In this document: piece by piece, positions 1 to 59,612 of the stretch
How positions within the stretch are numbered: the stretch's first letter is position 1
Layout: every line of letters starts with the position of its first letter
Made by a program: the position numbers and the translations under genes
The notes under the pieces: generated by a model
Databases searched by the model: none
Told to the model about the DNA's origin: nothing
What the model saw: the letters and a program-made list of their open reading frames with translations, nothing else
Assembly (NCBI GenBank): GCA_040218145.1
Contig: JAVJQK010000144.1
Span: 1-59,612, forward strand
DNA: 59,612 nt
Reading direction: 5' to 3'
Source: Sandaracinaceae bacterium
GTDB taxonomy: Bacteria > Myxococcota_A > Polyangia > Polyangiales > Sandaracinaceae

Positions 1-1058
<1,058 letters not shown>

Positions 1059-1059
1059 G

Positions 1060-2388
1060 TCAGAGCGACGAGACCAGGAGCTGCAGCTCTCGGGGCAACT
1101 CCGCTGCGCCGGTCAGCGCGGCGGCGCTCAGCTCGAAGCGCTCGTCCACCTCCACGAAGGCCACACGCACGCCGGCGCCGTACCTATCCAGCAACCCATC
1201 TTGCACGACCTGCGCGTGGTCCGGGCCGTCCGGGCGCGTGATGCGCGCGAACCAGATGCCGGCGCCGAGCACGTAGCCACGCCCCGTGGCCCCGAGCAGG
1301 CCTGCGAGCCACTCACGCTCCTCGCGCTGCGCGAGCCGCGAAGGGGGGAGCTTCGCCGCGAGCAGCACGGGGCGGAAGACGCCGCTCTGGTGAGAGGCGG
1401 GCGCGGCGGACGCCTGCACGATCCCCTGCGGCATCGTCGGCTGCGTGCCCGCGAGCGGGTCCCCACCGCGGGTCGGAGGCGCGGGACGCCAGCGCTCGAT
1501 GGGTCGCGACGCGGGGACGCCCGCCACCCTCACGCCGAGGGAGCGAGGCGTCGACCGACTCACCCCCCGCAGCACCGCGCGGACCTCGAGCACGCTCACG
1601 GGTCGGTTCGCGGCCTCCATCTCGAGCAGGGACGCGATCAGCCCCTGGAGCTGCCGTGGGATGGCCGCGCGGCCGCTCGGTGGCTTCACCCGTGGCGCAG
1701 GCTCCTGGACCTTGCGCAGGAGCGCGGCCATGCCCGCCCCCTCGAAGGGCAGCTCTCCCGTCAAGACTTCGTACAGCGTGGCACCGAGCGCATAGAGATC
1801 CGCGGCCGGCGTCACCTCCCCGCCGACGATCTGCTCGGGCGCCATGTACGCCGGCGTCCCGATCGCGACCCCGGTCGCGGTGAGCCTCGGCTGCTCGGGC
1901 GCCGTCGGCTTGGCGATGCCGAAGTCGACGATCTTCGCGGAGTACGCGCCGCGCGCGCGGGAGACCATGATGTTGGCGGGCTTCAGGTCGCGGTGGAGGA
2001 TGCCCGCGTCGTGGATCGCCTCGAGCCCCGCGCAGACGTCCCTGGCGATGTCGAGCGCCTGCAGCCAGTCCATCGCGTGCTCGCGCCGGAGCACGGCGTC
2101 GAGGGCCTCCCCCTCGAGCAGCTCCATCACGATGCACGGCTGCCAGCCGTCGAGCATCGCGCAGTCGAAGATCTGGACCACGTTGGGGTGGCGAACGCGG
2201 GCCATCGTCTGGGCCTCACGCAGGAACCGCTGCGCGAGGCCTTGATCGGTGTCGTCGTGGAGCACCTTGATGGCGACCGGCATCTCGAGCATCTGGTGCA
2301 CGCCTCGGTACACCTGCCCCATGCCGCCCTCGCCGAGGAGCCCCTCCACGCGATAGCGGTCGAGGATCACATCGCCCGCGTCGATCAT
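1060..2388 (-). CDS. Hanks-type Ser/Thr protein kinase
   Basis: A 442-aa cytoplasmic eukaryotic-like kinase that would phosphorylate Ser/Thr on protein targets. The domain fills about residues 10-275: P-loop GEGGMGQVY, VAIKVL lysine, catalytic HRDLKPANIM, DFGIAK and APE-type YMAPEQ are all intact, so it should be active. No membrane segment is visible, unlike most PASTA or sensor kinases. The C-terminal ~110 residues (ending in an ELPRELQLLVSSL tail) form an unrecognised domain. The ATG at 2388 overlaps the stop of the upstream gene by 4 bp (ATGA), so it is translationally coupled as the last gene of an operon with the two helical proteins encoded upstream. Confidence 0.93.
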   Translation of the reverse strand: MIDAGDVILDRYRVEGLLGEGGMGQVYRGVHQMLEMPVAIKVLHDDTDQGLAQRFLREAQTMARVRHPNVVQIFDCAMLDGWQPCIVMELLEGEALDAVLRREHAMDWLQALDIARDVCAGLEAIHDAGILHRDLKPANIMVSRARGAYSAKIVDFGIAKPTAPEQPRLTATGVAIGTPAYMAPEQIVGGEVTPAADLYALGATLYEVLTGELPFEGAGMAALLRKVQEPAPRVKPPSGRAAIPRQLQGLIASLLEMEAANRPVSVLEVRAVLRGVSRSTPRSLGVRVAGVPASRPIERWRPAPPTRGGDPLAGTQPTMPQGIVQASAAPASHQSGVFRPVLLAAKLPPSRLAQREEREWLAGLLGATGRGYVLGAGIWFARITRPDGPDHAQVVQDGLLDRYGAGVRVAFVEVDERFELSAAALTGAAELPRELQLLVSSL

Positions 2389-3599
2389 CGCTCTGCTCCG
2401 AGCCGGACCGGGAGGTCGGGGATCACCACGCGGCCCCCGACCAGCACGCTCGGGCGCCACGCGTCCATCGGGTCTCCGGGCCCCATCACCACGCCGCGAG
2501 ATCCGTCGGGCAAGACGACCCGCGCGCCGGGCGGCACCACGCCCTCCGCGTTGATCACGAGCCGGAGCCACGCGCCGTCCACCTCCTCGTCGCCGGCGGC
2601 CGCGGACAGCAGGTCGAGCTTGGTCAGCTCGAAGTCGACCCCCTCGGGGCGACGATCGCGCTCGAGGCGATACGTCAACGCGATGAGCTTCGCCGCAGGG
2701 AGGTCCTCCAGGCCCGTCGATGGGTCGTCGGGAGCGTCCTGGGAGAGCGCGCGCAGCAGGGCCACCACGCGGACGCGGTGCGGCGAGATGCGCCCGGTCG
2801 GAGGCGGCGTCTCGAGCGCCCGCGCGAGCGCGCGCGTGGCGGCCTCCGCGAGCGTGACGCCGCCGCGCTCGGCCAGCCCCGTCGCGGAGATCATCAGCGC
2901 GGCGTGCACGGTCGCGCGGCGCGCCGAGGTGGGCAGCCGGAGCAGGCTCATCGCGTTCTCGGCCAGGCGCGCGGCCGAGACGGCGCGCCGCGCGATCGTC
3001 CACGGGAGGTCGTTCGCCTCGAGCGTTCGCTCCGCCGCGACGCGGTGAGAGGCGAGCGCCCGCTCGAGGCGGCGCACGATGGCCAGGCCCCGACTCCAGC
3101 GCCACGCTCCGTGGCTCCCGAGCCCCGACGCGTCGGCGACGGCGAGCGAGACCTGGGTCACCGCGAAGATCTCGGGGTCGACCTCCTGCGACTCCTCCCC
3201 CCAGTCCGCCTGCGGGATCTCGCGCCAGCCCACGGACCGAAGGAGCAGCTCGTCGAGGGCCGACTCGCGTCCTCGCGCGCCGTCCGCCAGCGCGCCCACC
3301 AGAGCGGTCGCCTCCGAGACGCTCGGCTTGGTCGAGAAGCTGAGCTCGTGCGCGCCGAGCGAATGCACCGCCGCCGCGACCTCCATCGCGCGCTGGTGGG
3401 CCTCGAGGTCGAGCGGCAGGAGCTTCCGGTCGGCGAACACCGCCTCCCCCACGAGCTGCACGGCGAAGGGCGGGCTGGCGCCGCCGATCGCGTCGGCGAG
3501 GCGACCGGCGGCGGCCTCGGTGGACGGATGGGTTCGGCCGTAGCGGGTGGCCGCGCGCATCGCGACGAAGAGCTCGTGCATGACGGCGAGCTTGCTCAC
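2385..3599 (-). CDS. Signalling-type helical protein, possibly a degenerate HD-GYP-like protein
   Basis: A 404-aa protein. The GTG start at 3599 is chosen because it overlaps the upstream stop as GTGA. The N-terminal ~120 residues (YGRTHPSTEAAAGRL, then a GEAVFADRKLLPL strand pair) resemble the N-terminal domain of the upstream gene and of many deltaproteobacterial HEAT/HD-GYP proteins. The middle is helical, and the C-terminus (ARVVLPDGSRGVVMGPGDP, then RPSVLVGGRVV) resembles the beta tail seen after HD-GYP domains. The expected HD and GYP residues are absent, so it would be a non-enzymatic relative. The assignment is an inference from pattern. It sits between a related protein and a kinase, with 4-bp overlaps on both sides. 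Confidence 0.75.
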   Translation of the reverse strand: MSKLAVMHELFVAMRAATRYGRTHPSTEAAAGRLADAIGGASPPFAVQLVGEAVFADRKLLPLDLEAHQRAMEVAAAVHSLGAHELSFSTKPSVSEATALVGALADGARGRESALDELLLRSVGWREIPQADWGEESQEVDPEIFAVTQVSLAVADASGLGSHGAWRWSRGLAIVRRLERALASHRVAAERTLEANDLPWTIARRAVSAARLAENAMSLLRLPTSARRATVHAALMISATGLAERGGVTLAEAATRALARALETPPPTGRISPHRVRVVALLRALSQDAPDDPSTGLEDLPAAKLIALTYRLERDRRPEGVDFELTKLDLLSAAAGDEEVDGAWLRLVINAEGVVPPGARVVLPDGSRGVVMGPGDPMDAWRPSVLVGGRVVIPDLPVRLGAER

Positions 3600-5269
3600 G
3601 CCTCCTCCGGTCGGGGCGGGGTGGAGAGCGTCTTGCGGATGCGCTTGAGCGCGGCCCGGAGCTCGGGCGGCTCCACCAGCTCGCGCAGGCGCCACGCCGC
3701 GGCGCGACCCAGCCGCTCGGTGTCGCCGCGCAGCGCGTTGAGGGCGCTCAGCCGGAGCTGCGGATCCAGCCGCGTCGAGCGGCTCAGATCCACGAGGACC
3801 TCTCGCCCCTCGTCGTCGCCCCCGAGGTGGCGGCACGCCCGGGAGAACTCGCGTGGGTCCCACGGCAGGGTGTCGTGACGGCGCAGGAGATCGCCGAGAT
3901 AGGACCGGACCTCCGGCGCCGTGGAGTGGGTCATCTTCCCCACGAGCGTCGAGACGCCGTCGACGCTCTGTCGGGCGAGCCGCTCGATCGTCTGCTCGTG
4001 GGCGGGGAGCCGCTCCGGGTCCAGCGCCTCGAGCGCCGCGCTGGCCGAGGTGGGCGGCAGGAGCGCGAGCATGTCGGCGAGGAGCACGTCGAGGCCGAGC
4101 CCGATCAGCACGCGCGTCAGGGCGATGGCCTCGGCGGAGTCGACGCGCTCGGGCGCCCACACCGCGAGCCAGCGCTGCGGCTCGAACGAGTAGGCCAGCT
4201 GGGTCAGGAAGTAGCGGGCGTCCGATCGGGTGGCCCCTTCGGCGAAGAGCCCGTGGAGGATCTCGCGCGCCATCGGGACGGGCGCCACGCGGAGGAGCGC
4301 CCCCAGCTCATCGGCGCCGCGCTCGAAGCGCAGCCCCTCGACGATGGCCCCCGCGACCGCCTGGGCGTCGAGGGCCGCAGACACCCGCCGCGCGGCCTCG
4401 TCCTCGGCCGCGAGCAGCTCGGTCAGGAGCGTCAGCGCGCGCGCCTCGACGCGCTCGCGCAGCCAGGCGAGCAGGCGTCGCGAGACGTCGTGGGCGTCGG
4501 CGAGCGCGCGCAGCTCCGGCTGCTCGAGCACCGCGCGGAGCTCGGCGCGCGACCAGGTCGCCGGGTCGGAGACGCCCTCCTCCAGCGAGCGGAGGTCGTC
4601 CCCCGTCAGCTCGAAGCGGCGCGCCCGGGCGTCGTTGGCGTAGCGCGCGACGTCGACACCCAGCTCGGGGAGCAGCGCCGCTCGGTCCAGCTCCACGGCC
4701 GCGATCGGCTCGGTGATCCCGGTCGGGAGGGCGGCCGCCCCCCGGGCCGCGCGCACGCCTCGCTCCGCGTCGAAGGCGGCCTCCGCGTGCTCGAGCACCT
4801 CGACGAAGCTCGCGTGCAGCTCGACCTTCAGCCCCTCGGCGCCGTCCTCGAAGAGCCAGTCGCCGAACGCGCGCAGGCTCTCCTCCTCGACCTCGAGCCG
4901 CGCCAGCGCCTCCGCGAAGCGCTCGAGGTCGGGCGCCTCCACGGGCGGCGCGAGCGCGATCGAGCGGACGCCCACCATGAACGCGGGCAGCGCCCAGCGC
5001 GCCGTCTGCGCGTCGGCCGGCACCGCGAGTCGACCGTCGATCGAGATCCCGCTCGGGCGAACCTCGAAGGCGACGTCGGCGTGCTCGAGCCAGGCGCGAC
5101 GCAGGCTCTCGGCGAGGCGGCCCGTGGACGCTCCGCTCCGCGTGGCCCTCACGAGCGCGTCGAGCCCGCCCGCGATCTTGTGGCGGGCGCCGCGGGCGCG
5201 GGCCCGGACCGCCGACTGTTCGGAGTCGTCGGGAGGCTCGGAGGGGATGGTGGGAGACGCCTCGTGCAC
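3596..5269 (-). CDS. Alpha-helical (HEAT-like) hypothetical protein
   Basis: A soluble, strongly helical protein of ~557 aa, rich in Ala, Leu, Glu and Arg. The N-terminal domain contains a VRPSGISIDGRLAVPADAQ hairpin and an ALPAFMVGVRSIAL segment, matching the layout of the next gene's N-terminus. The rest looks like HEAT-type helical repeats. I favour the GTG at 5269: extending to a GTG at 5356 adds only a disordered Arg/Gly/Pro-rich stretch and crosses a perfect hairpin at 5351-5366 after nhaA. First gene of a three-gene operon ending in a Ser/Thr kinase; it may be a kinase partner or substrate. Function unknown. Confidence 0.75.
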   Translation of the reverse strand: MHEASPTIPSEPPDDSEQSAVRARARGARHKIAGGLDALVRATRSGASTGRLAESLRRAWLEHADVAFEVRPSGISIDGRLAVPADAQTARWALPAFMVGVRSIALAPPVEAPDLERFAEALARLEVEEESLRAFGDWLFEDGAEGLKVELHASFVEVLEHAEAAFDAERGVRAARGAAALPTGITEPIAAVELDRAALLPELGVDVARYANDARARRFELTGDDLRSLEEGVSDPATWSRAELRAVLEQPELRALADAHDVSRRLLAWLRERVEARALTLLTELLAAEDEAARRVSAALDAQAVAGAIVEGLRFERGADELGALLRVAPVPMAREILHGLFAEGATRSDARYFLTQLAYSFEPQRWLAVWAPERVDSAEAIALTRVLIGLGLDVLLADMLALLPPTSASAALEALDPERLPAHEQTIERLARQSVDGVSTLVGKMTHSTAPEVRSYLGDLLRRHDTLPWDPREFSRACRHLGGDDEGREVLVDLSRSTRLDPQLRLSALNALRGDTERLGRAAAWRLRELVEPPELRAALKRIRKTLSTPPRPEEA

Positions 5270-5350
5270 GCGCGTGACAACAGCACGTGGCGGGCCAGCG
5301 CGATGCGGGCCTCGTCGCGCCCGGATCGGCGACGGCCCTCGTCGGGCGGC

Positions 5351-5366
5351 CCCCACGAGCGTGGGG
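5351..5366 (-). terminator. Hairpin after nhaA (possible terminator)
   Basis: CCCCAC-GAGC-GTGGGG forms a perfect 6-bp GC stem 18 bases past the nhaA stop. There is no following T-run, so termination is only possible, not shown. Confidence 0.35.
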
Positions 5367-5383
5367 TCCGCCCTACAGCCCCA

Positions 5384-6616
5384 TCACTCCGCGGGGGGCG
5401 GGAGGGTCGAGTAGGAGACGACCAGCGGCGCGGGCGCGGGCTCGGGCTGGGCGGTCGACGGCGCGGGCGCGCGGACCCGGAGGACCCTCGCCGCGAACAG
5501 CACCAGCGGCGCCGCCCCCGCGCTGAGGAGCGCGCCCATCTTGGCCGCGCCCGCGGTCGCCACGTCTGCGTAGGCGACGCCGGCCACGAAGAGCGCGACC
5601 GTCAGGCCGATCGCCGCGGTGAGCCCAGCCACGAACAGGCTCCGGCCGTCCATGCCCTCGGGGAGCGGGAAGCCCGCGAGGTGCGCCCCCATCGAGCAGA
5701 CGTAGATGCCCACGGTCTTGCCGACCATCAGCGCGACGAGCACGGCCCAGCTGGCGTCTCCGACCACATCGAAGACCACGCCGGCGTTGGCGAGGCCGAA
5801 GGCGAAGAGGCCGAAGTCGACCGGCGCGTGGAAGAAGTGCTGGAAGCGGTTGAGCGTGTCCGACGCGTGCTCCTCGCTGACCGCGAACATGCCGTCGTCG
5901 TGGTCGGCGGTCGGCATGAACGGCACCACCGGGACGAGCGCGAGCGCCGGGTGCACGTGGGCCAGGAACAGCCCCGCCCAGCTGAGGAGCCCGGGCACCG
6001 CGAGGTACGCCCAGAAGCTCTTCACCCCCGCCTTGCGCATGCCCCAGGCCGCCGCCAGGCCCGCCACGACGAGGCCCAGGAAGGCGGGCTCCACGGGGTG
6101 ATGCGGGTCCGGGTAGAAGACACCGATGATGACCAGCCCGATCGCGTCGTCCGCCACCGCGAGCAGGAGCAGGAAGCTCACCGCGGGGTGCTGGCGCCCG
6201 AAGGCGAGCCGCGCCACGAGCCACGCGAGCGCGATGTCGGTGGCGGTCGGGATGCCCCAGCCGCCCGCGAGGTCCATGCGGCCGATGAAGTAGAGGTAGG
6301 CGAGGAACGCCAACACGGGGCCGACCACGCCGCCGACCGTGCCGAGGAGCGGGTTGACGGCCTTCTTCGGCGGGTTGAGGGAGCCGCCCGGCAGCACCGC
6401 CTCGACGATCTCGCCCGTCGCGATGCCGAAGAAGAGCACCATGAACAGGTCGTTGACGATGAAGTGCAAGGACAGCGGTCCGTGCTCGCCGAAGGGCGAC
6501 GCATGGATCAGCCACTCGTAGGACCCGGGATCCAGGTTGGCCCACACGAGGGCCGCGACGACACCGGTCAACAGCGGGACCGACAGGTCCCGCGCCTTCT
6601 TCACCACGTTCTGCAC
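5384..6616 (-). CDS. nhaA: Na+/H+ antiporter NhaA
   Basis: A 410-aa inner-membrane antiporter that exchanges cytoplasmic Na+ for external H+ in pH and salt homeostasis. About 11-12 hydrophobic segments are visible. The hallmark TATDIALA motif (Asp ~127) and the paired aspartates in LAVADDAIG (Asp ~156-157), which bind the cation in the family, are present. Length is close to the family norm, with a Pro/Ala-rich C-terminal tail. It starts at GTG 6616, preceded by a good AGAGGTGA ribosome-binding site. It lies 60 bp downstream of a kinase gene on the same strand, but a hairpin between them suggests separate or attenuated expression. Confidence 0.96.
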   Translation of the reverse strand: MQNVVKKARDLSVPLLTGVVAALVWANLDPGSYEWLIHASPFGEHGPLSLHFIVNDLFMVLFFGIATGEIVEAVLPGGSLNPPKKAVNPLLGTVGGVVGPVLAFLAYLYFIGRMDLAGGWGIPTATDIALAWLVARLAFGRQHPAVSFLLLLAVADDAIGLVIIGVFYPDPHHPVEPAFLGLVVAGLAAAWGMRKAGVKSFWAYLAVPGLLSWAGLFLAHVHPALALVPVVPFMPTADHDDGMFAVSEEHASDTLNRFQHFFHAPVDFGLFAFGLANAGVVFDVVGDASWAVLVALMVGKTVGIYVCSMGAHLAGFPLPEGMDGRSLFVAGLTAAIGLTVALFVAGVAYADVATAGAAKMGALLSAGAAPLVLFAARVLRVRAPAPSTAQPEPAPAPLVVSYSTLPPPAE

Positions 6617-6631
6617 TCGTTCACCTCTGAG

Positions 6632-6666
6632 ATTTCGCCCCCTATCTCTCGGCGGAGAGGGCGAAT
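6632..6666 (-). terminator. Hairpin between kinase gene and nhaA
   Basis: TTCGCCC and GGGCGAA arms enclose an inner CTCTC/GAGAG stem. It lies 11 bases past the kinase stop and before the nhaA ribosome-binding site. It could end the kinase transcript or modulate read-through into nhaA. Confidence 0.45.
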
Positions 6667-6676
6667 TCTTGAGGCG

Positions 6677-8422
<1,746 letters not shown>

Positions 8423-8518
8423 AGCGCAAGTTGCAGGCCAAGGTCACCCGCGGGAGGGAGTCTCTCCGCGTGGGTCTCCGCCGGAGGGTGCGCCCCACAT
8501 GTCGGGGGGTGCGCCCGC

Positions 8519-8893
8519 TCAACCGCCCGCGATGCGCTTCACCTCGTCCGCGAGCGACATGGGATCGAACGGCTTGGCGATGATGCCCGTCGCGCCGAGG
8601 TCGCGGTAGCGGTCGACCTCGTGCTTCTGGATCTTCGCGGTCATGAAGATCACGGGCACCGACGCGGTCTCGGGATCCTCCCGCAGGCGCTCGAACGTCG
8701 AGGGGCCGTCGAGCCCGGGCATCATCACGTCCAGCAGGACGACGTCGGGTTTCTTCTCCTTCGCGAGCAGGAGCCCCGTCTCGCCCGAGTCCGCGAGGAA
8801 GACCTCGAGCCCGCCCACCTCGGAGAGCGCGAGCTCCCCGATCGTGCGGATGTCCGCCTCGTCATCGATCAACAGAACGCTTCGAATGTCCAT
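8519..8893 (-). CDS. Stand-alone response regulator receiver protein
   Basis: A 124-aa single-domain CheY-like receiver. The acidic pair (LLIDDE), phospho-acceptor Asp (VVLLDVMMPGLDG), the Thr of IFMTAK and the Lys of AKPFDP are all present, so it should accept phosphate from a histidine kinase. There is no output domain, so it must act by protein-protein contact or in a relay. The ATG at 8893 begins exactly at the domain; the longer frame upstream is disordered and unlikely to be translated. It is divergent from the small gene at 9070. No partner kinase is adjacent. Confidence 0.92.
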   Translation of the reverse strand: MDIRSVLLIDDEADIRTIGELALSEVGGLEVFLADSGETGLLLAKEKKPDVVLLDVMMPGLDGPSTFERLREDPETASVPVIFMTAKIQKHEVDRYRDLGATGIIAKPFDPMSLADEVKRIAGG

Positions 8894-9013
8894 GTGGCTG
8901 CCCGGAGGATACCCGACCCACTCCGGCCGCGTCATCGGCCGCGGCCCACAGCCCGTCGGGTCACGCCCACGACCGCGCGGCGCGAGGGTTCGCAATCGTA
9001 CGGCGAGGGGCCT

Positions 9014-9027
9014 GGCACGCGACCTGC
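9014..9027 (+). promoter_or_regulatory. Sigma-54 (-24/-12) promoter of the 59-aa gene
   Basis: TGGCACG-CGAC-CTGC matches the consensus TGGCACG-N4-TTGC with one change; GG and GC are ten bases apart as required. The predicted start of transcription is about 9039, giving a ~31-base leader that includes the GGAGGGAG ribosome-binding site of the gene at 9070. Confidence 0.72.
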
Positions 9028-9069
9028 TCGGAGGACGTCCAGCGGCACGTCGCCGCGGAGGGAGAACAC

Positions 9070-9249
9070 ATGCAGGACACCATCAAGCAGCAGCTCCAGA
9101 CCCGCCTCGGCCTCAGCGAGGAGCAGGCCACGAAGGCCGCGCAGATCGTCATGGAGATCGTGCAGGAGAAGGCGGGCGAGAAGCTCGGTGGGGTCGCCGG
9201 CGCGGGCAAGGCGCTCGGCGGCATCGGCGGCCTCCTGGGCGGCAAGTGA
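9070..9249 (+). CDS. Small helical protein (59 aa)
   Basis: An ATG with a GGAGGGAG ribosome-binding site opens a 59-codon gene. The protein starts MQDTIKQQLQTRLGLSEEQA, forms two predicted amphipathic helices, and ends in a Gly-rich tail (GGVAGAGKALGGIGGLLGGK). The layout resembles short DUF2780/DUF937-like proteins, but I do not claim family membership. A strong sigma-54 promoter upstream and clean spacing argue it is real despite its size. Likely cytoplasmic; function unknown, perhaps stress-related given the company of similarly controlled CsbD and USP genes. Confidence 0.8.
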   Translation: MQDTIKQQLQTRLGLSEEQATKAAQIVMEIVQEKAGEKLGGVAGAGKALGGIGGLLGGK

Positions 9250-9302
9250 GCCCCCGCACCTTTCTTTTCATTCGCCTCGAAGTTGGGATCTGAACGAACG
9301 CC

Positions 9303-9530
9303 TTGGTGGACTGGCAGATCCGAGTCTGGTGCAAGCCGGAAGATTACTGGACCGTGTGGGAGGCCGCCGTCCGCGAGGCCAAGTACGCGCTCGACGGTGC
9401 GTCCATCGGGATCCCCTTCCCGCAGATGGACCTCCACCTCGACCGCGCCGTGGTCGACGCGCTCGGTGTGGCCAAGAAGGCCGGGCTGCCTGCCTTGAGC
9501 GTCACGAGCTCGAGCCCGGGCATCGCCTGA
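9303..9530 (+). pseudogene. Orphan C-terminal domain of an MscS-type mechanosensitive channel
   Basis: A frame of 75 codons starting at TTG 9303 or GTG 9306. Residues 5-45 (IRVWCKPEDYW, then IGIPFPQMDLHL) match the extreme C-terminal cytoplasmic alpha/beta domain of small-conductance channels of the MscS family, which normally follows three membrane helices and a beta domain. None of that is present upstream in any frame. It is either a 5'-deleted remnant or a small free-standing domain. There is no clear ribosome-binding site. A terminator hairpin follows directly. Confidence 0.6.
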
Positions 9531-9562
9531 GCCTCACACGGGCTGGGTGGGTGTGGGAACCC

Positions 9563-9605
9563 CGAGGGGTCGCTCCGATGCGTCGGGGCGGCCCCTCGCT
9601 TTTCC
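9563..9605 (+). terminator. Rho-independent terminator
   Basis: CGAGGGG and CCCCTCG arms form a GC-rich stem with a further internal pairing, followed by CTTTTCC. It lies between the MscS remnant and the convergent large lipoprotein gene and could serve both strands. Confidence 0.7.
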
Positions 9606-9606
9606 G

Positions 9607-12600
9607 TCAGAAGGACACGGGCCGCGGGTTGTTCTCGGTGCCCCCCGGCATGCCATCGCCGATCTGGCCGAACATGTCGTAGCCCCAGCACCACGCGCGG
9701 CCTCCCGGATCCACGGCGCAGGTGTGGTCGGCCGCCGCGCCCACCGAGAGCTGCGTGGCGTTCAAGGGCGGCTGCACCTGCACCGGCATCATGCCGGGCG
9801 GGAAGGTGCCGCCCTGGCCGAGCTGCCCGCGCGAGTTGTCGCCCAGGCACCACACCCGGCTCAGTGAGCCGAGATAGCAGGTGTGGTCCTTCCCGGTCCC
9901 GACCGCCGTGACGTTGATCGCCCCGCCGACGAGCGTGGGCTGCACGATCGACGACGGGCTCGTGCTGCCCGACGACTGCCCGGACCCGTTGCGTCCCCAG
10001 CAGTAGAGACGGCGCGCGGCGTTCACCACGCACGTGTGCCCGCCACCCGCCGCGATCGAGCGAGGGCTGGGGACCGCCGCGGTCGTCTGCACGGGCGTCG
10101 CGCTGTTCGTCGGCGCGCCGCTGGTGCCGAGCTGACCGTCGAGGTCGTTGCCCCAGCAATGGATCGTGTCGTCGTCGAGCAGGGCGCAGGTGTGGAACTC
10201 GCCCGCCGCGATCCCGACCGCGGTCCGCATCGCGGGCAGCGTCGCCTGCACGGGGATCCCGTTGTCGAGCGTGGTGGTCCCGTTGCCCATCTGACCGAGG
10301 TCGCCGCGGCCCCAGCACCACACCTCGCCCACCGAGGTCACCACGCACGCGTGGCTCCCGCCCACCGCGAGCAGGATCGCCGGGTCCGCGGTGAGCATGA
10401 CCGGGCCCGGGGTGGGCCGCGGTCCGCTGGGCGCGCCGTCTCCCATCTGTCCGTAGGAGTTCTCGCCCCAGCAGTAGGGCACGCCGAACTCCTCGAGCCC
10501 GCACGCGAACTGCAGCCCGGCCCCGACGCCGACCAGCGGCGGGGTGGAGGCCTGGTTGGGCACGGCGTGCGACATCGTCATCCCGTCGCCGAGCTGTCCC
10601 GTGCCGCCCTCGCCCCAGCAGGCCGCGCCCCCGTTCGCCCGGGTCGCGCAGGTGAAGTCCGACCCCGCGGCGATCACGGCGACGTCGTCGCAGTCGCCCG
10701 CGACGCAGCTCCCGGCCGCGCCGCACGACACCCCACACGCGCCGCAGTTGCCCGCGTCGGCGTCGAGGTCGGTCTCGCACCCCGGCATCCCGTCGCAGTC
10801 GCCCAGCGATCCGGTGCACATCGTGACGCACGCCCTGTCGATGCAGGCCGCGCTCATGCCGCAGCCCATCCCGCAGGTGCCGCAGTTCATCGGATCCGTG
10901 CGCAGGTTCGTCTCGCACCCGTTCGCCGGGGCGAGATCGCAGTCCTCGAAGTCCGGCGCACACCGGCACGTCCCGAAGTCGCAGAAGGCGTTGGCGCCGC
11001 AGGCGGTCCCGCAGCCTCCGCAGTGGCTCGGGTCCGAGTCGGTGAAGGTCTCGCACCCGTCCGAGGGATCCAGGTTGCAGTCGGCGCGGTCGAGCGGGCA
11101 GGTCCCGAGCACGCAGGTCCCGCCCGAGCAGAGGTTGTCGGGCGGGCAGCGGTTGCCGCAGCTGCCACAGTTCGACGCGTCGCCGTCGGTGAAGACCTCG
11201 CAGCCGTCGGACGCCACCATGTTGCAGTCCTGCGCGCCCGAGACGCAGACGCAGCTCCCCGAGACGCAGTTGGTGCTCGGCCCGCAGAAGACGCCGCATC
11301 CGCCGCAGTGGCTCGGATCGGTCGCCGTGTCGGACTCGCAGCCGTCTCCCGCGAAGAGGTTGCAGTCCTCTCTCCCGGGCGGGCACGTGCCGATCACGCA
11401 CGCGCCTCCCATGCACACGTTGTCCGGCGGGCACATGAACCCGCAGCCTCCGCAGCTCATCGGATCGCTGTCCGTCGCCGCCTCGCATCCGTTGGTCGGG
11501 TTGCCGTCGCAGTCGTCGAAGCCCGGGTCGCACATGTCCACCGCGCAGCGGAAGCCGCCGAAGGGGTCGGGCTCGCAGCGGGTGGTCGCGACGTTCGCGC
11601 CAGGCGTGCACGCGTTCCCGCAGGAGCCGCACGCCGCGGTGGTGTCCAGTCGGGCCTCACAGCCGTTGGCCGCCACGCCGTCGCAGTCGCCGAGGCCGGG
11701 ATCGCACGTCAGCGAGCAGGTCCCGCCGAGGCACTCGCTCCGCCCGCCGACCCCGCCGCCGCAGGTCACGCCGCAGCCTCCGCAGTTGCTGGGGTCCGAG
11801 TCCGTCTGCGTCTCGCAGCCGTCGCGCGGAGACCCGTTGCAGTCGTCGAATCCAGCCGCGCAGGCGTCGATCTCGCACGCGTAGCCCGCGCCCACCATCG
11901 CGCACCGGACGGTGTCGGCGCCCGGGAGGAAGCTGCAGTCGTTGCCGCAGTTGCCGCAGCTGGTGATCACGTCGATGGGCTGCTCGCAGCCGTCCCGGTC
12001 GTCGCCGTTGCAGTCGTCGAACCCCGCGACGCAGAAGTCGACGCGGCACGTGCCGCCGAAGCAGGCCGCCGCCGCGTTCGAGAGCGCGCACGTGCTGCTC
12101 GCGGGGACCTCGTCGACCGCGGAGTCGCAGTCCTGATCTCGCCCGTCGCAGGTCTCGGCCGCGGCGGGAGAGATGGCCGCGTCGCCGTCGTTGCAGTCGC
12201 CGCCCCGCGCGACGTAGCCCGCGATCGCGGCGCAGGAGACCATCGCCCCGCTGCTCGGGCTCCCGTAGCCGTCGCCGTCGACGTCGCGGAACCAGACCGC
12301 GTCGGTCGCGCCCTCGTCGACGATCATGTCACAGTCGTTGTCGCGGCCGTCGCAGATCTCGAGCGCCCCGCCGCCGGTCGCGGGATCCGCGTCGTCGCAG
12401 TCCTCGCCGAAGGGCGGACCGCACGCGAGGTCGACCACTCCGTCCCCGTCGTCGTCCTCGAGATCGTTCACCCCGACCCGGAAGTCCGCCGCCCCGTTGC
12501 AGTCGTCGTCGACGCCGTTGCACAGCTCGGCCGACGCCGGGTTCACCCCCGCCTCGTCGTCGTCGCAGTCGGTGGACAGGATGCTGAAGCCCGCGCCCAG

Positions 12601-13500
12601 TCGCATGCAGCTGCGGGTCACGCCGCTGGACGAGGCGCCGAAGCCGTCGCCGTCACGGTCGCCGTACCAGTCGACCTCGGTCGGGCTCTCGTCGATGGTG
12701 CCGTCGCAGTCGTTGTCGTCGCCGTCGCAGAGCTCCGCGAAGCCGGGCCGCACGGCGGCGTCCCCGTCGTCGCAGTCGCCGCCCACCGTGGCGAAGCCTG
12801 GCGCGTCCGCGCACGCGATCATCGCCCGCGCGTCGTCACCGACCCCGTCGTAGTCACCGTCGACGAAGCCCATGAGCGCCACGCCCTCGTCGACGGTCCC
12901 GTCGCAGTCGTCGTCGAGCCCATTACACACCTCGGGGACGAGGGGGCTGATGCCCGCGCGGGTGTCGTCGCAGTCGGTGCCGCAGACGAGCGCGCCGTCC
13001 ATCTCGTTGCAGCAGCGCGCGGCGAGCTGGCCGTCGCCGTCGCCGTCGACCGCCCCGAAGGTCGTCGGGTCGCAGTCCTCGTCGACGTTCTCGGCGTCGC
13101 AGCGCTCGAAGTTGCCGGGGAAGCGATCGGCGTTCGCGTCGTCGCAGTCCGTGCCGAGTGGAGCCCCGGCTCCGTCGACGCACGTGGCGTCCCCGAATCC
13201 GTCGTCGTCGGCGTCCGGGGCCTCGCTCTCGCACGCGTCGCGGGTCTCGTCGCATGTGTCGATCGTGCACTCGATCCCGTCGTCGCAGTCGGGCGCGTCC
13301 CCGGGGACGCACCGCCCCATCGCGCAGACCTCCTCGCCGTTGCAGAACAGGCCGTCGTCACAGTCCATGTCCTCGGAACACGACGGCCCGGTGTCGGCGG
13401 GCTCGAGCCCGGAGTCCGAGGCGGCGTCGGGCGGGCCGTCGGGACCACCGCAAGCGCTGAAAAAGAGAACCAGGACGACCAGCCGGTGAACTCTCGACAA
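9607..13500 (-). CDS. Large MopE-type / Cys-repeat / RCC1-repeat lipoprotein
   Basis: About 1297 aa, predicted surface or outer-membrane lipoprotein. The TTG at 13500 is preferred: a GGAGGGTGAGGGG ribosome-binding site precedes it and the product starts with a short signal peptide ending in the lipobox FSAC. GTG 13551 is the longer alternative. Residues ~40-460 carry repeated DCDD...C-x-G-x-D-x-DCDG...DE units of the MopE/Stigma metal-binding motif. Residues ~470-960 carry about ten DDCNG..DGCE..SNCGGCG..C Cys-rich repeats. Residues ~970-1297 carry about seven RCC1-type blades (C-x-CWG-x-N-x-x-GQ-x-GDG). This is a common myxobacterial architecture; adhesion or binding is likely but unproven. 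Confidence 0.88.
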   Translation of the reverse strand: MSRVHRLVVLVLFFSACGGPDGPPDAASDSGLEPADTGPSCSEDMDCDDGLFCNGEEVCAMGRCVPGDAPDCDDGIECTIDTCDETRDACESEAPDADDDGFGDATCVDGAGAPLGTDCDDANADRFPGNFERCDAENVDEDCDPTTFGAVDGDGDGQLAARCCNEMDGALVCGTDCDDTRAGISPLVPEVCNGLDDDCDGTVDEGVALMGFVDGDYDGVGDDARAMIACADAPGFATVGGDCDDGDAAVRPGFAELCDGDDNDCDGTIDESPTEVDWYGDRDGDGFGASSSGVTRSCMRLGAGFSILSTDCDDDEAGVNPASAELCNGVDDDCNGAADFRVGVNDLEDDDGDGVVDLACGPPFGEDCDDADPATGGGALEICDGRDNDCDMIVDEGATDAVWFRDVDGDGYGSPSSGAMVSCAAIAGYVARGGDCNDGDAAISPAAAETCDGRDQDCDSAVDEVPASSTCALSNAAAACFGGTCRVDFCVAGFDDCNGDDRDGCEQPIDVITSCGNCGNDCSFLPGADTVRCAMVGAGYACEIDACAAGFDDCNGSPRDGCETQTDSDPSNCGGCGVTCGGGVGGRSECLGGTCSLTCDPGLGDCDGVAANGCEARLDTTAACGSCGNACTPGANVATTRCEPDPFGGFRCAVDMCDPGFDDCDGNPTNGCEAATDSDPMSCGGCGFMCPPDNVCMGGACVIGTCPPGREDCNLFAGDGCESDTATDPSHCGGCGVFCGPSTNCVSGSCVCVSGAQDCNMVASDGCEVFTDGDASNCGSCGNRCPPDNLCSGGTCVLGTCPLDRADCNLDPSDGCETFTDSDPSHCGGCGTACGANAFCDFGTCRCAPDFEDCDLAPANGCETNLRTDPMNCGTCGMGCGMSAACIDRACVTMCTGSLGDCDGMPGCETDLDADAGNCGACGVSCGAAGSCVAGDCDDVAVIAAGSDFTCATRANGGAACWGEGGTGQLGDGMTMSHAVPNQASTPPLVGVGAGLQFACGLEEFGVPYCWGENSYGQMGDGAPSGPRPTPGPVMLTADPAILLAVGGSHACVVTSVGEVWCWGRGDLGQMGNGTTTLDNGIPVQATLPAMRTAVGIAAGEFHTCALLDDDTIHCWGNDLDGQLGTSGAPTNSATPVQTTAAVPSPRSIAAGGGHTCVVNAARRLYCWGRNGSGQSSGSTSPSSIVQPTLVGGAINVTAVGTGKDHTCYLGSLSRVWCLGDNSRGQLGQGGTFPPGMMPVQVQPPLNATQLSVGAAADHTCAVDPGGRAWCWGYDMFGQIGDGMPGGTENNPRPVSF

Positions 13501-13589
13501 CCCCTCACCCTCCCCCGTACGACGAACACGTACCCGGATCGCACACCCCAAGAACGCGGACCCAAGAACGACTGTCTTTTGCCGTTCTG

Positions 13590-15335
<1,746 letters not shown>

Positions 15336-16289
15336 CTCGTTCCTCTTGCTGCTCCTCTTCGCTTCGAGCCCCGCCTTCGCGCAGGAGGCCGAGGCCGAGG
15401 TCCAGGCGGAAGGAGAGGCGGAGGAGAGCGAGGCCGACCCGGAAGAAGAGGCGCGCTTCGCCGAAGCCCGGGACCGCTTCCGTCAGGGCGTCGCGCTCGC
15501 GCGCGCGGGCAACTGCCGTGGCGCGCTCGCGGAGCTCCAGGCGTCGCTCGAGATCCTCCCCCGGCCGAACACGCTCTACAACATCGCGACCTGTCAGGAA
15601 GAGCTGCACCGCTACGACCTCGCCGTCGACGCCTACGCCGCGTACCTGGAGATGGCCTCCGAGGACGAGCCCGACCGTCCGGCCGTCGAGGCGACGATGC
15701 GCACCCTCCGCATGTTGCTGGGCACCATTCACATCGAGACCAACACGGCGGCCGAGGTGTGGCTCGACGACCGTGTGGTCGGCGAAGCCCCGGGCGACGT
15801 GCTCGTCCCCGGCGGCAGCCACGTGATCGAGCTGCGCGCGGAGGGTCACCTCCCCGAGCGGCGCGAGGTGCAGGTCGCCGCGCAGCGCACGGTGAGCCTC
15901 GAGGTGACGCTGTCGACCGCGGAGGAGAACGTGGTCTTCAACACCACCATCGAGCGGCCGCCCATCCCGGCGCCGGTCTTCTGGGGTGGGGTCGCGCTCA
16001 CCTTCGTCACCGCGGCCATCGGCGCCTACTTCGGCGTGCAGGCCCTCCAGATCCGGGAGACCGAGCTGTCGAGAGACCCGCGCCTCCCCCCCAACCTCGA
16101 CGCCATCGAGGAGTCGGCCATCATCGCCGACGCCTTCTTCATCGGCGCGACGATCTTCGGCGCGGCCACGGTCGTGCTGGCGTTCCTGACCGACTTCGGC
16201 GGCGAGCCGGAGACGGAGCAGGACGAGCCCGAGGCAGCGCGCGTTCGTCCGCTCCTCGGACCCGCGTACGCGGGGCTGGAGGTACAGTG

Positions 16290-17774
16290 GTGAGAGCGCT
16301 CGCGATGTCGGCGCTGCTCCTCGGAGGCTGCAGCGCGCTGGGACTCACCGATGGGCTCGAGCAGGAGGGCTGCACCTCCTGCGCGGATCTCAACGCGGTC
16401 GATCCTCCGCCGGCGTGCATGAGCTGGCAGTGCATCGACGGCTTCTGCGCGCTGGACGTCGAGGACCTCGACGAGGACGGCGTGCCCTCGCGCATGTGCA
16501 TCCCCGAGGGTGAGCCCTACGACTGCGACGAGGCCGACCCGGAGATCGCGCAGACCTTCGAGGAGTCGTGCGACGGCAAGGACAACGACTGCGACGAGAC
16601 CGTCGACGAGGACCTGTTCCGGCTGGCTCGCTACCCCGAGCTGCCCGACGTCGAGGCGCTCTCGCTGGCCCCCCACGACGAAGGGCTCGCGGCCGTCTTC
16701 ACCCGGAGCTCGGCCGAGGACGGCCTGCGCGTCCTCCGCCGGTTCCGTACGGACGATCCCATCGAGCCCATCGAGACGATCGCGGAGGACTACGCGGCGC
16801 CCATCGTCGCGCGGCAGACGGCGCTCGGCGCGGAGGACGACGACAGCGGGGGCCTGGACGTGGCCTTCGTTCCCCGCGGCGGGTCCTGCCCCCGGGCGCT
16901 GGTCGGGCGCTGGCGCGCGGGTGATCCGCTCGCGCTTTCCGACCGGCACCGCGTCGCGACCGACATCGGGCTGCCCAAGCTGGGCGGGAGCTGCCCGGAC
17001 GACGCCACCCCGGTCGGCGACCTCGCGCTCGCCTCCGTCGGCGACGCCGCGCTCCTGCTCTGGCGGGAGGTCGACGCCGGCCCGCCGAGCTGCCCCTCCA
17101 CGCCGTCGGCGGTAGGAGCGCTCTTGCTGCGCGACGGCGTCCAGGGCAGCCCGACGCGGCTCGCCGAGTCGCTCGGGCCCCCGGACGTGATCCCTCTCGG
17201 CACCGGCCGGGCCCTCGCCGCGCTGCCCGTCGACGGAGCGGTCGATCTGTACGAACTGACCCTGAACAGCCGGATGGGGATCACGAGCGTCGAGCGTGTG
17301 GCGAGCGAGCCGTGCGAGGGCGACGCCTGCGTCGACCTGTCGCTCGCGCGCTGGGAGAGCCGGGAGGGCGCGCGGGTCGGCCTGGCCTACCGGACAGGTG
17401 GGTGCGGCGACGCCGCCGTCCGGCTGCGGCGCTGGGATCCCGAGAGCTGGGAGGCGCTCGACGCGGCGCCCATCGAGGTGACCGGAGCCGGCGCGATCGG
17501 GCGGGTGGCCCTCGCGGCGCGCACCGAGGGAGGCGGCTGGGGCGTCGCGTGGGCGACGGCGTCGACCGTGTCGGCGCGGCTCTTCGACGAGGACGGCCTG
17601 CCGACCACGGGAGCGCTGCCCGTGAACGTGTCGGCGCCCGTGACGGCCGCGATGGCGGCGGCCTGGCCCACGGACGGCCTCGTGCAGGGCTTCACGGTCG
17701 CCTACCACGACCCGGGGCCGGCCAGCGAGCTCGTCCAGGCCCACCTGTCGGAGCGGAGCTGCGGCGGTCCGTGA
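16290..17774 (+). CDS. Lipoprotein with MopE-type metal-binding motif
   Basis: A 494-aa lipoprotein. The GTG at 16290 overlaps the previous stop (GTGA) and is preceded by GGAGGT at a suitable distance. The signal peptide ends in the lipobox LLGGC. Residues ~50-110 contain DCDEADPEIAQTFEESCDGK followed by DNDCDETVDED, the Stigma/MopE-type signature also found in the large lipoprotein at 9607-13500. The remainder looks like a repetitive beta structure, possibly a propeller. It is the third gene of the kinase/TPR-PEGA operon and is probably exported to the outer membrane. Confidence 0.85.
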   Translation: MRALAMSALLLGGCSALGLTDGLEQEGCTSCADLNAVDPPPACMSWQCIDGFCALDVEDLDEDGVPSRMCIPEGEPYDCDEADPEIAQTFEESCDGKDNDCDETVDEDLFRLARYPELPDVEALSLAPHDEGLAAVFTRSSAEDGLRVLRRFRTDDPIEPIETIAEDYAAPIVARQTALGAEDDDSGGLDVAFVPRGGSCPRALVGRWRAGDPLALSDRHRVATDIGLPKLGGSCPDDATPVGDLALASVGDAALLLWREVDAGPPSCPSTPSAVGALLLRDGVQGSPTRLAESLGPPDVIPLGTGRALAALPVDGAVDLYELTLNSRMGITSVERVASEPCEGDACVDLSLARWESREGARVGLAYRTGGCGDAAVRLRRWDPESWEALDAAPIEVTGAGAIGRVALAARTEGGGWGVAWATASTVSARLFDEDGLPTTGALPVNVSAPVTAAMAAAWPTDGLVQGFTVAYHDPGPASELVQAHLSERSCGGP

Positions 17775-17791
17775 CCGTGGCTCGGGGCGCG

Positions 17792-17809
17792 GCGCTCTGC
17801 TAAGAGCGC
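17792..17809 (+). promoter_or_regulatory. Hairpin just before proS
   Basis: GCGCTCT-GCTA-AGAGCGC is a perfect 7-bp stem ending 4 bases before the proS ATG. It could end the upstream transcript or mask the proS initiation region; no ribosome-binding site is otherwise visible there. Confidence 0.4.
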
Positions 17810-17813
17810 GGCC

Positions 17814-19529
17814 ATGCGCTACTCCCGAGCCTTCATCCCCACCGTCAAAGAGGCGCCCAAGGACGCGACCATGCCGTCGCACGTCCTGCTCCTGCGCGGT
17901 GGCTACATTCGCATGGTCGGCGCCGGGATCTACGAGCTGCTCCCGCTCGGCCTGCGCGTGATGAACAAGATCGCCTCCATCGTGCGCCAGGAGATGGACG
18001 GCGCGGGCGCGCAGGAGCTGCTCATGCCGACGCTGCTCCCCAAGGAGTACTTCGAGGAGAGCGGCCGCTGGGAGGGCTTCGGCTCCACCCTGCTGCGCCT
18101 GAAGGATCGCAAGGGAGGTGACTATCACCTCGGCCCGACGCACGAGGAGATCATCACCGACCTCGTCCGGCGCGAGATCCGCTCGTACAAGCAGATGCCC
18201 CTGAACCTCTACCAGGTGCAGATGAAGTTCCGCGACGAGCCGCGCCCCCGCGCCGGGCTCCTGCGCTGCCGCGAGTTCCTCATGAAGGACGCGTACTCCT
18301 TCGACGCCGACGAGGCGGGCGCGACGAAGAGCTACGAGATCATGCGCGACGCCTACCACCGCATCTTCTCGCGGCTCGGGCTCGAGTACCGCGTGGTCAG
18401 CGCCGACAGCGGCGCGATGGGCGGCAGCACGAGCGCCGAGTTCCAGGTGCTCGCCCAGAACGGCGAGGACGCGATCGTCGCCTGCACCAGCTGCGACTAC
18501 GCGGCCAACGTCGAGGTGGCGGAGACCGTCGTGCCCGACGCGGCCAGCGACCACGAGTCCGACCTCCTCCCCATGGAGAAGGTCCACACTCCGAAGGCCA
18601 AGACCATCGACGAGGTGGTGAGCTTCCTCGGCGGCGGGCTGCGGCCCGAGGGCATGATCAAGAGCCTGATCTACGGCGCGGGCGACGCGGTCGTGATGGC
18701 CTGCGTGCGCGGCGACCACGACGTCAACGAGGTCAGGCTCGCGCGCCTGCTCGGGGTCGAGGAGGTCTTCCTCGCCAGCGACGCCGACATCGTCAAGGCG
18801 ACCCGCGCCAAGCCCGGCTTCGCCGGCCCGGTGGGCTTCTCGGGGCGCGTCATCGTCGATCCCGACGTCACCCACGTGCTCAACGCCGTCGCGGGCGCGA
18901 ACGAGACCGACCACCACCTGAAGAACGTGACCTTCGGGCGCGACTTCGAGGGCGAGGTGGCCCAGATCCGCCAGGTGTCCGAGGGCGACGAGTGCCCCAA
19001 GTGCAGCTCGCCGCTGAAGCTCTACCGCGGCATCGAGGGCGGCCACATCTTCATCCTCGGCACCCACTACAGCGAGAAGATGAACGCCACGTTCCTCGAC
19101 GAGCAGGGCACGTCGCTCCCGGTGGTGATGGGCTGCTACGGCATCGGCGTCTCGCGCCTCGTCGCCACCGCGGTGGAACAGAACCACGACGACGACGGTA
19201 TCCGCTGGCCGATGGCCATCGCGCCCTACCAGGTGATGCTCACGCCCATCGGCAAGGGCGGCGAGCCCTTCGAGGTCGCCGAGACGCTGCACGACGAGCT
19301 GACGGCGCTGGGCGTGGAGGTCCTGCTCGACGACCGGAACGAGCGCCCGGGCGTGAAGTTCAAGGACGCCGACCTGCTCGGCATCCCGCTCCGCGTGACC
19401 CTCGGCGCCCGCGGCCTGAAGGAGGGGCAGCTCGAGCTCAAGGCGCGCGACGCCGCGGACAACGAGATGATCCCGCTCGAGGGCGCCGCCGCGACCATCG
19501 CGGCGCGGGTGAAGGAAGCGCTGGCGTGA
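17814..19529 (+). CDS. proS: Prolyl-tRNA synthetase (bacterial type with editing domain)
   Basis: A 571-aa class II aminoacyl-tRNA synthetase that charges tRNA-Pro in the cytoplasm. Motif 1 and motif 2 regions (FRDEPRPRAGLLRCREFLMK), the Pro-type LGPTHEE motif, motif 3 (GCYGIGVSRLVAT) and a C-terminal anticodon-binding domain are visible. The long insertion between motifs 2 and 3 (about residues 190-390) matches the YbaK-like domain that clears mischarged Ala-tRNA in bacterial-type ProRS. Length is as expected for the family. The gene is followed by a small membrane protein translated with a 4-bp overlap. Confidence 0.98.
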   Translation: MRYSRAFIPTVKEAPKDATMPSHVLLLRGGYIRMVGAGIYELLPLGLRVMNKIASIVRQEMDGAGAQELLMPTLLPKEYFEESGRWEGFGSTLLRLKDRKGGDYHLGPTHEEIITDLVRREIRSYKQMPLNLYQVQMKFRDEPRPRAGLLRCREFLMKDAYSFDADEAGATKSYEIMRDAYHRIFSRLGLEYRVVSADSGAMGGSTSAEFQVLAQNGEDAIVACTSCDYAANVEVAETVVPDAASDHESDLLPMEKVHTPKAKTIDEVVSFLGGGLRPEGMIKSLIYGAGDAVVMACVRGDHDVNEVRLARLLGVEEVFLASDADIVKATRAKPGFAGPVGFSGRVIVDPDVTHVLNAVAGANETDHHLKNVTFGRDFEGEVAQIRQVSEGDECPKCSSPLKLYRGIEGGHIFILGTHYSEKMNATFLDEQGTSLPVVMGCYGIGVSRLVATAVEQNHDDDGIRWPMAIAPYQVMLTPIGKGGEPFEVAETLHDELTALGVEVLLDDRNERPGVKFKDADLLGIPLRVTLGARGLKEGQLELKARDAADNEMIPLEGAAATIAARVKEALA

Positions 19530-19705
19530 GCGAAGCGGAGACGCGCCGCTCACCCTGGCTGACGCAGGTCGCCCTGCTGATCGCGTTCCTGATCGTGACG
19601 GCCGTGGGCGTCTTCACCGTCGTGGTGCCGGAGCTGCAGGACGACGCGGACGAGGAAGAAACCGCCGAGGAGAGCGAATCCCAGGCCCCCGCGGACCGTC
19701 CATGA
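19526..19705 (+). CDS. Small single-pass membrane protein (59 aa)
   Basis: The GTG at 19526 overlaps the proS stop (GTGA), and AAGGAAG lies at a suitable distance inside proS. The product has one clear membrane helix (VALLIAFLIVTAVGVFTVVV) followed by a very acidic Asp/Glu tail. Coupling to proS suggests co-expression, but I know of no functional connection. Unrecognised family; real on the basis of overlap, ribosome-binding site and composition. Confidence 0.72.
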   Translation: MSEAETRRSPWLTQVALLIAFLIVTAVGVFTVVVPELQDDADEEETAEESESQAPADRP

Positions 19706-19804
19706 GGGCATGAACGTCCTCGATCAGCGACATCAAAGCAGCGTATCGCATCGAAAACGCTCGTTTTTTGCACAGGTGGGGATCATCACTCATCCTGATC
19801 GAGG

Positions 19805-22417
19805 ATGATCCACCGGACGGGCAGTGTCGCGCTGACGGTCTGGGTCGTGACCCTGGGGTCATGGCTCGGAGCGGCGCCGGCCTCCGCGTGGGATGACGCG
19901 CCGCTCTGCGCGTACCCGACGAGCGACTCGAGCGGCCCCGCGTGGACCGAGCCGGAGTGGATCGCGGCCCCTACGCAGGTGCCGATGTGCACGCCGACCG
20001 CGCCGACGGAGCCGGCCGACGAGATCATCGAGGCGCCCGACGCGCGCGCGTCCCTCGCCGAGGCCCGACGGCTCGCCGCGGCGGGCCGGACCGCGGAGGC
20101 GATCCTGCGGCTCCGGATCACGAGCGAGGCCTACCCGTCCATCGCCGATCGGCTCGCGCTCGAAGAGGCGGGCTGGCGCATGGCGCGGGGCGCGGACGAG
20201 GCGGCCTGCGCGGCCTACGCGCGCGCCGAGGAGAGCCCTCACCGCACCGTTCATCTCCGGGCGCGCGTGGGTCGCGCGCGGTGCGTGCTCACGCTCGCCG
20301 ACCGCGAAGGCGAAGAGCTGCTGGACGAGCTGCTGCGCTTCTGGCCGGACCTCCCGCAGCGGGAAGAGCTGCACCATCTCCTGGCCGAGGCGCGCCTCGC
20401 GTGGGGCGAGACCGACGACGCGATCGCGCTGCACCGGCGGATCGATCTGCTGACGCCCGGCAGCCCTTGGGCCGCGCGGAGCCGGAGCGCGCTCGAGCGC
20501 ATCGCGGCGAGCGGCGTCGAGGTCCGCCCGCTCACCGCGCCGCAGCGGGTGGAGCGCGCCGAGCGGCTGGTCCGCAGCGGCCCGATGGACCTGGCGCGCG
20601 AAGAGATCGCGGCGCTCCGGGCCGATGAAGATCTCCCGCGGCATCTCTCGCAGTCCGTGGCGCGCTCGGCGGCCCGCATCGCGCGGGTCGAGGGTCGCTG
20701 GGCGGACGCGCACGCGCTCCTGCGCGAGGCGATGGGGCTGCCCGACCTCGACGAGGAGGAGTCCGACGCGCTCGAAGCGCGCGTGGAGGACCTCGAGCGC
20801 GCGGCCGAGTCCCGCGTGGCCGATGACGTCCGCCGCCGCATCCGCTCGATCACCCGCGGGCGCACCCTCGACCGACAGGGCACCGCGCGCCTGTACGCCG
20901 TGCTGCGCATCGCGGCGCGCGCCCAGCTCGCGGACGAGGTGACCGACATCCTCCAGGTCATCGTGGAGCGGCGGACCATCCCGCCGGGGCTCCGCTTCGA
21001 GGCGGCCATCCTCGGCGCCGGCACGGGCGACGACGCCCTCGTGGCGCAGCTCTTCGAGAGCGCGAGCCGTCACCCGAGCTTCGGCATGGCGGCGCGTTAT
21101 CACCGCGCTCGCGCGCTCGAGCGGCTCGGCCGGCTCGACGAAGCGCGCGCCGAGTACGCCGCGATCGTGACCGAGGACAGCGAGCGGCTGCCCTACTACG
21201 CGATGTGGTCGCGGCAGCGGCTGCGTGAGACCGGCCACGTCGACACGCCCACGCCGCGCGAGCTGGCCGCGCTCCCCTCGATCGGCATCAGCTGCACCTC
21301 CGGCCCGTACAGCCCCGCGCTCGGAAAGACCGGCGGGCTCGAGGGCGCGAGAGACGTCAGCTGCACGGTCCCGATGCCGTCCAACCCGTACTCGGAGGAG
21401 CCTGCCGAGGACGACGCCGCGACGCCCCGGGGCGAAGACTCCGAGCCGCTCCCCGACCCGCTCGCGGAGGCGGACGAGGCCGCGGCGGCGCTCGAGCGTG
21501 CGGAGGCCGAGGCCCGCCCGAACATCGCGCTGAGTGACGCGGAGATCCTCGAGCGGCTCGAGCCCGTGGCCGAGGCGCACGGCGAGACCTTCCCGTGGCT
21601 CACGCGCGCGATGGATCTCGTCCGGCTCGGGGAGACGGACGCCGCGGCGGACGAGCTGCACGAGACCTACATCACCTGGCGCGAGGCGACGGGCGGCGGC
21701 AGCCTGCGCGCGTCCCTGGCGGGCGTGATGCGCGGCGGCTCCCCGCCCCGTCACCGCGTCGCGATGGACACCTGGCGAGGGCGCCGTCGCTTCCCCGCGG
21801 CCCCGCGCGAGACGCTGGCCCTGGTGTGCGCCGCGCTCGGCGACCACGGGCTCGCCATCCGGTTCGGAGGCGGCTTCGGCGTCTCGGGGCCTCGGCCTCG
21901 CGCCTACGCCGACATCGTCGAGGCGGCCGCGGCGCGCCACGGCGTGGAACCGGAGCTGCTCTTCGCGGTGATGCGAGTCGAGAGCGTCTACAACCCGCGC
22001 ATCATCAGCTACGCGGGCGCCGTCGGGCTGATGCAGATCATGCCGCGCACGGGCACCCTCATCGCACGCGCGCGACGGCAAGACGACTTCACGGTCGACC
22101 AGCTGCTGGAGCCCGAGATCAACATCGACATGGCGGCGTGGTACCTCGCGTCGCTCATCGAGCGCTTCGAGGGCCGCCTGCCCCTCGCCATCGCGAGCTA
22201 CAACGGCGGCCCCCACAACGTGCGCCGCTGGATGCGGGACCACTCCCCGGACATGCCGCTCGACGCCTTCCTCGAGCGCATCCCCTTCGCGCAGACCCAC
22301 CGCTACGTGCGCCGCGTGATGACGCACTACGAGGCCTACAAGGCCCAGCGCGGAGAGCGCCTCGCCGCGGTCGACGTCCGGCTCCCCGACCTCGACCCCG
22401 ACACCGTCGCGTTCTGA
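19805..22417 (+). CDS. Soluble lytic murein transglycosylase (Slt70-like)
   Basis: An 870-aa periplasmic enzyme expected to cleave peptidoglycan between MurNAc and GlcNAc with anhydro-MurNAc formation. The signal peptide ends around APASA. A long alpha-superhelical region with TPR-like repeats covers residues ~80-700. The C-terminal SLT domain has the catalytic glutamate in AVMRVESVYNP, the GLMQIMP motif and the AIASYNGGP motif, all typical of family 1. A disordered acidic linker (residues ~510-560) interrupts the helical part. It is monocistronic, 99 bp after the small membrane-protein gene. Confidence 0.95.
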   Translation: MIHRTGSVALTVWVVTLGSWLGAAPASAWDDAPLCAYPTSDSSGPAWTEPEWIAAPTQVPMCTPTAPTEPADEIIEAPDARASLAEARRLAAAGRTAEAILRLRITSEAYPSIADRLALEEAGWRMARGADEAACAAYARAEESPHRTVHLRARVGRARCVLTLADREGEELLDELLRFWPDLPQREELHHLLAEARLAWGETDDAIALHRRIDLLTPGSPWAARSRSALERIAASGVEVRPLTAPQRVERAERLVRSGPMDLAREEIAALRADEDLPRHLSQSVARSAARIARVEGRWADAHALLREAMGLPDLDEEESDALEARVEDLERAAESRVADDVRRRIRSITRGRTLDRQGTARLYAVLRIAARAQLADEVTDILQVIVERRTIPPGLRFEAAILGAGTGDDALVAQLFESASRHPSFGMAARYHRARALERLGRLDEARAEYAAIVTEDSERLPYYAMWSRQRLRETGHVDTPTPRELAALPSIGISCTSGPYSPALGKTGGLEGARDVSCTVPMPSNPYSEEPAEDDAATPRGEDSEPLPDPLAEADEAAAALERAEAEARPNIALSDAEILERLEPVAEAHGETFPWLTRAMDLVRLGETDAAADELHETYITWREATGGGSLRASLAGVMRGGSPPRHRVAMDTWRGRRRFPAAPRETLALVCAALGDHGLAIRFGGGFGVSGPRPRAYADIVEAAAARHGVEPELLFAVMRVESVYNPRIISYAGAVGLMQIMPRTGTLIARARRQDDFTVDQLLEPEINIDMAAWYLASLIERFEGRLPLAIASYNGGPHNVRRWMRDHSPDMPLDAFLERIPFAQTHRYVRRVMTHYEAYKAQRGERLAAVDVRLPDLDPDTVAF

Positions 22418-22557
22418 GCAGGTCCGCTGTTCAGCGGGGTCGCCCTCCGGGAGCGGCCTCCCAGCGCCTCTCGCCCGGAGGATGACAAAGACAATCGACG
22501 GCGACAAGGCTTGTTCTTCGCCGATTCGAGCGCACGCTCTCGTCTCTCGGAGGGCGA

Positions 22558-23010
22558 ATGACGGACGCGGTGAAGCGGTGGTGGGAGTCGCTGGACGACG
22601 ACGCGCGCGAGGCGCTGAGGGCGCTCGACGACCCACGCCGAGACGACGTGGCGCTGGCGTGGGACGAGGAGCGCGGGGCGTTCGAGGCGCTGCCCATCGA
22701 GGTGGTCGGGCGCTTCGTCGACCCGGAGGACGCGAGGGACGACGCGCTCGCGCGGCAGCAGCTGCTCGAGTACGTGAACGCGCACCCCGAGCTCGAGTTC
22801 TTTCTGCGGGAGCGGCGCTTTCATATCTGCCGGGCGCACGCCGCCGCGCGATCGGTGCTCCGGAGCGGTGTGATCCCTGCGGGCTTCGAGTGTCCCCTGC
22901 GGGAGCGCTCGTGCCCGTTCGAGCGAGCGCTCGCGCAAGGGGAAGGGAGCGTCACGCTGGCGCTCCGCGCGAAGCCGCCGCCCGCTCGCGTCCCTGACGC
23001 CATGGAGTAG
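22558..23010 (+). CDS. Hypothetical protein (150 aa)
   Basis: The ATG is preceded by CGGAGGG. The protein has no signal peptide or membrane helix. The N-terminal half is acidic and helical (WWESLDDDAREALRALDD). The C-terminal half has HICRAHAAARSVLRSG followed by two further cysteines (FECPLRERSCPF), so a small metal or redox site is possible. I do not recognise the family. The following thioesterase gene starts 10 bp downstream, so the two may be co-transcribed. Confidence 0.75.
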   Translation: MTDAVKRWWESLDDDAREALRALDDPRRDDVALAWDEERGAFEALPIEVVGRFVDPEDARDDALARQQLLEYVNAHPELEFFLRERRFHICRAHAAARSVLRSGVIPAGFECPLRERSCPFERALAQGEGSVTLALRAKPPPARVPDAME

Positions 23011-23020
23011 GCTCGGGGGT

Positions 23021-23497
23021 ATGAGCGAGAGCCTCCAGGACCGGTACGCGCCTCACAACGCGTGCTTCGGGTGCGGCCCGTCGAACGACAAGGGGCTGCG
23101 CATCAAGAGCATGGTCGAGGAGAACGAGGTCGAGGGCGACGAGGTGGTCGCGCGCTGGCGCCCGGAGGAGCACCACCAGGCGTTCCCGGGCGTGCTCAAC
23201 GGCGGCATCTGCGGCGCGCTGCTCGACTGCCACTCGAACTGGACGGCGGCCTACGCGCTGATGAAGGCGGCGGGAGACGAGAGCCCGCCGTGCACGGTGA
23301 CGGCGGACTTCCACGTGACCCTGAAGCGGCCGACGCCGATGGACGTCGAGCTGCTCCTGCGCGCGCGCGCGACGGAAGTGAAGGGACGGAGCGCGGTGAT
23401 CGAGGCGACGCTGGAGGCGAACGGGAAGGTCACCGCGACGTGCCGCGGGACGTTCGTCGCGGTGACCGAAGGACACCCCGCCTACCATCGCTGGTAG
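23021..23497 (+). CDS. PaaI-family hotdog thioesterase
   Basis: A 158-aa protein of the 4HBT/PaaI hotdog superfamily, expected to hydrolyse acyl-CoA thioesters in the cytoplasm. It begins with a CFGCGPSNDKGL motif common in this subgroup, followed by HHQAFPGVLNGGICGALLDC, the helix and Gly/Asn/Asp region of the active site, and a final strand pair. Length matches the family. The natural substrate cannot be read from the sequence. Confidence 0.9.
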   Translation: MSESLQDRYAPHNACFGCGPSNDKGLRIKSMVEENEVEGDEVVARWRPEEHHQAFPGVLNGGICGALLDCHSNWTAAYALMKAAGDESPPCTVTADFHVTLKRPTPMDVELLLRARATEVKGRSAVIEATLEANGKVTATCRGTFVAVTEGHPAYHRW

Positions 23498-23505
23498 GGC
23501 AGGGA

Positions 23506-23727
23506 TCAGGTCATCGCGGGCGGCTCGTTCCCTGGATCCCCGGCGGGCGGCCGCTCGTCCGGCTCGATCATGGGCGGCTTCTGGGGCGGCGGCGGCACCA
23601 CTGGTGGCTCGTCGTCGTCCGGCTCCTCGGCCGGCGGCTTCTTCTTCGGCGGCGTGATCGGCTCCTCGTCGGAGCCGGGTCCGCCGGGCATGTCCTCGGG
23701 ACGCTCGGGAATTCTGGGGTCACCCAT
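23506..23727 (-). CDS. Small proline-rich acidic protein (73 aa)
   Basis: Starts at ATG 23727 just after AGAGAGGA. Composed mainly of Pro, Glu, Asp and Lys (EEPITPPKKKPPAEEP) and predicted to be disordered. No family is recognisable. It is divergent from the phosphatase gene at 23784, with 56 bp between starts. Judged probably real because of the ribosome-binding site. Confidence 0.55.
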   Translation of the reverse strand: MGDPRIPERPEDMPGGPGSDEEPITPPKKKPPAEEPDDDEPPVVPPPPQKPPMIEPDERPPAGDPGNEPPAMT

Positions 23728-23783
23728 GTCCTCTCTATAAGTCCTGTGAGCCGGTTGCCGAGCCTCGGACCTCAATTACCCTG

Positions 23784-25016
23784 ATGCCGATGCTGAACCC
23801 GAGTCTCCCCCTGGTGGCGTCGTCGCTGGCGCTGCTCCTGTCCGGCTGCCTGGTCGAGGAGCAGGGGCAAGTCGCCGCGAGCCAGACCGGCGCCCTCCTC
23901 GAGCCTCCCGCCGTGCGCGGCGACACGCTCGCGTTCTCCGTCGAGGGCTGCGGCCAGCCGCTCCGTGACGGGCGCGCGCTCGCTCGCCAGCCCTACGTGC
24001 AGCTCGTCGACGCGGACTCCGCCAGCGTGCTGTGGACGGAGAACGCAGCGCACGACTTCCTCGTCTGGCGGCCGGGCGAGACCCCGCGCGAGGTCGGCTC
24101 GCGGATCGAGGAGACCACCTTCCTCGGCGCCGACCGTGCGCAGCGGCAGGTCGATCTCCGTGGGCTCGAGCCGGGCGCGCTCCACTGCTACGCGCTGCGG
24201 GACGAGGACGGAGCGCTCCTCGGCCCGTTCGGCTTCCGGACCGCGCCGGCCAGCGCCGACAGCGAGATCGACGTGATGGTCTTCGGCGACTCGGGCCGCG
24301 GCTTCCCCGACCAGTACGTGCTGGCCGATCAGATGCTCACCGCGCCCGTCGACCTGATCATCCACACGGGCGACATCGCCTACCCGAACGGCACGCTGCA
24401 GGAGTTCGAGGACTACACCTTCGACGTCTACGCGGATCTGTTCTCGTCGATCCCGTTCGTCCCCGCGAGCGGCAACCACGACTACGGGACGGCCAACGCC
24501 GGCCCTTACCGCGAGGTCTTCGCCCTGCCCGAGAACGGCGGCGAGCGAGGCCACGAGCGCTGGTTCTCGTTCGACTGGGGCCCGGCGCACTTCGTCGCGC
24601 TCGACACGGAGGTCAACGGCTCCGATCAGATCGCGTGGCTCGCCGAAGATCTCGCGCGCGCCGACCGGCCCTGGAACATCGTCTACGCACATCGCCCCCC
24701 GTACTCCTCCGGCCCGCACGGCGGCGACGGCGGCTTCGAGGCGCGCTACGGCGACATCCTGCGCGAGCACGGCGTGAAGCTCGTCTTGACGGGCCACGAC
24801 CACCACTACGAGCGCTTCCACCCCATCGACGGGATCACCTACGTCGTCACCGGCGGGGGCGGCGCGGGCACGCGCACCGTCGCTCCTGGACCGCTCACCG
24901 CGTTCGCGGAGTCGGTCACGCACTTCGTCACGCTCCACGTCTCGCCGGACGAGATCCGGGTGCACGCCATCGACGCGGTGGGCCGGGAGTTCGACGGCGC
25001 GCGCATCACGCGCTGA
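23784..25016 (+). CDS. Purple acid phosphatase-like metallophosphoesterase lipoprotein
   Basis: A 410-aa exported protein with lipobox LLLSGC. Residues ~60-150 form an Fn3-like domain as in purple acid phosphatases. The calcineurin-like catalytic domain follows, with the metal-binding motifs FGDSGRG, GDIAYPNG, GNHDYG, an isolated His in YAHRPPYSS, and GHDHHYERF, which together define the di-metal site. It should hydrolyse phosphomonoesters outside the cytoplasm. The substrate is unknown; phosphate scavenging is plausible. Confidence 0.93.
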   Translation: MPMLNPSLPLVASSLALLLSGCLVEEQGQVAASQTGALLEPPAVRGDTLAFSVEGCGQPLRDGRALARQPYVQLVDADSASVLWTENAAHDFLVWRPGETPREVGSRIEETTFLGADRAQRQVDLRGLEPGALHCYALRDEDGALLGPFGFRTAPASADSEIDVMVFGDSGRGFPDQYVLADQMLTAPVDLIIHTGDIAYPNGTLQEFEDYTFDVYADLFSSIPFVPASGNHDYGTANAGPYREVFALPENGGERGHERWFSFDWGPAHFVALDTEVNGSDQIAWLAEDLARADRPWNIVYAHRPPYSSGPHGGDGGFEARYGDILREHGVKLVLTGHDHHYERFHPIDGITYVVTGGGGAGTRTVAPGPLTAFAESVTHFVTLHVSPDEIRVHAIDAVGREFDGARITR

Positions 25017-25017
25017 T

Positions 25018-25524
25018 TCACTCGCGCGCGGGGCGCGGCCAGAGCCCGTAGAGCCAGAGCGGCGCGAACGCGATCGCCTCCACGGCGAGGACGTAGAGCC
25101 CGCGCGCGGAGAGCATGCCCGCGCCGATGGGCGCGACGGGGATCGGCCGCACCGGCGCGAAGAGGCGCGCGTCCGAGAAGGGCCAGAGCAAGGCGGCGCC
25201 GAGCCCGCCGTCGGTGAGCGTGTCGAGCAGCCCGTGGCTCGCGGCCACGCCGAAGGCGATAACGCCCAGCCGCAGCCTCTCCGCGGGCGCGCGCGCGAGG
25301 GGCACACAGAGCGCGCCGAGCAGGAGCGCGACGAGCAGCGAGTGGCTCGCGCCGCGGTGCCCGAGCGGCGCTCCGTACGGCACGCCGAACGCGAAGCCGA
25401 TGACGTCGAGGTCCGGGAGCAGCGACAGCGCGCTGAACCCGAGCATCGCCCGGAGCGCAGGATCGCGGCGTGCGTGCAGCCGCCCCGCGGCGAGGCCGAC
25501 CGCCACGTGTCCGAGACTCGCCAT
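25018..25524 (-). CDS. YdjM/DUF457-type membrane-bound metal-dependent hydrolase
   Basis: A 168-aa integral membrane protein with about four hydrophobic segments. The family signature is present: LLPDLDVI, HRGASHSLLVALLLGAL and ASHGLLDTLTDGG, whose His and Asp residues are proposed to bind a metal. The E. coli relative YdjM is SOS-regulated, but I see no LexA box here. It is convergent with the phosphatase gene, with a one-base gap between the stops. Confidence 0.9.
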   Translation of the reverse strand: MASLGHVAVGLAAGRLHARRDPALRAMLGFSALSLLPDLDVIGFAFGVPYGAPLGHRGASHSLLVALLLGALCVPLARAPAERLRLGVIAFGVAASHGLLDTLTDGGLGAALLWPFSDARLFAPVRPIPVAPIGAGMLSARGLYVLAVEAIAFAPLWLYGLWPRPARE

Positions 25525-25537
25525 GGGGGGAGCATGT

Positions 25538-25553
25538 CACGGGTCGACCCGTG
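25538..25553. promoter_or_regulatory. 16-bp perfect palindrome upstream of csbD
   Basis: CACGGGTCGACCCGTG is a perfect palindrome centred about 112 bases before the predicted csbD transcription start. That distance fits an activator site for a sigma-54 promoter; it is also close to the start of the divergent YdjM-like gene. Confidence 0.5.
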
Positions 25554-25632
25554 CGCGCGCGGCCGGCCCGGTCGTGTCAGCGCGCCACGTTTTCGTTCCG
25601 AAGACCTGCGCCGTCGGCCAGTCCAGACGGGC

Positions 25633-25646
25633 GGCACGTCGCTTGC
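25633..25646 (+). promoter_or_regulatory. Sigma-54 (-24/-12) promoter of csbD
   Basis: GGCACG-TCGC-TTGC carries all conserved -24 and -12 bases of the consensus TGGCACG-N4-TTGC except the first T. The predicted start is about 25658, 28 bases before the ATG, with an AAAGGA ribosome-binding site in the leader. Confidence 0.75.
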
Positions 25647-25685
25647 GGTTCTCCCCCTGCGCCCTCCGGGGCGGAAAGGACGAAC

Positions 25686-25988
25686 ATGAAGAACATCGAG
25701 AAGAAGAAGAACGAAGGCAAGGTCGAGCAGGTGAAGGGCAAGGTGAAGGAGAAGGCCGGAGAGGTCGTCGGCAACGACGACATGAAGCGCCGCGGCAAGG
25801 CCGAGGCCGCCAAGGGTGACGCCAAGGAGAAGACGGCCCGGACCGCGGGCAAGGTCGGTGGCAAGGCCAAGGAGCTCGCCGGCAAGGCCGAAGAGAAGGT
25901 CGGCGACTTGACGAACGAGGAGTCGACCAAGGCGCGCGGCAAGGCTCGCAAGCTCGAAGGCCAGGCCGAGCAGTCCGCCAACCGCTGA
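25686..25988 (+). CDS. CsbD-family stress protein, duplicated
   Basis: A 100-aa, highly charged Lys/Ala/Glu/Gly-rich protein. The CsbD pattern (GKVEQVKGKVKEKAGEVVGN followed by GKAEAAKGDAKEKT) occurs near the N-terminus, and the second half (GKAKELAGKAEEKVGDLT and GKARKLEGQAEQ) is a degenerate repeat of it. CsbD proteins are abundant under general stress in many bacteria; in Bacillus the gene is under sigma-B. Here a sigma-54 type promoter lies upstream, which is unusual. The ATG at 25686 follows AAAGGA. Confidence 0.92.
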   Translation: MKNIEKKKNEGKVEQVKGKVKEKAGEVVGNDDMKRRGKAEAAKGDAKEKTARTAGKVGGKAKELAGKAEEKVGDLTNEESTKARGKARKLEGQAEQSANR

Positions 25989-26016
25989 GGCAGGCCCAAC
26001 GTGAACCACGCGGTCG

Positions 26017-26045
26017 AGACGCGCGGCGCCCAGCGCTGCGCGTCT
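26017..26045 (+). terminator. Hairpin after csbD
   Basis: AGACGCGC and GCGCGTCT are a perfect 8-bp stem 29 bases past the csbD stop and just before the RNB gene. The following bases are not a T-run, so its role as terminator is only likely. Confidence 0.4.
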
Positions 26046-26062
26046 TCGCGTATGCTCGACGC

Positions 26063-27850
26063 GTGAAGCCGCGATCACGTTACCTCGCTCGGCTGCGCCG
26101 ACGAGACGGCGCGGAGTGCGTCGCACACGACCCGTGGCCGAGCGCCGCGGACGTGGCCGACGAAGCCTCCCCACCCTACGAGGGCGACGGCGAGGCGGGC
26201 GACTGGGCCGAGGTCGTCGTCTCGGACGGCGTCGCGCGCGGCCCCGTCTACGCGAGGGCGGGCTCCGCGCTCGCCTCGCTGATCGACATCGCCGCCCGCC
26301 ACGGGCTGGACCCGGTCTTCCCGCCCGCGGTCGAGCGAGAGGTGGAGGCGCTTTTCGAGGGCGCCGGAGAGGCCCCGCCGGGGACCGATGACCCGGGCCT
26401 CGCCGACCTGAGCGAGCTGCCCTTCGTGACCATCGACAACGAGAGCTCGCGGGATCTCGACCAGGCGCTGCATCTCTCGCGCGACGGGGACGGCTACCGC
26501 GTCCGCTACGCGCTCGCCGACGCGAGCTACTACGTGCGGCCGGGCACCGCGCTCTTCGACGAGGCGCTCGCGCGCGGCTCGAGCTTCTATCTGCCGGGCT
26601 GGATGGTGCCGATGCTCCCGCGTCGCCTGAGCGAGGATCTGGTCTCGCTCAACCCGGGCGTGCCGCGCCGCGCGTTCGTGTTCGACATGCACGTCGACGG
26701 CGACGGCCGCTGCACGCGGACGCTCGTGATCCGCGCGCGCATCCAGAGCCAGGCGAAGCTCAGCTACGACGGCGTGCAGGCCTGGCTCGAGCGCCCCCAG
26801 AGCGCGACGGCCCCGTGGAGCGACAGCCTGCGCTTGCTCGCGGAGGTGGGACAGAAGCGCATCGAAGACGCGACCGAGCGAGACGTGGTGCGACATCGAC
26901 GCCGCTCGGTCGAGGTCGGGCTCGAGGCCGGCGTCGAGGGGCTGCGCTCGTTCGTCATGGACTCGGCCATGCGCAACGACGTCGAGCGGTACAACGAGCA
27001 GATCTCGCTGCTCTGCAACGTCGAGGGCGCGAAGCTCCTCGCCGCCGCGCGCGACGACGCGGGCATGCAAGCCATCTTCCGTGTTCACCCCTCGCCACCG
27101 GCCGCTCGCCTGGAGGGGTTTCAGGCGATGACGGAGACGCTGGGCGCCCTGCACGGCCTCGCTCCCTGGCGGCGCGGCGAGCAGAGCCTGGCCGCGTACC
27201 TCGCGTCGTTGCCCTGGGAGGGCGAGCGCGCCCGCGCGAGCCGGGCGATCCAGCGACAGGCGATCCTGATCAACGTGCGGTCGACGTTCAGTGACGAGGC
27301 GGCCGAGCACCACGGGGTGGGCGCGCCGGTCTACGCGCGCTTCAGCTCCCCGATGCGCGAGATCGTCGGCGTGTTCCTGCACAAGGAGCTCTGGGAGAGC
27401 CTGCACGGCGAGTCGCTGAAGGCGGAAGGCGCCCCGGATGACGAGACCCTCCGCGCCGCGGTCATCGAGGCGGCGAACCGGAGCAAAGCCCTGCAGCGCC
27501 GGCTGACCGCGCTCGGCAACCGGCTCGCGATCGATCAGCTCTTCGCGCGCGACGTCGAGGCCGAGACCGCGCCGACGCGGCGGGGCACCGTCATGGGGCT
27601 CACCCACGGCAAGCTCCACCTCCAGCTCGACGACCCGGCGATCGACGTGAAGCTCTATCGCGCCGACCTCGAGCGGGCCCTCGGCGTCGAGCTCCGCCTG
27701 ACCGACGGCGACACCGCGTGGCGCGTGCGGGGAGACGACGGACGCGAGGTGGCGCAGGTCGGGGCTCCGCTCGACGTGCGGGTCTCCCACCGCGACGTGG
27801 GGCGTGATCGCTGGGTCCTCCTACCGCTCCGTGCCCCCGCGCGCAGCTGA
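26063..27850 (+). CDS. RNB-domain (RNase II/R family) exoribonuclease
   Basis: A 595-aa protein containing an RNB catalytic domain (residues ~115-480) that degrades RNA 3' to 5'. The active-site signature reads TIDNESSRDLDQAL, so the last Asp of the classical DxDDA is Gln; this DLDQA form is familiar from a separate, mostly actinobacterial clade and need not mean inactivity. The N-terminal cold-shock domains of RNase R are missing. A short beta domain follows RNB. The GTG at 26063 sits just after a TATGCT -10-like element, so the message may have a very short leader. Confidence 0.9.
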   Translation: MKPRSRYLARLRRRDGAECVAHDPWPSAADVADEASPPYEGDGEAGDWAEVVVSDGVARGPVYARAGSALASLIDIAARHGLDPVFPPAVEREVEALFEGAGEAPPGTDDPGLADLSELPFVTIDNESSRDLDQALHLSRDGDGYRVRYALADASYYVRPGTALFDEALARGSSFYLPGWMVPMLPRRLSEDLVSLNPGVPRRAFVFDMHVDGDGRCTRTLVIRARIQSQAKLSYDGVQAWLERPQSATAPWSDSLRLLAEVGQKRIEDATERDVVRHRRRSVEVGLEAGVEGLRSFVMDSAMRNDVERYNEQISLLCNVEGAKLLAAARDDAGMQAIFRVHPSPPAARLEGFQAMTETLGALHGLAPWRRGEQSLAAYLASLPWEGERARASRAIQRQAILINVRSTFSDEAAEHHGVGAPVYARFSSPMREIVGVFLHKELWESLHGESLKAEGAPDDETLRAAVIEAANRSKALQRRLTALGNRLAIDQLFARDVEAETAPTRRGTVMGLTHGKLHLQLDDPAIDVKLYRADLERALGVELRLTDGDTAWRVRGDDGREVAQVGAPLDVRVSHRDVGRDRWVLLPLRAPARS

Positions 27851-27898
27851 GGCGCGCAGCCTCGCGTCGGGCTCGCAGCCCCGCCCATCCGGCCCCTC

Positions 27899-27912
27899 GG
27901 TACGCCGCTTGC
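27899..27912 (+). promoter_or_regulatory. Possible sigma-54 promoter of the PilZ gene
   Basis: GGTACG-CCGC-TTGC keeps GG, GC, the TTGC box and correct spacing. The predicted start is about 27924, only 2 bases before the ATG, and no ribosome-binding site is visible, so the mRNA would be essentially leaderless. Confidence 0.5.
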
Positions 27913-27925
27913 GGAACCCCGGGGC

Positions 27926-28300
27926 ATGGCAACGAACCTGTTGAACGACGCCCGAGCCCGCGTCCCCGTCGACGTCGCGCTCGCGCAGCGGAGCGAGAGC
28001 AACTTCTACGCGGCCTTCGACGGCACGGTGGGGATCTTCTGGGCCACCTACGAGCCGATCCCCGTCGGCACGCGTGTCTCCGTGACCCTGATCCTGCCGG
28101 GCGGCGTCGAGCTCGTGCGGGACGCGGTGGCGAACTGGGAGCGCGGCCCGGTCGAGGACGGCTGGCCTGGCGTGGGGCTCCAGTTCGAGGAGCTGGACTC
28201 TCACCTGCTGGATCGCATCCGGAGCTTCGCGCGATTCCGCGAGCCCATGTACGTGCCCGCCCGCTCCCTGCGCCGCGAGGCCTACGCGCAGGCCGTGTGA
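27926..28300 (+). CDS. PilZ-domain protein
   Basis: A 124-aa single PilZ domain, usually a cyclic-di-GMP receptor or a scaffold for motility proteins in myxobacteria. The fold pattern is clear: RARVPVDVAL start, beta strands with PVGTRVSVTLILPGG, then GWPGVGLQFEELDSHLLDRI. The classic RxxxR...DxSxxG c-di-GMP residues are weak, as in the myxobacterial TIGR02266-type PilZ group, so ligand binding is uncertain. It starts 75 bp after the RNB gene, with its own possible promoter. Confidence 0.87.
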   Translation: MATNLLNDARARVPVDVALAQRSESNFYAAFDGTVGIFWATYEPIPVGTRVSVTLILPGGVELVRDAVANWERGPVEDGWPGVGLQFEELDSHLLDRIRSFARFREPMYVPARSLRREAYAQAV

Positions 28301-28358
28301 CGCGCGCGCGACCCCGGCGCGGAGCGCGCCGAGGCCGCAGCGGGTCTCCACGCCAGCC

Positions 28359-28964
28359 TCAGTCGACCACGTCGAAAGCGCGCCGCGCGATCTCCCGCCC
28401 GTCGGGGTGTCGCACCACCGCGTGCCAGCGACCGGTCGTGTAGACGTGCCGGGTGAAGGCCCAGGTGCGCCAGCGCGGCGTGCCCGCCGGGACGTCGAGC
28501 GAGACGTGCCCCACGCTCTCGCCGGACGCCGGCTCGAAGGTGACCTCCACCGCCACGTCCTCCCCGGTCTCGTTCACCGCCTCGACGAACGCGTAGACGC
28601 GACGCTGCGCGCCGACCTCGAACACGTCGTCCGCGCCCGTCGGCTCGTGGCCAGAGACGCCGCTCGCCACGACCAGGCGGCGCACGCGTACGCGGCCCTC
28701 GGCGAGGGTGGGCGCGTACGGATCACGCGCGGGCGCCTCCTCGGCGACCGGGAGCGGGGCCACGACCGGATCCCGATGTGTGTTCGTCATCGGCATCTCG
28801 AGCTCGGGGGAAGGGATGGTGGCGACCGGGGCCTCGGTCTCCCTTGCCTCGGCGCGCGACGTGTCCGCCCCCGACGACGCCCAGAAGGCGAAGCCGACGA
28901 TCAGGCCCAGCGCGGTGAGCAGACCGGCGACGCCGCCGGCGAGGAGCTTCAGGTTGGTCTTCAT
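28359..28964 (-). CDS. DUF2914-domain membrane protein
   Basis: A 201-aa protein with one N-terminal membrane helix (GGVAGLLTALGLIVGFAFWA), a Pro/Glu-rich linker and a C-terminal beta-rich DUF2914 domain (residues ~95-200; RRVYAFVEAVNETGE, RWRTWAFTRHVYTTGRWHAVV). The domain lies outside the membrane by topology rules; its function is unknown in any organism I can name. A GGAGGA ribosome-binding site precedes ATG 28964. A good sigma-54 promoter lies 49 bases before the start. Confidence 0.88.
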   Translation of the reverse strand: MKTNLKLLAGGVAGLLTALGLIVGFAFWASSGADTSRAEARETEAPVATIPSPELEMPMTNTHRDPVVAPLPVAEEAPARDPYAPTLAEGRVRVRRLVVASGVSGHEPTGADDVFEVGAQRRVYAFVEAVNETGEDVAVEVTFEPASGESVGHVSLDVPAGTPRWRTWAFTRHVYTTGRWHAVVRHPDGREIARRAFDVVD

Positions 28965-29024
28965 GATTCCTCCGTTCGTCGGCGGAGAGCTTCGCGCCGA
29001 CGACGGTGAGGAGAGCAGCGATCG

Positions 29025-29038
29025 TGCCGCTCGCAGAC
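29025..29038 (-). promoter_or_regulatory. Sigma-54 (-24/-12) promoter of the DUF2914 gene
   Basis: On the minus strand GGCACG-ATCG-CTGC keeps GG, CACG and TGC with the right ten-base GG-to-GC spacing. The predicted transcription start is about 29013, giving a 49-base leader that carries the GGAGGA site. Confidence 0.68.
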
Positions 29039-29108
29039 CCGGTTGAAATCATGGAAGAAACACCCGCCGCCACGCCCCCGGCCGTGGCTCGCCGGACGCG
29101 CTCGCGCG

Positions 29109-29414
29109 TCAGCGCCGCCGCAGCCGCTGGGGAGACGCCTTCGGCACGCGCTCGATCAGGCCGCGCGCCTCGAGATCGAGCTTCACCGTCGTCGTGTACC
29201 AGCCGATCGAGGCGCCCTCGAAGACCGCCTCCGGCAGGAGCGGCTTCACCCGCTCGGCGAGCTCCCCGAAGGGCACACCCTCTTCGCCCTCCGGGATCAC
29301 CTCGAGCAGCGCGCTCTTCATCGCCTCGTACTTCTCGCGATCGATGGTGCCGTCACTTCGGCCGGTGTTGACGTTCAACACTTCCTGACGCGCTCTCTCT
29401 CGCTGGGCCTTCAT
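29109..29414 (-). CDS. DUF6958-type small protein
   Basis: A 101-aa cytoplasmic protein. EVLNVNTGRSDGTIDREKYE followed by GWYTTTVKLDLEARGLIERV looks like a small winged-helix-like DUF6958 protein. The ATG at 29414 overlaps the upstream SRPBCC stop (ATGA). Third gene of the arsR operon, which often pairs with an activator-of-Hsp90-like protein. Molecular function unknown. Confidence 0.8.
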   Translation of the reverse strand: MKAQRERARQEVLNVNTGRSDGTIDREKYEAMKSALLEVIPEGEEGVPFGELAERVKPLLPEAVFEGASIGWYTTTVKLDLEARGLIERVPKASPQRLRRR

Positions 29415-29935
29415 CGCTCCCCCTCCTTCCGGAAACGCGCGGCCACCCGCGCGGTGATCGTCTCGACGAGCGCCCCCAGCCCGGCGCGCTCGCGCTCGCT
29501 TACCGTCGCGACGTCGTCTCCGCGCGCGAGGCGATCGAGCACCGCGGGGAGTCGCTCGTCGAACATCTTCCCGAAGCCGCCCTGCAGGATGAAGCTCGTC
29601 AGGATCGCCGGGACCCCCTCGAACCCCGTCTGCTCGAAGAGCAGCTCCGTGCCCCCCGCGACCGGCGCCAACGTGAACGTGACGCGCGTGTCGATCTGCC
29701 CGCCGCGCCACGACCAGACCATCCGGCGCGGCGTCTCCAGCTCCAGGACCTCACAGTGCACGACGCCGTCGAAGCCCGGCGCCGGGTCCGTGCGGAAGTT
29801 GAAGCGATGGCCGACGCGGGGCGCGAAGTCGTTCGGCATCAGCCACGCCGCGAGGGACTCCCTGGAGGTCAACGCCTCCCACACGCGCTCGGGCGGGTGG
29901 GGATAGTGCACGCGCTTGCGGATCGAGCGCGCCAT
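29411..29935 (-). CDS. SRPBCC / AHSA1-like protein
   Basis: A 174-aa START-superfamily protein, similar to the bacterial AHSA1 group (FRTDPAPGFDGVVHCEVLEL, MVWSWRGGQIDTRVTFTLAP, GGTELLFEQTGFEGV). Such proteins have a hydrophobic cavity and are often encoded next to ArsR-type repressors, as here. The ATG at 29935 forms TGATG with the arsR stop and lies 6 bases from GGAGGT; a GTG one codon earlier is less well placed. The ligand is unknown. Confidence 0.9.
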   Translation of the reverse strand: MARSIRKRVHYPHPPERVWEALTSRESLAAWLMPNDFAPRVGHRFNFRTDPAPGFDGVVHCEVLELETPRRMVWSWRGGQIDTRVTFTLAPVAGGTELLFEQTGFEGVPAILTSFILQGGFGKMFDERLPAVLDRLARGDDVATVSERERAGLGALVETITARVAARFRKEGER

Positions 29936-30258
29936 CACGTCACCTCCGCGTCGAGGAAGCGCCCGAGCGCGTCCAGCTTGTCGTCCCAGAACCGCTCGTA
30001 GTGCTGGACCCAGTCGTAGACCTCCCGCAGCGGCTCCGGCGCGACGCGGTAGAGCCGGCGCCGTCCATCCTTGCGCGGCGTCACGAGCCCCGCCGTGCGC
30101 AGGACCTTGAGGTGCTGACTCATCGCGGGCTGGCTCATCGGGAAGGCGTCGGTCAGCTCACCCACGCTCCGCTCGGACTCGGCGAGCAGATCGAGGATCG
30201 CGCGCCGCGTCGGGTCGCCGATGGCCTTGAAGACGGAGGCGCCGGGTGAAGCGTCCAT
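29935..30258 (-). CDS. ArsR-family transcriptional repressor
   Basis: A 107-aa winged-helix regulator: DPTRRAILDLLAESERSVGE and FPMSQPAMSQHLKVLRTAGL form the DNA-binding core. The metal-binding ELCVCDL motif of ArsR/SmtB is absent, so it belongs to the non-metal group typically found next to AHSA1-like genes. Two in-frame ATGs lie upstream of 30258, but the promoter predicts transcription starting at about 30258-30259, so the ATG at 30258 with a leaderless message fits best. It probably represses its own operon through the palindrome in its promoter. Confidence 0.92.
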   Translation of the reverse strand: MDASPGASVFKAIGDPTRRAILDLLAESERSVGELTDAFPMSQPAMSQHLKVLRTAGLVTPRKDGRRRLYRVAPEPLREVYDWVQHYERFWDDKLDALGRFLDAEVT

Positions 30259-30265
30259 GGCGGCC

Positions 30266-30293
30266 ATCATATAAGCACGTGCTTATGTGTCAA
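30266..30293 (-). promoter_or_regulatory. Sigma-70 promoter of the arsR operon with operator in the spacer
   Basis: TTGACA (30288-30293) and TATGAT (30266-30271) are 16 bases apart. The perfect 16-bp palindrome ATAAGCACGTGCTTAT (30271-30286) fills the spacer, so a bound ArsR dimer would block RNA polymerase directly. Confidence 0.85.
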
Positions 30294-30321
30294 CCGCTCG
30301 GAGCGAACGCGCTACGCTCGC

Positions 30322-31290
30322 GTGGTGACGGAATACGCCGCTGACCTGAGGAGCATCGAAGCCGCGCGCGAGCGCATCGCGCCGCACGTCCACCGCACGC
30401 CCGTGATGACCTGCGGCACCCTGGACCGCCGCGCGGGCAAGCGGCTCTTCTTCAAGTGCGAGAACCTCCAGCGCGGCGGCGCGTTCAAGGCCCGGGGCGC
30501 GCACAACGCCATCCTGGCGCTGAGCGACGAGGCCGCCGCGGTCGTCACGCACTCGAGCGGCAACCACGCCCAGGCCGTCGCCATCGCGGCGCGCACCCGC
30601 GGCGTGCCCGCGCACATCGTCATGCCCACCGACGCGCCGCGCGTGAAGCGCGCCGCCGTCGAGAGCTACGGCGCCACCGTGCACCCGTGCGAGCCCACCA
30701 TCGAGGCGCGGGCGGAGACCGCGGCGCGCGTGTGCGAAGAGACCGGCGGCACCCTCATCCCCCCCTTCGACCACCCCGACGTCATCGCGGGCCAGGGCAC
30801 CGTGGCGCTCGAGCTGCTCGAGCAGGTCGACGACCTGGACGCCGTCATCGTCCCTTGCGGGGGCGGCGGCCTGATCTCCGGCGTCGCCCTGGCGCTCCGG
30901 GAGAAGGCGCCGCACGTCCGCGTCTTCGGCGCGGAGCCCAGCGGCGCCGACGACGCCTACCGCAGCAAGAAGACCGGCGAGCGCGTCCTCCGCCACACCC
31001 CGAAGACCGTCGCCGACGGCCTCAAGACGCCCCTCGGCGACCTGACCTGGCCCGTCGTCCGTGACCTCGTGGAGGACATCTTCCTCGTCGACGACCTCCT
31101 CCTCGTCCCCGCCATGAAGCTGATCTTCGAGCGCATGAAGCTCGTGGTCGAGCCGAGCGGCGCCATCGGCCTCGGCGTGGCCCTCGGCGCCGCCTTCCGC
31201 GCCGTCGACGCCGAGCGCGTCGCGATCGTCTTCACCGGCGGCAACGTCGACCTCGACGCCCTCCCCTGGACCCGCGCCCGCCCTCGCTGA
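30322..31290 (+). CDS. PLP-dependent threonine/serine dehydratase or serine racemase
   Basis: A 322-aa fold-type II PLP enzyme. The PLP lysine lies in GGAFKARGA (SFKxRG motif), the substrate loop is SSGNHAQA, and the phosphate loop is CGGGGLISG. It lacks the C-terminal ACT domain of biosynthetic IlvA, so it fits the catabolic threonine dehydratase/serine racemase group. Reactions could be L-Thr to 2-oxobutanoate, L-Ser to pyruvate, or Ser racemisation; sequence alone does not decide. Adjacent GTGs at 30322 and 30325 are both possible starts. Monocistronic and divergent from arsR. Confidence 0.92.
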   Translation: MVTEYAADLRSIEAARERIAPHVHRTPVMTCGTLDRRAGKRLFFKCENLQRGGAFKARGAHNAILALSDEAAAVVTHSSGNHAQAVAIAARTRGVPAHIVMPTDAPRVKRAAVESYGATVHPCEPTIEARAETAARVCEETGGTLIPPFDHPDVIAGQGTVALELLEQVDDLDAVIVPCGGGGLISGVALALREKAPHVRVFGAEPSGADDAYRSKKTGERVLRHTPKTVADGLKTPLGDLTWPVVRDLVEDIFLVDDLLLVPAMKLIFERMKLVVEPSGAIGLGVALGAAFRAVDAERVAIVFTGGNVDLDALPWTRARPR

Positions 31291-31386
31291 CGCGCTCGAC
31301 CACGCAGTTGCTCTGGCCCGACTGAGCCTGGACTCCCGCGGCGCCGCGTCTAGCTCCTCTCAAGACGCGAAAACGAAGGAGAATCC

Positions 31387-32202
31387 ATGGAGTACGTCGA
31401 AGTCCAAGGCTCGCGAGTCCCGAAGCTCGGGCTCGGGACCTGGCAGCTCGAAGGGGAGCTGTGCCGCACGATGGTCGAGAAGGCCATCGCGATGGGGTAC
31501 CGCCACATCGACACCGCGCAGGCCTACGCGAACGAGGCGAAGGTCGGCGCCGGCATCGCGGCCAGCGGGGTGGACCGCGAGGACCTCTGGGTCACGACGA
31601 AGGTCTGGATGGACAACGCCGCCGCCGACGCGGTCGTCAAATCCACCCACGACAGCCTCCGCCGACTCGGGCTCGACCACGTGGACCTGCTGCTGATCCA
31701 CTGGCCCAGCGAGAAGGTGCCGCTCAGCGAGACGCTCGGCGCGATGGAGAAGCTCATGCGCTCGGGAGAGACGCGATACATCGGGGTGAGCAACTTCCCG
31801 CCGTCGCTGCTCCGGGAGTCGCTCGAGATGGCGCCGCTGCAGTGCATCCAGGTGGAGCACCACCCGTACCTGGCCCAGGACGAGATCCGCCAGCTGGCCG
31901 AGCGGCGCGAGCTGATGCTCACCGCCTACAGCCCGCTCGCGCGCGGCGAGGTCATGGAGGACGAGACCCTGCAGGCGATCGCCGAGGAGACGGGCAAGAG
32001 CCCCGCCCAGGTGGTCCTGCGCTGGCTGACCCAGCACCGGAACGTCGCCGCGATCCCGAAGTCGAGCTCGGTCGAGCACCTCAAGAGCAACCTCGAGATC
32101 TTCGACTTCGAGCTCGACGCGGGGCAGGCCAACCGGATCGCCAAGCTGGCGGAGGGCAAGCGCCTCATCGACCCCGACTTCGCGCCGCAGTGGGAGCGCT
32201 GA
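31387..32202 (+). CDS. Aldo/keto reductase (2,5-diketogluconate reductase type)
   Basis: A 271-aa NADPH-dependent TIM-barrel reductase. The catalytic tetrad is complete: Asp and Tyr in HIDTAQAYANE, Lys in WVTTKVW and His in LLLIHWP. The NADP-binding C-terminal IPKSSSVEHLKSN motif is present. Small aldehydes or ketones are likely substrates. AAGGAG precedes the ATG. Two hairpins follow the stop, separating it from atpD. Confidence 0.95.
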   Translation: MEYVEVQGSRVPKLGLGTWQLEGELCRTMVEKAIAMGYRHIDTAQAYANEAKVGAGIAASGVDREDLWVTTKVWMDNAAADAVVKSTHDSLRRLGLDHVDLLLIHWPSEKVPLSETLGAMEKLMRSGETRYIGVSNFPPSLLRESLEMAPLQCIQVEHHPYLAQDEIRQLAERRELMLTAYSPLARGEVMEDETLQAIAEETGKSPAQVVLRWLTQHRNVAAIPKSSSVEHLKSNLEIFDFELDAGQANRIAKLAEGKRLIDPDFAPQWER

Positions 32203-32228
32203 AGCGCCCCTGATGAGGGACAATTCTG

Positions 32229-32248
32229 GGCCCTCGCCGAGGAGGGCC
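32229..32248 (+). terminator. First hairpin after the aldo/keto reductase gene
   Basis: GGCCCTC and GAGGGCC form a 7-bp stem 26 bases past the stop. No T-run follows. Confidence 0.35.
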
Positions 32249-32277
32249 GGCGACCCCATGACCCGGGCGTCGCGGGA

Positions 32278-32304
32278 GGCCGTCGAGACTGCTCTCGACG
32301 GCCT

Positions 32305-32307
<3 letters not shown>
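32278..32307 (+). terminator. Terminator hairpin before atpD
   Basis: GGCCGTCGAGA-CTGC-TCTCGACGGCC is a perfect 11-bp stem with a tetraloop, followed by TTTG. Its tail overlaps a possible -35 element (TTGACC, 32305) of the atpDC promoter. Confidence 0.7.
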
Positions 32308-33868
<1,561 letters not shown>

Positions 33869-33872
33869 GGCC

Positions 33873-34292
33873 ATGGCCGACGCCGAGCTCCTCAGGCTCG
33901 AGATCGCCACCCCGGTCGGGCTGGCGCTCCAGACGGAGTGCGAGTCGATCGCCGCGCCCAGCGTGGAGGGCGAGTTCGGGGTCTACCCGGGCCACCTCCC
34001 GCTCCTGGCGGCGCTGCGCTCCGGCGTGGTGAAGTACGAGGTCGAAGGTCGATCGCTGCTCGCGGCGGTCGGACCGGGCTTCGTCGAGGCGGGGCCGGAG
34101 AAGGTGCTCCTGCTCACCAACAGCTTCGCGCTCCCCGAGCAGGTCGACGTCGACTCGGTCCGCGCGGAGCTGCAGGCGGCGGAGGAGAGGCTGGACGGCC
34201 TCGACCCCGACGCGCCCCGCTCGGACATGGAAGAGGTCCAGCGGGACATCGAGTGGGCCCACGCCCGCCTGGCCATCGCCGCTCACGACTGA
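33873..34292 (+). CDS. atpC: ATP synthase F1 subunit epsilon
   Basis: A 139-aa subunit of the F1 central stalk that couples and restrains rotation. The N-terminal beta barrel (LEIATPVGLALQTECESI, GEFGVYPGHLPLL) is well conserved; the C-terminal helical part is shortened and acidic (QAAEERLDGLDPDAPRSD). It starts 4 bases after the atpD stop, in one transcript with it. Confidence 0.96.
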   Translation: MADAELLRLEIATPVGLALQTECESIAAPSVEGEFGVYPGHLPLLAALRSGVVKYEVEGRSLLAAVGPGFVEAGPEKVLLLTNSFALPEQVDVDSVRAELQAAEERLDGLDPDAPRSDMEEVQRDIEWAHARLAIAAHD

Positions 34293-34322
34293 GCGAGCGA
34301 CCGAGAGCCCGCCCAGAGTGGG

Positions 34323-35828
34323 TCAGGGACAGGTCGACGGGTTGACCCCCGGCACGGTGACGGCGCTGGTGACTCCGCCGGCGTCGGCTCGCCACGCCTG
34401 GATCAACTCCGCGAAGGAGACGGGCGTCCCCGACACCTCCACGCGCACCGCGTAGGTGTTCGGGCCGTCGCTCAGCGTCTCGTGCTTCGGACAGGCCGGA
34501 CCGTAGACCCCCGGCGAGCGCGTCATCGACGCCCCCTCGTTGGCGGTCCGCGGGAGGTCTGGCAGAGCGACCAGCTGCTCCGAGACCAGCTCGGCGAACA
34601 GGCCGATGTCGATCGCCGCGCCACCCCGCTCCGGCACGGAGAAGCCGCGCTCCGCCATCCCGCCGCCGATGAGGCTGTCGGTCAGCCCCATACGGAGAAT
34701 GAAAGGCGTCGTGACGTGATGCTCGATCACGTAGGCGTTGTCGGTGCAACGAAAGCCGTCTGGCGACCCCTCGGCGGCGTGCCAGGCGTCGCAGCTGTCA
34801 TCGAGCGAGGGCGCCCAGATCGCGCGCTTGGCCGCGTCGTCCGCGCGCGAGAACGCCTCCCACGTGCCGAGCCCCTCCGCGCACAGGCTCGACGAGGAGA
34901 AGTCCAGGCGATCCAGCCGGACGCCGTAGATGGAGTCGATGAGCCCGTACACGCTGAGCGGACAGGTGGCCCCGTCGCAAGCGACGTTGTGCTCGCGGAG
35001 GTCCGCCGCGACGCGGTCGAGATTGTAGATGACGCCCGCGCCGCCCGCCGACGCGCCCGCCAGCACGACCTCGTCGGCCTCGTCGAGGTCGGGCAGCGCG
35101 TCGGGCCCGGCCATGACCGAGCCCGCTTCACCGCGGAGCGTCGCGACGACCGCGTCGACGATGGACGCTCCCTGGAACGCGGCGCGGAAACGAACCGGCT
35201 CCGCGTCGATGGGATGGGTGGCGTCCAGCTCGACCTCGGCCTGCCGACCCGTCCAGAGGTCCGAGCTGCAGTAATGAACGAAGACGTGGTTCCAGGTTTG
35301 GAACGGGTTGTCCGGACGCGCCGCGAGGACGCCTTCGGCGCGGGTCCCGGCCTCCGGCGCGAACTGGGAGCTGAGCTTGTCCGCGCCGAAGTTCGTACCC
35401 TCGCTGCACCAGCGCTGCGCGCAGCTGTCCGGGCTGGAACACGCTCCGCCCCCCTGGAGCTGAATGAGCCAGCGGGCCGCGCTCCCCGGCGCGCTCGCGC
35501 GCCGTACGTAGAACACCGCGCCGGTCCCGTCGGCGCAGCGTGCCTCGGGAAACACATCGAGGTCGATGTCGACCCGGCGCAGATCCATGCCCCGCGCGGT
35601 CCCGCCAGCCTCGCCCGGCCGCGTGCAGGAGGCGAGCGCTTCCCCGATCCACGCGACCGGAGCCACGCTCGCGTCCTCGCCCGCGTCCTCGCGCGACGCG
35701 GCGTCCCGTTCGATCGCGCCATCGGGGGGAAGACCGCCGGCGTCGGTCCCCGCCTCCCCGTCACAGGCGCCCAGTATCAGGAGCGCGGTCAGCGTCATGC
35801 ACGCGCTGCTCGTCGGGATGAGGCTCAT
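34323..35828 (-). CDS. Pectinacetylesterase/NOTUM-family lipoprotein
   Basis: A 501-aa exported protein. ATG 35828 is chosen because it starts a signal peptide with lipobox ILGAC; a TAGAAT -10-like element lies just upstream. After an acidic linker comes an alpha/beta-hydrolase domain with LIQLQGGGACSSPDSC, the nucleophile Ser in LAGASAGGAGV, many paired Cys and a late HH/Asp region, as in carboxylesterases of the PAE/NOTUM family. It probably deacylates a polysaccharide or lipid outside the cell. Confidence 0.88.
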   Translation of the reverse strand: MSLIPTSSACMTLTALLILGACDGEAGTDAGGLPPDGAIERDAASREDAGEDASVAPVAWIGEALASCTRPGEAGGTARGMDLRRVDIDLDVFPEARCADGTGAVFYVRRASAPGSAARWLIQLQGGGACSSPDSCAQRWCSEGTNFGADKLSSQFAPEAGTRAEGVLAARPDNPFQTWNHVFVHYCSSDLWTGRQAEVELDATHPIDAEPVRFRAAFQGASIVDAVVATLRGEAGSVMAGPDALPDLDEADEVVLAGASAGGAGVIYNLDRVAADLREHNVACDGATCPLSVYGLIDSIYGVRLDRLDFSSSSLCAEGLGTWEAFSRADDAAKRAIWAPSLDDSCDAWHAAEGSPDGFRCTDNAYVIEHHVTTPFILRMGLTDSLIGGGMAERGFSVPERGGAAIDIGLFAELVSEQLVALPDLPRTANEGASMTRSPGVYGPACPKHETLSDGPNTYAVRVEVSGTPVSFAELIQAWRADAGGVTSAVTVPGVNPSTCP

Positions 35829-35907
35829 GGCGTCGATTCTACAGGACGGTGAGCGCGCTCCCACACGTCGACTTTCCTCCTCGCGCGACCCGCGTAAGCT
35901 CAGCGTC

Positions 35908-36810
35908 ATGCGGAAGCCTCTCGCACTCCTGGTCCTGTTGCTCTTGCCAGGCTGCCCCGGTCGGGGCGGCCCCGAGCTGCCTCCCGACGTGGGCATGTCG
36001 CACCAGGGCGGCCCCTCGAGCGGCGGCGACGGCGCGCGCGTCGTGCCGGAGGAGAACCAGGAGCCGGTGGACGTCGGGACGCGGGTCTGGGCGAACTACC
36101 ACGACACCGGGTTCTTCTTTCACGGGGTCGTGGTCGAGCGGCGAGAGGACGAGCACCGCGTGATCTACGGCGACGGCGCGAGCGAGTGGCTGCCGGCCGC
36201 CGCGCTCCGTCCGGACGCGCTCGGTGAGGAGGCGCGGGTCCACGTGCGGCCCAGCTACGAGGGCGAGTTCCTCGAGGCGACGGTGCTGCGGCGGCTCGGC
36301 GACGCGATCTACGTGCACTCCGCGTCGGGTCAGGAGCGCTGGACGGCGCTGCCCCACGTGCGCTTCGCGGGGGGTGACCGGCGCGTGCCGGTGGCGGGCG
36401 AGCCCCCGGCCGAGCTGCCCCGGCCCGAGGCGGTCGACGTCGGGGCGCGGGTGCTCGTGAACTACGCCCACCAGGGGCTGCGCTTCGTCGGTACGGTCAC
36501 CGCGGTGGCCGAGGACGGCCGCTACCACGTGGTCTACCTCGACGGAGAGAGCGGATGGGTCGCCGCGCGCGACATCGAGCTCGAGGCGGTGGGCGAGGGC
36601 ACGATCGTGCACGTCCGCCGGACCTGGGAGCCCGCGGAGTGGGTGCGGGGGCGCGTGGCCCAGCGGGTCGGGTCGGCGCTCCGGGTGGAGCTGGACGACG
36701 GCGGCGTGGCGTGGACCTCGCTCCTGCGCATCCGGCTCCCCGAGCCGAGCCCGGCCGCGCCGGCCGCTGCAGATGACGGCGCGAGCGAGGCGACCATCCC
36801 CGCCGAGTGA
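35908..36810 (+). CDS. Lipoprotein with tandem Tudor/Agenet-like domains
   Basis: A 300-aa lipoprotein (LLLLPGC lipobox). After a Gly-rich linker come four ~55-60-residue beta-barrel modules in two pairs: GTRVWANYHDTGFFFHGVVV and GARVLVNYAHQGLRFVGTVT start the first of each pair, each followed by a -Y-DG-S/E-x-W- strand, and the partners start with HVRPSYEGEF and HVRRTWEPAEW. The pattern resembles Tudor/Agenet or SH3-like folds normally found in intracellular chromatin readers; here the protein is secreted. No known bacterial role; an extracellular binding function is a guess. Confidence 0.8.
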   Translation: MRKPLALLVLLLLPGCPGRGGPELPPDVGMSHQGGPSSGGDGARVVPEENQEPVDVGTRVWANYHDTGFFFHGVVVERREDEHRVIYGDGASEWLPAAALRPDALGEEARVHVRPSYEGEFLEATVLRRLGDAIYVHSASGQERWTALPHVRFAGGDRRVPVAGEPPAELPRPEAVDVGARVLVNYAHQGLRFVGTVTAVAEDGRYHVVYLDGESGWVAARDIELEAVGEGTIVHVRRTWEPAEWVRGRVAQRVGSALRVELDDGGVAWTSLLRIRLPEPSPAAPAAADDGASEATIPAE

Positions 36811-36814
36811 CGGG

Positions 36815-37246
36815 ATGTCTCAAGGATCGCGCGGCCCCGCCGATGATCCCACCACGATGATCGCCTCCGCCACGCCCTCGACCGCACCCCGCGTGCTCCT
36901 CGTGGACGACGACGAGAGCGTCGTGCATGCACTGACCCGCCTCCTCGGTCGCGCTGGGTGGGAGGTCCGGTCGTCCGAGCGCGCCTTCGGGGTCCTGAAC
37001 CTGGTGGCGGAGTATCGGCCGCACGTGATCGTGCTCGACGTGGTGATGCCCGGGCTCGACGGCGGCCAGCTCACGGAGCTGCTGCGAAGCGACCCTGAGC
37101 TGGCCCGGACCCGGGTGGTCCTGCACTCCGGGATGGACCCGATGGAGCTCGAGCAGCGCGCCAGGCTGGTCGAGGCCGACGGCTTCGTCTCCAAGGGCGG
37201 CCGGCCCGCGGATCTGCTCGAGACGCTCCGCCAGTTCGCGGCCTGA
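36815..37246 (+). CDS. Stand-alone response regulator receiver protein
   Basis: A single receiver domain of ~120 residues: VLLVDDDESVV acidic pair, phospho-Asp in VIVLDVVMPGLDG, Ser in LHSGMD and Lys in FVSKGG. There is no output domain. The ATG at 36815 follows the upstream stop by 4 bp; ATG 36857 directly before the domain is equally possible. Partners are unknown. Confidence 0.88.
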   Translation: MSQGSRGPADDPTTMIASATPSTAPRVLLVDDDESVVHALTRLLGRAGWEVRSSERAFGVLNLVAEYRPHVIVLDVVMPGLDGGQLTELLRSDPELARTRVVLHSGMDPMELEQRARLVEADGFVSKGGRPADLLETLRQFAA

Positions 37247-37257
37247 GCGCGAGCTCT

Positions 37258-37740
37258 CTACTCGCAGATGGTGGCTTCGGGGGCGCAAGCGCCCGCGCCG
37301 TCGCACTCGCGGCAGCCGCAGGTCTCCGCGCTCGTGACGGGCTCGAGCTCCACCACGACCGCGCCGTCGACCTCCTCGAAGCGCGCGATGGTGCAGCCGT
37401 AGAGGACGAGGCCGCAGCTCGCGTCGCGACCGATGGCCGAGAGCGCCCAGCGCCCGGGCGGCGTCTCTCCGATCACGCGCCCCATGCCCTCCGCGACCGG
37501 GAAGCTCTGCACGTGCGCGAGCCGGCCGCGCTCCACGGCCCGCGCCGCGTCGTCGGCGCTCGGGCAGACGCCGACGTCCATGCGCTCGAGCCGAACCTCG
37601 ATCTGCGCCAGCTCAGGTGGGAGCGCGATGCCCCCGTCGGCGTCGCGGGGCGCGCGCAGCTCGATCTGCAGCGCCTGCTCCTGCGTGCAGCCCAGGCCGA
37701 GCAGGCCGAGCAGCGCGAGGCTCAGCGCGACGTGCCTCAT
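37258..37740 (-). CDS. Small lipoprotein (160 aa)
   Basis: The signal peptide ends in the lipobox LLGLGC. The mature part has a beta-rich core and a Cys-rich C-terminus (ETCGCRECDGAGAC). The ATG overlaps the stop of the upstream TPR protein by 4 bp, so it is the third gene of an envelope-protein operon. Family not recognised. Confidence 0.8.
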   Translation of the reverse strand: MRHVALSLALLGLLGLGCTQEQALQIELRAPRDADGGIALPPELAQIEVRLERMDVGVCPSADDAARAVERGRLAHVQSFPVAEGMGRVIGETPPGRWALSAIGRDASCGLVLYGCTIARFEEVDGAVVVELEPVTSAETCGCRECDGAGACAPEATICE

Positions 37741-38492
37741 CGGATCACCGGCGCGTCGAGCACGTAGCGGGTGCCGCTCGCGCTGAAGGCCACCGCCACC
37801 GCGACGCCGACCACGACCAGGCCGACGCCGACCCAGAACCAGGGGCTCTCGATGGCCGGCGTGCCCTCCTCGGCCGGCTCCTCCGGCTCGGGCGTCAGAT
37901 CGGGGTCCGGCGTCGGCGCGGGCGCGGGCTCTTCGGGAGCCAGGCGGCCCGCCTGCGCGACGAGGTTGCCGTGGGTGTCGAGGGCGCGCACCTCGATGGG
38001 GCGCGCGTCGGCGGGTGGGTCGACCTCACGCGGCTCCCCGTCCCAGGAGAGCGTCCGCTCGAAGCCCCGGCCGCGCACCTCGAGCACCCGCACGAGCGTG
38101 TCCGGCGCGTCGGCCACGCGAACCCCGATCGGCGCGTCGTCGTCGCTGACCTCGAGGACCACGCGCACGCCGCGCGTCGGTGGCTCGACCGGCCCGAGCG
38201 ACGCGGGCACGTCGAGCGCCGGGTCGAGGGCGAGCGCGAACCCGAGCAGGCGGGCGGCGTCGCCGGTGGAGCCGAGCGCGGCGAGCTCCGCGAGCCGAAG
38301 GTAGACGCGAGCGAGCCCCGGCGGCGCGAGCCGACCGCTCTCCAGGGCCTGACGATACAGACCCTCCGCGTCCTCGTGGCGCCCCTCCGCGAAGGCCGCC
38401 TCGGCGTCGCCGATCGGATCGTGCTGCGCGCGCGCGGGCGCCGCGGCCAGCGGGAGCGCGAGCAGGAGCGCCGCGAGCGCGCCTACTCGCAA
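37737..38492 (-). CDS. Exported TPR protein with C-terminal membrane helix
   Basis: TTG 38492 is the best start: it opens a signal peptide (LAALLLALPLAAAPARA) and overlaps the end of the preceding small lipoprotein gene. Residues ~30-100 are TPR-like helices (AFAEGRHEDAEGLYRQALES), followed by a beta domain and a Pro/Glu linker. A single hydrophobic helix (FWVGVGLVVVGVAVAVAF) is near the C-terminus. The layout parallels the TPR-PEGA protein at 15289-16293. About 251 aa; function unknown. Confidence 0.75.
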   Translation of the reverse strand: MRVGALAALLLALPLAAAPARAQHDPIGDAEAAFAEGRHEDAEGLYRQALESGRLAPPGLARVYLRLAELAALGSTGDAARLLGFALALDPALDVPASLGPVEPPTRGVRVVLEVSDDDAPIGVRVADAPDTLVRVLEVRGRGFERTLSWDGEPREVDPPADARPIEVRALDTHGNLVAQAGRLAPEEPAPAPTPDPDLTPEPEEPAEEGTPAIESPWFWVGVGLVVVGVAVAVAFSASGTRYVLDAPVIR

Positions 38493-38671
38493 CGCCCCTG
38501 AACGCAGCGCTGGGCGCTGCTGCAGTCGTTCGCGTGCCGGCACTGCTGGCAGCGCTGCATGACGCAGTGCTCCCCCTCGCGGCAGTTCGCCTGCTGCTCG
38601 CAAACCGGGTAGCTGGGTCCGCAGCCCACCGCTGCGGTCAAGAACACGAGAGCCGAGATCCATCGTCGCAC
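38483..38671 (-). CDS. Small Cys-rich lipoprotein (62 aa)
   Basis: GTG 38671 lies 5 bases after a strong GGAGGT. The product starts with a short signal peptide with lipobox LTAAVGC and has eight further Cys in a spaced pattern (EQQANCREGEHCVMQRCQQC, then NDCSSAQRC), typical of extracellular disulphide knots in myxobacterial lipoproteins. First gene of the three-gene operon ending at 37258. Confidence 0.85.
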   Translation of the reverse strand: MRRWISALVFLTAAVGCGPSYPVCEQQANCREGEHCVMQRCQQCRHANDCSSAQRCVQGRCE

Positions 38672-38706
38672 GTCCACCTCCGGAGGCCGGCGGATGCTAC
38701 CGCGCC

Positions 38707-39681
38707 TCACGGTTTCAGCACTACCTTCCCCGTCACCTTTCGCGCGGCCAGATCGCGGAGCGCCTGGGCGCCCTCCTCGAGCGGGTAGGCCTTGGAGACG
38801 AGGGGCGACAGCTTCCCCTCCGCCACCCAGCCGCCGATCTTCGCCAGCTGGGCCGTGGCCTTCGCCGGCTCGCGCGCCAGGAACGAGCCCCAGAACACGC
38901 CGACCACCGAGCAGCCCTTGAGCAGGGTGAGGTTGAGCGGCACCGAGGGGATGTCCCCCGCCGCGAAGCCGATGACGAGGAAGCGGCCGTTCCACGCCGT
39001 CGCGCGCAGCGCGGGCTCGGAGTACGGGCCGCCGACGGGATCGACCACCACGTCCGCGCCGCCGCCCGTGAGCGACTTGGCGCGCTTCTTCAGATCTTCT
39101 CGGGTGTAGTCGATGCCCTCGTCGGCGCCGATCGACTTGCACACCTCGAGCTTCTCCGCGCTGGACGCGGCGGCGACGATCTTGCCCGCGCCCATGAGCC
39201 TGGCCACCTCGATCGCGGCCGTGCCCACGCCGCCCGCGGCGCCGAGCACGAGCACCGACTCCCCCTCGGCGAGCTTCGCGCGATCCTCGAAGGCGTGCAC
39301 CATCGTCCCGTAGGTGGTCGTGGTGGCGGCGGCGACCTCGTAGGAGACGCCCTTCGGCATGGGCAAGATGCGGTCTTCGCCGAGCAGCATCAGCTCCGCG
39401 TAGCCGCCCCAGATGCCGAGGCCCACCACGTCGTCGCCGGGCTGGACGCGCGTGACGCCCTCGCCCACCGCGCGGACCACGCCGGCGACCTCACCGCCCG
39501 GCGAGAAGGGGGGCTCGGGCTTGAACTGGTAGAGGCCCTGGATGATCAGCAGGTCCGGGAAGTTCACCCCCGCCGCCTTCACCTCGACCAGCACCTGTCC
39601 CTTGCCCACCTCGGGGTCGGGCACGTCTTGGAAGGCGAGCTTCTCCGGCCCGCCCAGCTCGTTCATCACCAGCGCCTTCAT
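38707..39681 (-). CDS. Quinone oxidoreductase (zinc-independent MDR family)
   Basis: A 324-aa NADPH-dependent medium-chain reductase. GVNFPDLLIIQGLYQ and PGGEVAGVVRAVGEGVTRV mark the quinone oxidoreductase branch; the zinc-binding Cys/His of alcohol dehydrogenases are missing. The Rossmann motif is VLVLGAAGGVGTAAIE. It starts 9 bases after the lipoprotein gene at 39691-40746, so co-transcription is likely. The substrate is unknown. Confidence 0.94.
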   Translation of the reverse strand: MKALVMNELGGPEKLAFQDVPDPEVGKGQVLVEVKAAGVNFPDLLIIQGLYQFKPEPPFSPGGEVAGVVRAVGEGVTRVQPGDDVVGLGIWGGYAELMLLGEDRILPMPKGVSYEVAAATTTTYGTMVHAFEDRAKLAEGESVLVLGAAGGVGTAAIEVARLMGAGKIVAAASSAEKLEVCKSIGADEGIDYTREDLKKRAKSLTGGGADVVVDPVGGPYSEPALRATAWNGRFLVIGFAAGDIPSVPLNLTLLKGCSVVGVFWGSFLAREPAKATAQLAKIGGWVAEGKLSPLVSKAYPLEEGAQALRDLAARKVTGKVVLKP

Positions 39682-39690
39682 GGGCGCGCA

Positions 39691-40746
39691 TCATAGACGA
39701 ACGCGGCGGCTCGCGCGTCTCGTCCACTTCTCTTCCACGTCGCGAAGACGCCACCCGTGCTCTCCGCGCGGCGCCTCGATCGCCGTGACGGTGACGTCGC
39801 CCGTGGACGGGACGATCTGACGGCGTCCGTCGAACACGAGGACGCGCGCGCCGGCCGCCTCGACGGAGACGAGGTCGGCGCCCTCGACGTCGGAGAGCGC
39901 GCCATCCGGCAGGAGATCGGGAGGCGCGCGCAGCGAGGGAGGCTCCAGCCGCGCGGGCGTGGCCCCGCTGCGGACCACCGAGCGAGAGCGCGCCGCGTCC
40001 GAGCTCGCCGTGGCCAGCGCCCACAACGTCGCGCCGTCCAGATCCGGTACGAGGAATCGATCGCCGCCGCTCGCGAACAGCAGGAGCCGTCCGTCCGCGC
40101 TGACCCCCGGCACGCCGACCACCGCGTCGAGGCCGGGCGGCGTGTCCGGGACGACGACCGTCACCTCGCGCAGCGCGTCGAAGGGCGCGAGGGTCACCGC
40201 GCGCGTCTCGCCGGGCGCGAGCGTGAGCGGCTCGGAGAGCGCGAAGCCCAGGGGCGCGGGGACGCGGCTCGTTCCGTCCTCGAGCTGGGCGTAGACGAGC
40301 GCCTCACCGGCCGGCACCTCGAGCGTGCACCCGCCGTCGCACGCGACCGGCGTCACCGCTTCGTCCACGGCGAGCGGCCCCGCGACGCCCACGTGCACGC
40401 GGCTCGCGTCGGTCTGCACCGAGACCTCGAGCGAGGCGGTGGGCTGGGCCGCGAGCGCGCGGAGGGGGACCGTGATCGACGCCGCGTCGAAGCCCAGCCA
40501 GCGCTCGGATCGGAAGCCCTCCGCCTCGACCGACACGTCGTCGGTGCCGGCGATCTCGACGCGCCCCGAGCCGTCCGTGCGCTCCCCGTCGACGCTCGCG
40601 CCCTCGATGGGGGAGCCGGCCTGGTCGATCACGAAGACCTCGAGCGTCGCGCCCGCGGCGCCGGTCGTGCCGCCGCCTTCGATCGGCGCGCTCTGGGTCG
40701 CGCATCCGATCAACCAGAGTGCCATCATCCACCGCATCGCTGGCAT
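39691..40746 (-). CDS. Lipoprotein with carboxypeptidase-regulatory-like domain
   Basis: A 351-aa lipoprotein (LWLIGC lipobox). ATG 40746 is chosen because GGAGGG lies 4 bases upstream; a second ATG three codons later has poor spacing. The N-terminal part is a beta-sandwich of the CarboxypepD_reg type (LEVFVIDQAGSPIEGASVDG); the rest is beta-rich and unrecognised. Its start is only 10 bp from the divergent regulator gene. Confidence 0.78.
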   Translation of the reverse strand: MPAMRWMMALWLIGCATQSAPIEGGGTTGAAGATLEVFVIDQAGSPIEGASVDGERTDGSGRVEIAGTDDVSVEAEGFRSERWLGFDAASITVPLRALAAQPTASLEVSVQTDASRVHVGVAGPLAVDEAVTPVACDGGCTLEVPAGEALVYAQLEDGTSRVPAPLGFALSEPLTLAPGETRAVTLAPFDALREVTVVVPDTPPGLDAVVGVPGVSADGRLLLFASGGDRFLVPDLDGATLWALATASSDAARSRSVVRSGATPARLEPPSLRAPPDLLPDGALSDVEGADLVSVEAAGARVLVFDGRRQIVPSTGDVTVTAIEAPRGEHGWRLRDVEEKWTRRASRRVRL

Positions 40747-40756
40747 CCTACCCTCC

Positions 40757-43102
40757 GTGTCTCCCCCGAGCGCGCCGCCGATCCTCACGCCGCTGGTCGG
40801 GCGCGTCTCCCTGCTGTCGCAGCTCGAGGAGAGCGCCTCGCGACTCGTCACGCTGACCGGGCCTCCCGGAGTCGGCAAGACGCGCGTGGCGCTGGAGCTC
40901 TTCGCCCGGCGCGGCGAGCGCGGCGCGTGGATCGATCTGTCGGCGGTGCGCAGCGAGGCGGAGCTCTGCGCGCGGGTCGCGGACGGCCTCGGGCTGCGAC
41001 CGAGCTGGCTCGAGCCGGTCGATCTGGTCGATGAGCTGGGCTGGGCCATCGAGGGGCGCGGCGAGACGTGGATCGTGCTCGACGAGGCGGAGGGCTGCGT
41101 CGACGCGCTCCGCCGTGTCCTGCCCCGCTGGCTCGCGCTCGCCCCCGACACGCGCGCGCTGCTGACGAGTCGCGAGCGGCTCGGGGTCGCGGACGAGGCG
41201 CTCTTCGACGTCCCGCCCCTCGAGACCGAGGACGCGGTGGCGCTGCTCGCCGCGCGCGCAGGCATGGACGAGGACGCGCGAGGTCAGCTCGAGCCGCTCG
41301 CCGAGGCGCTCGATGGGGTGCCGCTCGCGCTCGAGCTGGCGGCCGCTCGCCTGACCTTGCTGCCCCCGGGGGCCATCGCGGGGCGGCTCCCTTCCCTCCT
41401 CGACGTGCTCACCGCGCGGGGTGGGCGCGCGCGCGCCTCGCTCCGGGACACGCTTCAGAGCGCGTGGGACGCCCTGGACGCGCGCGACCAGGACGCGCTC
41501 GCGCGCTGCGCGGTGTTCGCCGGGCGCTTCTCCATCGAGGCCGCGGAGGCAGTGCTCGGAGAGGGCGCGCTCGACGCGCTCCAGCGCCTGCGCGATCGCT
41601 CGCTCCTGGCGCGCGACGGCGAGGCCCTGAAGCTGTACGCGCCCATCCGCGGCTTCCTCGCCGACCAGGGCTCGGGCGACGCGCGCGAGCGGCACGCCCG
41701 CTTCTTCGAGGCGCGCGCGGATCAGGTCGGCGAGGACGCGATCGACGAGCTGCGCGCGGCCCACGCCTACCGGCCCTCGCGCGCGCTCGCGCTGGGGCTC
41801 GCCCGGATCCTCGTCCGCCGCGGACCGCCGCGCGAAGCCCTCGACGTCCTCGCCGAGCACGAAGGCGAAGAGGTCGAGCGACTGCGCGGCCGCGCGCACG
41901 AGATCCTCGGGCACATCGAAGCCGCGGTCAGGTCGTACGAGGCCGCGGGCGATCTCCCCGCGCTCGCGGCGGCCAACCTCTCCCGCGGGCGCATCGACGA
42001 GGCACGGGTCCGCGCCGACGAGGCGGTGGAGCGCGCCCCGGACGACGTGGAGGCGCGCTGGGCGCGGGGCTTCGTGGCGCAGGCCGAGGGCAGGCTCGCC
42101 GACGCGGCGCGCGACTACGCGGCGGCGCGGGATCGGGCGGACGGCACGCGCGCGGCGCGCCTCCGGGCCGACATCGCCACGGTGCACCTCCAGCAGCGCC
42201 GCCTCGACGAGGCGCGCGAGGGGCTCGAGGCCGCCATCGCGGCGCTCGACGCGAAGGAGGCGCCGGTGCCGCTCGCGCTCGCCGAGGGCAACCTCGCGAT
42301 CCTCCTGCAGGAGCTCGGGGAGCTGGACCGGGCGGAGGCGCTGTTCGAGCGCGGGGTCGGGCGCCTGCGCGAGGTCGGCCACCTGCTCTTCACCGCGCAC
42401 CTCACGGCGTACGCCGGCATGCTCGCGCACGAGCGCGGCGAGATCGACGAGGCCGCGAGGCGGTACGAGCTCGCGCTCGGGAGCCTGCGGCGGATCGGAG
42501 ACGCGCGCCTCATCGCGGTCGTCGGAGGGGCGTTCGGCGCGCTCGAGTGCGGCCGGGGGCGGCTCGAAGCCGCGCGGGAGCGCTTCGAGGAGGCCCAACG
42601 CAACGCCGAGGAGGTCGGCGACCCCGGCTCGAGCCGCGCCCTCGCGCTGCACCGGCTCCACCTCCGGCTGGCCGAAGGCGCGGAGGCCACGCTCGGCGAG
42701 ACGATCGACCGGCTCGACGACGAGACGACGCGACGGTCCGACGACGCGCGCTTCGCCCTCCGGCTCCTGCGGCGCGCGCTGGGTCATGGGGCCATCGTGC
42801 TGTCCCCCGAGGATCACGCGCTCATCCTCCCCGACGGCGTGACCGTCGACCTGCGCACCCGGGACATCCTCTGGCGCCTCGTCGAGGCCTTCGCCTCCGC
42901 GCGCCTCGAGCGTCCGGGCGCGCCGCTCGACGTGGACACGCTCATCGAAGCCGGCTGGCCAGGCGAGAAGGTGCTGCCCGGCGCGGCGCCGAACCGGGTG
43001 AAGGTCGCGCTCTCCACCCTCCGCAAGCTCGGGCTGCGCCCGTGGATCCTGCGGGGCGAAGGTGGCTGGTTCTTCGATCCATCGGTGCCTCTGCGTCGCT
43101 GA
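40757..43102 (+). CDS. NB-ARC/AAA ATPase-TPR regulator with C-terminal winged helix
   Basis: A 781-aa cytoplasmic regulator. The P-loop GPPGVGKTRV and VLDEAEG give an NB-ARC-like STAND ATPase (residues ~10-290), followed by TPR repeats (~330-640). Instead of the usual N-terminal DNA-binding domain, a winged-helix domain of the OmpR/SARP type (DGVTVDLRTRDILWRLVEAF, NRVKVALSTLRKLGLRPW) sits at the C-terminus. GTG 40757 is the only reasonable start. STAND proteins act as ligand-triggered switches; targets are unknown, but the divergent lipoprotein gene is a candidate. Confidence 0.85.
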   Translation: MSPPSAPPILTPLVGRVSLLSQLEESASRLVTLTGPPGVGKTRVALELFARRGERGAWIDLSAVRSEAELCARVADGLGLRPSWLEPVDLVDELGWAIEGRGETWIVLDEAEGCVDALRRVLPRWLALAPDTRALLTSRERLGVADEALFDVPPLETEDAVALLAARAGMDEDARGQLEPLAEALDGVPLALELAAARLTLLPPGAIAGRLPSLLDVLTARGGRARASLRDTLQSAWDALDARDQDALARCAVFAGRFSIEAAEAVLGEGALDALQRLRDRSLLARDGEALKLYAPIRGFLADQGSGDARERHARFFEARADQVGEDAIDELRAAHAYRPSRALALGLARILVRRGPPREALDVLAEHEGEEVERLRGRAHEILGHIEAAVRSYEAAGDLPALAAANLSRGRIDEARVRADEAVERAPDDVEARWARGFVAQAEGRLADAARDYAAARDRADGTRAARLRADIATVHLQQRRLDEAREGLEAAIAALDAKEAPVPLALAEGNLAILLQELGELDRAEALFERGVGRLREVGHLLFTAHLTAYAGMLAHERGEIDEAARRYELALGSLRRIGDARLIAVVGGAFGALECGRGRLEAARERFEEAQRNAEEVGDPGSSRALALHRLHLRLAEGAEATLGETIDRLDDETTRRSDDARFALRLLRRALGHGAIVLSPEDHALILPDGVTVDLRTRDILWRLVEAFASARLERPGAPLDVDTLIEAGWPGEKVLPGAAPNRVKVALSTLRKLGLRPWILRGEGGWFFDPSVPLRR

Positions 43103-43116
43103 CTCTGCGTCGCTGA
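43089..43116 (+). repeat. Tandem 14-bp duplication across the stop codon
   Basis: CTCTGCGTCGCTGA occurs twice in a row, and the first copy contains the natural stop of the NB-ARC/TPR gene. A CGACCGGGG/CCCCGGTCG inverted repeat (43133-43172) follows in the convergent intergenic space. Confidence 0.75.
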
Positions 43117-43214
43117 ACGCGAAAGTGCGCACCGACCGGGGCCGCGAGGGCCGATGGAGACGACCCCGGTCGATGCGCGAGCGAGCTGGTTTGGAGGAGA
43201 AGAGTCAGAGCGGA

Positions 43215-45626
43215 TCAGAACGAGTCGGGGCAGCCGTCGAAGCCGGCGGGGAGCGGCTGCTCCTCGGTGCTGGCGTCGATGGAGCGCAGGAAGGCGACGA
43301 GGTCCGCGCGCTGCTGCGCCACGTCTCCGGTGGTGAGGAAGACGGGGTTGGCGGCGCGGAGGTGGTCCTCGAAGCGCGGGTCGGTGACGAGGGCCTCGAG
43401 GCTCGCCGCCTGCCCGTGGTGCAGGAAGGGCGCGCCCACGTTGAGCCCGTAGAGCGAGGGCACGTTGTAGCCGCCCTCCCCCTGCGCGCGGCCGCCGTTC
43501 GCGCGCACCTCGACCGCCTCCGGTCCGAAGGTGTCGACGGCGCGGAGCACGCAGGCCACCTGGGGCGGCGCCGCGACCTCACCCGTGGAGCTGGCCTCCG
43601 CGGGCTGCGGCGCGATCTGGAAGCTGTGCGGGTTCCAGCCGGCCGGCCACGACGAGGGCGGCGTGAAGGGCTCGGCCATCAGCGCCGCGTTGGTCTCGCT
43701 CGACGGGTCCCAGTAGCGACGCGACGCCGTCCAGCCCGCCCCGCCGTGACAGGCGACGCAGCCGCCGTTGTTCTCGCTCGCGCTGGGCATGCCGAAGAGC
43801 GCCGCGCCGCGCGCGACGGAGTCCGCGTCGAGGAAGCGCCGCCCGCGCGGCGGCTCCACCGTGCGGACCCAGGCGTCGATCGCGTCCCAGTCACCCTCGG
43901 TGCAGTTGTCCGGCGCGTCCGCGAGCTCCTTGATGGGCTGCGCGAGGTTGCCGGGCAGGGCCACCTGCGTCTCCGAAGGTCCGCACTCTCCGTTGACCAC
44001 CGCGCCGCGCCCGCCGCTGACGCCGCGGGTGTTGCGCTCGAAGTCGTGGAGCTCGTCGAAGATGCCCGTCCAGTTGAAGACGCGCTGCACCTGCGGGCCG
44101 TCGCCGTGCGAGAACGAGCCGTCGAGGCTGGTCGTCTGGCGCGGCCCGGCGGGGAAGCGCCACGTGATGTTGTCGGTGAGGCCGCCGGGGTGGCAGCTGC
44201 CGCAGCTCGACCAGCCGTTGTCGCTCCAGCGGCCGCGGCCGGTGAAGAAGAAGCGCGCGCCGCGGGCGATCTCGACCGCCGCGGGAGCGGTGTTCGGGCT
44301 CGTCGCCTCCACCGTGGTCGAGAGCGCCTGCATCGACAGATCGATCACGCCGAGCCGACGGCTGAGCCAGCAGTTGACGTAGGCGCGGGGGCCATCGTGC
44401 GCGGTGGTGATCCCGGTGGGGGTCAGGCAGCCCGCGTCGGCGCCAGCGGGCGCGGCGTTGACGTCGATCTGCAGGTTCAGCGTCGAGCCGATGCTCGTGG
44501 CGTCGGTCTCGCGGTCGAAGACCACGCGCTGCACCGCGTCGGCGCCCCGGCTGAGCGCGTAGCCGATGCCGCCGCTCTCGCCGATGAAGGCGAGGTCGAT
44601 GGTGTCGGCGAGGAAGAGCTTCGTGTCCGCCTCCGCCTCGCGGACCAGCCGCGCGAGGTTCACGCTGCCCGTCGCCTCCCGCAGCTCCTCGCGCGACGCG
44701 ATGTCCGCCACGTAGACGATGGGCTGCACGTTGAGGTTGAAGCGCACCGGCGCGGCGGGCGAGACGCTGATGCTCGTGACGTAGATGCGCCCGTCCTGGA
44801 TCGACACGCTCGAGAGCTGGTTCGGCGACGCCATCACCGACTCGCCGCCGTCGGGCGCGAAGCCGCTGTCGATGGGCGAGAGCGTGATCGGGCCGTCGGG
44901 CTCGAGATCGCTCGTGCGGTAGACCCTGACCAGGCCGCTGCGGCTGGTGTCGGTGCCCTCCCCGTCCTCGGTGGGCACGCCGAAGAACTCCGGCACGAAG
45001 AGCAGCTCGTCCGTGTCGTCGTCGTCGCCGTCGTTGGTCATGGCGAGCGCGTAGGGGTTCTCGGGGGCGTCGATGCTCGCGGTCCGGGTCATCGAGGCGG
45101 TGTCGACCACGCCGACGCTGCCCTCGGCGTGCTCGGCGACGAAGAGCGTCGCGCCGCTGGGAGAGAGCGCGAGCCCGGTGGGCTCGGAGCCGACCTCGAC
45201 CGTGGCGGCCACGCTCGGCGTGCCGGTCAGACCGTCGACGCGGACCACCGTGGCGTCGCCGCGGTTGGCCACGAACGCCGTGTCGCCGTTCGGGTGGATC
45301 ACCACCGACGAGGGCCGGCCGCCCGTCTCGAGCCGGGCGACGCGCTCGTTGGTCGCGGTGTCGAACACCGAGATCGAGCCGTCCCCGGGGTTCGTCATGA
45401 TGACGAGCGCGTCGTCGTCGGTGATGGCGATGGTGCTGGAGCGCGAGGGCCGCGCCAGGATGGTCCCGGTGGGCGGCGGGCCGCCGTCCGCCTCCGGGCC
45501 AGTGTCCGCGCCGGGCGCGGCGTCCTCGAGCACGCCCGCGTCCTCCGCTGGCGCTCCGTCGTCGCATCCGGCCAGCGCGACGAGCGCGGCCAACCACACG
45601 AGCCGTGTCTTTCTCAATCCAAGCAT
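43215..45626 (-). CDS. Di-heme cytochrome c / beta-propeller lipoprotein
   Basis: An 803-aa exported protein with lipobox ALAGC. The N-terminal half is a YVTN-type beta propeller (PNGDTAFVANRGDATVVRVD, PTGLALSPSGATLFVAEHAE). The C-terminal half has two CxxCH heme sites (CGSCHPGG and CVACHGGAG) spaced like di-heme cytochromes c of the MauG/BCCP group. GGGAGGA precedes ATG 45626. It probably transfers electrons or acts as a peroxidase-like enzyme outside the inner membrane. Substrate unknown. Confidence 0.9.
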   Translation of the reverse strand: MLGLRKTRLVWLAALVALAGCDDGAPAEDAGVLEDAAPGADTGPEADGGPPPTGTILARPSRSSTIAITDDDALVIMTNPGDGSISVFDTATNERVARLETGGRPSSVVIHPNGDTAFVANRGDATVVRVDGLTGTPSVAATVEVGSEPTGLALSPSGATLFVAEHAEGSVGVVDTASMTRTASIDAPENPYALAMTNDGDDDDTDELLFVPEFFGVPTEDGEGTDTSRSGLVRVYRTSDLEPDGPITLSPIDSGFAPDGGESVMASPNQLSSVSIQDGRIYVTSISVSPAAPVRFNLNVQPIVYVADIASREELREATGSVNLARLVREAEADTKLFLADTIDLAFIGESGGIGYALSRGADAVQRVVFDRETDATSIGSTLNLQIDVNAAPAGADAGCLTPTGITTAHDGPRAYVNCWLSRRLGVIDLSMQALSTTVEATSPNTAPAAVEIARGARFFFTGRGRWSDNGWSSCGSCHPGGLTDNITWRFPAGPRQTTSLDGSFSHGDGPQVQRVFNWTGIFDELHDFERNTRGVSGGRGAVVNGECGPSETQVALPGNLAQPIKELADAPDNCTEGDWDAIDAWVRTVEPPRGRRFLDADSVARGAALFGMPSASENNGGCVACHGGAGWTASRRYWDPSSETNAALMAEPFTPPSSWPAGWNPHSFQIAPQPAEASSTGEVAAPPQVACVLRAVDTFGPEAVEVRANGGRAQGEGGYNVPSLYGLNVGAPFLHHGQAASLEALVTDPRFEDHLRAANPVFLTTGDVAQQRADLVAFLRSIDASTEEQPLPAGFDGCPDSF

Positions 45627-45674
45627 CGGTCCTCCCACGTTCGGAGAGAAGCTGCGTGGGGGGTCGAACCTTCG

Positions 45675-45686
45675 CGAGTTAACTCG
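45675..45686. promoter_or_regulatory. 12-bp perfect palindrome between divergent genes
   Basis: CGAGTTAACTCG lies midway between the cytochrome and phosphotransferase starts, with an extra GTTAA half-site to its right. It looks like a dimeric-repressor operator; the regulator is not identified. Confidence 0.55.
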
Positions 45687-45714
45687 GGTTAAACGTGGGG
45701 TACCATCTGCGGCG

Positions 45715-46776
45715 ATGAGCGAACCGACCCCGCCCGCCCACACCAAAGAAGTCTCCGAGCGTCACAGCTTCGACCTGACGAAGCTCCGCGCCTGGATGGA
45801 CGACGAGCTGGAGAACGTCGGCGCGTCGCTGAGCGTGAGGAAGTTCCGGGGCGGACAGTCCAACCCGACCTTCTGGGTGTCCGACGGAACCAGCTCCTAC
45901 GTGCTCCGCAAGAAGCCGCCGGGGAAGCTCCTGCCGAGCGCGCACCAGGTCGAGCGCGAGTACCGCGTGCTCCACGCGCTGCAGACGACGTCGGTCCCCG
46001 TCGCGCGCGTGTACGCGCTGTGCGAGGACCCCTCGATCATCGGCACGCCCTTCTACCTGATGGAGCACGTCCAGGGCCGCATCTTCTGGAACGTGCAGCT
46101 GCCGGAGCTGGGGCGCGCCGCGCGGAGCGCCGTCTACGACGAGCTGGCCCGGGTGCTCGCCGCGATCCACACCGTGAGCCTCGACTCGGTCGGCCTCGGT
46201 GACTACGGCAGGCGGGGCGGCTACGTCGAGCGGCAGATCCAGCGCTGGACCGAGCAGTACCAGAAGAGCGCGACAGCGGACGTGCCGGCGATGAACGCGC
46301 TGCTCCGGTGGCTGCCCGCGAACCTGCCCGAGAAGGACGAGACCACGCTCTGCCACGGCGACTACCGGCTCGACAACTTGATCTTCCATCCCGACGAGCC
46401 GCGCTGCCTCGCGGTGATCGACTGGGAGCTGTCGACCCTCGGCCACCCCATCGCCGACCTGGCCTACACCTGCATGCTCTACGACATCCAGATGCCGCGC
46501 GTGGGCGGGCTGCTCGGCGTCGACTTCGAGAAGACGGGCATCCCCACCGAGGCGGAGTTCGTCGCCCGCTACTGCGAGCTGACGGGGCGCGACGGCGTGG
46601 AGGACTGGGCGTACTACAAGGCGTTCGGGCTCTTCCGGCTCGCCGCCATCGCGCAGGGCGTCTACGCGCGCAGCCAGCAGGGCAACGCGAGCAGCGATGA
46701 CGCGGCCATGTACGGCGCGGCGGTGGGTCACCTCGCCTCGATCGCGTGTCGTCTCGTCGGCTTGTCGTCCCGCTGA
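45715..46776 (+). CDS. APH-family phosphotransferase (ACAD10/11-like)
   Basis: A 353-aa member of the aminoglycoside-phosphotransferase/choline-kinase fold. FRGGQSNPTFWVSD is the nucleotide loop, the catalytic site is CHGDYRLDNLIF, and the metal-binding Asp is in VIDWELSTLGHP. The subgroup is that of acyl-CoA dehydrogenase ACAD10/11, which phosphorylates 4-hydroxyacyl-CoAs, rather than of antibiotic-resistance enzymes. No acyl-CoA dehydrogenase gene is adjacent, so the substrate is an inference. Confidence 0.9.
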   Translation: MSEPTPPAHTKEVSERHSFDLTKLRAWMDDELENVGASLSVRKFRGGQSNPTFWVSDGTSSYVLRKKPPGKLLPSAHQVEREYRVLHALQTTSVPVARVYALCEDPSIIGTPFYLMEHVQGRIFWNVQLPELGRAARSAVYDELARVLAAIHTVSLDSVGLGDYGRRGGYVERQIQRWTEQYQKSATADVPAMNALLRWLPANLPEKDETTLCHGDYRLDNLIFHPDEPRCLAVIDWELSTLGHPIADLAYTCMLYDIQMPRVGGLLGVDFEKTGIPTEAEFVARYCELTGRDGVEDWAYYKAFGLFRLAAIAQGVYARSQQGNASSDDAAMYGAAVGHLASIACRLVGLSSR

Positions 46777-46814
46777 CTGGACGCGCGCGCGCAGACCCCC
46801 TAAAACGATAGGCG

Positions 46815-48254
46815 GTGAGCATACGAGAACTGCGCCGGGCCCTGGCGGGCGCGGCGCTGGTGCTCCCGGTCATCGGCGGTTTCTTGCAGCTCGGAGGGTA
46901 CGTGGGGCTCGCGCACGCGACGCCTCTCCTCTCCAAAGACGCCGCCAAGCAGGGCCCCTTCGCGGCCAACCGCACCGCGGCCCGCGCCCTGACCCGGGAC
47001 ACCGGCGCCGATCGCGCCCCCACCGTGGGAGAGACCTATCCCCATGGACGTACACAATCTCCGCTGACGACGGCGGTCGCGGCGCGCCTGCGCGCGATCG
47101 CCGCGCGGGGCGAACGGAACCCGCACGTGTTCAGCAAGGTGGGCGCGTCGGCGACCGTGAACCGCAACTACCTGCGCTGTTTCGCCGGGGACGACGTCGA
47201 CCTCGCGGGGCGCGACCACCTGCGGGCGACGCTCGAGCACTTCCGCGCGGGGCAACCGAACCCCTTCCTCCGCCGGAGCGAGGCCGCGACCGTCGGCTGG
47301 CACGCGGGTCGCGCGGTGTGGGGCCGGCACCCGCCCTTGAACCTCGAGGTGCGCCACGCCGACCCGCGCTTCGCGGTGGTGATGTACGGGACGAACGACA
47401 TCGAGCTGGGGCGCCCGGAGCAGTACGCCGAGCTGATGCTTCGCCTGACGCACATGCTCGAGCGGCGTGGCGTGGTGCCGATCCTCTCGACCATCATGCC
47501 GCGCGACGACGACCCGGACGCGGACGAGGTCGTCTCGCTCTACAACGCGATCGTGCGCGGCATCGCGCAGCTGCGTCGCCTCCCGATGATCGACTACCAC
47601 CGCGAGCTGGCGCGCCTGCCCGACCACGGCCTCGCGTCGGATCGACTTCACCCGAACGTGCACTTCGACGACGGCGACCCGCGCGGGTGTGACTTCTCCG
47701 ACCTCGGCCTCACCCACGGCTACAACCTGCGCAACCTCATCACCCTCGAGGCGCTCGACCGCGCGCGGCGCGTGCTGCTCGAGGGTGAGGGCCCGCTCGA
47801 CGCGCCAGCCGCGGCGCCTTCGGGTCGAGGCACCTTCGCCGATCCGATCCAGGCGCAGCTGCCCTTCGCGCACGCGAGCGACACGCGCCGCGCGGCCCAG
47901 GACGCCGTGGACGAGTATCGGGGCTGTGACGCCGACCAGGACGAGAGCGGCCCCGAGGTCGTCTACCGCGTCCACCTCGACGAGCCGGCCGAGATCACCG
48001 CCATGGTCGTCACCGAGGGCGCGGTCGACGTCGACCTCCACGTCATGCACGCCGTCGACGGCGCGCCCGCGTGCGAGGCGCGGGCCGACGGAATGCTCAC
48101 CGTCGACCTCGACGCCGGCGATCACTGGTTCGTCGTCGACACCTTCGTGAGCCAAGGCGGCGTGGACCAAGACGCCACCGAGCACGCCGGCGAGTTCCTC
48201 TTCGCCGCCGCCCGCACGGACCGCCCCAGCGACCCCACCCCGCCCGCGCAATAG
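46815..48254 (+). CDS. Exported SGNH/GDSL-like hydrolase
   Basis: A 479-aa protein starting at GTG 46815 with an uncleaved-looking hydrophobic N-terminus (LAGAALVLPVIGGFLQLGGY). The SGNH core is seen as VVMYGTNDIE (block III) and SDRLHPN (block V). An extra beta domain with GAVDVDLHVMHAVDG follows at the C-terminus, like a pre-peptidase C-terminal domain. The catalytic Ser block I is not obvious (TVGWHAG is the best candidate), so activity is uncertain. Confidence 0.8.
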   Translation: MSIRELRRALAGAALVLPVIGGFLQLGGYVGLAHATPLLSKDAAKQGPFAANRTAARALTRDTGADRAPTVGETYPHGRTQSPLTTAVAARLRAIAARGERNPHVFSKVGASATVNRNYLRCFAGDDVDLAGRDHLRATLEHFRAGQPNPFLRRSEAATVGWHAGRAVWGRHPPLNLEVRHADPRFAVVMYGTNDIELGRPEQYAELMLRLTHMLERRGVVPILSTIMPRDDDPDADEVVSLYNAIVRGIAQLRRLPMIDYHRELARLPDHGLASDRLHPNVHFDDGDPRGCDFSDLGLTHGYNLRNLITLEALDRARRVLLEGEGPLDAPAAAPSGRGTFADPIQAQLPFAHASDTRRAAQDAVDEYRGCDADQDESGPEVVYRVHLDEPAEITAMVVTEGAVDVDLHVMHAVDGAPACEARADGMLTVDLDAGDHWFVVDTFVSQGGVDQDATEHAGEFLFAAARTDRPSDPTPPAQ

Positions 48255-48265
48255 CCCCGCTCTGG

Positions 48266-48380
48266 GATACGGGGACGGTGTTCGGTTGTTAACTTGTGAC
48301 CGGAAAGTTTGCGTACCCACATGTACGGGTACGCAACCATTTCATAGCAGAAGCTAACAACCGAACACCGTCCCCTCGTA
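48266..48380. repeat. Nested palindromic element (REP/MITE-like)
   Basis: The 23-base arms 48271-48293 and 48353-48375 are inverted copies with one mismatch (GGGGACGGTGTTCGGTTGTT core). Inside, TTGCGTACCC (48309-48318) and GGGTACGCAA (48327-48336) form a second perfect hairpin. The outer arm beginning GGGGAC is reminiscent of REP sequences mobilised by Y1 (RAYT) transposases. It lies between convergent genes and has lower GC than its surroundings. Confidence 0.85.
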
Positions 48381-48393
48381 CCGGTTTGGGGAC

Positions 48394-49209
48394 TCAGGCG
48401 GGGAAGCGGACGACGAAGCAGCCGCCGGTGCGGCCGGGGCGGCTCGCGGGGAGAGACGATCGCTCGATCGTCACGTCCCCGCCGTGGGCGCGCACGAGAT
48501 CGCGCGCGACCGACAGGCCGAGGCCCGTGCCGCGACGGTCCTTGGGCTCGTAGAGCCGATTGAACGCGTTGTCTGCGTCCATCTGGCTCCATCCGTCCCC
48601 GTCGTCCTCGATGCGGAGCACGAGAGACTCGCCCTCGTCCTCGAAGCTGATGCGGACGTTGGAGCGCGCGCCGCGACGCGCCTGGCCGATCAGCTCGCTG
48701 AGCGCCTCGTCCGCGCGGACTCCGTCGAGGCTCGCGGTGACGCCGCTCTCGATCTCCACCTCGACCTCCACGCTGCGGCGAGGGTCGACACGGTCGAGCT
48801 TCTGTACGACGTCGCTCACGACGCGCGCGAGCTCGATCTCACCCCGGTCGAGCATGAGCCCGCCCGAGTCCAGCTCCGCGGCGGTGGACAACACGTCCGC
48901 CATTCGCCGGAGTCGCCCGAGGCCTCGCTCGGCGAGCTCGAACATCCGCTTCTGCGAAGGGTCGAGCTGGGCCGCGAGGTCCTCCTGGATCTCGTCCAGC
49001 GCACCCGAGAGGAGCCCGAGCGGGCTCCGGATGTCGTGCGCGAGACGCGACAGCAATACGTGTGGAATATACTCTGCGCCCGGTTGCACCGCGTCGGGAT
49101 CTCCGACCGAAGCACCCGGCCCGCCGTCATCGACACGCCGCTGAGGCGACGATCCTTCCGAAGCGCCGGTCATGGTCGCGTCCCTCCTCGTTCCCGTCGA
49201 GCTGTGCAT
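48394..49209 (-). CDS. Soluble histidine kinase
   Basis: A 271-aa kinase without membrane or PAS domain. The H-box is LAHDIRSPLGLL; the ATPase part has DDGDGW (G1) and GTGLGLSVA (G2). The N-box is degenerate: at the ELIxNA position the sequence reads ELIGQA, so the Mg-binding Asn appears replaced. ATG 49209 overlaps the upstream activator stop (TGATG) and has AAGGAAG at a suitable distance. Third gene of the gdhA operon and the likely partner of the activator. Confidence 0.9.
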   Translation of the reverse strand: MHSSTGTRRDATMTGASEGSSPQRRVDDGGPGASVGDPDAVQPGAEYIPHVLLSRLAHDIRSPLGLLSGALDEIQEDLAAQLDPSQKRMFELAERGLGRLRRMADVLSTAAELDSGGLMLDRGEIELARVVSDVVQKLDRVDPRRSVEVEVEIESGVTASLDGVRADEALSELIGQARRGARSNVRISFEDEGESLVLRIEDDGDGWSQMDADNAFNRLYEPKDRRGTGLGLSVARDLVRAHGGDVTIERSSLPASRPGRTGGCFVVRFPA

Positions 49210-50693
49210 CAACTGTCTTCCTTGTCGTAGCGCTCGAGCTTCCGGTACAGGGTCCGGCGGTCGAGGCCCAGGATACGCGCCGCGCGCGACTTGTTGCCCT
49301 CCACGAGCGACAAGACGCGGTGGATGTAGCGCTTCTCGAGCTCGTGCATCGTGAGCAGCTCCTGCGGGTCCTCCGCGTCCATCACGAAGCGGCTCGCCTT
49401 GTAGGCGCGCACGTTCTCCGGGAGGTCCTCGACCGTGAGCTTGTCGAAGCGAGTCAGCGCCACCGCGCGCTCGACGCAGTTCTCGAGCTCGCGCACGTTG
49501 CCCGGCCAGTCGTAGGCCATGAGCTTCTTGGCCGTCGGCGTCGCGATGCCGTCCACGTCCTTGTGGAAGCGGCTCCCGAAGCGCTCGACGAAGGCCTGCG
49601 CGAGCATGAGGATGTCGCCGCCGCGCTCACGCAGCGGGGGCACGGGGACCCGCACGACGTTGATGCGGTAGTAGAGGTCTTCGCGGAAGTCGCCGCGCTT
49701 GATCTCCGCCTCGAGGTCGCGGTTCGTCGCCGCGATCACGCGCGCGTCGAAGGGGATCTCGTCGTTCGATCCGACGGGCCGGACCTTCCGCTCCTGCAGG
49801 GCGCGCAGCAGCTTGGGCTGCACCTCCATCGGGAGCTCGCCGATCTCGTCGAGGAAGAGCGTGCCGCCGTTCGCGCGGGAGAACAGACCCTCGCGCGTCC
49901 CCTTCGCGTCCGTGAAGGCGCCCTTCGCGTGACCGAAGAGCTCCGACTCGATGAGGGTGGCGGGCACGGCCGCGCAGTTGATGGCCACGAAGGGCTCGTC
50001 CGCGCGGACGCTCCGCTCGTGGATCGCCTTGGCGACCAGCTCCTTGCCGGTGCCGGACTCGCCCGTGATGAGCACGGACGCGTCGGTCTCGGCGAGGCGC
50101 TCCACCAGGTCGTAGACCTTGCGCATCGCGCTCGACTTGCCGATGAGCTTCTCGAAGCCCTTCGACTCCTCGACCGCGCTCCGCAGCCGTCGCACCTCGT
50201 CGCGCAGGCGGTGGTGCTGCACGCCACGCGAGACCGTCAGGGCGAGGAGCTTCATGTCGATCGGCTTGGTGATGAAGTCGTACGCGCCGACGCGGATCGC
50301 GCCGACCGCCTTCTCCATCGTGCCGTGACCGGTGACGAGCACCACGGGCAGGTCGGGCTTCGTGCCGACGACCCGCTCGCACACCTCGAGCCCGCCCATG
50401 TCGTCCATGAGCAGATCGGTCAGGACGAGATCGTAGGTCGTGTCCTGGACCGTCTCGAGCGCGTCTTTGGCGCGCGTGTACCACTCGACCTCGAAGCCGT
50501 GCTTCTCGAGGCCCGCGGCGATGAGCTCACACGTCGACTGGTCGTCGTCGACGACGAGGACTCGCCCGTTTCCCTTCACGGTCGACGTGCGATCGGGTCG
50601 ATCCACGGCCTGGTCCGGTGCCTCGGGGGGCGTGGGCGACGAGTGGGCTCGTCCCTCGTCGAATCGCATGGGGGTCGGCATTGCACCGCTCAT
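49209..50693 (-). CDS. Sigma-54-dependent response regulator (NtrC family)
   Basis: A 494-aa enhancer-binding activator. A receiver domain (VLVVDDDQSTCELI, phospho-Asp in LVLTDLLMDD) is followed by a central AAA+ domain with GESGTGKE Walker A, GTLFLDEIGEL Walker B and a GAFTDA loop in place of GAFTGA, and a Fis-type HTH (GNKSRAARILGLDRRTLYRK). AAGGAGG precedes ATG 50693. It should bind a palindromic site, contact sigma-54 RNA polymerase and open -24/-12 promoters. Encoded between gdhA and a histidine kinase, it probably controls its own operon. Confidence 0.95.
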   Translation of the reverse strand: MSGAMPTPMRFDEGRAHSSPTPPEAPDQAVDRPDRTSTVKGNGRVLVVDDDQSTCELIAAGLEKHGFEVEWYTRAKDALETVQDTTYDLVLTDLLMDDMGGLEVCERVVGTKPDLPVVLVTGHGTMEKAVGAIRVGAYDFITKPIDMKLLALTVSRGVQHHRLRDEVRRLRSAVEESKGFEKLIGKSSAMRKVYDLVERLAETDASVLITGESGTGKELVAKAIHERSVRADEPFVAINCAAVPATLIESELFGHAKGAFTDAKGTREGLFSRANGGTLFLDEIGELPMEVQPKLLRALQERKVRPVGSNDEIPFDARVIAATNRDLEAEIKRGDFREDLYYRINVVRVPVPPLRERGGDILMLAQAFVERFGSRFHKDVDGIATPTAKKLMAYDWPGNVRELENCVERAVALTRFDKLTVEDLPENVRAYKASRFVMDAEDPQELLTMHELEKRYIHRVLSLVEGNKSRAARILGLDRRTLYRKLERYDKEDS

Positions 50694-50731
50694 TCTCTCT
50701 CCTCCTTCAAACTCTTCTTCGGCTGGTCTCA

Positions 50732-52105
50732 TCAGACGATCCCTTGAGCGACCATCGCGTCGGCGACGCGCCGAAAAGCGGCGACGTTCGCGCCTCGGAC
50801 ATAGTCGATCGTGCCGTCGTCTCTGCGACCGTGCTCCACGCAGCGGTCGTGTATGGCCGACATGACTTCTTGCAACCGTCGCTCGACCCTCTCCCGTGAC
50901 CACGGGAGGCCGAGCGCGTTCTGACTCATCTCGAGCGCGCTGACCGCCACCCCGCCCGCGTTCGCGGCTTTGCCGGGGGCGAAGAGCACGCCCGCGTCGC
51001 GCAGCACGTCCACCGCGCCGGGCGTGGTGGGCATGTTGGCGCCCTCGGCGACGGCGACGCAGCCCGCCTTGGCGAGCTTGCGCGCGTCGTCTCTCTCGAG
51101 CTCGTTCTGGGTGGCGCAGGGGAGCGCGATCTCGCAGTCCACGCCCCACGGGCGCGCGTCCGCCTCGAACTTCAGGTCGAGCCCGTCCGCGATGTCGCTC
51201 AGGCTGTCCCCGGCCGCCTTGCGCTCCCGGATGGTGTCGAGCTGATCTTCGTCGAGCCCCTTCGGCGCATGCACGAACCCGCTCGTGTCGCTCAGGGTCA
51301 CGACCTTCGCGTTCTGCTCGAGCAGCTTCTCCGCCGCGTGGAGCGACACGTTGCCCGCGCCGGAGACCGCCACCCGCTTGCCCTCGAGCACCTTGCCGTG
51401 CTCCTCGAGCATCTGCGCCAGGAAGCTCACGCAGCCGTGGCCGGTCGCCTCCACGCGCCCGACGCTCCCGCCGAAGAGCGTGCTCTTGCCGGTGAGGGCG
51501 CCGTCGAAGCGATCCTGCAGGCGCTTGTACTGCCCGAACAGGTAGCCGATCTCACGCTCCCCCACGCCGATGTCTCCCGCGGGCACGTCGACGTCCGGGC
51601 CGATGTAGTGGAACAGCTCCGTCATCAGCGCCTGGCAGAAGCGCATCACCTCGGCGTCCGACTTGCCCTTCGGGTCGAAGTCGGCCCCGCCCTTCGCGCC
51701 CCCGATCGGGAGGCCGGTCAGCGCGTCCTTGAGGGTCTGCTCGAACCCGAGAAACTTCAGCTGCCCGAGGTCCACGCTCGGGTGAAAGCGGAGGCCGCCC
51801 TTGTAAGGGCCCAGGGCGTTGTTGAACTGAACACGCCACGCGCGGTTGACCCGCACGCAGCCCTCGTCGTCCAGCCACACCACCCGGACCGCGATCACCC
51901 GGTCGGGCTCGACCAGGCGCTCGATGATGGCCGCCTCGCGGTAGGCCGCCACGTGCTTCACGACCGGGAACACGCAGCCGAGCACCTCGTGCACCGCCTG
52001 GTGGAACTCGGGCTCGCCGGGGGTGCGCGCCTGGAGGCGCTCCATGAACCCGTCGACGTCGTAGTCGTCGGGCCGCTTCCCGGTCAGCCCCGCGATGTGC
52101 TCCAC
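50732..52105 (-). CDS. gdhA: NADP-specific glutamate dehydrogenase
   Basis: A 457-aa hexameric-type enzyme interconverting 2-oxoglutarate plus ammonium and glutamate, using NADPH. It is very close to the E. coli GdhA pattern: GPYKGGLRFHPSV, KFLGFEQTLKDALTGLPIGG with the catalytic Lys, VPAGDIGVG, AVSGAGNVS and PCATQNELERDDA. GTG 52105 is preferred because GAGGA lies 8 bases upstream and because the -24/-12 promoter predicts a start at ~52124; GTG 52120 is the alternative. First gene of an operon with a sigma-54 activator and a histidine kinase. Confidence 0.96.
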   Translation of the reverse strand: MEHIAGLTGKRPDDYDVDGFMERLQARTPGEPEFHQAVHEVLGCVFPVVKHVAAYREAAIIERLVEPDRVIAVRVVWLDDEGCVRVNRAWRVQFNNALGPYKGGLRFHPSVDLGQLKFLGFEQTLKDALTGLPIGGAKGGADFDPKGKSDAEVMRFCQALMTELFHYIGPDVDVPAGDIGVGEREIGYLFGQYKRLQDRFDGALTGKSTLFGGSVGRVEATGHGCVSFLAQMLEEHGKVLEGKRVAVSGAGNVSLHAAEKLLEQNAKVVTLSDTSGFVHAPKGLDEDQLDTIRERKAAGDSLSDIADGLDLKFEADARPWGVDCEIALPCATQNELERDDARKLAKAGCVAVAEGANMPTTPGAVDVLRDAGVLFAPGKAANAGGVAVSALEMSQNALGLPWSRERVERRLQEVMSAIHDRCVEHGRRDDGTIDYVRGANVAAFRRVADAMVAQGIV

Positions 52106-52135
52106 TGGTTCGGTCCTCACGAGGTGCCCCTGAGC

Positions 52136-52149
52136 GCAAGCTGCGTGCC
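52136..52149 (-). promoter_or_regulatory. Sigma-54 (-24/-12) promoter of gdhA
   Basis: On the minus strand GGCACG-CAGC-TTGC matches the consensus except for the first T. The GG-GC spacing is ten bases. The predicted start is ~52124, 19 bases before the preferred GTG of gdhA. Confidence 0.78.
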
Positions 52150-52204
52150 GTGACGATTTGGCCAGGAACGAGGCGCATTTCCACGTGCTGGGCCCCATCC
52201 GGGC

Positions 52205-52221
52205 TGTGGCATCATGCCACA
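52205..52221. promoter_or_regulatory. Palindromic activator site shared by gdhA and uspA promoters
   Basis: TGTGGCATCATGCCACA is a perfect 17-bp palindrome. Its centre is 89 bases from the predicted gdhA start and 85 bases from the predicted USP start, the usual distance of an enhancer-binding-protein site. The NtrC-type regulator at 49209-50693 is the obvious candidate to bind it. Confidence 0.65.
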
Positions 52222-52272
52222 TAGTGTCGCAACGCACCGCGCCGGGTCATTCCAGCGCGGGGCGGCACGGCT

Positions 52273-52286
52273 GGCGTATCGATTGC
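52273..52286 (+). promoter_or_regulatory. Possible sigma-54 promoter of the USP gene
   Basis: TGGCGTATCGATTGC keeps TGG, TTGC and correct ten-base spacing but not the CACG part. The predicted start is ~52298, three bases before the ATG, so the message would be leaderless; no ribosome-binding site is visible there, which agrees. Confidence 0.55.
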
Positions 52287-52300
52287 GACCTGTGGGTGTC

Positions 52301-52978
52301 ATGACCACCCATGTAGACCCGCGTCGGCCTCACGTAATCCTCGTGGGGACCGACTTCAGCGAAGCGTCCATGCTCGCGGTACGGCAGGCCTGGCACCTGG
52401 CGACCCAGCGCGCGGACGCCCAGCTCCACGTGGCCCACGTCGCCGACGACGCGCGCGGCCTGAGGCGGAAGACGGACGCCCTCCGCCACCAGGACGCGCT
52501 GCTGCGCGAGATGCCGGCGAAGGTGCGCGCCCACGCGGTCCAGCAAGCGCAGGCCGGGCAGCTGGCCCCGCTTCACCAGCCGCTGGGCGTGCACGTGCGC
52601 CTCGGCGACCCGGTCGACGGGCTGCTCCAGCTCGCCGCCGATCTCGACGCGGCCATGCTCGTCGTGGGCAGCCACGGCAAGACGGGGATCGCGCGCTGGC
52701 TCGGCTCGGTGTCCGAGAGGCTCGTGAAGGCAGGCCGACTGCCGGTCCTGGTGAGCCGCCCGCGCGACCTGACGACGATGGCCAAGAGCGAGCGGCTCGA
52801 GCCGCCTTGCCCGGACTGCGTCGCGGCCCGGCACGCCTCGAGCGGCGAGCGCTGGTGGTGCGAGGTGCACGCGCGCCCGCACGTCGAGACCCACGTGTAC
52901 AGCTCGACCCAGCGCGTCGACTTCGCCAAGCCGGCCGCCGACTTCGAGGGCGCGCTCCGACCGGCGAGCAACGCCTGA
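52301..52978 (+). CDS. Universal stress protein with C-terminal Cys/His tail
   Basis: A 225-aa protein. Residues ~12-165 form a USP domain (VILVGTDFSEASMLAVRQAW, ATP-loop-like VVGSHGKTGIARWLGSVSER). The tail holds PPCPDCVAARHASSGERWWC followed by EVHARPH, a likely zinc site not found in ordinary USPs. ATG 52301 is the only start fitting the domain. It is divergent from gdhA and shares its palindrome. Its stop abuts the stop of the next gene (TGATCA). Confidence 0.9.
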   Translation: MTTHVDPRRPHVILVGTDFSEASMLAVRQAWHLATQRADAQLHVAHVADDARGLRRKTDALRHQDALLREMPAKVRAHAVQQAQAGQLAPLHQPLGVHVRLGDPVDGLLQLAADLDAAMLVVGSHGKTGIARWLGSVSERLVKAGRLPVLVSRPRDLTTMAKSERLEPPCPDCVAARHASSGERWWCEVHARPHVETHVYSSTQRVDFAKPAADFEGALRPASNA

Positions 52979-55054
52979 TCAGCGCCGCCCGCCGAGCGCG
53001 TCGAGTGACTCCCAGTCTCGCTGGGGGTCGCTCGCAGGGGCGATCGAGACGCGGAGGCACGCCCGCGACGGTCCGATGAGCACGTGCTGTCCGTCGACCG
53101 CGCCGTGCGCGATGCGCTCCGCGTGCAGACGCTTGAGCGCCCCGCGCACCTGCGCGATCGCGCGCTCGCGTGAGCCCCGACCGAGCTCGCCCAGAGGCCT
53201 CCCGCTCGGGTGCTCGAGGACCACGAGGCCGCGCTCGTCGTCGATGGCGTAGATCGCCTGGAGGAAGGGGCCGTCAGCGCGCGCGAACCCCCGGAGGCGC
53301 GCCCGGGTCTCCGCGTCCGCGTCGAGCAGCTCCACCTTGCGATCGAGCAGCTCGTCCCGCGCGATGCGCACTCCGTCGGGCCCCTCACCGATCACCGCGT
53401 ATCGCTCGGTCTCGAGCACGGGCCCGGGCAGCTCCGCCGGCGCCTCGCTCACGGGCGCGCTCGCGGGCGGCGCCTCCACCGTGTCCCACGGGAGCGCGCG
53501 CAGGAGATCCATCACCTCGTTGGCGGAGTCGGGCCGATCGCGGGTCTGCTTCTGGAGCAGCGCGCCGATGAGCGGGTCGAAGTCCTCCCCGAGCCACGGC
53601 GCCACCTCGCTCGGCCGTGGCGGCTCCATCTCGAGGTGCTGGGCGACGAAGTCGGGCCCGGGGAACGGGAGCCGTCCGGTCAGGCAGCGGAAGAGGATGA
53701 TGCCGAAGGCGTAGAGGTCGGTCGACGCGTCCGGGCGGCGGCTGCCTGTGATCTGCTCGGGCGACATGTAGGCGAGCGTGCCGACGAGCGCGCCCGTCAA
53801 GGTGGCCCCGAGGTCGGTCAGGTGCGCGACGCCGAAGTCGCCGAGCTTCACGTCGCCGCCCTCGCCGAAGAAGACGTTGGCGGGCTTGATGTCGCGGTGC
53901 ACGACGCCGCGTCGATGCACGGCCTCGAGCGCGGCGAGCACCGCCCTGGCCATGAGCGCGGTGTGCGCCGGCGGATAGGCGAGCGGCGACTCGTCCGGCG
54001 CCGTGATGCGGTCGGCCAGGGTGCCGCCGGCCATGTGCTCCATGACGAGGAAGGGACCCTCGGGGTTGAACTCGAAGACCTTCACGACGTTGGGGTGCGA
54101 GATGCCCGCCGCGACGCGCGCCTCCCGGGCGAAGCGCACGAACGCGTCTCGACCGGCCGCGCCGCCTCCGACGTTGAGCACCTTCACCGCGACCTCGCGA
54201 TCGTGGAAGGCGTCGTGCGCCAGCATCACGCGCCCCGTCGCGCCCGCCCCGAGGGGGCGGAGCACGCGATAGCGCCCCGCCAGCAAGCGCGCGTCCTGGT
54301 CCTTGCCGACCAGCGCGAGCACGCCGCGACGGTCGCCGAACTCTCGCTCGAGGAAGTCAGGCACCGTGACCGGGAGATCCGGCTCGAGCTCGCGCTGCAA
54401 CACGCGGAGCGCGTCCAGCCGGCTGCCCGCGGCCTCGTCGAGCCCCATCGCGGCGAAGCACGCGATCATCAGCCGCAGCGCAGGTCGCTCGTAGCTCGGG
54501 TCCTCGGTCGCCTTCTGCAGCGCCCGCACCGCGTGATCCCAGCGACCGAACTGCGCGAGGATGCGCCCGAGCGCCAGCGCGGTCTCCGCGTCCTCCGGGT
54601 CCTCCTTGAGGCGCCGCTCGAAGAGCATGCCCGCGCGGCGGGGCTGGCCGAGCGCGAGCCGGCAGCGCGCGGCGTCGCGATACTCGCTGGCCGCTTCATA
54701 GAGCCCGGCCGCCGCCTCCGCCTCGCCCGCCGCCTCCCGCAGCCGCGCCGCGTCGAGGACCAGCCCCTTCGACTCGGCGTACACCGCCGCGCGCACCGCC
54801 TGCTCGGGGTGAGCCTCGAGCGCGCCCAGGATCCGCCCGCAGGCGTCGCGGTCCTGCGCCGAGAGCGCATGGCGATAGGCCTGCGCGAGGAGCCCGCTCT
54901 GCTCGGCGATCGCGATGGCCTCGTCCCACTTCCAGACGGCCGCGTAGAGCTCCGCCGCGCGCCCCGGCTCCTCGTGCGCCATGAGGAGATCCGCCGCCTC
55001 CTGGTGCCGCCCCTCCTTCACGAGGGCTTCCACGCGCGAGTCGATGTCACTCAC
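52979..55054 (-). CDS. TPR-Ser/Thr kinase-pseudokinase
   Basis: A 691-aa cytoplasmic protein. Residues ~1-240 are TPR-like helices (EALVKEGRHQEAADLLMAHE). A complete kinase domain follows (~260-520): GAGATGRVM, VAVKVLN, HRDIKPANVF, DFGVAHL and YMSPEQ. The last ~145 residues look like a second, degenerate kinase lobe: GEGPDGVRIARDELLDRKVE at the start and ERIAHGAVDGQHVLIG where HRDxKPxN should be, so the catalytic Asp is lost. GTG 55054 begins the first TPR; the longer frame runs into repeat DNA. No membrane helix is seen. Confidence 0.9.
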   Translation of the reverse strand: MSDIDSRVEALVKEGRHQEAADLLMAHEEPGRAAELYAAVWKWDEAIAIAEQSGLLAQAYRHALSAQDRDACGRILGALEAHPEQAVRAAVYAESKGLVLDAARLREAAGEAEAAAGLYEAASEYRDAARCRLALGQPRRAGMLFERRLKEDPEDAETALALGRILAQFGRWDHAVRALQKATEDPSYERPALRLMIACFAAMGLDEAAGSRLDALRVLQRELEPDLPVTVPDFLEREFGDRRGVLALVGKDQDARLLAGRYRVLRPLGAGATGRVMLAHDAFHDREVAVKVLNVGGGAAGRDAFVRFAREARVAAGISHPNVVKVFEFNPEGPFLVMEHMAGGTLADRITAPDESPLAYPPAHTALMARAVLAALEAVHRRGVVHRDIKPANVFFGEGGDVKLGDFGVAHLTDLGATLTGALVGTLAYMSPEQITGSRRPDASTDLYAFGIILFRCLTGRLPFPGPDFVAQHLEMEPPRPSEVAPWLGEDFDPLIGALLQKQTRDRPDSANEVMDLLRALPWDTVEAPPASAPVSEAPAELPGPVLETERYAVIGEGPDGVRIARDELLDRKVELLDADAETRARLRGFARADGPFLQAIYAIDDERGLVVLEHPSGRPLGELGRGSRERAIAQVRGALKRLHAERIAHGAVDGQHVLIGPSRACLRVSIAPASDPQRDWESLDALGGRR

Positions 55055-55069
55055 GCCCGCGAGCCTAGC

Positions 55070-55224
55070 AGTCCGTTGAAGAACCTCGCTCCTCGTCTCT
55101 CGGGCGGGACGACCCGTCTCTCGGCCCGTGTCTCCTCGAAAATGCTGAAGCATTTCCTCGTCGCCCCGCCTAGAACCGGGCCGTCGCGCTCCGAGATCCT
55201 TCGGGCTCGGTACTTCAACGGCCT
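55070..55224. repeat. Palindromic element with 16-base ends
   Basis: The end AGTCCGTTGAAGAACC (55070-55085) is an inverted copy of 55209-55224 with two mismatches. Inside, GGGCGGGACGA (55112-55122) can pair with 55158-55170, and AAATGCT-GA-AGCATTT (55140-55155) is a perfect hairpin. It resembles a MITE; no transposase gene is nearby. Confidence 0.75.
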
Positions 55225-55236
55225 GCGAGAGTCGAA

Positions 55237-55373
55237 CCGCTTACCGGACCGAGCTTGCCGTTTCCTGCGGTTTCTGGGCAAGGCGCGACGAGGGAGCGTG
55301 CTCTCAGCACGTGACCGAGGAAGCAACGCAGCCCAGGAATCGCAGGAAACGGCAGGCGACGGGAGGTAAGCGG
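55237..55373. repeat. 137-bp palindromic element, copy 1
   Basis: It begins CCGCTTACC and ends GGTAAGCGG. The ~43-base arms are inverted copies with a run of perfect pairing (TGCCGTTTCCTGCG with CGCAGGAAACGGCA), and a GCGTGCT-CTC-AGCACGT hairpin lies in the middle. The second copy at 59473-59609 has the same length and only seven differences. Confidence 0.92.
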
Positions 55374-55439
55374 ATCGCCTCTCTAGCGCGTGCGGCGCCT
55401 CCTGGTGATCGCTGTCGTGTCCTCCACTACCCTCCCGGC

Positions 55440-56801
55440 GTGACCTCGCTCTTCCCCGGACCGCGTGGCCTCTTCGGCCTGCGCAACCTCGCGCGCTTCG
55501 TGCGCGACCAGCTCGGCTTCCTGCGGGAGATGACCGACGTGCACGGCGACGTGGTGGAGCTGCGCATGCTCGGCCGGCCGTGGATCCTCCTGAACCACCC
55601 GGACGACATCGAGCAGGTGCTCGTGCGGGAGCACGCCAAGCTGGCGCGCGACGACTACGCCGACATCCTCAAGCGCGCGCTGGGCGAAGGGCTGCTCACC
55701 TCGGACGGCGCCCTCTGGAAGAAGCAGCGCCGCCTGGCCGCGCGCGCCTTCACGCCCAAGCGCATCCGCGGCTACGGCGACCGCATGGTGGACGTGACGG
55801 CACAGAGCGTGGCGCGCTGGCGCGACGGCGACGCCATCGATCTGCACGCGGAGATGAGCCGCGTGACGATGGAGGTCGTGGCGGACGCGCTCTTCGGCGT
55901 GGGCGTCGGTCCCAGCGACGTGGACACCGTCCGCGGCTCCATGGAGGAGATCAACGCCTTCTTCGCGAACAGCCCCGAGGCGCTGCTCCGGCTCCCGCCG
56001 AGCGTGCCGACGCCGCGCAACCGGCGCATGAACGCGGCCATCGCGGCCATCGACGCGCTGCTCTTCCGCATCATCGAGGAGCGTCGACGGGACCCGGAGG
56101 AGCGCGACGATCTGCTCGGCGCGCTCCTGGCCGCGCGCGACGACGACGGGAGCGCGATGGACGACGCGCAGCTCCGCGACGAGTGCGTCACGCTCTTCCT
56201 CGCGGGGCACGAGACCACCGCGCTGGCCCTCGCCCACACGTTCTTCCTGCTCAGCCGCCACCCCGCGGTCGCCCGGCGCATGCAGGCGGAGATCGACGGC
56301 GTGCTCGGCGAGCGGCTCCCCCGGAGCGACGACGCGAAGGCGCTGCCCTACACGCGCCAGGTGCTCGAAGAGGCGATGCGGCTCTACCCGCCGGCGTGGA
56401 TCACGGGCCGCGCGGTCGCCGAGCCGTTCGAGCTCCGCGGCCGCACGCTGCCCGCCGGGGCGCAGCTCGTCGTGAGCCAGTGGATCGTGCATCGCGATCC
56501 GCGCTGGTTCGAGGATCCGGAGGGCTTCGACCCGGGTCGCTTCGCGCCAGAGCGCGCGAAGGACCGCCCGCGCTTCGCCTACTTCCCCTTCGGCGGCGGG
56601 CCGCGCGTCTGCATCGGCAACCACTTCGCCATGCTCGAGGCGATCCTCCTGACCGCGACCATCGCGCAGCGCTTCCGCCTCGATCTCCTGCCGGGCGAGC
56701 GCCTCGAGTTCGACCCCTCCGTCACGCTGCGCCCCAAACGCCACGTTCGCGCCCGCCTCGTCGCGCGCCAGAGCGCCGCCCTCCCCGAGGCGGCCGAGTA
56801 G
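55440..56801 (+). CDS. Cytochrome P450
   Basis: A 453-aa soluble monooxygenase. The I-helix reads FLAGHETTALALAH, the ExxR motif is LEEAMRLYPPAW, and the heme loop is FPFGGGPRVCIGNHFAMLE with the Cys ligand. The general look is that of the CYP102-reductase-free, CYP4/CYP110-like bacterial group that often uses fatty acids or terpenoids. No ferredoxin or biosynthetic genes are adjacent, so redox partner and substrate are unknown. GTG 55440 fits the start of the fold; longer frames begin in repeat DNA. Confidence 0.95.
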   Translation: MTSLFPGPRGLFGLRNLARFVRDQLGFLREMTDVHGDVVELRMLGRPWILLNHPDDIEQVLVREHAKLARDDYADILKRALGEGLLTSDGALWKKQRRLAARAFTPKRIRGYGDRMVDVTAQSVARWRDGDAIDLHAEMSRVTMEVVADALFGVGVGPSDVDTVRGSMEEINAFFANSPEALLRLPPSVPTPRNRRMNAAIAAIDALLFRIIEERRRDPEERDDLLGALLAARDDDGSAMDDAQLRDECVTLFLAGHETTALALAHTFFLLSRHPAVARRMQAEIDGVLGERLPRSDDAKALPYTRQVLEEAMRLYPPAWITGRAVAEPFELRGRTLPAGAQLVVSQWIVHRDPRWFEDPEGFDPGRFAPERAKDRPRFAYFPFGGGPRVCIGNHFAMLEAILLTATIAQRFRLDLLPGERLEFDPSVTLRPKRHVRARLVARQSAALPEAAE

Positions 56802-56859
56802 CGCCTATCCCAGGCATAGCCAGGCATTATTGGTTCAGCGACCGAGCATGCCTGAGACT

Positions 56860-57516
56860 ATGGACATGAAGAACACCACGCTCGCTTCGCTCCTGATGCT
56901 CCTCGGCGCCTGCACGAGCTCACACGGGGGCGCCGACGCCGACACGATGGTCTCCGACGCGGGCGCCGAGCCCGACGCGGCGCCGAGCCCACTCTGCATG
57001 GAGGTCTGTGACAGCCGCGGAGGAGACACGGGCCACTGCGAGCTCCCCGACTGCGACGCGCGCTGCGCGGAGATCGGCCCGACCGTCTTCGACGCCTTCA
57101 CCGAGTGCGTCGAAGAAGACCCGCTGTGCTTCAGCACGCTGGAGGACTGCCTCTACGATCGCCAGTACCCCGAGCCGGTGCCCACGCCGACGACGGTGCG
57201 AGGCAGCGGGCTCGACGCGTACGACGGCCTCTTCGTGCATGTCTCCTTGCAGTGGGACCGCGAGACGCTGCGAGAGGCCCAGGTCATCGTCGGCGGCGCC
57301 TTCTCGATCGAGCACGCGCCTCCGATGCGCGGCTCTGCGCGCCCGCGCGCGCTCGTGTTCATCGACGTCGACGGCGACGAGAGCTGCACGCCGGGCACCG
57401 ACGTGACCGCGTACGTGGAGATCGAACGGAGCGGCACCTACGAGCGGCCGTCGTTCGAGGGGCACCTCGACGGAGAGTCCGAGAGGCCCGCGGACTTCAT
57501 CTGCCCCGAGGTCTGA
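56860..57516 (+). CDS. Cys-containing lipoprotein (~218 aa)
   Basis: A signal peptide with lipobox LMLLGAC is followed by an acidic linker. Residues ~45-110 are Cys-rich (LCMEVCDSRGGDTGHCELPD, CDARCAEIG), then comes a beta domain with FIDVDGDESCTPGTD, a Ca-binding-like loop. Several in-frame starts (56848, 56860, 56866) are possible; none has a clear ribosome-binding site. Family not recognised. Confidence 0.78.
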   Translation: MDMKNTTLASLLMLLGACTSSHGGADADTMVSDAGAEPDAAPSPLCMEVCDSRGGDTGHCELPDCDARCAEIGPTVFDAFTECVEEDPLCFSTLEDCLYDRQYPEPVPTPTTVRGSGLDAYDGLFVHVSLQWDRETLREAQVIVGGAFSIEHAPPMRGSARPRALVFIDVDGDESCTPGTDVTAYVEIERSGTYERPSFEGHLDGESERPADFICPEV

Positions 57517-58143
57517 GCGCGCCGCCGTTCGCGGCGCAGGCGTCGGCCGCATTCGAGATCCGCTCGTGCGACCGATCGAGATCCAGCCCGGTAGGGCGCC
57601 CGAGACCCCGTACGACTTCGCGTCCTCTCCGAGACCGCTTCGGCTTCCGAGTCCGCGTCCGAGTCCGAGGCCGAGTCCGAGGCCGAGTCCGAGTCCGAGT
57701 CCGAGTCCGAGTCCGAGGCCGAGGCCGAGGCCGAGTCCGAGTCCGAGTCCGCACCCGCTTCCGCTTCCGCTTCCGCTTCCGCTTCCGCTTCCGCTGCCGC
57801 TTCCGCTTCCGCTTCCGCACCCGCTTCCGCACCCGCACCCGCACCCGCACCCGCACCCGCACCCGCACCCGCTGCCGCTGCCGCTGCCGCTGCCGCTGCC
57901 GCTTCCGCACCCGCTTCCGCGCCCGAGTTCGCACCCGCGTTCGCGTCCGCATCCGCAGCCGAGTCCGCTGCCGCGGCGCTTCCAGTCGCCGCGTCCGAGT
58001 CCGCGTCCAGGTCGGCTCCCGCGCACGCTTCCGGGTCCGCGGCGGCTGCCGCGCCCGATCTGGCCGCACTCACTCGGCGGCGGGCGCTGCGGTACTCGCG
58101 ATCTCGGCTACGCGATCGCGGCGGGCTGCCGTTCCCCTCGGGA
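57517..58143. repeat. Hexanucleotide low-complexity tract upstream of a kinase
   Basis: From about 57640 to 57950 the DNA is made of GAGTCC, GAGGCC, GCTTCC, GCACCC and GCTGCC hexamers, i.e. the opposite orientation of the tract at 1-455. The frame of the downstream kinase is open from 57595 and reads Glu/Ser, Ala/Ser, Ala/Pro dipeptides, but it has no ATG, GTG or TTG until 58144. Nothing else is seen in this region. Confidence 0.85.
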
Positions 58144-59319
58144 GTGCAGCTCTTCAGCTCCATCCCGCCGGTCCCGGCCCCTCTGTCCGTGCCGCCCGAG
58201 AGCGCAGGATCGCTGCCTCGGGGCTCGCTGCTCGACGAGACCTACCGGGTCCTGCGCCGCATCGGCGCGGGGGGCATGGGGGCCGTGTATCTCGTGGAGC
58301 ACGTCGCGCGCGGGAAGCGGCACGCGGCCAAGGTGGTGGCGCGCACGGGCGACGACGAGGGGGTCGTCCGGCTCGAGCGGGAGGCGCGGGCGCTGGAGCT
58401 GCTCGACCACCCCAACATCGTGCGCGCGGCGCACCTGGGGCAGACGCCAGACGGGCTGGTCTACATCGTGATGGAGCTGCTCGAGGGGGAAGACCTCGGG
58501 CAACGCCTCGCGAGGGCGCGCGCGAGCGGCGACCGTCTCTCCGACGACGAGGTGCGCGGGCTGGTCCCGCAGCTGTTGAGCGCCCTCGCGGCGGCGCACG
58601 CGGCCGGCATCGTCCACCGCGATCTCAAGCCCGACAACCTGTTCCTCGCGCGCGGCCCCGACGGTGATCCGCCGACCTTGAAGGTCGTCGACTTCGGCGT
58701 CTCGAAGCTCCGCTCGGAGCACCCGCTGACGCGGATCGGCCAGGTGCTCGGCACGCCCGTCTACACCGCGCCCGAGCAGTCGCGACAGAGCGCTCGCGTG
58801 GACCACCGGGCCGACATCTACTCGGTCGGAGTGCTCCTCTACGAGCTGCTCACGGGACGCGCCCCGTTCGTCGCGCCCAACCTCCAGCAGCTGATGATGA
58901 TGCACGCGTGCGACACGGCGACGCCGCTGCTCGAGCTGCGACCCGATCTGCCGCCCGCGGTGGCGAGCGTGATCGGGCGATGCCTGGAGAAGGCGCCCGA
59001 GGATCGCTTCGGCTCGGTGACGCAGCTCGCGGAGGCCTGGGAGTCGGCCTGGTTCGGGCGCAGCCTCGAGGAGCTGCCTCTCCCGAGACTCACGAGCCTC
59101 TCCCCCACCCCGAGACCTCGGCCCAGGCCCAGGCCCGCCCGCGCGAACGAGGGCGCGCCGAGCCCCCCGAGCTGGCTCGGACGCGTCGCGCTCGCGGGCG
59201 CGCTGCTCGTGGTCGCCGCGGTGACCTATGCGGTCGCACACCGCTATGTCGCCCTCTCTTCGGGGGACGTGCTTTCCCGGGACAACAGCCAGGCGATGCC
59301 GCTCACGTCTCGGCCCTGA
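58144..59319 (+). CDS. Membrane-anchored Ser/Thr protein kinase
   Basis: A 391-aa kinase if translated from GTG 58144. The domain at about 30-290 has GAGGMGAVY, AAKVV lysine, HRDLKPDNLF, DFGVSKL and YTAPEQ. A single membrane helix (ALAGALLVVAAVTYAVA) is followed by a very short outer tail. The start is uncertain: no ribosome-binding site is visible, GTG 58189 is also possible, and the frame stays open far upstream through the low-complexity tract. Neighbours give no clue to the target. Confidence 0.88.
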   Translation: MQLFSSIPPVPAPLSVPPESAGSLPRGSLLDETYRVLRRIGAGGMGAVYLVEHVARGKRHAAKVVARTGDDEGVVRLEREARALELLDHPNIVRAAHLGQTPDGLVYIVMELLEGEDLGQRLARARASGDRLSDDEVRGLVPQLLSALAAAHAAGIVHRDLKPDNLFLARGPDGDPPTLKVVDFGVSKLRSEHPLTRIGQVLGTPVYTAPEQSRQSARVDHRADIYSVGVLLYELLTGRAPFVAPNLQQLMMMHACDTATPLLELRPDLPPAVASVIGRCLEKAPEDRFGSVTQLAEAWESAWFGRSLEELPLPRLTSLSPTPRPRPRPRPARANEGAPSPPSWLGRVALAGALLVVAAVTYAVAHRYVALSSGDVLSRDNSQAMPLTSRP

Positions 59320-59336
59320 GCTGCCAGGCGCCGTCG

Positions 59337-59470
59337 TCAGCGCTCGCCGAGGTTCGCGCAGACCAGGTCGAAGAGGGCGCCGAGGGTCACGCCATCCCAC
59401 GTCTCGACCCGCACTCCGTGGCGCTCGACGAGGGCCACCGACAAGCTCTCGATCTCGAGCCAGAGAGTTG
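59337..59470 (-). pseudogene. 3' fragment of an acyl carrier protein gene
   Basis: The minus-strand frame ending at 59337 encodes LWLEIESLSVALVERHGVRV followed by TLGALFDLVCANLGER. This matches helices II-IV of an acyl carrier protein (DSL-x-x-x-E-L-x-x-A-L-E-E-R-F-G... then TLGDLFDLV). The DSL serine that carries phosphopantetheine falls exactly where the homology stops (LWL), and upstream lies palindromic element copy 2. The gene therefore looks cut by the element; any frame through the element (to 59546) is not ACP-like. Confidence 0.65.
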
Positions 59471-59472
59471 GA

Positions 59473-59609
59473 CCGCTTACCGGACCGAGCATGCCGTTTC
59501 CCGCGTTTTCTGGGCAAGGCGCGACGAGGGAGCGTGCTCTCAGCACGTGACCGAGGAAGCAACGCAGCCCAGGAATCGCGGGGGACGGCAGGCGACGGGA
59601 GGTAAGTGG
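59473..59609. repeat. 137-bp palindromic element, copy 2
   Basis: It starts CCGCTTACC and ends GGTAAGTGG. It differs from copy 1 at seven positions. In the arms, CCT...AGG became CCC...GGG (a compensatory change), two more changes produce G-T pairs, and the terminal C-to-T change also leaves a G-T pair. It lies directly against the truncated ACP fragment. Confidence 0.92.
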
Positions 59610-59612
59610 ATC

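Follow-up and report, generated by a model that had tools for sequence, protein, structure and literature searches.

The window analysed here, a stretch of 59,612 nucleotides from the genome of a Sandaracinaceae bacterium, carries the same long palindrome twice, and the question raised by this locus is what kind of entity such a palindrome represents and why its pairing is kept. The initial annotation had offered a non-autonomous mobile element, a structured RNA or an mRNA-processing element as candidates. The reading favoured here, with a probability of about 0.7, is that the palindrome is a 157-bp non-autonomous, TA-duplicating MITE, one family of an order-wide palindromic superfamily whose folded strand is most likely read by the machinery that spreads it.

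The palindromes of the window

A recount agrees with the initial annotation that the two copies (55237-55373 and 59473-59609) are equal in length and differ at exactly seven positions. One pair, T55266-A55344 in copy 1, is exchanged on both sides for C59502-G59580 in copy 2, and three further changes create G-T pairs in copy 2 (59499/59583, 59498/59584 and 59475/59607); this much of the earlier description is borne out. It had passed over the last two differences (55255 to 59491 and 55270 to 59506), which turn G.T pairs of copy 1 into unpaired bases in copy 2. The central GCGTGCT hairpin, said to be unchanged, is indeed identical in the two copies. Folding predicts a minimum free energy (MFE) of -110.7 kcal/mol for the palindrome against -66.9 +/- 4.25 for shuffled sequences (z -10.3). 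When the copies are aligned with their flanks, homology runs beyond 137 bp and the unit, here called family 1, proves to be 157 bp long in the frame C-TA-[GAGAGTTGAACC...GGATCAACTCTC]-TA-G, with terminal inverted repeats that extend from the ends through the arms and no gene inside. Copy 1 is flanked by a gene on the minus strand and one on the plus strand, the latter presumably cytochrome P450-like, as judged by eye.

Copy 1 directly adjoins a palindrome of a different family (family 3), which occurs in at least 40 places in this genome in the frame C-TA-[GCAGTCCGTTGAAG...CTTCAACGGCCTGC]-TA-G. The same junction without an intervening TA recurs at one other locus (L014), there with the other family 1 subfamily, and the two may move or recombine together.

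Table 1. Positions of the palindromic elements and their parts within the window.
Feature	Position	Strand	Remarks
CTAG at family 3 left end	55065..55068	.	TA flank (55066-55067), outer C and first G of the element
Family 3 palindromic MITE	55068..55226	-	Terminal inverted repeats GCAGTCCGTTGAAG / CTTCAACGGCCTGC; 159 bp here, 161 in most copies
Shared structured core in family 3 element	55115..55180	-	Model R1, E=0.005 in the window; model R2, E=1.5e-9, family 3 being part of R2's training set
Family 1 palindromic MITE, copy 1 (subfamily A)	55227..55383	+	Complete; adjoins family 3 element, no TA between
Shared structured core, copy 1	55265..55342	+	Models R1/R2 and covariation; family 1 is among the models' training input
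Parts of copy 1 core			Tandem-GA helix; AA bulge in the 5' arm and CAA bulge in the 3' arm; apical hairpin
Apical hairpin GCGTGCT-CTC-AGCACGT	55296..55312	+	Stem sequence covaries between families
TA at right end of copy 1	55384..55385	.	
Family 1 MITE, copy 2 (subfamily B)	59463..59612	+	Truncated by the contig end, lacking about 7 bp; CA flanks it on the left
Shared structured core, copy 2	59501..59578	+	Models R1/R2

Mobility and target sites

Placed matches to family 1 number 19 in the genome of this window (G000; 11.06 Mb in 148 contigs) and 13 in a second genome of the same species (G001), and the family is also present in the public MAG Sandaracinaceae bacterium MED-G138. Since the final 141 bp of copy 2 also form, without a difference, the ends of contigs C4 and C17, the sequence of this copy is an assembly node common to them, and three matches out of the 19 are thus not independent. 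Family 1 is mobile: for five of the copies in G001 the orthologous site in G000 is unoccupied. At two of these sites the unoccupied form has a single CA (L030) or TA (L031) and the filled form has the same dinucleotide on both sides with exact junctions. The other two of the four informative sites (L032, L033) read TC when unoccupied and are flanked by CA/CA or TG/CA when filled, so that a simple target duplication fails there. The dinucleotides flanking family 1 vary overall (TA, CA, GA, TG), with left equal to right in only about 7 of 15 copies.

Transposition with TA duplication is seen directly in a sister family (family 2), whose insertions in G000 occupy the TA at the right end of two truncated copies of family 1. 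The counterparts of both sites in G001 have a single TA, ctcTA[GGAC...GTCC]TAgc in the filled site corresponding to ctcTAgc in the unoccupied one, and this exact 2-bp TA duplication at two sites marks the elements as transposing TA-type MITEs. The proposal of a non-autonomous mobile element is therefore supported, by polymorphic unoccupied sites as well as by TA duplication. A TA or CTAG target with a 2-bp duplication is found for families 2 and 3 and for part of family 1; elements of another genome (G043) duplicate TNA instead, the left and right middle base (T, C or G) agreeing in 10 of 10 copies.

Several individual copies are rearranged. Four loci in G000 (L024-L027, on C138, C6, C128 and C126) are half elements that retain only the right arm of family 1, with the break no more than a few bases from the hairpin apex; they look like hairpins that were cut and then lost one arm, which would fit SbcCD-like processing. 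One family 1 copy (L019) combines a left arm of subfamily A with a right arm of subfamily B, a product of recombination between copies, and another in G001 (L034, C96) joins the left flank of the G000 copy on C50 to the right flank of the copy on C55, through either recombination between copies or misassembly. A further copy (L022, G000 C15:37257-37401) carries 14 extra bases in the region of the apical hairpin, apparently a partially duplicated segment (CACGTGACCTCTCA). For many G000 contigs (C4, C17, C144, C127, C70, C148 and others) the end lies at a fixed position within a family 1 or family 3 palindrome, and these repeats appear to set much of the fragmentation of the assembly.

Candidate mobilising machinery

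Lacking a gene, the element would have to be moved in trans, and a trans-acting enzyme is inferred. Insertion at TA, usually within CTAG, by cut-and-paste as in IS630/Tc1-mariner elements would be the best mechanical analogy, some families duplicating TNA. A preference for CTAG was reportedly described by Tenzen and Ohtsubo in 1991, to judge by their title. ISY100, a member of the IS630/Tc1-mariner group, inserts at TA with a 2-bp duplication (PMC2170065). Families 2 and 3 and part of family 1 resemble that group in their TA or CTAG target and 2-bp duplication, and one IS630 copy in G043 has the boundary C-TA-[G..C]-TA-G, the same rule as the elements. The elements differ from the group in that no IS630 with matching ends and no cognate IS was found in G000 or the other genomes checked. 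The single IS630 transposase of G000 (PF13358) has a right end unlike that of the elements, and no IS630 transposase was detected in six genomes with 4-19 cores each (G006, G053, G058, G054, G076 and G035); IS630 as a general mobiliser is thus not supported. No full-length IS sharing the family 1 ends was found in G000; three additional near-matches to the end pattern there proved to be a 38-bp remnant beside another palindrome (C120), a site near unrelated sequence (C127) and an apparent tRNA region (C105). A MITE does not strictly need a cognate IS, as the partner is frequently lost. Plasmids and phages contained no match to the elements. None of 35 pattern matches in IMG/VR was matched by model R2, and these are probably chance matches in coding sequence.

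Enzymes of the tyrosine type (Y1/RAYT) read conserved internal loops in strand-specific hairpins, and the palindromes might accordingly be seen as REP/REPIN-like elements moved by a transposase that recognises folded ssDNA hairpins. Like REP/REPIN elements and the CGTC-tagged palindromes, they are repeated, intergenic and palindromic, and their strand-specific hairpin has conserved internal loops. REP/REPIN and CGTC-tagged repeats, however, are built of 20-40 bp units tagged at one end with GTAG or CGTC, the CGTC repeats being without a known transposase (PMC3733652). The present elements measure 154-161 bp, typically about 157 bp, have terminal inverted repeats that reach both ends and a TA or TNA duplication, where REP/REPIN elements have no target duplication, and bear no GTAG tag at the palindrome, which makes such a mode of spread very improbable.

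A folded core shared by families with unrelated arms

A striking feature of these palindromes is that families 1, 2 and 3, together with a palindrome from another genus (G003), have unrelated arms and a common centre; at least seven families in G000 share this core while having unrelated arms. From the outside inwards the core consists of an outer stem, an AA bulge, a GGCG/CGCC segment, a CAA bulge, a helix in which C-G pairs alternate with tandem G.A steps, and a hairpin. The two strands of the C-G / tandem G.A helix are GACGACGAG and CGAGGAGGAG, and the cap hairpin covaries freely in sequence. A covariance model built from nine cores with families 2 and 3 excluded (R1) recovers family 2 at E of about 1e-6 and family 3 down to 6e-5. 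A second model (R2), with training sequences from this species and the one other genus only, was used to scan 96 genomes from 54 genera of the order and found cores in 27 genomes and 20 genera; at E<=0.01 they were absent from the remaining 69 genomes of the order. The elements inspected across genera are palindromic, about 155-160 bp long, and have ends specific to their family.

The collection of further copies that had been proposed at the outset shows that the core covaries across genera. In an alignment of 39 cores, of which three rows are doubtful (L188-L190), 18 of 19 pairs change on both sides, with a covariation score of 0.69 compared with 0.18 for shuffled and 0.03-0.09 for slid alignments. 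In several genera, lone C-G pairs between the G.A steps have become G-C through changes on both sides. Since each family is palindromic by itself, covariation between families alone is no proof of selection. Among the doubtful rows, two (L189 and L190) resemble coding sequence and the third (L188, G079 C98:87-142) is a different long palindrome, near-perfect over more than 200 bp, with an MFE of -179 kcal/mol and weak similarity to the core.

Strand-specific pairing in the arms

The initial annotation had argued that pairing is preserved in a way that suits a folded strand, and RNA rather than DNA. The first part holds, by virtue of the core covariation across genera and of mismatches in the arms; the two window copies alone are weaker evidence. 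The evidence from family 1 by itself is weak: in the long stem about 13 transition sites are wobble-compatible and 4 are pair-breaking, and one copy (L019) is a recombinant of two subfamilies. For the mismatch counts, every element was aligned with its reverse complement under a strand-neutral scoring scheme. Across 23 representative families, G.T mismatches in the arms, with the core excluded, outnumber A.C by 62 to 21 (p 7.5e-6), G.A outnumber C.T by 89 to 4, and G.G outnumber C.C by 29 to 13. By family, G.T exceeds A.C in 19 and falls below it in 5 of 30 families, some of them interrelated (sign test, p 0.007). Because the elements sit in both orientations beside genes, a mutational strand bias is unlikely to be the cause, and the bias of the arms despite both orientations indicates that one specific strand is selected in its folded, single-stranded form. 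The strand bearing GACGACGAG is accordingly the one conserved as a folded single strand, whether RNA or ssDNA. The second part of the claim does not follow, because folded ssDNA would favour the same G.T and G.A mismatches and the mismatch spectrum does not show an RNA.

These counts bear on the view that the palindromes are ordinary MITEs related by descent, in which the core is simply inherited, pairing is kept by DNA processes such as template switching between arms or gene conversion, and the folded strand has no function. The TA-MITE anatomy, the mobility and the recombinant copy with arms of two subfamilies are all in its favour. Symmetric DNA processes, however, predict G.T equal to A.C and G.A equal to C.T, while the arms show ratios of 3:1 and about 22:1 and the elements lie in both orientations, and the core loops are identical across genera although the arms are unrelated. 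This explanation is therefore already disfavoured and appears unlikely.

The preferred reading is that the folded single strand (GACGACGAG...CGAGGAGGAG) would be the form read by the spreading machinery, with the core as its putative recognition structure. The ends and the target duplication vary, and the core and the fold of one strand persist, so that the simplest interpretation is that the fold matters to the spread of the elements; a counter-point is that a DDE cut-and-paste reaction has no obvious need for a folded single strand. That the folded strand serves mobility is accordingly put forward tentatively, at somewhat below even odds.

Genomic location and orientation

The location of 100 elements was surveyed with a simple codon-score gene caller, and none lies inside a called gene. 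Gene 3' ends fall within 15 nt of an element end in 63 instances, often with overlap of the stop codon, which is expected because TA is rare outside stop codons. This arrangement is of interest for the alternative in which the plus strand is transcribed, from its own promoter or by read-through, to give a hairpin RNA that acts in the host (in RNase III processing or in protection of mRNA 3' ends, as has been described for Correia/NEMIS and ERIC), mobility serving only to spread it. Elements that abut stop codons, as many do, would lie in 3' UTRs; the G-U-compatible strand-specific pairing, the G.A steps and the A-rich bulges are typical of RNA; and known TA-MITEs behave in this manner (PMC10969869, PMC2229807). 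The elements nevertheless show no sense preference relative to genes, with 41 gene 3' ends facing the left (sense) side and 53 the right (antisense) side, and with 21 sense and 33 antisense among tandem arrangements (p 0.13). An antisense bias in a small first set (23 versus 8) was gone in the larger one (33 versus 21). No Rfam family was matched either: Rfam 15 gave no match in positions 54900-59612 of the window and one sub-threshold chance match among 16 other element loci. The mRNA-processing element suggested initially thus receives no support from orientation, and since a function in host mRNA should give an orientation preference, the transcript reading is ranked second, not far behind the mobility reading. 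That the folded strand serves the function of a transcript is a possibility to be held with some doubt, as is the wider RNA explanation.

Relation to known elements

Correia/NEMIS of Neisseria, ERIC, RUP of pneumococcus and YPAL are TA-duplicating bacterial MITEs that form a long stem-loop when transcribed (PMC2229807, PMC10969869). With these the present elements share a length of about 100-200 bp, absence of genes, intergenic residence, TA termini, a long stem-loop and many copies; they are short and multicopy, with terminal inverted repeats and TA duplication, as TA-type MITEs are. By their descriptions the known families each have family-specific terminal inverted repeats, whereas here many families with unrelated arms have one covarying core, and some duplicate TNA. 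TA-MITEs with long stem-loops are therefore already known, and what is apparently new, in that it could not be found described, is one folded core common to families with unrelated arms. The literature search, to which most subscription journals were closed, found nothing on a shared covarying core or strand-biased mismatches in such MITEs, nor on myxobacterial or Sandaracinus palindromes of this kind. In integron attC sites, too, the structure of a folded strand matters and stems vary in sequence. Unlike attC sites, the present elements form no arrays and carry no gene cassettes, the copies being scattered with TA duplication, and the ends GAGAGTTGAACC/GGATCAACTCTC do not fit what is taken here to be the attC R-box consensus.

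It is conceivable, though on balance doubtful, that the core constitutes a previously undescribed structured module, RNA or folded ssDNA, which a trans-acting factor reads to mobilise or maintain the elements while their ends are free to change; the class of element would then be defined by its folded centre and not by its terminal repeats. The classification of bacterial MITEs rests on their ends and on the IS that mobilises them, and here the ends vary and a structured centre is kept across an order. Should a factor indeed read the folded strand, it would represent a new mode of recognition for small elements; if the core acts as RNA, it would be an unlisted covarying RNA motif with tens of copies in each of several element-rich genomes. 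In both cases those genomes supply numerous natural variants as well as unoccupied sites.

Other sequences of the window

Weak matches to models R1 and R2 at 23065, 36879, 50163 and 4306 of the window are far weaker than those in Table 1, are without the full core and were judged to be chance. The window also contains long imperfect repeats of 6/12 bp, of the TCCGAG/TCCGCT type, at 57628-58059 and 1-258; the stretch at 57.6-58.1 kb lies just upstream of, or within the start of, a kinase-like gene.
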